Shown piece by piece: positions 1 to 37,623 of a DNA stretch of 37,623 bases. Below the pieces are notes generated by a model that was given only the letters and a program-made list of their open reading frames with translations, did not search any database and was not told where the DNA came from. Source of the DNA: Caldilineaceae bacterium (GTDB lineage Bacteria; Chloroflexota; Anaerolineae; Caldilineales; Caldilineaceae); NCBI GenBank assembly GCA_022842065.1, contig JALHQH010000058.1, positions 968 to 38,590 of the forward strand. Reading direction: 5' to 3'. The translations under genes and the position numbers were made by a program. The number at the start of each line of letters is the position of its first letter. Position 1 is the first letter of the stretch.

Positions 1-381
1 CACGGTTCCTCCCCCAAGCTGGGGGAGGTTAGGAGGGGGTGTTTTCACGCATGCGAAATATTGGGCAAACACTACCCCACCCCAGCCCTCCCCAGCTTGG
101 GGAGGGAGCCGTGAAGAGGTCGGCAACTTGGTGTGTTTTGCTGCAACAGGGTTAGTTCAGTTGCCCCGTCACGGTTCCTCCCCCAAGCTGGGGGAGGTTA
201 GGAGGGGGTGTTTTCACGCATGCGAAATATTGGGCAAACACTACCCCACCCCAGCCCTCCCCAGCTTGGGGAGGGAGCCGTGAAGAGGCCGGCAACGTGG
301 TGTGTTTCGCCACAACGATACCAGTTCAATTGACCCGTCATTGTTCCTCCCCCAAACTGGGGGAGGTTAGGAGGGGGTGTT
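1..381. repeat. 169-bp tandem repeat of a palindromic element, two full copies and a partial third
   Basis: Copies begin at 1, 170 and 339, an exact 169-bp period; the third stops near 381 at the end of the SDR gene. Within each copy a left arm (GGTTCCTCCCCCAAGCTG, then GGGGGAGG) and a right arm about 75 bp later (CCCTCCCCAGCTTGGGGAGG, then GAGCCGTG) are inverted complements, and each arm is itself a small hairpin. The first two copies are almost identical; the third is more diverged. No reading frame of interest lies here. The unit resembles the element at 30182-30268, so it belongs to a dispersed MITE- or REP-like family. The array probably continues left of the window. Confidence 0.93.
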
Positions 382-389
382 GTTTCCTA

Positions 390-1145
390 TCAAAAGGTCA
401 ACTGCCCGCCATCGATCACCAACTGGTGGCCGGTGATGAAGCCGGAATCCTTGGAGGCGAGAAAGGCGACCGCGGCGGCGACCTCTTCTGGTTCGCCAAA
501 GCGATTGAGCGGGATCTTCTTGAGGTAGTCGGTACGCCATTCGGGGTTTTCACGCGCCGACTGGGTCAGACGGGTCTTGATCAGGCCAGGGCAGACGCTG
601 TTAACGCGAATGTTGTGCGGGGCCAGGTCGATGGCCATCGTCATCGTTAACCCAACGACGCCAAATTTCGAGGCGTTATAGTGGGCGAGATTGGCTTCGC
701 CTACCAACCCATTGGTCGAGGCCATGTTGACAATGCGCCCAGCGATGCCCCGTGTTGCCATGTGGCGCGCCACGATCTGCGAACAGAGAAAGACCCCGGT
801 CAGATTTACCCCTAACGTGCGCTGCCAAGCATCGTCGGTTACTTCAAGAAAGGACTCGCCGATGGCAATGCCGGCGATGTTACAGAGCACATCGATCTGA
901 CTATGCGCGGCCAGGACAGTATCGACTAACCCTTGCACCGACGCCCGGTCCGTGACATCGACGCTCAGCGCCTGTGCTACGCCACCGGCCGCCTGGATCG
1001 CGGCCACGGTGGTTGCCGCCGCTGCTTCGTCACGATCAGCAACGATCACCGTTGCCCCCTCAGCCGCCAACCGTTTTGCGGCTGCTGCGCCAATCCCGTT
1101 GGCGGCCCCGGTTACAATGGCAACTTCACCTATAAAACGCTGCAT
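390..1145 (-). CDS. SDR-family NAD(P)-dependent oxidoreductase
   Basis: A 251-residue classical short-chain dehydrogenase, the normal family length. The cofactor motif TGAANGIG is at residues 12-19, the NIAG motif at 89-92, and the tetrad is N114, S143, Y156 and K160 (YNASK). A PG pair after the active site and a C-terminal GHQLVIDGG segment are also typical. D37 after the second beta strand (VADRD) suggests preference for NAD(H) over NADP(H). The enzyme should be cytoplasmic and interconvert an alcohol and a ketone; the substrate cannot be read from the sequence. The start is supported by AAAGGAA about 8 nt upstream. It lies 58 bp after ycaQ on the same strand and may be the last gene of the mcrC-ycaQ unit, although a metabolic dehydrogenase has no obvious role there. 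Its 3' end abuts the tandem repeat array. Confidence 0.93.
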   Translation of the reverse strand: MQRFIGEVAIVTGAANGIGAAAAKRLAAEGATVIVADRDEAAAATTVAAIQAAGGVAQALSVDVTDRASVQGLVDTVLAAHSQIDVLCNIAGIAIGESFLEVTDDAWQRTLGVNLTGVFLCSQIVARHMATRGIAGRIVNMASTNGLVGEANLAHYNASKFGVVGLTMTMAIDLAPHNIRVNSVCPGLIKTRLTQSARENPEWRTDYLKKIPLNRFGEPEEVAAAVAFLASKDSGFITGHQLVIDGGQLTF

Positions 1146-1186
1146 TAATTATTCCTTTAACCGTTAGATTGTTTGATCATTAGAGG

Positions 1187-1218
1187 TTATGCTGTCAGTT
1201 TGTTTATGCTGTCAGTTT
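1187..1218. repeat. 17-bp tandem duplication at the ycaQ stop codon
   Basis: The 15-mer TTATGCTGTCAGTTT occurs at 1187-1201 and again at 1204-1218, a 17-bp period. On the minus strand this duplicates the last codons and TAA stop of ycaQ, so a copy of the gene end lies just past the real stop. It looks like a recent slippage or short duplication. Confidence 0.85.
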
Positions 1219-2424
1219 TCGCCATGCGTCCGGCATCACGCCATAGTCGATTTGCTGCGCACCTAAAAAGTGGGCCAACTCTTCAATCGCCTTGATCACC
1301 GCTTTGCCGCTCTTCACCAGCGGCTTAACCGTCGGCTCCAGGTAGATCGCTTCGATGGTCAACTGTTTGCTTTTCCACTCCATACGTGGGCTGATGCGCC
1401 CGATCAGCTGGTCGTCGTGCAGAATCGGCAGGACGTAGTAGCCATATTGGCGTTTGGTGGCGGGGACGTAGATCTCGATCCGATAGTAGAAATCCCACAT
1501 CAGCTCGGTGCGATCGCGGTCGCGGATCAGGTTGTCAAACGGGGAGAGCAGCGTTGTACGGCCTTGCCACGTCCCTGTTTCAATCGCATCGAGCAAGGGC
1601 AAATTTTCTTGGTGGATTAACCATTCGCCGGGCCAACCCACCACTTCGAGCGGCACGACTAAGTCTTCCTTGCGCAGCGTGGTCAGCGTTGGGCCAATCT
1701 GGGGGTAGCGGCGCTCGATAAAATGCCGTTCAATATCGCGTGCGCGGCCTATGCCCAGCGCCTTGAGCGATTTCTGGGCGGCATCGTAGGTGATCTGCGC
1801 TGCTTCCCAGCCACCGCTCGGTGCCCAGGTGGGATGCACGCGTTCGGCCAGATCCCACCAACGTTCCAACCCTTTGCGCCGCGCCACCATGATCGTGCCG
1901 GTTGACCAGAGATAGTCCAACATATAGGCGACACTGCGCCCGGAAGTCCACCCGCCGGATGCCCACGGCACTTTGGTGTTGTCGACAAAATCGCCGGTGC
2001 GCAGTGGGCCGCGGCTGCGCAACTCACCCAGGATATAGTTGCGAAATTCAGTGTTGTCACTCACCCAGTTCGTCAGCCGCTTGGACCAGGCCGAGCCGCC
2101 TTGGCCGTAGTTGCGCATCATATATTCGTGGATCGGATAGTCCTCGGTGAGTACGAGCGAGGCACAGTGGGCCCAATATTCAAAGAGCTGACGCTGCCCA
2201 TAAGTCAGCTCGTGCAAGTGCTCACGCTCATAGCTTCCCAGCCGACTCCAGAGGACTAGATATTGCGTGCGTTCCACGGCACGGATGGGATCAAGCTGTA
2301 GACAGCGCAGGCGGCGCAGCAAGGTCAGCATGTTTTCCTGGGTGGGGGCCGGTTTGGGCGCGGCCAAACCCTGCGCAGCAATCGCCAATCGGCGCGCAAT
2401 TGCAGGGGTAAGCTGTCGGATCAT
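1204..2424 (-). CDS. ycaQ: YcaQ/AlkX-type winged-helix DNA glycosylase (interstrand crosslink repair family)
   Basis: This 406-residue protein belongs to the HTH_42/YcaQ family, whose members are about 400 residues. Members excise alkylated bases and, in E. coli, unhook DNA interstrand crosslinks. The family QxD catalytic motif is present as Q43-L44-D45 (CLQLDPI). It is followed by a conserved ERTQYLVLWSRLG stretch (51-63) and FEYWAHCAS (81-89), both typical of the family. Later segments (LLSPFDNLIRDR and an acidic C-terminal domain) also fit. The protein should act on DNA in the cytoplasm. Its ATG lies 8 bp after the mcrC stop, and the likely ribosome site (GGAAAGG) is inside the end of mcrC, so the two genes are probably translationally coupled. 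Family assignment is firm; the exact lesion is not known. Confidence 0.9.
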   Translation of the reverse strand: MIRQLTPAIARRLAIAAQGLAAPKPAPTQENMLTLLRRLRCLQLDPIRAVERTQYLVLWSRLGSYEREHLHELTYGQRQLFEYWAHCASLVLTEDYPIHEYMMRNYGQGGSAWSKRLTNWVSDNTEFRNYILGELRSRGPLRTGDFVDNTKVPWASGGWTSGRSVAYMLDYLWSTGTIMVARRKGLERWWDLAERVHPTWAPSGGWEAAQITYDAAQKSLKALGIGRARDIERHFIERRYPQIGPTLTTLRKEDLVVPLEVVGWPGEWLIHQENLPLLDAIETGTWQGRTTLLSPFDNLIRDRDRTELMWDFYYRIEIYVPATKRQYGYYVLPILHDDQLIGRISPRMEWKSKQLTIEAIYLEPTVKPLVKSGKAVIKAIEELAHFLGAQQIDYGVMPDAWRKLTA

Positions 2425-2432
2425 GGGTTGTG

Positions 2433-3644
2433 TTACCTTTCCGTGGGCGCTGTTTTTTGTTGCTCTACCAACCCCAATGCGGTTAAGAGCGCTTGGCCTG
2501 CTGTCGCTAGATCACCGTCCAACCCAAAGCTAAGCGACCGCACCTGTACGCCACCCACCTCAAGATGCAGTGGCGTCGGTAAGGGCTGCGGGTAGATTAG
2601 ATAAGCGGCACTTGCCCCTTTGGCTGCGGCATAGGCCACCACTTGGGCGATATCCGCAGTTTGGGGACCCTGGGTTGCGACCTTATATTTGGTGTCCAAC
2701 ACGGCCCGTACTTGCCCAGAAGCGCGGGCATAGAGGACAAGATCAATCGCAAAGTAGAGCTCACTGCTGAGCTGATGACGTTCCTGCGCTTGCAAGGTCC
2801 ATGCTGGGGGCAAATTGCTCTGTAACCATGCCGCTACAAATTGCTCATACAGGCGTGCCATATTGACCACAAAGGGGACACTTGCCGCTGTCCCTGGCCG
2901 ATGGCCTGGCCCGCTCGCCTCCAGAAAAAAAGCGCAGAGGGCATGGAGCGGGGCGTAATCCTCATTGAGCCGACTATAGGCGCGGTGTCGACAGTCGCGC
3001 GCCGTAAATGGTTGCAAGGTAACTAACGGCTGAAGCGCACGTAACGCCTGGCGCAACAAGGCGCGCGCGGTTTCGCTGCAAAAGTCGCCCCCCAGGATGG
3101 TGTGCAAGGTCCACGCGAGAAGCTGGTTGTCGACGACATCGACCCGCTGCTCCTGATAGTGACAGGGTAGCTGTTGTTGCAGCGGCTGCCGGGTCAATTC
3201 GTCTACCTGCAACCGGCCCCGCAAATAGGGCAGCACGGCCCGTTGTGCTTGATAGGGGCGATAAAGCCCGCGGCGGCAGCGTGCCAATACCCATTGGGCC
3301 AGCAACTGTGCGAGCCGTTCGTAGAGATCTGGGACGGTCGCCGCGTCTACGGTACCCCTAAAGAGTTGGAGCGCACGCAAATCAAAGGCGATCTCCACCA
3401 TGCGCAGCAGATTGGCAATCGTCACCTTGGGCTGCAACACCAGGGTCAGCTCGCGCGTCAAGGGCACCATCCCCACCCAGCCCTGCGCCGTCAATTGCCA
3501 CTGGTCGGCGCTTTTGGGCGACGGGAATTCCACCTCGACCAGGTGGCCGTAGTGCTGCCAAAGGTGTTCGGCGACCGTTGTGGCTAAAGTGTCGCTGGGC
3601 AACCGTTGGGGCTGAAATTCAGTCAGAACAATCGTTCTTTTCAT
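2433..3644 (-). CDS. mcrC: McrC-family nuclease subunit (orphan, no adjacent McrB)
   Basis: This 403-residue protein matches the McrC family, the nuclease partner of the GTPase McrB in methylation-dependent restriction. The N-terminal half is the usual beta-rich region (VGMVPL, LVLQPKV). The middle has MARLYEQFVAAWL (262-274), a hallmark of the family. The C-terminal PD-(D/E)xK nuclease site appears intact: D301, then D317-T318-K319, then Q334 and Y338 of the Q-x3-Y helix. Normally mcrB precedes mcrC directly; here upstream DNA holds only palindromic repeats and then a divergent amidohydrolase, so no partner is visible. The gene overlaps the signal for ycaQ downstream. A TATAAT box 6 nt before the ATG suggests a leaderless transcript. 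Whether it still acts in restriction is uncertain. Confidence 0.88.
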   Translation of the reverse strand: MKRTIVLTEFQPQRLPSDTLATTVAEHLWQHYGHLVEVEFPSPKSADQWQLTAQGWVGMVPLTRELTLVLQPKVTIANLLRMVEIAFDLRALQLFRGTVDAATVPDLYERLAQLLAQWVLARCRRGLYRPYQAQRAVLPYLRGRLQVDELTRQPLQQQLPCHYQEQRVDVVDNQLLAWTLHTILGGDFCSETARALLRQALRALQPLVTLQPFTARDCRHRAYSRLNEDYAPLHALCAFFLEASGPGHRPGTAASVPFVVNMARLYEQFVAAWLQSNLPPAWTLQAQERHQLSSELYFAIDLVLYARASGQVRAVLDTKYKVATQGPQTADIAQVVAYAAAKGASAAYLIYPQPLPTPLHLEVGGVQVRSLSFGLDGDLATAGQALLTALGLVEQQKTAPTER

Positions 3645-3650
3645 GCAATG

Positions 3651-3679
3651 ATTATACTATGACGGGGCGTTCTCAGCAA
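3651..3679 (-). promoter_or_regulatory. Putative promoter for mcrC, possibly leaderless
   Basis: On the minus strand a perfect TATAAT (3651-3656) ends 6 nt before the mcrC ATG. A weak TTGCTG (3674-3679) stands 17 nt upstream of it. Transcription would begin at or next to the A of the start codon, and no ribosome-binding site is visible, so the mRNA may be leaderless. Confidence 0.5.
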
Positions 3680-3695
3680 CCGTTTATTGGGCGGC

Positions 3696-3816
3696 GGGTG
3701 TGTCCCAGAAAAGGGGTGAGGTTCACAACGTCCCCGGCACAGGCGGGCGAATCGTCCGCTAACGAACCAAGCCTTCGCCTGTGCCGGGGACGTTAGCCCC
3801 AAATTGGGACACACCC
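3696..3816. repeat. Long inverted repeat (hairpin) upstream of mcrC
   Basis: Outer arms of 12 bp (GGGTGTGTCCCA, 3696-3707, against 3805-3816) and inner arms of 19 bp (AACGTCCCCGGCACAGGCG, 3727-3745, against 3776-3794) are perfect inverted complements. No long T-run follows, so I do not call it a terminator. It looks like a MITE-like intergenic element. Confidence 0.9.
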
Positions 3817-3833
3817 TTGGGCGAAAGGCGAGT

Positions 3834-3943
3834 TCAGCAATGCTCAATTTTAAAGTGTACTGCGCATCCCCCGATGCGCAGCCCAACTCGCCGCGCCCTT
3901 GCGGGGGATGCTCACTACACGTTTTCATATTGAGCATTGCTGA
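3834..3943. repeat. 110-bp MITE-like inverted repeat
   Basis: TCAGCAATGCTCAAT-type arms of 15 bp at 3834-3848 and 3929-3943 are perfect inverted complements and extend imperfectly inwards to a TGTA/TACA pair. A second hairpin (TGCGCATCCCCCGATGCGCA, 3861-3880) is nested inside. The inner segment CGCGCCCTTGCGGGGG recurs inverted near 7477-7492. Confidence 0.85.
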
Positions 3944-3960
3944 GGTGACTTCAGCCATGG

Positions 3961-3989
3961 TTGATGAATTCTACTCGCCCATGTATACT
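3961..3989 (+). promoter_or_regulatory. Putative sigma-70 promoter for the amidohydrolase gene
   Basis: TTGATG (3961-3966) and TATACT (3984-3989) are separated by 17 nt, matching the consensus at 4 and 5 of 6 positions. The predicted start, near 3996, gives a leader of roughly 55 nt before the gene at 4052. Confidence 0.5.
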
Positions 3990-4051
3990 TACGCCACCAG
4001 ATTGACCGCTGTTTCCACCCAGATCAACAAACCACGAACAGGAAACCAACC

Positions 4052-5683
4052 ATGACCATTACCGCATTAGCCCCCGACCTGATCCTACACAGCGGGCAGA
4101 TCTACACGATGGACGCCCAAAACAGCGTGGTCGAAGCGGTCGCGATCAAGGATAGCCGGATCCTGACCACCGGCGGCACGGCGCAACTGCGGGCGCTGGC
4201 CGGCGCGCAAACGCAGCAAATAGATCTGGGGGGCCAAACCGTGTTGCCCGGCATCTTTGACAGCCATAATCATCTGCTGCAAGTGGGGATCAAACTGACG
4301 CGTATTCGGCTTGATGAGTGTCAATCCCCGGCGGAGATGATGGAACTGGTGCGTGCCCGCGCCCGTGAAACACCGCCCGGCCACTGGATCATCGGCGAGG
4401 GCTGGAGTGAACATAACTTTCCGGCCAACCAGTTACCCACACGCCATGACATCGACCCGGCCACGGATCAGCATCCGGTGATCCTCATGCGCTTCTTCAA
4501 CATGGATGTGGTTAACAGTGTGGCGCTAAGGCTGGCCGGGGTTGATCGCCGCACCCCTGATCCAACCGGGGGCCGCATTGAGCGTGACCCGGATGGTACA
4601 CCCAACGGTATCCTGCGCGCAGCAGCTAAATTGCTTGTGCGTTCGCTGATGCCCCAGCCAACCTTACCCGAACTCAAGCAGGCGTTGGCCCTTGGTTGCC
4701 AGGAGATGAACCGTTATGGGATCACCAGCGTCATCGATCCGGGGCTCTATCCCTATGAAATGCACGCCTATCAAGCTTTCTATCAAGCGGGTGGTTTGAC
4801 CGTGCGCATGAACCTGATGCCCAGTTGGCATGGCTTTCGCGAGGATGAAGAGGAAGCAGCGTTGGATCAGCGGGCGACGGGGCTGGGTATCTCCAGTGGT
4901 CTGGGCGATGAGTGGTTGCGCATCGGCGGGCTGAAGATGGCGATTGATGGGGGCACGTCGTCGCACACCGCTTTTATGTATGAACCCTTTGTGGGCGAAA
5001 GCAGTGTGGGCAATTTCAACCGCCTCAACCCTGATCAATTGCGCCGCTACTTCCGCACGGCCCAGGAACATGGCTGGGATGTGGGGATTCACACCTGTGG
5101 CGACCGCGCGATGGATATGGTGGTCGATGCTTTTGCCGCGGTGTTGCAGGACTTTCCCGGCAGCGATGCCCGCCACAACGTGATCCATGCCTACTTCCCC
5201 AGCGATCGCGCCTTGGCACAGATGGCTGCCCATCAGATTGGTGCCGTGATCCAGCCAACCTTTCTCTATTGGGAAGGTGACATGATCTTTCGCGATGTGG
5301 GGCGAGAACGGGCTGCTAACTACAAACCTGCCCGCAAATTTCTCGACCGTAATATTCCGTTGGCCGCCAACTCGGATATTCCCAGCACGGTTTCAGTCAA
5401 CCCCTTTGTGGCGCTCTATGCGCTGGTGACAAGGAAGAACAATCTAGGCAATCTGGTGGCATCTGATCAGGCGCTCAGCCGGGCCGAAGCATTGCGGGCC
5501 TATACAATGGGGGGGACATGGTTAACGCGTGAAGAAAAGCTGAAGGGTACGCTCGAAGTGGGGAAAGTGGCAGACTTGGTGGTAGTTGACCGTGATTACT
5601 TTACTGTTGCGGAAGAAGAGTTAAAAGAAATTGCGGTTCTCTCAACCATCGTAGACGGACGCACCGTCTGGTCCGCCACTTGA
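4052..5683 (+). CDS. Amidohydrolase family 3 (YtcJ-like) metal-dependent hydrolase
   Basis: This 543-residue protein has the composite architecture of amidohydrolase_3/YtcJ proteins. An N-terminal beta-sandwich strand set (residues 1-65) leads to the metal-binding motif S71-H72-N73-H74 after VLPGIFD. A TIM barrel follows, with a conserved IGEGW (114-118), IDGG, HTCGDRA and IHAYFPSD, and the sandwich returns at the end with KVADLVVVD. These enzymes hydrolyse C-N bonds of amides or N-substituted formamides; the physiological substrate is usually unknown and cannot be inferred here. No signal peptide is visible, so it should be cytoplasmic. AGGAAA about 7 nt before the ATG supports the start. 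It is a single-gene unit, divergent from mcrC and convergent with the protease gene. Confidence 0.9.
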   Translation: MTITALAPDLILHSGQIYTMDAQNSVVEAVAIKDSRILTTGGTAQLRALAGAQTQQIDLGGQTVLPGIFDSHNHLLQVGIKLTRIRLDECQSPAEMMELVRARARETPPGHWIIGEGWSEHNFPANQLPTRHDIDPATDQHPVILMRFFNMDVVNSVALRLAGVDRRTPDPTGGRIERDPDGTPNGILRAAAKLLVRSLMPQPTLPELKQALALGCQEMNRYGITSVIDPGLYPYEMHAYQAFYQAGGLTVRMNLMPSWHGFREDEEEAALDQRATGLGISSGLGDEWLRIGGLKMAIDGGTSSHTAFMYEPFVGESSVGNFNRLNPDQLRRYFRTAQEHGWDVGIHTCGDRAMDMVVDAFAAVLQDFPGSDARHNVIHAYFPSDRALAQMAAHQIGAVIQPTFLYWEGDMIFRDVGRERAANYKPARKFLDRNIPLAANSDIPSTVSVNPFVALYALVTRKNNLGNLVASDQALSRAEALRAYTMGGTWLTREEKLKGTLEVGKVADLVVVDRDYFTVAEEELKEIAVLSTIVDGRTVWSAT

Positions 5684-5710
5684 GTCGCCCAACACACTAA
5701 CTTTACTACT

Positions 5711-5742
5711 TTGCAACGCTGCCACCTTGCAACTCTGCCACC
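5711..5742. repeat. Two tandem copies of a 16-bp unit between convergent genes
   Basis: TTGCAACGCTGCCACC (5711-5726) is followed at once by the same unit with one change (5727-5742). It fills the short gap between the amidohydrolase and protease stop codons. Confidence 0.8.
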
Positions 5743-5749
5743 CTACTTT

Positions 5750-7075
5750 CTAGTTCTGCACCATGGGCAGGAACAGTTGGTGGCTCGTGGCACCGAGAGC
5801 AAAGGTGCCGGTCTGCATCACCTGCATGACTGTCTGATTGTGGACCAGATCCTGGCTAACGATGACCGCATTGGCGTTTGACCAGACGCCGTTGGCATCG
5901 ACTGTGTAGAGGGTGAGGGTGCTTTCGTCAAGGTCGGCGATGTTGGTTTCACTGTAATTGATGACGATGGTCACCGCTTTGGCAAAGGCGAAGTCTGTTG
6001 CGAGCTGACCATTCTGCTCGATCACGAGGGTAAAGGCGACACCACTATAGTGGAAGAGATTCGAGCGACTTAAGGGCGCATTGTACTCGTTGTAGTGAAC
6101 GACCGTCGGTGCATTGACCGCACCTGTTGGAATGGTCATCGCAATACTGCCGCTTTGATTGCTGTACGAGAAGTTGACATCCTGATCAGGCAAAGCTGTT
6201 ACCGTTACATCGCTGGCAACTGGTGTCGGCGTAGGGGTTGGCTCGCTGGTGCCGGTATATTCTTCGATCCAGGTGGCAAATTGCGAGACCCGGGTATAAA
6301 CCCCGTAGAAGTCCTGGCGAGCACAACCGTAGCCAAAGCTCACGACCCCAGCCAAGCGCCAGCCCCCGTTGTTGTCCGGCACAACCAACGGCCCGCCACT
6401 GTCACCCTGACAGGAATCCTTGCCGCCTTCAGCGTAACCAGCACAGAGCATGTTATCTGTAATCGTGCCGTAGGAAGCGTTGCAGGTTGTATTATCAACC
6501 ACCGGCACATCAACTTCCATTAAAACTGCCGCGGCACTGCCACCTTCGCCGCTGGTGCCCCAACCGGTGACAAATGCCATGGTGCCTTCGGCGGTCAGGG
6601 CGTTCTCGGCGGTGGTCACCGGCTTGATGATGGCGACCCGTGCATTCAACGTGGCGGGGGTTGCCAATTTGAGCAGCGCAATATCATTATCATTGGACCA
6701 TTCATCGTAAGCGGCATGGGGGACAACCTCGACAACCGCCATCACCTGCTCATAGCCATCATTTTGCACACGGCTGTGATCGCCAAGCGTGACCGTAATC
6801 GCATCGGGACTGAAGACCGCACCCCGATCATCATAAACACAATGGGCAGCGGTAACGACCCAACCACTATCAACCAATGAACCGCCACAAAGGTAGCCAC
6901 CGGCACGCACCATTGCTTGCCAGGGCCATTCACCCACATCCGCCGGCTGGCCACCGACGATCTGGGTGCTGCGCGAAGTGGGAAGCTCAGCCTGTGCCTT
7001 CACTGTCACTGGCATGCTCCAGAGCAGCCAGGCAACCATCACCATCAGTTGAGCAATCAAGAACTTCGCTTTCAT
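5750..7075 (-). CDS. Secreted trypsin-like serine protease (S1 family) with C-terminal beta-rich domain
   Basis: This 441-residue protein starts with a signal peptide (hydrophobic core about residues 5-22, likely cut near AQA-E). A short propeptide leads to the activation site IVGG at 39-42. The catalytic triad is H78 (TAAHC), D131 (DNDIALLKL) and S226 (GDSGGP). D220, six residues before the serine, corresponds to Asp189 of trypsin, so cleavage after Lys or Arg is expected. Cysteine pairs typical of the fold are present. The domain ends near residue 272 (FATWIEEYTG). A PTPTPTP linker then leads to a roughly 150-residue beta-rich domain without a recognisable name, ending in HQLFLPMVQN. That tail resembles the short LP-containing C-termini I associate with secreted Chloroflexota proteins. 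AGAAGG precedes the ATG. It is convergent with the amidohydrolase. Confidence 0.93.
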   Translation of the reverse strand: MKAKFLIAQLMVMVAWLLWSMPVTVKAQAELPTSRSTQIVGGQPADVGEWPWQAMVRAGGYLCGGSLVDSGWVVTAAHCVYDDRGAVFSPDAITVTLGDHSRVQNDGYEQVMAVVEVVPHAAYDEWSNDNDIALLKLATPATLNARVAIIKPVTTAENALTAEGTMAFVTGWGTSGEGGSAAAVLMEVDVPVVDNTTCNASYGTITDNMLCAGYAEGGKDSCQGDSGGPLVVPDNNGGWRLAGVVSFGYGCARQDFYGVYTRVSQFATWIEEYTGTSEPTPTPTPVASDVTVTALPDQDVNFSYSNQSGSIAMTIPTGAVNAPTVVHYNEYNAPLSRSNLFHYSGVAFTLVIEQNGQLATDFAFAKAVTIVINYSETNIADLDESTLTLYTVDANGVWSNANAVIVSQDLVHNQTVMQVMQTGTFALGATSHQLFLPMVQN

Positions 7076-7680
7076 CAGAACCTTCTTCTGTACGAATCAA
7101 CTTGCGTTTTTCTACCTTAGATGTGTTGTCTTTTGACTGAGCACACCGGCCGGTTTCTACGCTTTTTGTCGTTGTATTACCTAACAAATATGTTAATTCA
7201 ATTTGCATCAAAAGCAATCTCGTTTGCCCTTGTGTAAGCCCATTATGCATTGATAACTATCAAAATGAGCTGTCAAAAGCTTATCACGTTCCTGTCAACA
7301 ATATTACTGGACGTGACCAGTGCCCGCTGGTAATCGGGTGGCGCAGGGCAAAATGAGACGATAATGTGCAACCGCGTCCACCGTGCTGGCGACATGGCAA
7401 AAGACGTATTTGTGCAAATTTTCGCTTTTGCTGAGGAGTAAAGGTTACTGCCATTAAGGGAAGCGAGTAGCGCGCCTCCCCCGCAAGGGCGCGTCGCATA
7501 CACGCGTCGGTACTCGCCGCGGTTCCCCAGCTGCACAGCCCAGCGCGACCGGCTCAGCGTCTGAGGACGCTGAGTACACGGCCAGCCTTTAACTTAATGG
7601 CCGTGGGGGTAAAAGTAGCGTAAGCTGTTTAGCTGGTAGAGGAAGTTATTTTGTGTTAAGTAGGAAAAAGGGGTAGGGGA
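7076..7680. other. 605-bp gene-less stretch
   Basis: I see no credible gene here. The only open frames are short and unlike any family I know. It contains a perfect 9-bp hairpin (CTCAGCGTC, TGAG loop, 7553-7574), an imperfect inverted repeat around 7458-7527 (GCGAGTA against TACTCGC), and a copy of CCCCCGCAAGGGCGCG shared in inverted form with the element at 3834-3943. A promoter for the protease gene should lie near its right-hand side, but I found no clear match. Confidence 0.6.
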
Positions 7681-9009
7681 TTAGATTTGGCCGCAGACTT
7701 CCTGCAACCGGCGCCGGAGATAGTGGCGCTCTACCTCGTTGTCAACCTGCGCCAGGGCCTGCCGGTAGGCGACTGCCGCCTCGGTCCAGCGCGCGGCCCG
7801 GCGCAGTAGATCGGCGCGCGCCGCTGGTAACCAGTGATAGTGCGCCAATGTACCGTCGGCTGCTAGCGCATCCAATAAGGCCAGCCCGTGCGCTAGATCG
7901 CCCGCCATCGCGACCGCCACTGCCTGGTTGAGGGCGACGACCGGCGACGGCTGGTAGGCGGCCAGCGCGTGATAGAGCCCTGCAATCTGCGGCCAATCCG
8001 TGTCAGCCGGTCGTGGCGCCTGGGCATGGAGGGCGCTGATCGCGGCCTGGATCTGATAGGGGCCAGGCGCACGCAGGGCCAGTGCTTGTTCAAGCACAAT
8101 GAGGGCCTCAGCAATGGCTTGATGATCCCACTGCGCGCGATCCTGCTCCTCTAGTGTGACCAACTGGCCGGCTGCGTCTAACCGCGCGGCGGTGCGCGCA
8201 TGGTGCAGCCGCATGAGGGCCAGCAGCCCCATTGCTTCCGCAACCAAGCCTGGTTGGATGAGTTCTAATGTGAAGCTCCCGGTTTGGGCTGCGCTTGGTG
8301 GGCCGAGCGCCGGCACCTGTTGTAATAGATGGACGAGCAACTGTGCCAAGCGGATCGCTTCCTGGCATAATTCTTGCCGGATGAGCGCATCGCCGGCAGA
8401 GGCGGCATAGCCTTCGTTAAAGATCAGATAGAGCGTGGCCAGCACGGCATCCAAGCGCGCCGCCAATAAGTGGCGCGGTGGCACCTGAAAGGGGATGCCG
8501 GCATCCCGGATCTTGCGTTTGGCGCGGACCAACCGCTGGGCCATGGTCGGCACCGGCGTCAGGAAGGCATGGGCAATCGCTTCTGTGCTTAGGCCGCCCA
8601 GGGTGCGCAAGGTCAGGGCCACCTGCGCGTCCAGCGCCAACGCCGGATGGCAGCAGGTAAAGATGAGCTTGAGCCGCTCGTCAGGGTATTCCTCCGGCTC
8701 AAGGACGGGCGCGCTGCTTGTGTCCACAGTTGCTTGTGCTGCTTGTAGCAGGGCAAGCTTGCGCGCCAGCGTCTGATTCCGCCGCAGCCGGTCAATCGCC
8801 CGATGGCGCGCCGTTGTGGTAATCCAGGCCGGTGGATTGGTGGGGATGCCCTCGCGTGGCCACCGTTCCAACGCCACGATAAAAGCTTCCTGCACCACCT
8901 CCTCGGCCAACTCCAGATCATGAAACGCGCCAATGAGCGTTGCCAGTACCCGACCCGAAGAGGAGCGAAAGGTCTGTTCTACTGTCGTGATGATGTGATC
9001 AGAAAGCAT
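7681..9009 (-). CDS. ECF42-type RNA polymerase sigma factor with C-terminal DUF6596/TPR-like extension
   Basis: This 442-residue protein is far longer than a basic ECF sigma factor (about 190 residues). Region 2 covers about residues 10-80 ([21 protein letters not shown]). [15 protein letters not shown] (111-125) leads into region 4 (125-170), where STEAIAHAF begins the DNA-binding helix-turn-helix. The DUF6596-type segment with LYLIFNEGY (193-201) and an alpha-helical TPR-like tail follow. This architecture, with a YCII/DGPF gene just upstream, defines the ECF42 group. Such sigma factors lack a classical anti-sigma factor and are thought to be controlled through the extension. The ATG has no strong ribosome site, and a 33-bp-arm hairpin fills most of the 96-bp gap before it, so expression relative to the partner may be limited. 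Target genes are unknown. Confidence 0.93.
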
Positions 9010-9023
9010 AGTAGTTAGACCCC

Positions 9024-9090
9024 AGACAGGGAGACACGAGACAGGGAGACACGAGAGTCTCGTATCTCCCTGTCTCGTGTCTCCCTGTCT
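9024..9090. repeat. Near-perfect palindrome between the YCII and sigma factor genes
   Basis: Arms of 33 bp (9024-9056 and 9058-9090) pair with one mismatch and almost no loop. Each arm is two copies of a GACAGGGAGACACGA-like unit. Transcribed, it would be a very stable hairpin separating the two cistrons. Confidence 0.92.
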
Positions 9091-9105
9091 CGTCCCCCCT
9101 TTTTG

Positions 9106-9456
9106 CTAGTTAAATTCCACAATCGGGCGCACTTCGATCATCCCGCTGCGCGCACCGGGGATCTTGGCGGCCCAGGCGATGGCTTCGTCGAGATTGTTGC
9201 AGTTGAGCAGGTAATAGCCGCCCAATTGCTCTTTGGTCTCGGCAAAGGGGCCATCGGTGGTGAGTGTCTTGCCCTCACGCACGCGTACGGTGGTAGCGGT
9301 GGCGGTGGGGTGTAATGCCTCACCACCGAGGTTGACCCCGGCCTCATTAACTGCGCTAGTGTAGGCCCAATATTCGCCCATCTCTGCTTCTTGCTCAGCG
9401 GGGCTCATGGCGGCGCCGGCGCTCTCGTTGCCGTAGATCAGAAGTAAATAACGCAT
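9106..9456 (-). CDS. YCII-related (DGPF-domain) protein, partner of the ECF42 sigma factor
   Basis: This 116-residue single-domain protein has the YCII/DGPF fold: MRYLLLIYGNE at the N terminus and the signature TDGPFAETKEQLGGYY at residues 67-82, with a final beta strand IEVRPIVEF. I place the start at 9456 because the preceding 18 in-frame residues look non-coding, and AAAGGAAC lies about 8 nt before this ATG. Proteins of this group are regularly encoded beside ECF42 sigma factors. Their biochemical role is unclear; an enzymatic or small-molecule-sensing role has been suggested for the fold. It is the first gene of the two-gene unit with the sigma factor. Confidence 0.92.
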   Translation of the reverse strand: MRYLLLIYGNESAGAAMSPAEQEAEMGEYWAYTSAVNEAGVNLGGEALHPTATATTVRVREGKTLTTDGPFAETKEQLGGYYLLNCNNLDEAIAWAAKIPGARSGMIEVRPIVEFN

Positions 9457-9616
9457 GGAAATTGTTCCTTTCTGCTTGCTCTTATGATAATGGTTAGTCA
9501 GCGAAGGCACTCACGTGGCTTATCTCACGCCGCCTTCATGCTAATGACGAATGGGATCACGCCAGATCGACAGCAAAATCGACAAATTGCCAAACTTCGT
9601 CATACTGGTTTTCTCA

Positions 9617-12526
9617 TTATAGTGCGGTTAGCCCACAGCAAACGGCGCGGGGTAAATAGGCGGGTGGACAAGGGTCTGCCACCAAACTTTGCAAGCGACT
9701 TGCTTCCTGCGCATAGACCAGGTAACCAGTGCGTTGGGCTTGCATGATCGTGCCTTGGGTAATGGCCAGGACTTGCTCGCTTTCCGCACGCACCAACGCA
9801 ATCATGCCGCGCAAGAGACCCTGTAACAGCTCGATCTCCATCCCTGCCAGGGGGTGGCCAAGGCCGGCGATGATCGCTTGCGCCGCCGTGACCCGCCCTT
9901 GCGCCACATAAACGATACCTAGAAAGAGCTGGACACTTTCTTGCAGTTGGCGATCGTTGCAAAAACCCTCATTGGCTAATGCTTGCCCAAAGAGCTGTTC
10001 CGCTTGAGCCAGCTCAAGTTGGAAAGCGGCGACAATGCCGCTGACGTAGTGCGTAAGCCCGGTCAGCCAGGCGTTGTCAAATAGTTGACATTCAAGCTGC
10101 GCATGGGCCATTAATTCCCAGGCGCGCGCCGGCGTACCCAGCGCGGAATAGACCAGCGCTTGCAAAATATCACAGGCCACCACCCCTTCGCCATCGACCA
10201 TCTGCCGCTTCTGGGCCAGGGCTTGCTCTGAGCGACTTAGGGCCTGGGCCAGGTCATTATGATAATAGTCATTGATTGAGAGATAGTGTAGCGCGTTGGA
10301 AGCAAGATAATCGTTGCCAATCGCCTGTGCCACTTGCAAGCTCATTAAGCCCGCGGCTTCGGCCCCGGCAAAATCACCCACATCGCGGCGCGCGGCGCTG
10401 ACATAGGTGAGCGCTTCGGCTTCGGCCGCGCGCTGACCACTTTTGCGCGCATGGTGTACGGCCTGTTCCAAATAACGATGGGCCTCGGGATGCTGGCCGC
10501 GAATGCGCGCGACATAGCCCAGTGCCACCAGCGCGTGGATGCGGATCAGATCGGCGGCGCTGGGCTTGAGGAGCCGCAGCACCCGGGCCAGATCGACCGC
10601 TTGTTGGCAGAGCTGATGGGCCTCGTCAAAGCGGGCCAGTGCAATCAGGGCGCGCACGCGCGTGCCACCCAGTTGTAGCCGTAAGCGCATCCCCTCTGCC
10701 GAGAGATCAAGGGCTAGGGAGCTAATGGCCTCTTCACACAAAATCAACGCGTCCTGCGCCTGCCCAGTTTGATAGAGGCTGGTTGCCAGCCGTTCTGCCA
10801 ATTGCGCACGCGCAATACGCCCCTCGGTCAATTCGAGCGCCTCGCGGTAACTCTCCTGCGCAATCGTTGACTGTAGCGTGTTAAGTAACAGATCACCCCG
10901 CAAGAGGAGCATCTCGCGCACAATCGTGGCGTTCTGGTGATTATGTTTGCGCGCCAGCGTCAACACCGCGTCAACAACGGCCGCCGCGGCCACGGCTTCC
11001 CCTCGATTGGTAAAATCTGCGCCGTGGGCAGCCAGCAGATCACAGGCACTTTGCAGGTCATCCGCACCACAATAATAGTGTGCTCCATCCAACAGATTCC
11101 CCTGCCGGATGGCCCATTCGGCGGCCAATCGGTATAAGCTGCGCCGCCGTTCGGCTTGCGCCTGGAGTGCCGTTAACAGCGCTTCGCGCAAGAGTGGATG
11201 GGGCGTGGCGTGGTGGGGCTGTTCAATCAACCGCCGCCGCTGCACGGTATTACGCGCGCTAGGATGATCATACGCCTCACCCAATTCGGCCAACATTTCG
11301 GGCAGATGATTAGCTGTCAGATCGACGGGGCTACGCCAGACGGTGAGGAAATCGAGCAGCAAACGGGCCGCGGGCGGCAATTGTTGCAGCACCCCTTCGA
11401 CAAGATTGTGAGCGAGCCTGGGCAGCTGGCGCGGGGGCAGCGCTTGTTGCTCGATTTGGGTGAGGGCCAAGCGCAGCAACAGGGGATTGCCGGCCGTCTG
11501 TTGATATAAGCCATGCAGCAGCCCGTCGTCCAAGCTGCTGGTGGGCGCAGCCGGCGTTTCGACCAGACTTTGGACCAGCGCCTCACTCTCTGCCGTCGTC
11601 AGTCCATTGAGCGTGAGGTGAGGGATGGGTAAGCTGCTAAGCTCCGTGCGCGTCACAAAGAGCGCGCGACAGTAAGGGGCCAGGGCAAAGAGCCGCTGTA
11701 AGAGGGCCAACATGGCTTCGTCATCGGCAATCACATGGGCATCATCAAAAACGAGCAAAGGCGCATCGAGCGTGGCCAGCGTACTGCTGACCAGGAAGAG
11801 CAACTGCCGGGTCAGATTTTGCGTTTCTGCCGGCTCCTCACTACCGGCTTGATTGCCAATGCGATTGCCGGACTGCTGGCGTAGCAGGCGCACCAGGGCA
11901 CGGGGATCCGGGGCATAGGCCGCGGCAAAGAGTGCCAATTGGTGAAGCAAGCCATCGGGTGAAAGGGGCAGGACAGGGCTAAAGGTCAGCCAACAGACGG
12001 GATGGCCGCGCTCATAGGCATGGGCAAACTCAGCCGCCAGGGTACTTTTGCCCATCCCTGCCAGCCCACAAATGGCCGCACGGCGCTCGCGTTGCAACCA
12101 CTGGTTAATGCGCTGATAGGGTTGTGTACGCTTGATATAGACCTGTGGTAGCGGCGGGATCTCTTCGAGTAACCCCAACTCTTCGTGCTGCCAGATCACC
12201 TGCTGTTCGATCACAGCTTGCCCTGCCCCTGCCTCTGGCCGTGTGGGTGGCTGATTTTTCTCTTTACGCGCATTGATGGCGCTTTGCGCCAGTTGCAGCA
12301 GTTGTGCCGTCGCACGTTGATCGCGTTCTACCCCCAATGCCACAATAAAGAGGGCACTTACCGCCGTCAGATCGGGGAGCCGCTGGCCATTTTCCAGCAT
12401 CGAGATCTGACCGGGGCTATAGCCAACCGCAATGCTCAGCTCTGTCTGGGTGAGACGGGCGCGGCGGCGCAAGTAGCGGAGATAGCTGCCAAAGGTCGTG
12501 CTCGGTTCTACTGGTGGACGCATCAT
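9617..12526 (-). CDS. Large XRE-HTH / STAND NTPase / TPR transcriptional regulator
   Basis: This 969-residue protein begins with a Cro/C1-type helix-turn-helix (about residues 12-68, LTQTELSIAVGYSPGQISML). A STAND-type NTPase follows: Walker A GLAGMGKST at 154-162 (K160) and Walker B LLVFDDAH at 257-264. After a winged-helix-like region (about 350-450), residues 480-950 are alpha-helical TPR-like repeats. This is the plan of MalT/SWACOS regulators, with an XRE domain in place of a LuxR tail. Ligand binding on the TPR arm should trigger ATP-dependent oligomerisation and DNA binding. I see no clear ribosome site before the first ATG pair. It lies 160 bp upstream of, and co-directional with, the YCII-sigma unit and could control it. 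The inducer is unknown. Confidence 0.9.
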   Translation of the reverse strand: MMRPPVEPSTTFGSYLRYLRRRARLTQTELSIAVGYSPGQISMLENGQRLPDLTAVSALFIVALGVERDQRATAQLLQLAQSAINARKEKNQPPTRPEAGAGQAVIEQQVIWQHEELGLLEEIPPLPQVYIKRTQPYQRINQWLQRERRAAICGLAGMGKSTLAAEFAHAYERGHPVCWLTFSPVLPLSPDGLLHQLALFAAAYAPDPRALVRLLRQQSGNRIGNQAGSEEPAETQNLTRQLLFLVSSTLATLDAPLLVFDDAHVIADDEAMLALLQRLFALAPYCRALFVTRTELSSLPIPHLTLNGLTTAESEALVQSLVETPAAPTSSLDDGLLHGLYQQTAGNPLLLRLALTQIEQQALPPRQLPRLAHNLVEGVLQQLPPAARLLLDFLTVWRSPVDLTANHLPEMLAELGEAYDHPSARNTVQRRRLIEQPHHATPHPLLREALLTALQAQAERRRSLYRLAAEWAIRQGNLLDGAHYYCGADDLQSACDLLAAHGADFTNRGEAVAAAAVVDAVLTLARKHNHQNATIVREMLLLRGDLLLNTLQSTIAQESYREALELTEGRIARAQLAERLATSLYQTGQAQDALILCEEAISSLALDLSAEGMRLRLQLGGTRVRALIALARFDEAHQLCQQAVDLARVLRLLKPSAADLIRIHALVALGYVARIRGQHPEAHRYLEQAVHHARKSGQRAAEAEALTYVSAARRDVGDFAGAEAAGLMSLQVAQAIGNDYLASNALHYLSINDYYHNDLAQALSRSEQALAQKRQMVDGEGVVACDILQALVYSALGTPARAWELMAHAQLECQLFDNAWLTGLTHYVSGIVAAFQLELAQAEQLFGQALANEGFCNDRQLQESVQLFLGIVYVAQGRVTAAQAIIAGLGHPLAGMEIELLQGLLRGMIALVRAESEQVLAITQGTIMQAQRTGYLVYAQEASRLQSLVADPCPPAYLPRAVCCGLTAL

Positions 12527-13148
12527 AGCTGAACTGTGAAATAATGTGAACTTTTACCCTGGGGTTAGGGCTAAGCTGTTGCTATCAAATTCTGTTTCGA
12601 GTTTACACAGCGCGAATGCCGGCCATCATGGCCCCGTAATCTTCACTTGGCAACCTGCGTAGGCTCCACGCCAGATCTTCAGGGAAAACACGCTCACATG
12701 CGCCGCATTATCTGCGATGTACTCATCGTGATCACGACGATCTCGCCACTGGAGGCCGATCCCACCAACAGTGATGAACTCACTTCGTTTGGCGAACAAT
12801 CGCGCCCGCCGATTGTCGATTCCCTGACCGACCCGCCACCGCAGATGACCGATAATAGCGCCAAACAATGGTGCATTTACCAGGAATTCATCTTTGTCCA
12901 TTGTGCGCGCGCCGTAAAGGGTGATCATCACGTCATTGACAGTGATTGTGTTGCAAGTGATTACTCACAATTCGGTGATGACAGCCGTTGCGAAACATGG
13001 TAAGATCAAGCTGCTGTGTCAGCGCAAGTATACTCGGGTTAATTGCGCAAAACAACTAACAAATTATCCATTTAGTGCGCCAAAAAAGCCGCTGCCGGGC
13101 GTCAGCGCTTACGTAATTGTTGGGATAAGCGTGAAAAGGAGAGCATTT
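12527..13148. other. 622-bp stretch with no supported gene
   Basis: Both strands are open over about 300 bp (minus 12626-12931; plus 12647-13003), but neither product resembles a family I can name, and neither has a good ribosome site. The minus frame (RRARLFAKRSEFITVGGIG and flanks) has a reasonably protein-like composition and could be a relic, for example of a mobile-element flank; this is only a guess. A TTGACA occurs at 12936-12941, without a convincing -10 box at the right distance. The region must also hold the promoters of the regulator to the left and the membrane protein to the right. Confidence 0.4.
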
Positions 13149-13979
13149 ATGAATCGCATCGGACAACTAATTCTCATCGTGGGCGGCTTAGGCATGTTCG
13201 TGCTGGCCTGGGGGTTTCTCAATCAAGCCACCTGGGCAACCTATTGGTGGCCCATGCCGGATGGCCCCCTTTCCTATACCTTTATTGCTTCGATGCAGGC
13301 CGCCATTGCTGCTGCCATGCTCTGGATTGGCATCACACAAGCGTTTCACATGTTGATGGCCGGTGCGCTTAATCTCTTTGTTATGTTGAGTGGTACCGCC
13401 ATCTATCTCTGGACGGCACCGGCGGCGATCGCTGCGCTCCAAAGCGAGACGGAAACGCATCTGTCTGTCTCCACCCTCGCCCCGGCTGTCACGATCTTTG
13501 CCCTGCTCAATCTGGGGCTACTCTTCTGGGCCCGCCGCTTTCGGCTGACCGACACGCGCCCGATGCCAATGGGCCTGCGCGTTGCCTTTGTCATCTTTGT
13601 GCTGGCCTTGATCGGTGTCGGTAGCGCCCTGGTCATGCAACGCGAACAAGTCTTCCCTTGGCAATTGACTGGGCCAACTTCGGTGCTCTTCGGTTGGATG
13701 TTTTTGGGTGATGCCTTCTACTTTCTCTATGCGCTACTTGCCCCCCGCTGGCGCAACGCGGCGACGCAGTTGTGGAGCTTTCTGGCCTATGACCTGGTGC
13801 TCATTCCGCCTTTTCTCCGGCGCTTTGGTACGATTGACGCTGAGTTGTTGCCCAGTTTGATCGTCTATACAGCGATTTTATTCTTCAGCGCGGCGGTTGC
13901 GGTATACTATCTGCTGATTAACCCCGCCACCCGCGTTTGGGGACAGTCATCTCAGGACCAGGGTGTTTATGCACAGTAA
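13149..13979 (+). CDS. Polytopic membrane protein of unknown function
   Basis: This 276-residue, strongly hydrophobic protein has about seven or eight predicted membrane segments (roughly residues 5-24, 44-62, 66-88, 104-124, 142-162, 176-196, 208-222 and 234-254), joined by short polar loops. No motif that I recognise is present. I chose the ATG at 13149 because GGAG lies about 8 nt upstream (AAAAGGAGAGC) and the upstream frame reads like non-coding sequence. It is followed, 108 bp downstream on the same strand, by a BTAD regulator gene; a perfect 20-bp-arm hairpin occupies that gap. Whether the two are co-regulated is not clear. Confidence 0.75.
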   Translation: MNRIGQLILIVGGLGMFVLAWGFLNQATWATYWWPMPDGPLSYTFIASMQAAIAAAMLWIGITQAFHMLMAGALNLFVMLSGTAIYLWTAPAAIAALQSETETHLSVSTLAPAVTIFALLNLGLLFWARRFRLTDTRPMPMGLRVAFVIFVLALIGVGSALVMQREQVFPWQLTGPTSVLFGWMFLGDAFYFLYALLAPRWRNAATQLWSFLAYDLVLIPPFLRRFGTIDAELLPSLIVYTAILFFSAAVAVYYLLINPATRVWGQSSQDQGVYAQ

Positions 13980-13985
13980 CTGGTT

Positions 13986-14040
13986 GGTTGGTGGGTTAGT
14001 TGGTTGGTTACCAGCGCACAAACCAACTAACCCACCAACC
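13986..14040. repeat. Inverted repeat of a GGTTGGT-type unit
   Basis: Arms of 20 bp (GGTTGGTGGGTTAGTTGGTT, 13986-14005, against 14021-14040) are perfect inverted complements with a 15-nt loop. The arm is made of a degenerate 4-bp unit (GGTT). It lies between the membrane-protein and BTAD-regulator genes. Confidence 0.93.
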
Positions 14041-14087
14041 CATCCATCCACCTACTCTCCCTGTCCGTCTTTTCAAGGTAAGTGACA

Positions 14088-17000
14088 ATGTTGAAGGTTC
14101 AATTGCTCGGCGGCTTCCAGATCAGTTGGCATGAAGGATCGGTGGCCGGTTTTAATAACATGCGGCTCCAGTCGCTGCTGGCCTATCTGTTATTACACCG
14201 TCACGCCCCGCAATCCCGTCAGAGCCTGGCCTACTTGTTCTGGCCGGAATCGGGGGACAGCCAGGCACGCACCAACCTGCGTAATGCACTGCATCTGCTG
14301 CGCAATCAACTGCCCCAGGCTGCTGATTTTCTGCTGATCGAGAGCCAGACGGTGCAATGGCGCGCACAGGCCACGGCGGAAGTTGATGTGATTGAGATTA
14401 GTCGGCTGCTCCAAGTCGCCCAAACGGCGAGTGATGGCAGCGCACGGCGCAGCGCGCTAGAACAAGCGGTTGCGCTTTACAATGGCCCTTTGCTGCCCGA
14501 TTGTTACGACGAATGGATCCTCCCGCTGCGCGAGGAGTGGCAGCAGAATTACCTAAACACGGTCTATACGCTGATCGACCTGCTGGCCGAACAGCGCGAC
14601 TATCGCACCGCCATCGAACATGCGCAGCGCCTGCTCCAATACGATGACCTGCAAGAGACCACCTATGCGCGCTTGATGCAACTCCACGCCGCGCTGGGGG
14701 ATCGGGCCACAGCGTTGCGCATCTATCATCTCTGTCGCACCACGTTGGATCGGGAACTGGGCGTTGATCCCAGCCCTACCACCCAAGCGATCTACGAGCG
14801 GTTGCTCAATCTGGAACATACGGGCGCCAACCAAGCGGCGGTGGCTGAACCCATGCGCATGGCCACGCCACTCGTCGGTCGTGATCACGCCTGGGGTTTG
14901 TTGCAAGAATGGTGGGGCCGTGCCAGCAGTGGCCAGCCTGCCCTGCTCATTGTCAGCGGCGAAGCGGGGATCGGCAAGACGCGCCTGGTCGAAGGCTTGG
15001 CCGACTGGGCGAGCCGCCAAGGGGTCACCACCGCCCAGGCGCACTGTTACACGGCTGGTGGCCGGCTGGCCTTTTCCCCTATTCAGGCGTGGCTGCGCAC
15101 CCCCGCCTTGCAACGCTATCTGCCCAAAGTTGCCGAGTTATGGCGCGTCGAGCTGGCGCGCCTGTTACCGGAATTGCTGCCGACCGCCCCATCCGTTAGC
15201 GCCGCTTCACCTATGACCGAAACTACCCAACGGCGGCGGCTCTTTGAGGCGATGGTGCATGCCGTCGAACAGTGTCCGCCGCCGCTCTTGTTGGTGCTGG
15301 ATGACATTCAATGGTGTGACAGCGACTCGCTCGACTGGATTGAGTATCTGTTGCGCAATGCCCCCCAAAGTCGGCTGCTGGTGGTTGCGACCCAACGCAG
15401 TGGTGAAAGCACGCCACATGATGCCCTTGCCAATTTACGCTTGCGCCTCAACCGCACCGGCCACCTGCATGAGATCGAGCTGGCGCGCCTCAACCTGGCG
15501 GAAACGGGGCAACTGGTGGCTAATTTAACCGGGCGCAGTGCCACCGACAATGAACTGGCCCGCCTTTTTGTGGAGACTGAAGGCAATCCCCTTTTTATTG
15601 TCGAGACACTGCGCGCCCGCTTGAATGGACCACCAGCGCAAGGGGCCGATAAGTTGACAGAGGTATTGACCCTGCCTACCCCGCTGCCGCCGAAGATCCA
15701 ATCAGCGATTGAGTCGCGCCTGGTGCGCCTCTCGCCCGAAGCGCGCGCACTGGCTGATGTGGCGGCGGTGATTGGGCGCGCCTTTACCCCTACCCTGTTA
15801 GGGGCCGCCACTGGCAGCAGCGAAGATACGCTGGTGCAGGGGCTGGATGAACTCTGGCAGCAGCAGATTATCCGTGATCACGGCATGGGGGCGAGTGCGG
15901 TTGACGCCTATGATTTTACCCATGATAAGCTGCGTGAAGTGGTCTACAATACGCTCAGCCCTATGCGGCTGCGGCTGCTGCACCGGCGTATTGCCGCGGC
16001 ACTGGAAAGTTTATATGCCACTCGCCTGGAGAGTATCAGCCCCCAAATTGCCCTGCATTATGAGCGTGCCGGTCAACGCCGGTTGGCGGTAAGTTGGTAT
16101 AGTCGCGCCGCCCGCGATGCCCACCGGGTTTCGGCCTTGCAGGACGCGCTGACTCATCTTGACCAGGGGTTGACGCTGTTGGCTGGGGAAGAACGCGATG
16201 GCGAAAGCGAAGCCCTCGAACTCTCGTTACAGATGGGGCGCGGCGCACTGCTGTTGGCGACCAAGGGTTATGCCGCCCCCCAGGTCGAAGAGGCGCTAAC
16301 ACGGGCGTTGCAACTCTGCCAACAAAGTGGCGCAGGGCTGATTCAACGCTTCCAAGTCTTGTGGGGTCTGAGCCGTTACTATCTGGTCAAACCCGATCTG
16401 GATCGCGGCTTAGCCGTCTCGCAGCAACTATTGGAAATTGCGCAAGAACAAGAAGATCGCGGACTGCTGGTAGAAGCGTATACGGCACTCGGGACCCACC
16501 TGTTCCATCGGGCTGACCTGCAGGATGCGCTAGCTTATTTTGACCAGGCAATTGCCCTCTATAACCGCCATCAGGATTGCAACCACACGTTGGCCTATGG
16601 GCAAGATCCCTGTGTGGTGAGCCTGAGTTATGGCGCGTGGGCCTGCTGGTGCCTGGGGCTGACTGAGCGCGCCCAAGCCCAAACCACCCGTGCGATCCGC
16701 CTGGCCGAAGAGTTGGGTTATCCCTACAACGAAGCGATTGCCAAGACCTATGCCGCGGTGCAATTTCAATTTATGGCGGATGCCCCTGCTTGTCTGCGCC
16801 AGGCCGAGCTGGCCAGCGCCATCTCTACGCAGCATGGTTTCATTCTTTGGCAATCCATGGCCGATTTTCTGCGCGGCTGGGCGCAGACCCAACTTGGTGA
16901 GGTGGAAGTGGGAATGCAACTGATGTATGACAGCGCCGAACTCTTTCAGAGCACCGGCGCTGAATTGGGGGCCGGTTATTTTGGTGCCTTACTTGCCGAA

Positions 17001-17282
17001 ACACTGGGCCGCCAGGGTCAACCCGAATTTGGCATCATCGCCATGAACGAAGCCTTTGACCTGTTGGCGCGCACCCAGGATCGCTGGTGCGCCGCTGAGT
17101 TACACCGCATTCAAGGTGAGTTGCTGCTGCAACTGCCCATTGGTGAGGGTGAGGCCACCCTGGCGGCCAATCGGCAGGCGGCACAGGAAGAATTCACCAC
17201 TGGCCTGCAGATTGCCGAGGCGCAAGAGGCCGGTTGGTGGGCGGCGCGCTGTCGCCAAAGTCTTGCGCGGTTAACGCAGTGA
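14088..17282 (+). CDS. BTAD-domain (SARP-like) transcriptional activator with AAA ATPase and TPR arm
   Basis: A 1064-residue regulator. Residues 1-90 form an OmpR/SARP-type winged helix (LLAYLLLHRHAPQSRQSLAYLFWP is interrupted by the recognition helix). The bacterial transcriptional activation domain (BTAD) covers about 95-245. An AAA_16-type ATPase follows, with Walker A GEAGIGKT ending at about residue 298 and Walker B LLVLDDIQW near 405. The C-terminal half (about 640-1060) is TPR-like. Such proteins are relatives of AfsR and activate target operons. A GTG at 14082 is also possible, but AAGGTAA is better spaced for the ATG at 14088. The gene is convergent with a second BTAD regulator. The target may be the upstream membrane-protein gene or a distant locus. 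Confidence 0.9.
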   Translation: MLKVQLLGGFQISWHEGSVAGFNNMRLQSLLAYLLLHRHAPQSRQSLAYLFWPESGDSQARTNLRNALHLLRNQLPQAADFLLIESQTVQWRAQATAEVDVIEISRLLQVAQTASDGSARRSALEQAVALYNGPLLPDCYDEWILPLREEWQQNYLNTVYTLIDLLAEQRDYRTAIEHAQRLLQYDDLQETTYARLMQLHAALGDRATALRIYHLCRTTLDRELGVDPSPTTQAIYERLLNLEHTGANQAAVAEPMRMATPLVGRDHAWGLLQEWWGRASSGQPALLIVSGEAGIGKTRLVEGLADWASRQGVTTAQAHCYTAGGRLAFSPIQAWLRTPALQRYLPKVAELWRVELARLLPELLPTAPSVSAASPMTETTQRRRLFEAMVHAVEQCPPPLLLVLDDIQWCDSDSLDWIEYLLRNAPQSRLLVVATQRSGESTPHDALANLRLRLNRTGHLHEIELARLNLAETGQLVANLTGRSATDNELARLFVETEGNPLFIVETLRARLNGPPAQGADKLTEVLTLPTPLPPKIQSAIESRLVRLSPEARALADVAAVIGRAFTPTLLGAATGSSEDTLVQGLDELWQQQIIRDHGMGASAVDAYDFTHDKLREVVYNTLSPMRLRLLHRRIAAALESLYATRLESISPQIALHYERAGQRRLAVSWYSRAARDAHRVSALQDALTHLDQGLTLLAGEERDGESEALELSLQMGRGALLLATKGYAAPQVEEALTRALQLCQQSGAGLIQRFQVLWGLSRYYLVKPDLDRGLAVSQQLLEIAQEQEDRGLLVEAYTALGTHLFHRADLQDALAYFDQAIALYNRHQDCNHTLAYGQDPCVVSLSYGAWACWCLGLTERAQAQTTRAIRLAEELGYPYNEAIAKTYAAVQFQFMADAPACLRQAELASAISTQHGFILWQSMADFLRGWAQTQLGEVEVGMQLMYDSAELFQSTGAELGAGYFGALLAETLGRQGQPEFGIIAMNEAFDLLARTQDRWCAAELHRIQGELLLQLPIGEGEATLAANRQAAQEEFTTGLQIAEAQEAGWWAARCRQSLARLTQ

Positions 17283-17370
17283 TCTGTGCGGCCACGCCGG
17301 CGGTTGAAACACGCCGGCTGATACGCCAAGCTGCGTTAAAACGCACTGAATGCGGCAAATTCACCCACCT

Positions 17371-20300
17371 TCACTTACCTTGCGCCACATCGGCCGCATT
17401 GTCTGATCGTCCCAACGCCTGTTGATATTGGGTGACAAAACGCGCCCGCTGGGCTAGATCGCTGAGCTGCTCTGCCTGCCCCTCCATGTGCAGCAGGGCG
17501 CGTTGTTGGATCAGTGCGGCGCGGCTGTCGCCGCTGGCTTCTAAAACAGCGTAACAGGCCGCGTAAATGCGTAATGGATCATCAGCAACGCCCACCGCTT
17601 TCTCTCCAATCTGCCCCAGGATGGTTTCTACCAGGTTACGAGCGGCTGGCAACTGGGCTAGGGCCAGGTGCGCCAGCGCTAACCCAGCTTGGGCGCTGAC
17701 AATCTGTACCCGATCCCCGCTGGCGCGCCGCAAGGCGATACTCTGTTCGAATGCCGTAACCGCGGCCGCGGGTTGGGCCAGTGCCAGTAAGGCAAAACCG
17801 TGCCGGGCATGGGCCACCCCCTCTATGCCGACTTCCTGTGCCGCCTGGGCCAGCGCGATCGCGCGTTCGATGGTGAGTAACCCATTTTCATCACCTGCCG
17901 TCACCGCAAACCAGCCCAGCATGGCCAGCGCTTTGCATTCACACCACTGATCGCCAATCGCATTGGCCAGAGTTAACGCACGGTTGGCGTGGTACCAGGC
18001 CGCGGCCTGATCGCAGAGAAAGGCGCAACTCAGCGCCAGATCAGCGCGGGCATCGCCCTCGATCCAGCGGTCACCAATCGCTTCGGCAATCGTTGCCGAC
18101 TCCTGATAGTAATTTTGTGCACCCACATAATCGCCCTGAAAGCGGCGCATGTTGCCCAGGTTGTGCAGCCGGGCACAGACATGATAGCGATCTCCGCTGG
18201 TGTGGGCGACAGCCAGCGCGGCGCGATAGTGCCCTTCGGCAGTCGCATAGTTGCCTCCATCGCTGGCCAAATTGCCCAAATTGTTGCGCAGCGCCCCTTC
18301 ACCGCGCCGATAGCCACTCTGTTGCGCAATGAGTAGAGCTTGCTCAAAATAACCCTGTGCCGCCTGGTGCTTGCCCTGGTGCAACTGGTTGACACCCAGG
18401 CTGTTCAGCGCGTTGACTGCGCCGATCTGGTAGCCGATGGCGCGCGCCAATTGCAGGGTTTGCTGAAAATAGCGGTCGGCATCGGCGAAGTTGTTTGCCT
18501 TGGCATAGAGGCCGGCCAGGCCATTGAGGGTGATCGCCTCATGGTGGCGATCACCCAAGGCGCGATGAATGCGCAGCGCCTCTTCATAAAAGGCCTGGGC
18601 TTGGGCAAAATCACTCTGCATTTGGGCAAAGAGTCCCAAACTGTAGAGCGCCGCTCCTTCACCGCGGCGATCCTCGCTTTGGCGATAGAGCGCCAAGGCG
18701 CGGGCAAAACCGGCGCGACCAGCGGCGTCCCCTTGATACATCTGCACTTCGCCCAGGCTCAACAGGCAGTCGGCGATGATGCGCCCCTGTTGGCTAGTTT
18801 CCGCAAAGGTCACCGCCTTTTCCAGTGTTGGCAACGCCATTGCGTGATCGCCACGCCGGTAGTGGGCAAAGCCCAGTTGTTGATAGATGGCGGCTAACAG
18901 GGCGGTTGTGGTTGGTAACGATCCGTCCGTTTCGAGCAGATCAAGTGCTTGGCTGGCCTGCGTGATTGCTTGCGCGTAGTCACCAAGGACATTCTGTGTG
19001 CGCGCCGCTTCCAAAGCTAATTGGCTGACTAGCGCGGCGACCGGCGCTGGGAAAGGGACTGCGGTCACCGGCCACGCAGCGAGGGCGAGTTGCCAGGTGG
19101 TGGCTGCTTCGCGATAAAAGCCGGCCAGATCAAAGAGTCGCGCCAGGTTGGCGACCGCCGCCGTCAGTTCAGGGACCAACGCCTGGTCGACGCCCCAACG
19201 CCAAGCCTGGCGGATATTTTCCAACTCCTGCAAGAGCTGATCCACTGCTTTTTGCGGCTGTGGGCCAAAGAGCCCATTCTGTTCGGCAACCAGCTGTAGG
19301 TAGTAGCGCGCATGGCGGGCCTGCACCTCTTCGGGGTGGGGCAGGGTCGCCGCGTTGGTTTGTGCGGCTGCCGCAAATTGGCGCACTAGCTCATGCAACA
19401 GATAGCGCCCAGGGGCAACCACCCGCACTAGTGATTTGTTGACAAGCGCCAGTAGTTGGGGCAGGGCGACTTGGGTCACCGTCTGGGCCGCAGCACGACT
19501 AAAGATCCCGCGAAAGACTGTCATCTGGGCCAGCGCGATCTGTTCACTAGGGGCCAGCAATTGCCACGAATAGGTAAAGACGGCGCGTAAGCTGCGGTGA
19601 CGCTGCGGTCGATCGCGCTGGGTACTTTGCAAAAAATCGAGATTCGCAGCCAACGCGGCGGCAATTTCGGCGCAACTGTAATGTTCGATCCACGCTGCGG
19701 CCAGTTCAATCCCCAAGGGCAGGCCATCAACCAGCCGGCAGATGGTGGCAATCGGTGGCAGATCAGTTTCCGCAGGGGTAAAGCTGGGGGCTGCCTGTTG
19801 TGCTCGCGCTAGAAAAAGTTGGACACTGCTAAAGCGACCTAGCGCGGCTATGTCCCCATCAACGGGGGGGAGGGCCAGCCCATCGAGCGCAAAGAGTCGT
19901 TCCCGCTGCAAGTTGAGCCGCTCGCGCGAGGTGACTAACAATTTGAGCCGCGGCGACTGGGCCAGCAAGGTTTCGATCAGATCGGTGGCGGCCAGCAGAT
20001 GCTCAAAATTGTCGATGATCAAAAGGGTCTCGCGCTGTCGCAGATAGGCGAGCAACTGTTGCTGTGGCTCGGGCGTGGCTTGAAAGGTAAAGCCAAGGGC
20101 ACCGGCCAGCGCGGTGACCAGAGCGGCTTGATCATCAATACCGGCCAAAGCCATAAAGTAGACCCCATCGGCAAAGGCCCCCAGCAGATTGGTCGCTGTG
20201 GCCAGGGCTAACCGGCTCTTGCCCACCCCGCCCGGCCCCACCAGTGTGACCAGTGGCACTGCCGGGTCGAGCAGGGCAGCGCTCAACTGTTCCCCCTCGC

Positions 20301-21192
20301 TCTCGCGCCCGATAAAGGTGGTGCCGATGGTGGGGATTTGGGCGTAGCGCTCGACCGGGAGCGCGACTGATGGCTGTCCGGAGGCTGCCGTCAGCGTGCC
20401 CGCTTCAATGGCTTGGATCAGGGCCGTGGTCTCGGCGGCAGGGGGCACGCCTAATTCGGCATAGAGCAATTGGCTACATGCTTCATACTGGGCAAGGGCT
20501 TCTGTGCGTTTACCCCCCAACGCCAACGCCCGCATTAGTTGGCGGTGCGCTTCTTCATGCAGTGGATCCAGCCCAAGCTGCCGCCGGGCATAGTGGTCGG
20601 CGCGATCATAGTCACCCTGCGCTTCGTGCCAGGCGGCCAGATCATAGAGCGCGCCCAGGGCCTGGTGATGAAACCATTCACGCCGCAGCAGCAACCACTC
20701 TTCCAGGGCGGGGCTATCATCCACATAGATGCCCTGCATGAACTCACCCCGATAGAGATCAACTGCTTGGGCCAGCCGCTGGGCACAGGCTCCACAATTC
20801 CTGCGGTGACCGGTGGGATCGGGGGCGGCGCGGGCATGTTGATCACAGCTTGCCAGCAGTTGCGCAAAGGCAGCGGCATCAAACCAATAGTCACTCTGGC
20901 GATCAAACTGGACGGTGCTTTGGCTGATCTGCAAGAAGGGGGGTGTGGCCTGCTCATTTGCCAGCAGATTACGCAGCCGAAAGAGCGCCTGGCGCAGATT
21001 TAAAAGTGCCTGCGCCTCGGGCTGTTCCGGCCAGAGCAGCCCAGCCAGCCGTGGGCGCGTGTGCGGGCGATCGGCTTCACTGGCCAGATAGGCAAAGAGC
21101 GCCTGATTCTTGATCGCGCGGAAGTTGGTGACAGGCTGTTCCCCCAACTCGACTGCGTACGTGCCTAACAGGCGAATGGTTAATTTCGTCAT
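17371..21192 (-). CDS. BTAD-domain / NB-ARC-type STAND ATPase / TPR transcriptional regulator
   Basis: A 1273-residue AfsR-like regulator. The N-terminal winged helix (1-95) is followed by a BTAD region (about 100-255) carrying a Cys/His cluster: C116-x2-H119, H129 and C133-x2-C136, just before the conserved LYRGEF. The STAND ATPase has Walker A GPGGVGKS at 319-326 and Walker B TLLIIDNFEHL. From about residue 640 onwards there are many TPR repeats (A-x-x-x-Y-x-x-A-L pattern), enough for ten or more. I start at the ATG at 21192 rather than at 21207, because homologues begin with a short MTKLTIRLLG-like strand. TATAAT lies 6 nt before this ATG and no ribosome site is visible. The inducer and target are unknown; the GH39-opp locus next to it on the same strand is a candidate target. 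Confidence 0.9.
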   Translation of the reverse strand: MTKLTIRLLGTYAVELGEQPVTNFRAIKNQALFAYLASEADRPHTRPRLAGLLWPEQPEAQALLNLRQALFRLRNLLANEQATPPFLQISQSTVQFDRQSDYWFDAAAFAQLLASCDQHARAAPDPTGHRRNCGACAQRLAQAVDLYRGEFMQGIYVDDSPALEEWLLLRREWFHHQALGALYDLAAWHEAQGDYDRADHYARRQLGLDPLHEEAHRQLMRALALGGKRTEALAQYEACSQLLYAELGVPPAAETTALIQAIEAGTLTAASGQPSVALPVERYAQIPTIGTTFIGRESEGEQLSAALLDPAVPLVTLVGPGGVGKSRLALATATNLLGAFADGVYFMALAGIDDQAALVTALAGALGFTFQATPEPQQQLLAYLRQRETLLIIDNFEHLLAATDLIETLLAQSPRLKLLVTSRERLNLQRERLFALDGLALPPVDGDIAALGRFSSVQLFLARAQQAAPSFTPAETDLPPIATICRLVDGLPLGIELAAAWIEHYSCAEIAAALAANLDFLQSTQRDRPQRHRSLRAVFTYSWQLLAPSEQIALAQMTVFRGIFSRAAAQTVTQVALPQLLALVNKSLVRVVAPGRYLLHELVRQFAAAAQTNAATLPHPEEVQARHARYYLQLVAEQNGLFGPQPQKAVDQLLQELENIRQAWRWGVDQALVPELTAAVANLARLFDLAGFYREAATTWQLALAAWPVTAVPFPAPVAALVSQLALEAARTQNVLGDYAQAITQASQALDLLETDGSLPTTTALLAAIYQQLGFAHYRRGDHAMALPTLEKAVTFAETSQQGRIIADCLLSLGEVQMYQGDAAGRAGFARALALYRQSEDRRGEGAALYSLGLFAQMQSDFAQAQAFYEEALRIHRALGDRHHEAITLNGLAGLYAKANNFADADRYFQQTLQLARAIGYQIGAVNALNSLGVNQLHQGKHQAAQGYFEQALLIAQQSGYRRGEGALRNNLGNLASDGGNYATAEGHYRAALAVAHTSGDRYHVCARLHNLGNMRRFQGDYVGAQNYYQESATIAEAIGDRWIEGDARADLALSCAFLCDQAAAWYHANRALTLANAIGDQWCECKALAMLGWFAVTAGDENGLLTIERAIALAQAAQEVGIEGVAHARHGFALLALAQPAAAVTAFEQSIALRRASGDRVQIVSAQAGLALAHLALAQLPAARNLVETILGQIGEKAVGVADDPLRIYAACYAVLEASGDSRAALIQQRALLHMEGQAEQLSDLAQRARFVTQYQQALGRSDNAADVAQGK

Positions 21193-21198
21193 TGCCCT

Positions 21199-21204
21199 AT
21201 TATA
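21199..21204 (-). promoter_or_regulatory. TATAAT box 6 nt before a start codon (possible leaderless promoter)
   Basis: On the minus strand TATAAT is followed by 6 nt and then ATG, the same spacing as at mcrC. There is no matching -35 hexamer at 16-18 nt, which lowers confidence. Confidence 0.35.
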
Positions 21205-21243
21205 CATCAGGGCGGCGTACGGGGATCTTACAATTTAACGGCA

Positions 21244-21354
21244 GGGGTATAGACGCGGATTGAGGGGGCGCGGATGGTGGGGTATAGACGCGGATTGAGG
21301 AAACGCGGATGTGAACACCCGCATCCGCGTTTCCTCAATCCGCGTCTATACCCC
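21244..21354. repeat. Perfect 33-bp inverted repeat with a duplicated left arm
   Basis: The arm GGGGTATAGACGCGGATTGA and its continuation (21279-21311) is a perfect inverted complement of 21322-21354, with a 10-nt loop. A diverged extra copy of the left arm lies at 21244-21276. It separates the GH39 gene end from the BTAD regulator start. Confidence 0.93.
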
Positions 21355-21408
21355 TGTTCTATCAGCTACTCTACTATCGCTGCCACCGTGCCTGTCATCC
21401 CGCTGTGG

Positions 21409-23058
21409 TTACTGTGACGGCCGGATTCGCACCAGCGAGATCCCATGCACAGGCAAGTCAAAGGTCAATGTCACCTTGCCATCGGTTCCGGTGACCTGCT
21501 GTGGGGCAGTCAACAGTTCCAAGCCGTCGCGCGCTTTGATCGCCGCATATTGACCAGGGGGCGGGTACATCGGCTTTCCTTGGCGTACCCATTCGGTGTA
21601 AGCGTTGCTGTGCGTTTGATCGATGCGGTGGTGGGTGATCTGTAAGTTGCTGCCGCTAAAGGGTAGATGGTCAACTGTCAACTCGATCGGCTGAACCTCT
21701 TTCAGATCCCAGTCATCGTGATGGTTGTAGATGAGGATTGCCACTTCCTGGTTGCCGGCGAGGGTGGCGAAGCCGGAGATGTCCGGGCTTTCGCCAAAGC
21801 CGTTGTGATCCGTGTAGGCGAGCGGATCTTTGGTGCCGCTGCTGGTAAAGGCGATCTCCTGCGTGCCCATCTGCGCGTACATGCGGAAGAGGTTGAGGAT
21901 CGCCTTGTCGATGCCCTGGGTAGAAAAGGCGCGCGTGCCTTCAAAACAACGCTCGCCGACAAACATAAAAGCCCAACTGAGCAGCCGCAGATCCCAGCCT
22001 TCCTGTCGCGCATAACGGCTGACCTTGTCGAAAGAGGCGGCGACAAAACTGGCATAATATTCGGTGTTACGGAAGTTGAGGTTGATGTTGTCCCATGCGC
22101 CACCCGCGGCCCAGCCATCCGGGTCGATCTCGGTGAGCACACATTCGAGATCCTTGACGGTGGGATATTTTTTGATGATCGCGTGGCCATAAGCCGTGTC
22201 GCGCAAAATCTGTTTGACCGACGGTGGGCGCTGTGGGCGATGTTTGGGATCGGCCCGATAGCCGCCGCCTTTCACATGAAAACTGAGAAAGTCGAGCGGC
22301 GTGCCTGTTTCACCAGTGACGGCATTCGTGCCATTGACACAGTGGTCGAGAAATTTGTCGAGATAGTCACCTGATTTGCGCTCGGGCGATGGGTTGGTAA
22401 CCCCTGGTCCGCCGACGCGTGCCGCGGGCAGGGCAGCCTTGACCGCGGCGGCAGTGTAATCATAAAGTTTGTTAAACTCCTCCAACGTGCCGCGCCAGTA
22501 GAAGATGTCCGGCTCGTTCCACAGTTCCCAATACCAGCTCAGCACTTCGCTTTCGCCGTAGCGTTCCACACAATGGACCACCAACGCATAGACCAGATCA
22601 TGCCACTTCTGGTAATCCTTGGGCGGACAAGCCCAGCCGATGGCGCGGTACTGTTGCGCGGTCCAGTTGTCTTTGGTGGTGTCGTAGTGGGCCGGGTCAA
22701 CGAGATCCTGGGGCATAAAACCCAGCTCGACAAAGGGCTTGCAGTGATGTTTGAGCAGGGTATCAAAGGTCAGATCGACAAAGGTCCAATCATAGACGGG
22801 GTTGCCCTGCTCGTCTTCGAGATAGGCGTTGGTCGAGCCCCACTTGTAGGCGGCGTGGCCGTTGCCGGTGCAAAATAGATGGTGGGCGCGCACATAGTAA
22901 GGCTGCTCCTGAAACGCTCCGAACTTGGCCAGCAGCGCCTCGCCTTCGGGCACATAGGTGTAGTTGATCTCATCATAGCCGATGTAATTCCAGTTGTGCG
23001 GCAGCGCGCCGAGCCACTGGCCGGCATCGACGGTGATTTTGGTTGGGTTGGTGGTCAT
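21409..23058 (-). CDS. GH39-like glycoside hydrolase (probable cytoplasmic beta-xylosidase)
   Basis: This 549-residue protein has the clan GH-A barrel of family 39. The acid/base glutamate is E182 in ELWNEPD, and the likely nucleophile is E310 in VLTEID. A C-terminal beta-sandwich (about 400-549) matches the family plan, and total length is near the usual 500. Family members are mainly beta-xylosidases or alpha-L-iduronidases; a xylosidase is more likely in a bacterium beside an importer. There is no signal peptide, so the substrate must be imported. The gene follows the opp ATPases on the same strand (gap 144 bp, carrying an AATCGGTA palindrome), and its own ribosome site is weak. Substrate is inferred, not shown. 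Confidence 0.85.
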   Translation of the reverse strand: MTTNPTKITVDAGQWLGALPHNWNYIGYDEINYTYVPEGEALLAKFGAFQEQPYYVRAHHLFCTGNGHAAYKWGSTNAYLEDEQGNPVYDWTFVDLTFDTLLKHHCKPFVELGFMPQDLVDPAHYDTTKDNWTAQQYRAIGWACPPKDYQKWHDLVYALVVHCVERYGESEVLSWYWELWNEPDIFYWRGTLEEFNKLYDYTAAAVKAALPAARVGGPGVTNPSPERKSGDYLDKFLDHCVNGTNAVTGETGTPLDFLSFHVKGGGYRADPKHRPQRPPSVKQILRDTAYGHAIIKKYPTVKDLECVLTEIDPDGWAAGGAWDNINLNFRNTEYYASFVAASFDKVSRYARQEGWDLRLLSWAFMFVGERCFEGTRAFSTQGIDKAILNLFRMYAQMGTQEIAFTSSGTKDPLAYTDHNGFGESPDISGFATLAGNQEVAILIYNHHDDWDLKEVQPIELTVDHLPFSGSNLQITHHRIDQTHSNAYTEWVRQGKPMYPPPGQYAAIKARDGLELLTAPQQVTGTDGKVTLTFDLPVHGISLVRIRPSQ

Positions 23059-23098
23059 GGTTGGTTCTTTCTGATTGGTGGGAGGCAGGGAGATACGT

Positions 23099-23191
23099 GA
23101 ATCGGTAAATCGGTAAATCGGTATACAAGGAATAGACGCAGGGTAAACAACTGTCCTATGCCCACGCTTCCTACTGATTTACCGATTTACC
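23099..23191. repeat. AATCGGTA array folded as an inverted repeat
   Basis: Three tandem AATCGGTA-like units (from 23099) face an inverted pair at 23176-23191; GGTAAATCGGTAAATC (23104-23119) pairs perfectly. It lies between the downstream Opp ATPase gene and the GH39 gene. The same unit recurs at 26980-27040. Confidence 0.9.
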
Positions 23192-23202
23192 CATCTATCC
23201 AT

Positions 23203-24246
23203 CTACCCCGTTAACGGTACACCGAGCAATTCGAGTTCATCGGCCCGGTGACAGGCGACAAAATGGTGGGGGGCCGTCTCTTGCCAGGTCGGCACTTCGG
23301 TTTTACAGCGCTCGACCGCGTAACGACAGCGGGGGTGGAAGTGGCAACCGCTGGGTGGATTGGCGGGATTGGCGACTTCACCGGGCAAAATAATCCGCTG
23401 CATGCGCAGATCAGGATCGGGGTTGGGGATGGCGGAGAGCAGCGCTTCGGTGTAGGGATGGCGGGGGCGGGTAAAGAGGTCGTTGACATTGCCCATTTCG
23501 ACCAGCTTGCCGACATACATCACCGCTACGCGGTTCGACACATGTTTGATCACATTGAGCCCGTGGGCAATAAAGAGAAACGAGAGATTCAGCTCACGGC
23601 GCAAGTCCTGCAACAGGTTGAGAATCTGGGCTTGGATCGAGACATCAAGCGCCGAGACCGGTTCATCGGCGACGATAAATTCTGGGTTGAGCGCCAAGGC
23701 ACGGGCGATCCCGATGCGTTGGCGCTGGCCACCGCTAAAGGCGTGGGGATAGCGGTTCATCTGTTTGACCTCTAGCCCGACCAGATCCAGCAACTCTTTC
23801 ACGCGAGCAATCAGCGCATCGCCACGGGCGATCTTGTGTAAAATCAACGGCTCACTGACGATCTGGAGCACGGTTTTGCGTGGATCAAGCGCTGAATAGG
23901 GATTTTGGAAGACTAGCTGCGCCCGCCGTCGAAACGCTTTGAGGCCCGGTTTGTCGAGGGCCAACACATCGACGGGTGCGTCCTGTTGCCCGTAAAAAGT
24001 AATCGCGCCCGCGGTCGGTTCGATGGCGCGCAGCAGGCAACGGCCCAAAGTCGTCTTGCCGCTGCCCGACTCACCGACCAGTCCCAAGGTCTCGTTGCGT
24101 TGAATTGTAAAGGAGACGCCATCGACGGCGCGGACCTGGCCGACGACTCTTTTGAGCAGCCCTTGTTCAATCGGAAAGTGCTTTTGCAGGTTCTCCACTT
24201 TGAGCAGCAGATCGCCTTGCCCTTGCTCTTGCTGGTGATTGTTCAT
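23203..24246 (-). CDS. Opp/Dpp-type ABC transporter ATP-binding protein (OppF-like)
   Basis: This 347-residue ATPase has Walker A GESGSGKT at 58-65, an FQNP Q-loop, the signature [15 protein letters not shown], a Walker B ending in ADEP, and the H-loop in FIAHGLNV. The C-terminal oligo/dipeptide-type domain carries the cysteine pattern C-x5-C-x6-C then a fourth C, which holds an iron-sulfur cluster in some Dpp ATPases. It would power uptake from the cytoplasmic face with the OppD-like partner. It overlaps that gene by 4 bp (ATGA), so the two are translationally coupled. Substrate (peptide or oligosaccharide) is not decided by the sequence. Confidence 0.95.
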
Positions 24247-25256
24247 GCGGCCACCACCTTTTCATCATGGGCCAGGAAGCAGCGCACGGTGTGGCCGGGC
24301 GCAATCTCGTCCAATGGGGGGACCTGTTGATCACAGCGCCCAACTTCGGCGATCAGGCAGCGCGAGGTAAAACCACATTGTTGCGGTGGATCAAGCGGCA
24401 CTGGCACGTTGCCGGCGATATTTTCCAAGTAGGTGTTGGATTGGCGGGTCAAGGTAGGGATCGCTTTGAGCAGCCGTTGCGTGTAAGGATGGTGTGGATC
24501 TTTGAAAACGGTGCGCGTCTCGGCATACTCGACAATGCGCCCCAAATACATGACCGCCACCATATCCGCCACCTCGGCGATGACGCCCAGATCGTGGGTG
24601 ATGTAGAGCACCGACATGCCCGATTCGGCCTGTAAGGCTTGGATCAACTCGATGATCTGCGCCTGTACGGTCACGTCAAGCGCGGTGGTCGGTTCATCGG
24701 CGATGAGCAGCGACGGGTTGCATGAGAGCGCCTGCGCGATCATACAGCGTTGACACATGCCTCCCGACAGTTGGTGGGGATAGTCACCAAAGCGCTGGGT
24801 TGGGTTGGGCAGCCCCACGCGGTCGAGCATATCGAGCACAATCTCTTTCGCCTCTTTCTTGTTGCGCGTGCGGTGCAGGTGGACCATCTCCATAATCTGC
24901 TGGCCGATGGTGTGGACCGGTGACAGGCTGGCCGTCGGATCCTGAAAGATCATCGCGATCTCCCGCCCCCGGATCGCACGGATGGTACTGCCAAACGGGT
25001 CGAGCGCCGCCAGATCGACAACCTCGCCGTTGGTGCGCTGGAATGCCATGCTCCCCTCCACGATCCGGCCCGGCGGCAAAATTGTGCGCATGATCGACGC
25101 CGCGGTCACACTCTTGCCACAGCCACTCTCGCCGATCATCCCCAACGTCTTGCCTTTCGGGATCACAAAATCCACCCCATCCACCGCCTTGAGCATGCCT
25201 TCGTCTAAGCTGAAATGGGTTCGTAGGTTGCGAACGGTTAATAACGCGTCGTCCAA
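24243..25256 (-). CDS. Opp/Dpp-type ABC transporter ATP-binding protein (OppD-like)
   Basis: This 337-residue ATPase has Walker A GESGCGKS at 42-49, an FQDP Q-loop, the signature [15 protein letters not shown], Walker [13 protein letters not shown] and the H-loop YITHDLGV. The signature has cysteine where arginine is usual (GGMRQR), a small oddity that should not abolish function. The C-terminal cysteines (C-x5-C-x7-C, then C) match the iron-sulfur pattern of this subfamily. The start is TTG (25256), supported by AAGGAG about 8 nt upstream and by a typical [11 protein letters not shown] start. It is the first ATPase after the four-helix-bundle gene, whose 3' palindromic arm lies directly before its ribosome site. 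Confidence 0.94.
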
Positions 25257-25271
25257 AGTAGATGCTCCTTA

Positions 25272-25306
25272 AAACGTGAGGCGTGAAACGTGAAACGTGA
25301 AACGTG
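25272..25306. repeat. AAACGTG array: left arm of the palindrome around the four-helix-bundle gene
   Basis: A 35-nt array of 7-bp units (AAACGTG with variant GAGGCGT) that matches the inverted complement of 25811-25845 at 31 of 35 positions. It lies between the stop of the four-helix-bundle gene and the ribosome site of the OppD-like gene. Confidence 0.93.
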
Positions 25307-25309
25307 GTG

Positions 25310-25780
25310 CTACGATAGATCCTCTTCGGGGAGGGTGTAGGTGATGGCCTCTTCACGCAGAATTTGTTGGCGCTGTTGGGGAACCATAATCAGTAAGAGG
25401 CGGATGCTCTCGCTGAGGAGGACGAGACGGTGGTTAAACACTTCTTCGCCGAGGATATGCCGCGCTTTAAAATACCAATCGCGGCTTTCACGGGCGGAGC
25501 CTAGCGAATACTCATAAAATCTTGCACGATCTTTGCCGGTTCCTCTGGAATAGCCTTCGGCAAGATTCGCACTGATTGAGCCTGTGGCACGATAGAGTTG
25601 ATCACTCAACGACCACAACCAATGGTGCTGATTAAGCTTTTGTATATCAAACCAAGCGAGATCGCCGAGAAACAACGCCTTCCGGTAAGCTTGCATTTTC
25701 CAAAGCGAATCATCTTTGATTAACTTCGGTACACCAGCTTCCCACTCCTCATCGCTCCCAATTTTCACAACTTCAGCCAT
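25310..25780 (-). CDS. Four-helix-bundle protein (S23/IVS type) in the loop of a palindromic array
   Basis: This 156-residue protein belongs to the four-helix-bundle family (TIGR02436-type), first known from ORFs in 23S rRNA intervening sequences and related to Avd of diversity-generating retroelements. The family core is ATGSISANLAEGYSRGTGK near residues 65-83, followed by RFYEYSLGSARES. A charged N-terminal tail of about 25 residues precedes it. I start at 25780, because GGGGGGTGAT lies directly before that ATG; an earlier in-frame ATG at 25813 would run into the repeat array. It has no evident role in transport, yet sits between OppC-like and OppD-like genes, flanked by inverted AAACGTG arrays. 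RNA or nucleic-acid binding is possible from relatives, but function here is unknown. Confidence 0.9.
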   Translation of the reverse strand: MAEVVKIGSDEEWEAGVPKLIKDDSLWKMQAYRKALFLGDLAWFDIQKLNQHHWLWSLSDQLYRATGSISANLAEGYSRGTGKDRARFYEYSLGSARESRDWYFKARHILGEEVFNHRLVLLSESIRLLLIMVPQQRQQILREEAITYTLPEEDLS

Positions 25781-25810
25781 ATCACCCCCCACTTTATCCA
25801 TTTCACGATT

Positions 25811-25845
25811 CACGATTCACGATTCACGTTTTACGCATCACGTTT
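25811..25845. repeat. AAACGTG array: right arm of the palindrome around the four-helix-bundle gene
   Basis: This 35-nt segment is the inverted partner of 25272-25306 (31 of 35 positions). The array continues on both sides to about 25803-25856 and overlaps the OppC-like stop codon. It contains the CGCATCACG variant, also found in the array at 28117-28158. Confidence 0.93.
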
Positions 25846-25851
25846 CACGTT

Positions 25852-26964
25852 TCACTTATACGGATCCGCCGCGTCGCGCAGCCCGTCGCCCATAAAGTTG
25901 AAGGCGAGGACGATGATGAAGATGACGAGCCCGGGCAACATGAGCCAGGGATAGAGGGAGATGGTTTTGACACTTTGTGCCTGTTGCAGCAGGACGCCCA
26001 GGCTGATCGCAGGAGGACGCAGCCCTAGCCCCAAAAAGCTCAACGCGGTTTCGGCCAGGATCATGCCAGGGATCGAGAGAGTGAGTGAGACGATCAGATA
26101 GCTGATAAAACCGGGCAACATGTGGTCAAAGATGATCCACGCATCGGACGCGCCGGCTAATTTGGAGGCGGTAATAAAGTTCTCCTCGCGCAATTCCAAC
26201 ATCTTGCCACGCACGACGCGCGCCAACCCACACCAGCCGATCAGCGAGAGGATGATCGAAATCGCAAAGTAGACCTGCGTGGGCGGCCAATCCTTGGGCA
26301 CCGCGGCCGAGAGCGCCATCCACAGCGGAATTGAGGGAATACAGAGGATAAACTCAATCACCCGCTGAATGATAAAATCGACCACGCCGCCATAATAACC
26401 AGAGATCGCACCGAGCACACTACCCAGGATAAAGGTGAAGATTACCCCAACCAGCCCAATCGAAACTGAGATCCGCGTGCCATAGATCATCCGCGAAAGC
26501 ATATCACGCCCGGAATCATCGGTCCCCAGGGGATAAAAAGCCCCTTCTCGTGTGCCGAAGAGATGAATGTCGGTCGCAAACAGCCCCCACAGTTTGTAAG
26601 GCTCGCCTTGGACAAAGAAATGGACCGGCAACTCGACCGTGGGATCAGGTGTATAGATCTTGCGCCAGGTGCGCGGATCTTCCTCGACCTTTAGTCCGTA
26701 AACATAAGGGCCAAAGCCCTGCGTCCCAAAGAAATGAATCCCCTGCGGTGGCACATGGATAAAGTCGGTGGAACGGGTCAACGGATCCTGGGGTGCAATG
26801 AACTCGGCAAAGATCGCGATCAGATAGAAACCGATCACAATCCACGTTCCCACCATCGCCAGCTTGTGGCGGCGAAACTTGCGCCACATCAACGTCCATT
26901 GCGTGGCGATAAAAAGATCATCGTCATGCGCTTGCGGCACTTTGTCAGCAGTGATCGCGGTCAT
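25852..26964 (-). CDS. Opp/Dpp-type ABC transporter permease (OppC-like)
   Basis: This 370-residue permease has an N-terminal cytoplasmic stretch with WRKFRRHKLAMVG (27-39), a first membrane helix (38-56), a periplasmic loop of about 100 residues, and LGTDDSGRDMLSRMIYGTRIS (147-167, split here by the loop end), the hallmark of OppC proteins. Five more helices follow. The EAA loop ENFITASKLAGASDAWI contacts the ATPase. The periplasmic insert makes it longer than typical OppC (about 300). AGGA lies just before the ATG. Its stop codon is embedded in the AAACGTG array that leads to the four-helix-bundle gene. It should pair with the OppB-like permease to form the membrane channel. Confidence 0.95.
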   Translation of the reverse strand: MTAITADKVPQAHDDDLFIATQWTLMWRKFRRHKLAMVGTWIVIGFYLIAIFAEFIAPQDPLTRSTDFIHVPPQGIHFFGTQGFGPYVYGLKVEEDPRTWRKIYTPDPTVELPVHFFVQGEPYKLWGLFATDIHLFGTREGAFYPLGTDDSGRDMLSRMIYGTRISVSIGLVGVIFTFILGSVLGAISGYYGGVVDFIIQRVIEFILCIPSIPLWMALSAAVPKDWPPTQVYFAISIILSLIGWCGLARVVRGKMLELREENFITASKLAGASDAWIIFDHMLPGFISYLIVSLTLSIPGMILAETALSFLGLGLRPPAISLGVLLQQAQSVKTISLYPWLMLPGLVIFIIVLAFNFMGDGLRDAADPYK

Positions 26965-26979
26965 AGGTTCCTTTCTCGT

Positions 26980-27040
26980 GTATCGGTAAATCGGTAAATC
27001 GGTAGAACAGTAAATCGGTACATCGGTTTACTGATTTACC
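26980..27040. repeat. AATCGGTA array folded as a partial inverted repeat
   Basis: Tandem AATCGGTA-like units (about 26982-27004) and further copies face GATTTACC (27033-27040); CAGTAAA and TTTACTG also pair. It occupies the oppB-oppC junction and uses the same unit as 23099-23191. Confidence 0.88.
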
Positions 27041-27049
27041 TTCCCCTTC

Positions 27050-28036
27050 CTATGTAAACCGAATCCGTGGATCGACCACCGCCAGCAGTAGATCCGAAAT
27101 AAACATCCCAATCACGGTCATAAACGAGAGTAGCATGATCGACGCCGCGGCGACATAGGTGTCCTGCGCCAGGAGCGCTTCGTAGAGCAGCGCGCCGATG
27201 GTGGGGATGTTCATGACGATGGCGGTCACGGTCGCCCCTGAAACAATGCTCGGCAAGATCCAGCCGATGGTCGAAATGATGGGGTTGAGCGCCAGCCGTA
27301 CGGGGTAACGCCAGAGCAACTGGATTTCGGTCAGCCCCTTCGAGCGCGCCGCGATCACATAGGGTTTCTGCAACTCGTCGAGAATGCCGCTGCGCATAAT
27401 GCGAATAATGCTGGCGGTACCGGCCATGCCCACCGCAATGACCAGGATCGAGATATGTTTGAGCATATCAATAAACTTGGCCACACTCATCGGCTGGTTC
27501 ATAAACTCAGGGGAGTAGAGGCCGCCGACGCTAAAACCGGTGGCCCGGTTGACATAGTACATCAACACCAGGGCGAGAAAGAAGGTGGGCATCGCCAACC
27601 CCATAAAGCCGATAATGGTGAAGATATAGTCGCCAATCGAGTACTGGCGCGTCGCCGAATAGATCCCGATGGGAATCGCCACGGCGTAGGTGACCACCAG
27701 CGTCAACACGGCGGTGAGCAGCGTAATCCCCAGCCGTTCGCGGATCAGGTCGGTGACTTCCCGATTCCAAGCAAAGGAGCGCCCCAGGTTGCCGTTGAGC
27801 ATGTTGCCCATCCATTTTGCATAGCGCACGAAAAGAGACTGATCCAGCCCATATTGCTGCTTTAACGCCTCGACTTCCGCCTGATCGATCTCACTGCCCC
27901 GTGCATCGCGCAAACTCGCCACATACGAAGTGAGATAATCACCCGGCGGCAGATCGATCAGAATGAACGAAAAGGCCGACACCGCCAACAGCAGCACCAC
28001 CATATAAAAAAAGCGGCGCAGGAGATAGTATTTCAC
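27050..28036 (-). CDS. Opp/Dpp-type ABC transporter permease (OppB-like)
   Basis: This 328-residue permease starts with MKYYLLRRFFYMVVLLLAVSAF, the typical first helix of OppB/DppB, and has about six membrane helices. It carries LNGNLGRSF (83-91) and RIMRSGILDELQKPYVIAARSKGLTE, with the EAA-type loop near residues 220-250. The end VDPRIRFT is typical. The start is GTG (28036), supported by AAGGAG about 6 nt upstream. It is the first permease of the operon after the solute-binding protein; the 120-bp gap to that gene holds the AAACGTR palindrome. Confidence 0.95.
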   Translation of the reverse strand: MKYYLLRRFFYMVVLLLAVSAFSFILIDLPPGDYLTSYVASLRDARGSEIDQAEVEALKQQYGLDQSLFVRYAKWMGNMLNGNLGRSFAWNREVTDLIRERLGITLLTAVLTLVVTYAVAIPIGIYSATRQYSIGDYIFTIIGFMGLAMPTFFLALVLMYYVNRATGFSVGGLYSPEFMNQPMSVAKFIDMLKHISILVIAVGMAGTASIIRIMRSGILDELQKPYVIAARSKGLTEIQLLWRYPVRLALNPIISTIGWILPSIVSGATVTAIVMNIPTIGALLYEALLAQDTYVAAASIMLLSFMTVIGMFISDLLLAVVDPRIRFT

Positions 28037-28053
28037 GCAGGCTCCTTACTTGG

Positions 28054-28158
28054 TGAAACGTAAAACGTGAAACGTAAAACGTAAAACGTAAAACGTAATC
28101 GCATTGCCTGACAAGTTCGTTTCACGCATCACGTTTTACGTTTTACGTTTCACGTTTT
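28054..28158. repeat. AAACGTR palindromic array between the binding-protein and OppB-like genes
   Basis: Left arm 28054-28096 and right arm 28117-28158 consist of 7-bp AAACGTG/AAACGTA units in opposite orientation; a 36-nt stretch pairs with 5 mismatches. The core between them is about 20 nt. The right arm begins right at the stop codon of the solute-binding protein and holds CGCATCACG, shared with 25811-25845. This looks like the empty form of the palindrome that encloses the four-helix-bundle gene. Confidence 0.93.
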
Positions 28159-30112
28159 ATTTAACGTACCACTGGTCACCGCGATAGGGGACCCAGAACA
28201 TGTAGTCGCCGGAGAACATGCCTTCGGTGGGGGTGTTGCCCAGGCGATTGGAGATGATGATCACGCGTGGCGCAACCGAGACGCCCAGGGAGTAGAGTTG
28301 CTCGGTGTAGAGTTTAGTCATTTCGAGACCGGCGCTCATATAGGCTTCGGAGCCGGGTTCGGCGCTGGCATATTGGTCACAGAGGGCGATTAGTTGTTGG
28401 TTGATTTCAGAGGGTTCTTCGCCTTCGGTACCACCACTGTTGTACCAGGCCCGCCAGAGTGGTGCATAACTGTCGGCACCCAAGGGGCGGATGCGGCTAC
28501 ACTTGGCTGCGCGCAGGTTCGGTTCGGCAATTGCGTCGTAGGGATGGGCATAGGCATCGGCTTCGTTGGCTTGATTGCGTTCCAGCCACAGGGTACGCTC
28601 GATCTGGCTCATCGTCGTCTTCACCCCGACCACGCTCCACATTTCAGCGATCAGCTCGGAGTGCGGGCAGAACTCTTCCCAACATTCGAGCACAACTTCG
28701 AGCGGTGCACCATCGGAACGGGTACGGACTTCATTGGCGGCATCCCATACTAGGCCCATCTCGTCGAGTAGGGCATTGGCCTTGTCAAGGTCAAGGTCGA
28801 TATAGTACTCACCCATCCAATCTTCATAGAAGGAGACCGATTCGGGAATTGTTGCTTGGCGCACTTTTGCCCGGCCAAAGTAGAGAATCTCATTGATCTG
28901 GTTGCGGTCAATTGCCAGTGACATTGCCTGACGGAAGCGCACATCCTGGAAGATTTCTCTGAGCACTGGGTCATTGTGCGTCTGATTAAAGCTGACCCCG
29001 ACATCGTTGCCACGGCTGTTGTCAAAGAGATAAACTTTATAATCGCCGGCTTCTTCGTTCTCGACGTAGAGTGGGTAGTCCTTGACTGGCAGTGGATTTT
29101 CACCGGCATTATCCAGTTCCCGCGAGATAAATTTCAATGTGCGCACTTCAGCATCCTGCACCAGCACCGCAACCTGGCTATCAATGTAGGGCAGTTGATT
29201 GCCCGCCGTATCGACGGCCCAGTAATAGGCATTGCGCGTAAAGTTCTTGTTGCCCAGCTCATCAATCGAAGTCAACACCCACGGGGTAATATCCGGCAAG
29301 GCGGTATCCTGTTGCCCCTGTGTATGGTCATCGTGGTATTGGAAGGCTAACACCCAGGTTTCAAAGTTTTCCGTCTTGGCCAGGGCATCGGCATCCGAAT
29401 TGTATTTACTGTGCCACTGTTGCAGATAATGTTTGGGTGCATACATGCGGTCGTTCCAGTGACTCTTTGACATGGTCAGGTCAAAGTTCGGATTCGGCTC
29501 GGCAAAATCGACCTGTACGGTGATGTCATCAACCTTGGTCATGGTCATCGGCTGGCTGCCGGAGAGATAGACGGCGGGGATGGCCGGCGTCAGATCTGTG
29601 TTGAGCAGAATATCCTCATACCAGAAGAGAAAATCGTCAGCGGTAAAGGGTGCGCCATCCGACCATTTCATGCCGGAGCGTAAGGTCATCGTCCAGCTTT
29701 TTTTGTCATCCGATGCACTGTAGCCGGCCAGGATATTCGGGGAGAGGTTCTGCAAATCAGGTTCAATAAAGAGCAGACTCTGCATGCGCAACGCTTCGGT
29801 ATCAAGCTGGCCGGTGCGGGGACCAAAGGCCGCACCCCGTTGCTCACCACCGTAGACCCCGACTTCGTTGCGGGGGGTCACCACGAGCGGATCAGCCGGC
29901 AGCCGCTCTTCCACCGGGGGGAGTGTGCCGGCGTTGACCAACTCAGCCAACATGGGCGCTTCGTGATAAGCGCCATCGCCGGCGGCTTCTGCTGGGGCTG
30001 CGGCCTCAGCCACTGCTTCTGCTGGGGCTTCTGCTGCTGGGGCCGATGAACAACTGACAAGCACAAGGCACAACAAACTGAGCACCATCGTATAAAACGC
30101 GCTTTTCCTCAC
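28157..30112 (-). CDS. Family-5 extracellular solute-binding lipoprotein (OppA-like)
   Basis: This 651-residue protein begins with a lipoprotein signal peptide: a basic start, a hydrophobic core, and the lipobox LVSC with the modified cysteine at residue 21. An Ala/Glu/Pro-rich linker (23-45) follows. The mature domain has SBP_bac_5 features: SWTMTLRSGMKWSDGAPFTADD is the well-known start region (split across residues 134-155), and FRQAMSLAIDRNQINE is near 405. It binds a peptide or an oligosaccharide outside the membrane and delivers it to the OppBC-like permease. Start is GTG at 30112 with a perfect GGAGG 5 nt upstream. The GH39 gene at the other end of the operon favours an oligosaccharide, by inference. 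Confidence 0.95.
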   Translation of the reverse strand: MRKSAFYTMVLSLLCLVLVSCSSAPAAEAPAEAVAEAAAPAEAAGDGAYHEAPMLAELVNAGTLPPVEERLPADPLVVTPRNEVGVYGGEQRGAAFGPRTGQLDTEALRMQSLLFIEPDLQNLSPNILAGYSASDDKKSWTMTLRSGMKWSDGAPFTADDFLFWYEDILLNTDLTPAIPAVYLSGSQPMTMTKVDDITVQVDFAEPNPNFDLTMSKSHWNDRMYAPKHYLQQWHSKYNSDADALAKTENFETWVLAFQYHDDHTQGQQDTALPDITPWVLTSIDELGNKNFTRNAYYWAVDTAGNQLPYIDSQVAVLVQDAEVRTLKFISRELDNAGENPLPVKDYPLYVENEEAGDYKVYLFDNSRGNDVGVSFNQTHNDPVLREIFQDVRFRQAMSLAIDRNQINEILYFGRAKVRQATIPESVSFYEDWMGEYYIDLDLDKANALLDEMGLVWDAANEVRTRSDGAPLEVVLECWEEFCPHSELIAEMWSVVGVKTTMSQIERTLWLERNQANEADAYAHPYDAIAEPNLRAAKCSRIRPLGADSYAPLWRAWYNSGGTEGEEPSEINQQLIALCDQYASAEPGSEAYMSAGLEMTKLYTEQLYSLGVSVAPRVIIISNRLGNTPTEGMFSGDYMFWVPYRGDQWYVK

Positions 30113-30181
30113 AACTTCCTCCTTGAATGATTGGATCGCTAGGCAATGGTTGGAACGTGACGCGTGGGGAATCTACTGCTT

Positions 30182-30268
30182 ACCCCCACCTAACCTCCCC
30201 CTGTTAAGGGGAGGAACAGTTACTCGTCAACGGTTCCCTCCCTTAGCAGGGGAGGGTTAGGGTGGGGT
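30182..30268. repeat. Dispersed palindromic element (same family as 1-381)
   Basis: Two arms, about 30182-30217 and 30232-30268, are imperfect inverted complements (CACCTAACCTCCCC and GGGGAGGAAC against their partners). Each arm also folds on its own (CCTCCCC...GGGGAGG). The motif matches the units in 1-381. It lies between the cupin regulator and the solute-binding protein gene. Confidence 0.88.
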
Positions 30269-30283
30269 GCTTAGCCATTACGG

Positions 30284-30820
30284 TTACTCTACCAGTACAT
30301 CTAGATAAACGGCGTGGTCGCTGACCGGCATAAAGCCATGATCACAAGTTGACTGAAAGTAGACACTGTCGCCTGGTTTGAGATGATATTTGTCGTTGCC
30401 AATCTGTGCTTTTACTTCGCCCGCTAACACGATGATAAATTCTTCGCCGCGATGGGAAACCGCATGGGGTTTTACTTCACCTTTGCGGCCATAAACCAAG
30501 ACGGGCTGCATCTTCTTGCCGATGAAATGGGGCGCAATGGCATGAATATTGTAGCCCTTATCGGTGGTGACAAAGGCCGTTGGTTGGTCAAGCAGGCTGG
30601 GGGTAAAGGTGGTGCCAACATCAATGCCATCTTCCATCAACGTCGAGACCCGCACCCCAAGCGCATTCGCAATTTTGGAGAGCGTGGCAAGCGCGGGCAC
30701 CACCTTGCCCCGCTCGATCTTGGAGAGCAAACTTTTTGAACATTCGCAGACCTGCGCGACATCATCCAGCGTACGCCGTTGTTGCGTCCGAATGCTGCGA
30801 ATGCGGATTCCGATATCCAG
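30284..30820 (-). CDS. XRE-family regulator with C-terminal cupin domain; non-canonical start likely
   Basis: This is a helix-turn-helix plus cupin regulator of about 178 residues. Strict start codons allow only a TTG at 30730, which would cut the DNA-binding domain in half. Reading further upstream in frame gives a complete XRE domain (IRSIRTQQRRTLDDVAQVC, then SKSLLSKIERGK), back to a stop at 30839-30841. In that stretch the only near-canonical start is CTG at 30820 (LDIGIRIRSI), with AGAGGA about 9 nt upstream; ATT next to it is also possible. The cupin (residues about 105-175) has HRGEEFIIVLAGE and LKPGDSVYF. It is likely the local regulator of the opp operon directly downstream, with the cupin sensing a small ligand. 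Confidence 0.85.
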   Translation of the reverse strand: MDIGIRIRSIRTQQRRTLDDVAQVCECSKSLLSKIERGKVVPALATLSKIANALGVRVSTLMEDGIDVGTTFTPSLLDQPTAFVTTDKGYNIHAIAPHFIGKKMQPVLVYGRKGEVKPHAVSHRGEEFIIVLAGEVKAQIGNDKYHLKPGDSVYFQSTCDHGFMPVSDHAVYLDVLVE

Positions 30821-30990
30821 AATGACGATTCCTCTAGGCTATGGCTTGGGACTAATACTTTGGGCTATTCGATTGTTCAACTGGGTTTCCTTGGGTTCAA
30901 CAAGGTTGAACAGATGATAAACGATCTTGGATGGTCTGTCAACTAGCGATTTTTTGCAACTTGGCAGCAGTTGAAACTGCCGGCTGACAG

Positions 30991-31047
30991 CGAGAAGCCG
31001 CCGCAGCGGCTGGATGCCGTGGCCGTAGCCGCTGCGGCGGCTTCTCG
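30991..31047. repeat. Perfect 21-bp inverted repeat
   Basis: Arms 30991-31011 and 31027-31047 (core CGAGAAGCCGCCGCAGCGGC) pair perfectly around a 15-nt loop. It lies in the 414-bp gap between the cupin regulator and the DapA-like gene, together with the next element. I see no gene in that gap. Confidence 0.93.
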
Positions 31048-31088
31048 TTGTTATACTCAAATCAGAATGAGACCCCTAGTTTCGGTCA

Positions 31089-31154
31089 GCGTGCGTCGCA
31101 CTGACCAAAGAATCTAGCGGACTGGAAACAGTTGGCGGTCAGTGCGACGCACGC
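31089..31154. repeat. Perfect 18-bp inverted repeat
   Basis: GCGTGCGTCGCACTGACC (31089-31106) is the exact inverted complement of 31137-31154, with a 30-nt loop. The left part also folds by itself (GGTCAG...CTGACC). Confidence 0.93.
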
Positions 31155-31234
31155 GATCCCGTTAGCCAGCAAAACTCCGGTTCTCAACTTGACTTCAGTA
31201 TAGCAGCGGGATTTATCCCTGCTTGTCTGCCGCC

Positions 31235-32143
31235 TCAACGAATTACTTGCTGGAGCAACCCAAAGAGCCGATCAATTTCCGCCTGTGTTTCGGCATCCAA
31301 CTGATAACCAACCGGCCCGCGCACCAGCGTATTCTGGAAGATCCCGCGCTTTACCAGCAGATATTTCTCCACGGCCAGAAATGAATCGAGGCTAGTTTGG
31401 ATCGCGATCAGCGCACCCAAGGGCAGCGAAAGCTGATAGACCCGTGCTTCATCCCCCGCTGCCAGCGCACGCCAGAGGGCGACGAGGACATCAATCAGAT
31501 CAGCCCCAGGCATCGTGCCGATGACACCACGGCGATAGCTGTCCACCAGCGCAATGCCGCCCGTCCCTTCTAGGACGGGCGCTTTGCCGCCGGTCGCATC
31601 GCGCAGGGCTGAGAGCCGTGGCCCAATTGGGCTGGCTTCCGGCTTGAAGAGGACCTGTGCGCCATAGTGGTTATAGAGCGAGGCTTGCATGGCAATCGAC
31701 ATCGGTCGCCCGACATAACCGCTGGCATCCTGCACGACCACCGGAATTTTGATCGCTTCGATGATGGCCGCATAATATTGGTAGAGTTCATCTTCGCCCA
31801 CTGCGACTGAGATGGGGGGAATCACCATCACGCCGTCGGCCCCGACACTTTCGGCATGACGGGCATAGTCGACTGCGGTGTGGGTCGATTCGGCCCCGGC
31901 GCTGATGATCACAACACCGCGTTCTCCCCCAAAGCGACAGGCCGCCGCGGCCAGCGCCTTGCGCTCTTCGCCCGACAGGCGCAGCGTCTCCGAAACCATG
32001 CCCATGACGATGCCGTCAGCACCCTGGTCATAGAGCCATTGGATCTCCCGTTCAAGCGTGGTAAAATCAATGGTGTAATCAGCGTGGTAGGGGGTCTGAA
32101 AAACAGGTAGGACGCCACGAATGGCGCGATTTTTTACCGACAT
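31235..32143 (-). CDS. DapA-family (dihydrodipicolinate synthase-like) lyase or aldolase
   Basis: This 302-residue TIM-barrel protein has the length and layout of the DapA/NanA family. The start at 32143 (MSVKNRAIRGVLPVF) is supported by AGGA about 8 nt upstream; the longer frame begins with a GTG inside the neighbouring gene and is unlikely. The Schiff-base lysine is K167 in LFKPEAS. The usual GTTGE motif is changed to GMVSET (48-53), and the position of the family tyrosine (Tyr133 in E. coli DapA) appears to be Q138 in VVVQDA. The protein is therefore probably not a lysine-pathway enzyme but a paralogue acting on another 2-oxo acid. It is divergent from the TPR gene. Confidence 0.9.
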   Translation of the reverse strand: MSVKNRAIRGVLPVFQTPYHADYTIDFTTLEREIQWLYDQGADGIVMGMVSETLRLSGEERKALAAAACRFGGERGVVIISAGAESTHTAVDYARHAESVGADGVMVIPPISVAVGEDELYQYYAAIIEAIKIPVVVQDASGYVGRPMSIAMQASLYNHYGAQVLFKPEASPIGPRLSALRDATGGKAPVLEGTGGIALVDSYRRGVIGTMPGADLIDVLVALWRALAAGDEARVYQLSLPLGALIAIQTSLDSFLAVEKYLLVKRGIFQNTLVRGPVGYQLDAETQAEIDRLFGLLQQVIR

Positions 32144-32175
32144 AGTTCTCATCCTATTCGTTTTGGGCAGCAGAA

Positions 32176-32835
32176 ATGGCAAAAAAACGACAGAAAAACA
32201 AACAAAGCACACTGGCTGAACGGTCACAGTCAACACGCGTCGTAACCTATGAAATTACTGATGAACCGATCTTGGATGAAGCGTACAGGCGTTTACCAAA
32301 AAATGTCAAAGAACAACTTGACCAACTGTATGAATTAGTGCAGCGCCGCCCCCAAGCGGCAATTCCCGATTTGCTCGCCTTGCGCGAAAGATACCCCAAG
32401 GTCCAACCGCTTGCTAACTATCTCGTGGTCGCCTACAACCGTACCGGCCAAACAGAAGTGGCCCGGCAGCTGATTGTGGAGAACTATCGCCGCAATCCCG
32501 AATACCTCTTTGCGCGGGTCCATTATGCCGAGATCTGTTTACACGAAGGTAACGATGCCGAAGTCGCCCAAATTTTCGAACATAAGTTTGACCTAAAATT
32601 GCTCTACCCCGAGCGTAGGCGTTTTCATGTCAGTGAAGTTGTCGCCTTTTTTGGACTGCTCGGTAATTATTTTCTGACCACAGGAGACCGGGCACGAGCA
32701 GAACAGATCTATCAGATGTTACATCAACTACAGCCTAAACACATGTATACGCGCTTGCTGAAACGCAAACTCTACCCCAGCCTACTTCGCAGATTAATCA
32801 TACGCCTCACAGGAAAAAAGGAAAACGACAGATGA
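32176..32835 (+). CDS. TPR-like helical protein of unknown function
   Basis: This 219-residue protein has a lysine-rich start (MAKKRQKNKQ) and two or three TPR-like helix pairs (LANYLVVAYNRTGQTEVARQ and GNYFLTTGDRARAEQIYQ regions, about residues 75-105 and 155-180), ending in a basic tail. It may be a protein-interaction scaffold; no catalytic motif is seen. Its stop overlaps the start of the aminotransferase gene by 4 bp (ATGA), so the two are translationally coupled. It starts only 32 bp from the start of the divergent DapA-like gene, so promoters must overlap coding sequence or be very compact. No strong ribosome site precedes the ATG. Confidence 0.75.
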   Translation: MAKKRQKNKQSTLAERSQSTRVVTYEITDEPILDEAYRRLPKNVKEQLDQLYELVQRRPQAAIPDLLALRERYPKVQPLANYLVVAYNRTGQTEVARQLIVENYRRNPEYLFARVHYAEICLHEGNDAEVAQIFEHKFDLKLLYPERRRFHVSEVVAFFGLLGNYFLTTGDRARAEQIYQMLHQLQPKHMYTRLLKRKLYPSLLRRLIIRLTGKKENDR

Positions 32836-34088
32836 CAACTTTAGCAATTGCCGGCGGCACACCAGTTTGGAACGCCGGTTGGCCCAAATGGCCGATCTAT
32901 GGCGAACGGGAAGCAGAACTGCTACAGCAGGTTCTAACCAGTGGCAAGTGGGCGGGGGATGGTCCGTTGGAGGCCCAATTCCAACGTAACTTTGCCGACA
33001 TGCACACCGCGCGTCACGGCATCGCGGTTAACAGCGGCACGATGGCTTTGCAGGTCGCACTTGAAGCGCTGGACATTGGCGTGGGCGACGAGGTGATCCT
33101 GCCGGTCAACACCTGGCAGGCAACCGCGGTGGCCGTGCTCGATGTGAATGCCGTGCCCGTGCTCGTTGATATTGACCCGGCGAGTTATGCGATTGATCCG
33201 GCGGCGATTGAAGCAGCGATTACTCCCCGCACCCGCGCCATCATCCCGGTCCATCTCTATTGCAACATCGCCAATTTAGATGCCATTGTCGCGATTGCGC
33301 GCAAACATAACCTGGGGGTGATCGAAGATTGCGCCCACAGCCACGGTTCGATGTGGAATGGGCAAGGGGTGGGTACGGTTGGCGACATCGGCTGCTTTAG
33401 CCTCCAGGCGTCAAAAACATTGAATGCCGGCGAGGGCGGTTTTGTCATCACCAACGATGATCGCTTGCACGAACGGCTCTACTCGATCCGCAACTGTGGC
33501 CGCATGCGCACCGGCGCCGATCCCGAAAACTGGTCACCCGTGCAGGGGGGCAACGCGCGCATGACCGAGTGGCAGGCCGCGATTCTCTGCGCCCAGTTAG
33601 AAAGGTTGCCCGAACAATTGGTCGCGCGCGAGCGCAGCCTGCATCAGCTCAACCAGGGGATCGGTGAGATTGAGGGGCTGGCCCCGCTGGCCCGTCGCCC
33701 CGAAATTACGCGCCAGGCGATCTATGGTTATGTCTTTCGTTATGACCCCGAAGCGTTTAACGAAGTGCCCGTGCAAGCCTTCCGCAAAGCGCTCGCCGCC
33801 GAATTGGGCACAAGTGCCGGCAGCGTCTACCACCCGCTCAACAACTCGCCGCTCTACCAGCCCCACACCAAAAAGCGTTATCATCTGAGCGACGAATACC
33901 TGGCCGCCATCGATCCCAAACGCTTTGTCACCCCCTTTGCCCAACGCGCTTACGAGCAGGAGTCGGTTGTCCTCAATCACCCCACCCTGCTGGCCGAGCC
34001 GGAAATTGTGCAGAAGATCGTCGAGGGTTGCGCTAAGTTGTATGACCAGCGCGATGCGTTGGCGGCGTGGGCGGAGACCAATAGCTAA
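32832..34088 (+). CDS. DegT/DnrJ/EryC1/StrS-family PLP-dependent aminotransferase
   Basis: This 418-residue enzyme shows the family layout: NSGTMALQVAL (67-77), VIEDCAHSHG (163-172) with D166 that binds the pyridine nitrogen of PLP, and the Schiff-base lysine K195 in LQASKTLNAGEGG. Conserved late segments (MTEWQAAILCAQLERL) are also present. Such enzymes transfer amino groups to keto-sugars or cyclitols, often in amino-sugar or secondary-metabolite synthesis; the start MTTLAIAGGTPVW resembles members acting on inosose-type or AHBA-type substrates, but this is weak evidence. AAGGA lies about 9 nt before the ATG. It is coupled to the preceding TPR gene. Confidence 0.94.
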   Translation: MTTLAIAGGTPVWNAGWPKWPIYGEREAELLQQVLTSGKWAGDGPLEAQFQRNFADMHTARHGIAVNSGTMALQVALEALDIGVGDEVILPVNTWQATAVAVLDVNAVPVLVDIDPASYAIDPAAIEAAITPRTRAIIPVHLYCNIANLDAIVAIARKHNLGVIEDCAHSHGSMWNGQGVGTVGDIGCFSLQASKTLNAGEGGFVITNDDRLHERLYSIRNCGRMRTGADPENWSPVQGGNARMTEWQAAILCAQLERLPEQLVARERSLHQLNQGIGEIEGLAPLARRPEITRQAIYGYVFRYDPEAFNEVPVQAFRKALAAELGTSAGSVYHPLNNSPLYQPHTKKRYHLSDEYLAAIDPKRFVTPFAQRAYEQESVVLNHPTLLAEPEIVQKIVEGCAKLYDQRDALAAWAETNS

Positions 34089-34274
34089 TACACGACGACT
34101 GACCAGCGTCCACTGACGACTGTTAACTATGAGCAGTTGTCAGTGGTGGCAACCCCACCGTGTTGACGATGGATTAGCCACGGCGTGGCGGCAGAAGGTA
34201 GGCCAGCCTTTATGTGGATTAAATAATTCGGTTTACGACGACCGCCCGGCGATGAATCACCGGGCTAGTCAACG

Positions 34275-34326
34275 GCGCCCGCTAAAGCGGGCTGATGCTA
34301 CCGGGCAAGCCCGCTTTAGCGGGCGC
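34275..34326. repeat. Perfect 19-bp inverted repeat
   Basis: GCGCCCGCTAAAGCGGGCT (34275-34293) pairs with 34308-34326. Each arm folds on its own (CCCGC-TAAA-GCGGG), as in REP-type elements. Confidence 0.93.
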
Positions 34327-34409
34327 TGTTCCTTAGCCCTGTGGCTTTAGCCCAGGGCGATCTCGGTACACCAAAACATTTTTTATCTCCATTAAGTCTG
34401 GCAATCCTG

Positions 34410-34431
34410 GCCGAGGGTTTTAACCCTCGGC
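34410..34431. repeat. 10-bp-stem hairpin
   Basis: GCCGAGGGTT and AACCCTCGGC are joined by a TT loop. It lies about 57 nt upstream of the serine hydrolase start. Confidence 0.9.
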
Positions 34432-34487
34432 TACCATCTGCCGTCACTCCGTGACTTAGGGTTCAATTTTACGCCAAAGGCGCTGCG

Positions 34488-35945
34488 ATGAGGATAAAGC
34501 TCCAAAACAATTTGCAAAAGGTAGTTGACGGGTTTCGTCTGCCCGGTATGGCTGTGATTGTTGTACAGCACGGCGAGATCGTCTTCAATCAAGGCTTTGG
34601 TTATGCCAATCTTGGGGTGCAACAACCCTTCACCGCTGAGACGGTCTGTTTGATCGCGTCGGTCACCAAATCCTTTACCGCAGGGCTAACCGGCTGTTTG
34701 GTCGATCGGGGTGTGGTCGAATGGACGAGACCTGTACGTGACTACATTCCCCACTTCAAAATGGTTGATGAATTTGCCTCGCAGGCGATCACCTTGGCGG
34801 ACATGCTCTGCCATCGTTCTGGTCTACCTTGGCACGAGCATCTGCTCGCGCATGGCGTAGATCGGGAATTACACGAATCAGGGCGGGCGTTTCGGGCTGA
34901 GCTGCTAAAACGGATGGCCTATTTTGAACCAGCTACGGCCTTTCGCACCCACTTTCAGTATCAGGATCTGGTCTATACGTGTGCCGGTGCCGTCTTAGAG
35001 CATGTGACTGGGCAAGATTACGAGACCCTGGTTGCAGACTATCTCCTCCAGCCGCTCGGCATGCAGACGAGTACATTTGCGCGGGCGCAGGCCCGCGCCA
35101 GTGGCCAATTGGCCCAGGGCTATGCCCTGATTGCCGATCAGCTGCAGTCCATTCCCTTTTGTGATACCCGCTATATTGCCCCCGCTGCCGGTCTCTATAG
35201 CACTGCCAAAGAGCTGACGGCGTGGCTCATGTTGCAACTGGCTGAGGGGCGCTTTGCCGGCCAGCAAGTCATCTCTGCGGCGAGCCTCACTTGGATGCAA
35301 CGGCCTCACATGCTAGAGAGTGCGACTTCTGGCCTGGATGCGGGGATCACAACCTATGGCCACGGCTGGCGGCAAAATAATCTGCATGGCCACTGCATCA
35401 TCACCCATGGTGGCTCGTTCAACGGCTACCGGACCTTTGTTGGCTTTATCCCCGACAAAGCGGCTGGCGTCGTTGTCCTCACTAATCTCCACTGGACAGA
35501 GGGTTCCTCAGCCGCGGGGATGATCGTGCTCGATCAGCTGCTTGGGGTTGACGCGGTTGCGCAACGGCTGGCCTTCTTTCAGCAGCGCACCCAGTTTTTC
35601 CGAGAGCTGGAAGCGCAAGAGGCGCAGGTGTTTGTCGCAGGGCGTAATCTACAGCATCCACCTACGCATAATCTGAATCACTATCCAGGGGATTATGTCC
35701 ATCCTGGCTATGGCGCATTCACGATTCGCCTGGAAGCAGAGACGCTCTATCAGACCTATGACGGGCGTACCTATCCGCTGGAATTGTATGATGGCGACAC
35801 CTTTGCCAGTCGTTTCCAATCCACCGAAAACCGGCTGCTCAATCTGCACTTCACCTTTGAAAGCGATCCACAAGGAAATGTGGTTGCTGTGCGCGTCCCC
35901 CTGATCCCTGGTATCCCCACGCCGTGCTTTGTGAAAGTCAATTAG
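34488..35945 (+). CDS. Beta-lactamase-fold serine hydrolase (class C / PBP4* type)
   Basis: This 485-residue protein has the S-x-x-K catalytic motif S58-V59-T60-K61 (ASVTKSF). The usual Y-x-N motif appears as Y158-Q159-D160, a change at the third position, and the third box is HGG (ITHGGSFNGYRT) in place of KTG, as in many esterase-like members. A C-terminal beta-barrel-like region (about 390-485) is common in such proteins. No signal peptide is seen, so it is probably cytoplasmic; peptidase or esterase activity fits better than penicillin binding. AAAGG about 8 nt before the ATG supports the start. It is a stand-alone gene between the aminotransferase and the sugar-binding protein. Confidence 0.9.
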   Translation: MRIKLQNNLQKVVDGFRLPGMAVIVVQHGEIVFNQGFGYANLGVQQPFTAETVCLIASVTKSFTAGLTGCLVDRGVVEWTRPVRDYIPHFKMVDEFASQAITLADMLCHRSGLPWHEHLLAHGVDRELHESGRAFRAELLKRMAYFEPATAFRTHFQYQDLVYTCAGAVLEHVTGQDYETLVADYLLQPLGMQTSTFARAQARASGQLAQGYALIADQLQSIPFCDTRYIAPAAGLYSTAKELTAWLMLQLAEGRFAGQQVISAASLTWMQRPHMLESATSGLDAGITTYGHGWRQNNLHGHCIITHGGSFNGYRTFVGFIPDKAAGVVVLTNLHWTEGSSAAGMIVLDQLLGVDAVAQRLAFFQQRTQFFRELEAQEAQVFVAGRNLQHPPTHNLNHYPGDYVHPGYGAFTIRLEAETLYQTYDGRTYPLELYDGDTFASRFQSTENRLLNLHFTFESDPQGNVVAVRVPLIPGIPTPCFVKVN

Positions 35946-36023
35946 TTGTCCCAACCACAAACCCGCTGATGATCCTGTACAATGTGCACAAAATAACCAG
36001 ATAAGATCTCTAAAAAAAGCGGT

Positions 36024-36052
36024 TTGACAAAACTTTTTACTTTCGTTACACT
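36024..36052 (+). promoter_or_regulatory. Putative sigma-70 promoter for the sugar-binding protein gene
   Basis: A perfect TTGACA (36024-36029) and TACACT (36047-36052, 4 of 6) are separated by 17 nt. The predicted transcript starts near 36059 and has a leader of about 130 nt. Confidence 0.6.
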
Positions 36053-36192
36053 GGCAGTTAGTACCAATTATCCTACAATCCCCTAGCTACCCCCTGCCTA
36101 TATCACCAATGGCCGGTTGTCCACAGCAGCGCTCCCGCCTTGCTGTTACAAACTTATTCGCGCTCATGCCTATGTGCAAGAAGGAGAAAAGT

Positions 36193-37497
36193 ATGCGTCA
36201 TTTCCGTCGTTCCGCGTTTGTGCTCTGTTTGACTATGCTACTGTTGGCTGCCTGTGTAGCCCCCGGCGCAGCACCTGCAGGTGAAAGTGCCGCGGGTGAT
36301 AGCGGTGCGAATGTTACCGTTGTCTACTGGGCGCACAATTTTGAGCCACGGGTGGAATTGGACAAGAAGTATATTGCCCAATTCATGGAAGAAAACCCTG
36401 GGATTACGGTTGAATATGAAGTCATTCCCGCGGACTTCGACGCCAAGCTGCGCACCGCTTTGGCTTCCGGCCAAGGGCCTGATCTTTTTGCCCAATGGAA
36501 CGGCGATATCGGCACCTTTTACGCCGAAGGCGCAATTGCCCCGGTGAGTGCGGAAGCCTTGGGCTTGGCTTCGCAGAAAGAGTTGATGGATCAATATGTC
36601 GCCCCGGAGAATACCTTGCAAGGCGCAATCTTTGAGGGCGAACTCTATGGCATCCCCAACGAAGTGAGCATCTACGCCTGTTATGCCAACAAGGCGCTCT
36701 TTGCCGAAGCCGGCTTGGATGCCGAAACTGATTTCCCCACCACCTGGGAACAGATGAAAGAAGTCTCCGAAAAGCTGACCAAGCGCGATGCCGACGGTAA
36801 ATTGATCCAACAGGGCTTTGATTTTGACTGGGGCGCCTCGGTCTGGATGTATCTGCAATGGGGCGCGATGGTGCGCCAACTCGGTGGCTCCGATCTCCAA
36901 CCTGATTCGGAAGAAGCCCTGAAGGCGATGGAATATTGGGTGAACTGGGCAGGCGAATGGGGATTGGGTGGACCCGCCTATTGGACCGGCCAGACCGAAG
37001 ATTTCACTGCCAGCAAGGTCGCCATCAAGTGTGGGATGGGTTCGTGGGCCAAGCCAGTGGTCGAAGAAGCCGGCATCGATTATACCGTCAAGCCGGTGCC
37101 GATTTGGGAGAATGCCGTCAACCAGAACCACTTTGACATCTACGCCTACTTCCACATGGTCAATGCCAGTGCCGCGCCGGAAGTGCAGGCCGCCGCCTGG
37201 AAGTTGGCCTATTTCCTCGATTCACATCCCATCGATTACATGGTTAATACCGGCAACTTACAGCCCAAGGTCGAGCTGATTGAATCCCAAGAGTTCAAGG
37301 ATACCCCTTACATAGATATCTTCCTCGGCCAGATGGAAGTCAGCATGTACTCGCCGCGGTCGGCCAGCTTTATTGAAATTGCCGATGCTTTGGCCCGTGC
37401 GCGCGACCGCAGCATTGTCGACGGCATGGCGATTCCCGAATCACTAAAGATCGCCCAAGAAGAGATCGACAAGATCATGGCGGACGCAGCGCAGTAG
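36193..37497 (+). CDS. Family-1 extracellular solute-binding lipoprotein (sugar ABC transporter)
   Basis: This 434-residue protein starts with a lipoprotein signal peptide with lipobox LAAC, the cysteine being residue 21, then a Gly/Ala-rich linker. The mature domain has SBP_bac_1 features: VTVVYWAHN, FMEENPGITVEYEVIPADFDAKLRTALASGQGPDLF (split here as the start and end of the first lobe) and YGIPNEVSIYACYANKALF. It should bind a sugar outside the membrane for a CUT1-type ABC importer. I start at 36193 because AAGGAG lies 6 nt upstream. The permease genes should follow beyond the right edge of the window; a hairpin downstream of the stop may weaken readthrough into them. Confidence 0.95.
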   Translation: MRHFRRSAFVLCLTMLLLAACVAPGAAPAGESAAGDSGANVTVVYWAHNFEPRVELDKKYIAQFMEENPGITVEYEVIPADFDAKLRTALASGQGPDLFAQWNGDIGTFYAEGAIAPVSAEALGLASQKELMDQYVAPENTLQGAIFEGELYGIPNEVSIYACYANKALFAEAGLDAETDFPTTWEQMKEVSEKLTKRDADGKLIQQGFDFDWGASVWMYLQWGAMVRQLGGSDLQPDSEEALKAMEYWVNWAGEWGLGGPAYWTGQTEDFTASKVAIKCGMGSWAKPVVEEAGIDYTVKPVPIWENAVNQNHFDIYAYFHMVNASAAPEVQAAAWKLAYFLDSHPIDYMVNTGNLQPKVELIESQEFKDTPYIDIFLGQMEVSMYSPRSASFIEIADALARARDRSIVDGMAIPESLKIAQEEIDKIMADAAQ

Positions 37498-37563
37498 TCG
37501 TGTGCTGACCATAAGCGTTTTGCCGACATAGCGCTTTGGATGCGGTTGTTGCGGCACGGGCCG

Positions 37564-37585
37564 CCCGGGGGCCACAACCCCCGGG
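37564..37585. repeat. 8-bp-stem hairpin downstream of the sugar-binding protein gene
   Basis: CCCGGGGG (37564-37571) pairs with CCCCCGGG (37578-37585). There is no T-run, so it is not a canonical terminator; it could protect the upstream mRNA, as often seen after binding-protein genes. Confidence 0.75.
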
Positions 37586-37623
37586 TAAACCACGCCCCCC
37601 GCCCCGCCCACGTATTTGTTTTT

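Follow-up and report, generated by a model that had tools for sequence, protein, structure and literature searches.

The locus analyzed here raises the question why a four-helix-bundle (4HB) gene should lie between two mutually complementary repeat arrays within an operon of opp-type genes, and whether gene and arrays behave as one unit.

The cassette between oppC and oppD

In the window (the whole stretch of 37,623 nucleotides analyzed), the 4HB ORF of 156 amino acids is located at 25310–25780 on the minus strand and matched the profiles PF05635 (4.7e-14; 52.9 bits versus the curated cut-off of 33.8) and TIGR02436 (1.2e-15; 57.6 bits versus a cut-off of 24); an in-frame GTG is present upstream of the ORF at 25813. 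The host genes, an OppC-like permease upstream (25852–26964, minus strand) and an OppD-like ATPase downstream (24243–25256, minus strand), were assigned by Pfam and share the strand of the 4HB gene, which confirms the placement between the two that the earlier note had given. The 4HB protein had 5602 homologues at E≤1e-3, the closest (P0001–P0005) being 75–95% identical, and the organism names among the best 120 of those listed belonged to Anaerolineae/Chloroflexota.

The flanking 35-nt arms (25272–25306 and 25811–25845) are complementary to each other at 31 of their 35 positions, as had been claimed before, and consist of inverted arrays of the 7-nt unit AAACGTG and its variants, the lag-7 identity of the two period-7 arrays being 86% and 85%. 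When the flanks were shuffled 1000 times with their dinucleotides preserved, no shuffle reached the arm score of 27 of the actual sequence (best shuffle: 16). Since the stop codon of oppC marks the start of the upstream array (5' in sense; 25802–25855), and the downstream array (3' in sense; 25272–25306) continues up to the AAGGAG that directly follows it and precedes oppD, the cassette occupies the whole intercistronic gap. A consensus scan of 25200–25950 revealed neither a sigma-70-type promoter nor a terminator; the absence of a promoter-like site from the window cassette was counted in favor of a hairpin cassette.

In its layout the element resembles the intervening sequences (IVS) of 23S rRNA known from Leptospira, Coxiella and others, in which inverted complementary ends likewise close a loop around a PF05635 ORF. 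In Coxiella, the IVS has a terminal stem of 28 bp, and tandem heptamers precede its S23p ORF, an ORF reported to be in decay and probably not translated; functionality and origin of the 23S rRNA IVS are described as unclear (PMC4990558). The window element shares the S23p/PF05635 ORF and the stem-closing inverted ends with these IVS, whereas its host is a protein operon instead of a 23S rRNA helix: No rRNA family was detected in the window at gathering score by Rfam scan, the sole Rfam match being Acido-Lenti-1 (34411–34456), and seven 23S rRNA motifs were absent from 405 loci in a search run with no positive control. The cassettes differ further from 23S rRNA IVS in that their arms are repeat arrays varying by locus and that a second gene family shows the same layout (see below).

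Arms and repeat periods of two gene families

Further 4HB genes with inverted repeat arms, the search for which the earlier note had suggested, were found in large number. A reference-genome scan with a 30-sequence alignment yielded 204 relatives, the best 80 of which gave 79 loci; together with the window, both 150-nt flanks were available in 76 of 80. An arm score of at least 15 was obtained for 61 of these 76 4HB loci compared with 11 of 296 control ORFs on the same contigs (2 of 101 for those controls whose gaps measured 60 nt or more), and a score of at least 20 for 40 of 76 compared with 5 of 296 (2%, to the nearest percent). When the flanks were swapped between the 4HB loci of this set, scores of at least 15 and 20 were still reached in 39% and 15%, respectively. 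Period-7 arrays were located beside 37 of the 76 4HB loci (controls: 20 of 296), whereas the other periods from 5 to 12 flanked at most 2 of 76. Two of the 11 control ORFs scoring at least 15 were 4HB genes themselves and two encoded GxxExxY proteins; control ORFs L037, L041, L054 and L055 had, as judged by eye, a whole hairpin on each side. Arrays around unrelated genes, which the earlier note had set against its own reading, are present, yet arms that enclose the ORF are far more common for 4HB genes.

The best PF05635 matches in 30 of those genomes displayed arms of at least 15 in 17 of 29 scored loci, a set that overlaps the 79-locus scan (L107, L108 and L109 correspond by coordinates to L061, L078 and L075). 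Family-wide samples were drawn from two phyla, the Bacteroidota (phylum of genome G019, Salinivenus lutea, assigned to Bacteroidota by GTDB and to Rhodothermota by NCBI) and the Chloroflexota (phylum of genome G002, an Anaerolineales MAG); PF05635 was carried by 45 of 61 and 20 of 61 genomes, respectively. With one previously sampled locus omitted and one locus lacking a flank per set, arms of at least 15 were present in 18 of 28 (Bacteroidota) and 14 of 28 (Chloroflexota) 4HB loci, and after swapping in 3% and 2%; antitoxin genes (PF02604) of the phylum sample reached this score in 0 of 29. As swapped arms nearly never match in the family-wide samples, the ends are defined by their mutual match rather than by a common sequence: The arms differ between loci and fit their own partner better than the arms of other loci. 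Not all 4HB genes are armed, scores below 15 being found for 15 of 76 in the scan set, 24 of 56 family-wide and 13 of 27 in three sister genomes.

Between close sisters, own arms had no advantage over swapped ones in 8 of 9 ortholog sets (scores about equal or mixed). In the set comprising L386 and L387 the own arms scored 21 and 22 and the swapped arms 16 and 14; only this pair counts there, because op2 of L388 carries a different 4HB. Covariation is thus weak between very close relatives, and the support for own-partner matching rests on the comparison across loci.

The two armed GxxExxY control ORFs (PF13366/TIGR04256) revealed a second family with the same layout. An arm score of at least 15 was reached by 40 of 57 of its loci (Chloroflexota, 21 of 27; Bacteroidota, 19 of 30), compared with 7% and 5%, respectively, after swapping; the scoring omitted L433, half of a broken gene, and two loci without a flank. 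Each family has a characteristic repeat period (7 nt in the case of 4HB, mostly around 9 nt in that of GxxExxY): the best arm period was 7 in 62 of 62 4HB loci of the scan set and 25 of 32 family-wide, and among the 40 GxxExxY loci it was 9 in 19, 10 in 8 and 7 in none, the signal over shuffles being weak for the 9-nt period of GxxExxY (+0.09) compared with the 7-nt period (+0.27 to +0.37). Genes of both families occur in several copies per genome. PF05635 was present in 12 of 15 PF13366 carriers versus 8 of 46 other genomes of the Chloroflexota draw, and in 26 of 28 versus 19 of 33 of the Bacteroidota draw, as counted by eye and irrespective of genome size and kinship.

Members of both families are preferentially oriented in sense with their surroundings. 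Among the 67 loci in which a gene was predicted on either side, 12 loci at contig edges having been excluded, both neighbours were co-directional with the 4HB gene in 53 and both opposed in 2, compared with 122 and 39 of 231 control genes; the family-wide 4HB sets gave 19 co-directional versus 4 opposed and 19 versus 2, and the GxxExxY loci 48 versus 0 of 54.

The sense orientation within operons, together with the identical layout and protein family, would be expected if the cassette were the mRNA counterpart of the 23S rRNA IVS, i.e. if the arms paired in the transcript and RNase III cut the stem, so that the ORF would be freed from the opp mRNA and damage to the operon limited. Indeed, the window cassette is predicted to fold as RNA with its arms paired (−203.8 kcal/mol; z −4.3 over 20 shuffles). 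Apart from the location outside of rRNA, the mismatches between the arms argue against such processing: Pairing in RNA should favor G-U over A-C mismatches on the sense strand, whereas 179 GU versus 230 AC were counted for 4HB and 54 versus 77 for GxxExxY (both families pooled: 233 versus 307; as the repeat units are not independent, p-values for these counts are optimistic). Since this is the opposite of the RNA-pairing expectation, the IVS-processing explanation lost weight and appears unlikely to us. Selection on the arms at the RNA level was rejected on the same counts. The designation "IVS-like" in the earlier note holds for the layout, a 4HB ORF between inverted ends, and is not supported as regards RNA self-processing.

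Junctions with and without the cassette

Ddl was matched in 136 of 151 genomes of one order, and 90 murB-ddl loci were read (30 of these genomes and 60 of the other 106), with both genes present in 87. A cassette was situated at 3 of these 87 junctions, the genes being confirmed by Pfam; the 84 junctions without it included relatives with 77–84% identical Ddl. The cassette-free gaps were shorter than 75 nt in 81 of 84 cases, and the longest (L257; 379 nt) contained other repeat-like sequence and no 4HB match. In L180 the C-terminus of murB extends into the array. On the tree, the eight 4HBs from murB-ddl junctions are clustered, requiring 3 changes compared with a shuffled mean of 7.8, which suggests that this site may go back to one old gain followed by many losses; the tree itself is quick and poorly resolved, with 42 of 78 inner branches open. 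Independent insertions at murB-ddl were considered and are not supported by this clustering.

A closer comparison was provided by three sister genomes of the Bacteroidota draw that harbor several cassettes within one operon, their 4HB loci reaching an arm score of at least 15 in 14 of 27 cases. In L387 and L388 a cassette separates an aldehyde dehydrogenase/MaoC gene from an enoyl-CoA hydratase gene, whereas L386 contains 46 nt without arms at this junction, its flanks being approximately 90% identical upstream and 83–85% identical downstream to those of L387/L388. No target-site duplication or recombinase stood out in the alignment of these three loci. At a further junction with the same flanking genes, the 4HB of L388 differs from that of L386/L387 (approximately 50% amino acid identity). 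Junctions that are otherwise conserved thus exist with and without the unit of ORF and arms, and a single junction can host unrelated cassettes. For the oppC-oppD junction of the window itself, the comparison covered distant operons (best full-length OppC 60%, among 400 genomes): none of 30 loci contained a 4HB, and of these the 23 with oppC next to oppD accordingly carried no cassette.

Copies at different sites were compared in two Acidobacteria genomes. The paralogues of set B have the ORF and GGCAGTA-type arms in common and little beyond; in set A, homology outside of the cassette is shared as well, so that tandem duplication including neighbours explains some copies and set A does not constitute clean evidence of transposition. 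Set B is the cleaner of the two in this respect. Some paralogues at unrelated sites therefore share ORF and arms and little else. Every pair with and without the cassette could reflect loss, and the direction of gain was polarized in none.

The ORFs themselves are under strong purifying selection, dN/dS being 0 to 0.15 in all pairs for which it was computable (18 of 22); this distinguishes them from the decaying S23p ORF of Coxiella. Purifying selection and sense orientation in operons would equally befit an ordinary operon gene, whose flanking hairpins serve as attenuators, mRNA stabilizers or terminators and whose patchy distribution results from vertical loss; three of five gene-less hairpin loci inspected in genome G008 are indeed located between convergent genes, as expected of terminators. 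The diversity of hosts is difficult to reconcile with this explanation: the 147 neighbour proteins of 4HB loci formed 98 clusters, the largest with 10, 9 and 7 members, and with murB-ddl as one recurrent site most neighbours are otherwise unrelated proteins. Non-orthologous cassettes at one junction, copies at unrelated sites and the lack of arms at the 29 antitoxin genes of the phylum sample speak against it too. The ordinary-gene explanation is thus already disfavored, and we regard it as very improbable.

The combination of an IVS-like build, alleles with and without the element and hosts that are protein operons rather indicates a hairpin cassette that is gained and lost: a single gene armed at both ends by inverted arrays of short tandem repeats and oriented in sense between operon genes, an interpretation that we consider moderately probable. 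The earlier proposal of a "mobile or self-processing element in a protein operon" is supported in so far as alleles with and without the cassette exist (murB-ddl, 3/87; L386 versus L387/L388), and weakened as regards self-processing by the missing G-U excess.

If the hairpin-cassette interpretation is correct, the element would sit between the stop codon and the ribosome-binding site of neighbouring operon genes and would be expressed from the host operon transcript. The match of the arms would be upheld at the DNA level by arm-to-arm copying (hairpin template switching) and not through selection for pairing in RNA. The encoded oligomer with its S23/Avd fold may act on its own repeat arms and so aid their upkeep or spread, and the nuclease-like protein of the sister family, GxxExxY, would do likewise on its own arms; absence in relatives would reflect gain as well as loss. 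Profile comparison connected the 4HB with the solved structure 2GSC (E 1.2e-4), and one cassette 4HB gave a weak match to Pfam bAvd (8.7e-06, below the cut-off); homology of Avd and PF05635 has been stated before (PMC10053308). Given this relation in fold to the Avd protein of diversity-generating retroelements and the relation to 2GSC, nucleic-acid binding by the 4HB is a reasonable guess. The Pfam scan of six window proteins (opp-type genes and 4HB) yielded no reverse transcriptase.

Known elements and gene-less hairpins

Among other mobile or repetitive elements, REP/REPIN sequences with RAYT (TnpA-REP) form hairpins dispersed between genes, and some of them are associated with a gene for a Y1 transposase. 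Hairpins of the cassette type are likewise dispersed, intergenic and in many cases gene-less; in contrast, the cassette gene encodes a four-helix-bundle or PD-(D/E)XK protein instead of a Y1 transposase (PF05635 in the case of the window cassette), and the ends are variable tandem repeats. Integron gene cassettes, too, are single-gene units, mostly without a promoter, and carry a palindromic recombination site; the present cassettes differ by locus-specific arms on both sides and by their scattered occurrence in operons as opposed to one array. The TAACTGA heptamer arrays of Beggiatoaceae, Cyanobacteria and Bacteroidetes also represent intergenic 7-nt tandem arrays, but are described as direct repeats, located mostly before start codons, and the term 'helix bundle' is absent from the main text of that report (PMC4679880). 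In Flavobacterium columnare, a four helix bundle gene is situated between the genes of guanylate kinase and nicotinate nucleotide adenylyltransferase, arms being unmentioned in the part of the report that describes it (PMC5524665). Among the literature matches listed, with subscription journals largely outside the scope, there was no account of hairpin-armed 4HB or GxxExxY cassettes in operons and no role for PF05635 or GxxExxY genes in operons.

With relatives of the same layout in many bacteria, the cassettes look like an overlooked class of tiny genetic elements. As a tentative generalization, possible rather than probable in our view, there may exist a class of transposase-free single-gene mobile elements that end in short tandem-repeat hairpins, the period of which would be determined by the protein encoded within (7 nt for S23/Avd-like 4HB, approximately 9 nt for GxxExxY of the PD-(D/E)XK type): each protein would act on its own repeats, keep the arms matched and enable spread into intercistronic gaps, with the 23S rRNA IVS as an rRNA-resident branch and many gene-less hairpins as non-autonomous remnants. 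Hairpin cassettes that come and go with a family-linked repeat period would provide PF05635 and GxxExxY with a common and testable biology, and the occurrence of look-alikes with conserved ORFs in protein operons suggests a possible source of the 23S rRNA IVS.

The AAACGTG-type arrays are not tied to the 4HB gene alone, as might have been concluded from the earlier note: A gene-less hairpin of the same heptamer as the window arms (GTGAAAC/GTAAAAC; 28053–28159; fold −51.4 kcal/mol, z −7.4) lies in the gap between the genes of the OppB-like and the solute-binding protein. A related kind of repeat, the octamer AATCGGTA, forms an inverted array without a gene between oppC and oppB (26977–27041; self-hairpin score 20 versus a shuffle maximum of 16, fold z only −0.2) and a gene-less hairpin at 23100–23191 within the gap 23059–23202 (fold z −3.9); a long perfect hairpin is present at 9024–9093 (fold z −10.5). 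Apart from the cassette gap, the window has 14 short intergenic gaps, 8 of which contained a self-hairpin beating all 200 shuffles. Beyond the window, the exact three-unit repeat pattern was dispersed in 7 of 14 genomes, and in some genomes arrays without a gene are far more numerous than 4HB genes (genome G008: 34 array pattern matches versus 5 PF05635 matches). Exclusiveness of the arms for the 4HB gene was ruled out by these gene-less arrays in the window and in other genomes.

Such hairpins might have come first, arising on their own from short repeats in intergenic gaps, so that the 4HB gene merely lands, or survives best, in their loops. The frequency of gene-less hairpins in the window and in other genomes is consistent with this order of events, as are the one-sided heptamer arrays in the homologous oppC-oppD gap of L110 and in the cassette-free murB-ddl gap of L183. 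On the other hand, the empty alleles are mostly too short to contain a preexisting hairpin (the armless gap of L386 and nearly all cassette-free murB-ddl gaps, see above), the arm period follows the gene family, and the set B paralogues have their arms in common. An origin of the hairpins prior to the gene is therefore improbable in our opinion. Following the hairpin-cassette interpretation instead, a weak case can be made that the gene-less hairpins of the cassette repeat are partly remnants of cassettes, and many intergenic repeat hairpins that are usually passed over may be of this kind. One decayed cassette was found: the third copy in L388 exhibits an internal deletion of 156 nt and has retained its flanks and the upstream arm.

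GxxExxY genes and arm mismatches

Inverted arms were also found to enclose genes of the GxxExxY family (PF13366, PD-(D/E)XK superfamily), which lie between them in the sense orientation (loci L406-L465 of other genomes; L041:8271-9059; L059:2014-2370); in most cases, the repeats composing these arms are approximately 9 nt long. Among the sense-strand arm mismatches of the four-helix-bundle (4HB) and GxxExxY cassettes, A-C pairs outnumbered G-U pairs (307 versus 233).

Repeats at cassette-free junctions and a possible repeat within a 4HB gene

At murB-ddl, the 166-nt gap of locus L183 contains a direct heptamer array of the (CAACTCG)n type, with neither an inverted arm nor a gene, at the position where relatives carry a 4HB cassette. 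The corresponding gap of L257 (379 nt) contains repeat-like sequence and has a self-hairpin score (inverted-repeat score inside one gap) of 26; a 4HB match was not found in this gap. At the homologous oppC-oppD gap of L110, a heptamer array of the ACGTGGA type is present on one side only, again without a gene. In a further locus, L269, the alignment of the 4HB open reading frame is broken by additional sequence with many runs of C and G, which looks like an inserted small repeat.

Other repeats and hairpins

In the window, the gene at 7681-9009 has on its upstream side a gap that holds a long perfect hairpin of AGACAGGGAGACACG repeats (9024-9093; fold energy −71.4 kcal/mol, z −10.5 relative to shuffled sequences). 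A 169-nt tandem repeat (2.3 copies, 92%) occupies the extreme start of the window (1-381), and a 35-nt tandem repeat (21243-21311) lies inside the gap 21208-21408, which has a self-hairpin score of 60. The gap 34089-34487, with a score of 72, surrounds a match to the Acido-Lenti-1 RNA (RF01687; 34411-34456, 45.5 bits). In G008, a genome with many gene-less arrays, gene-less GTGAAAC hairpins are flanked by convergent genes at three of the five loci read (L288, L289 and L291), a placement as expected of bidirectional terminators.
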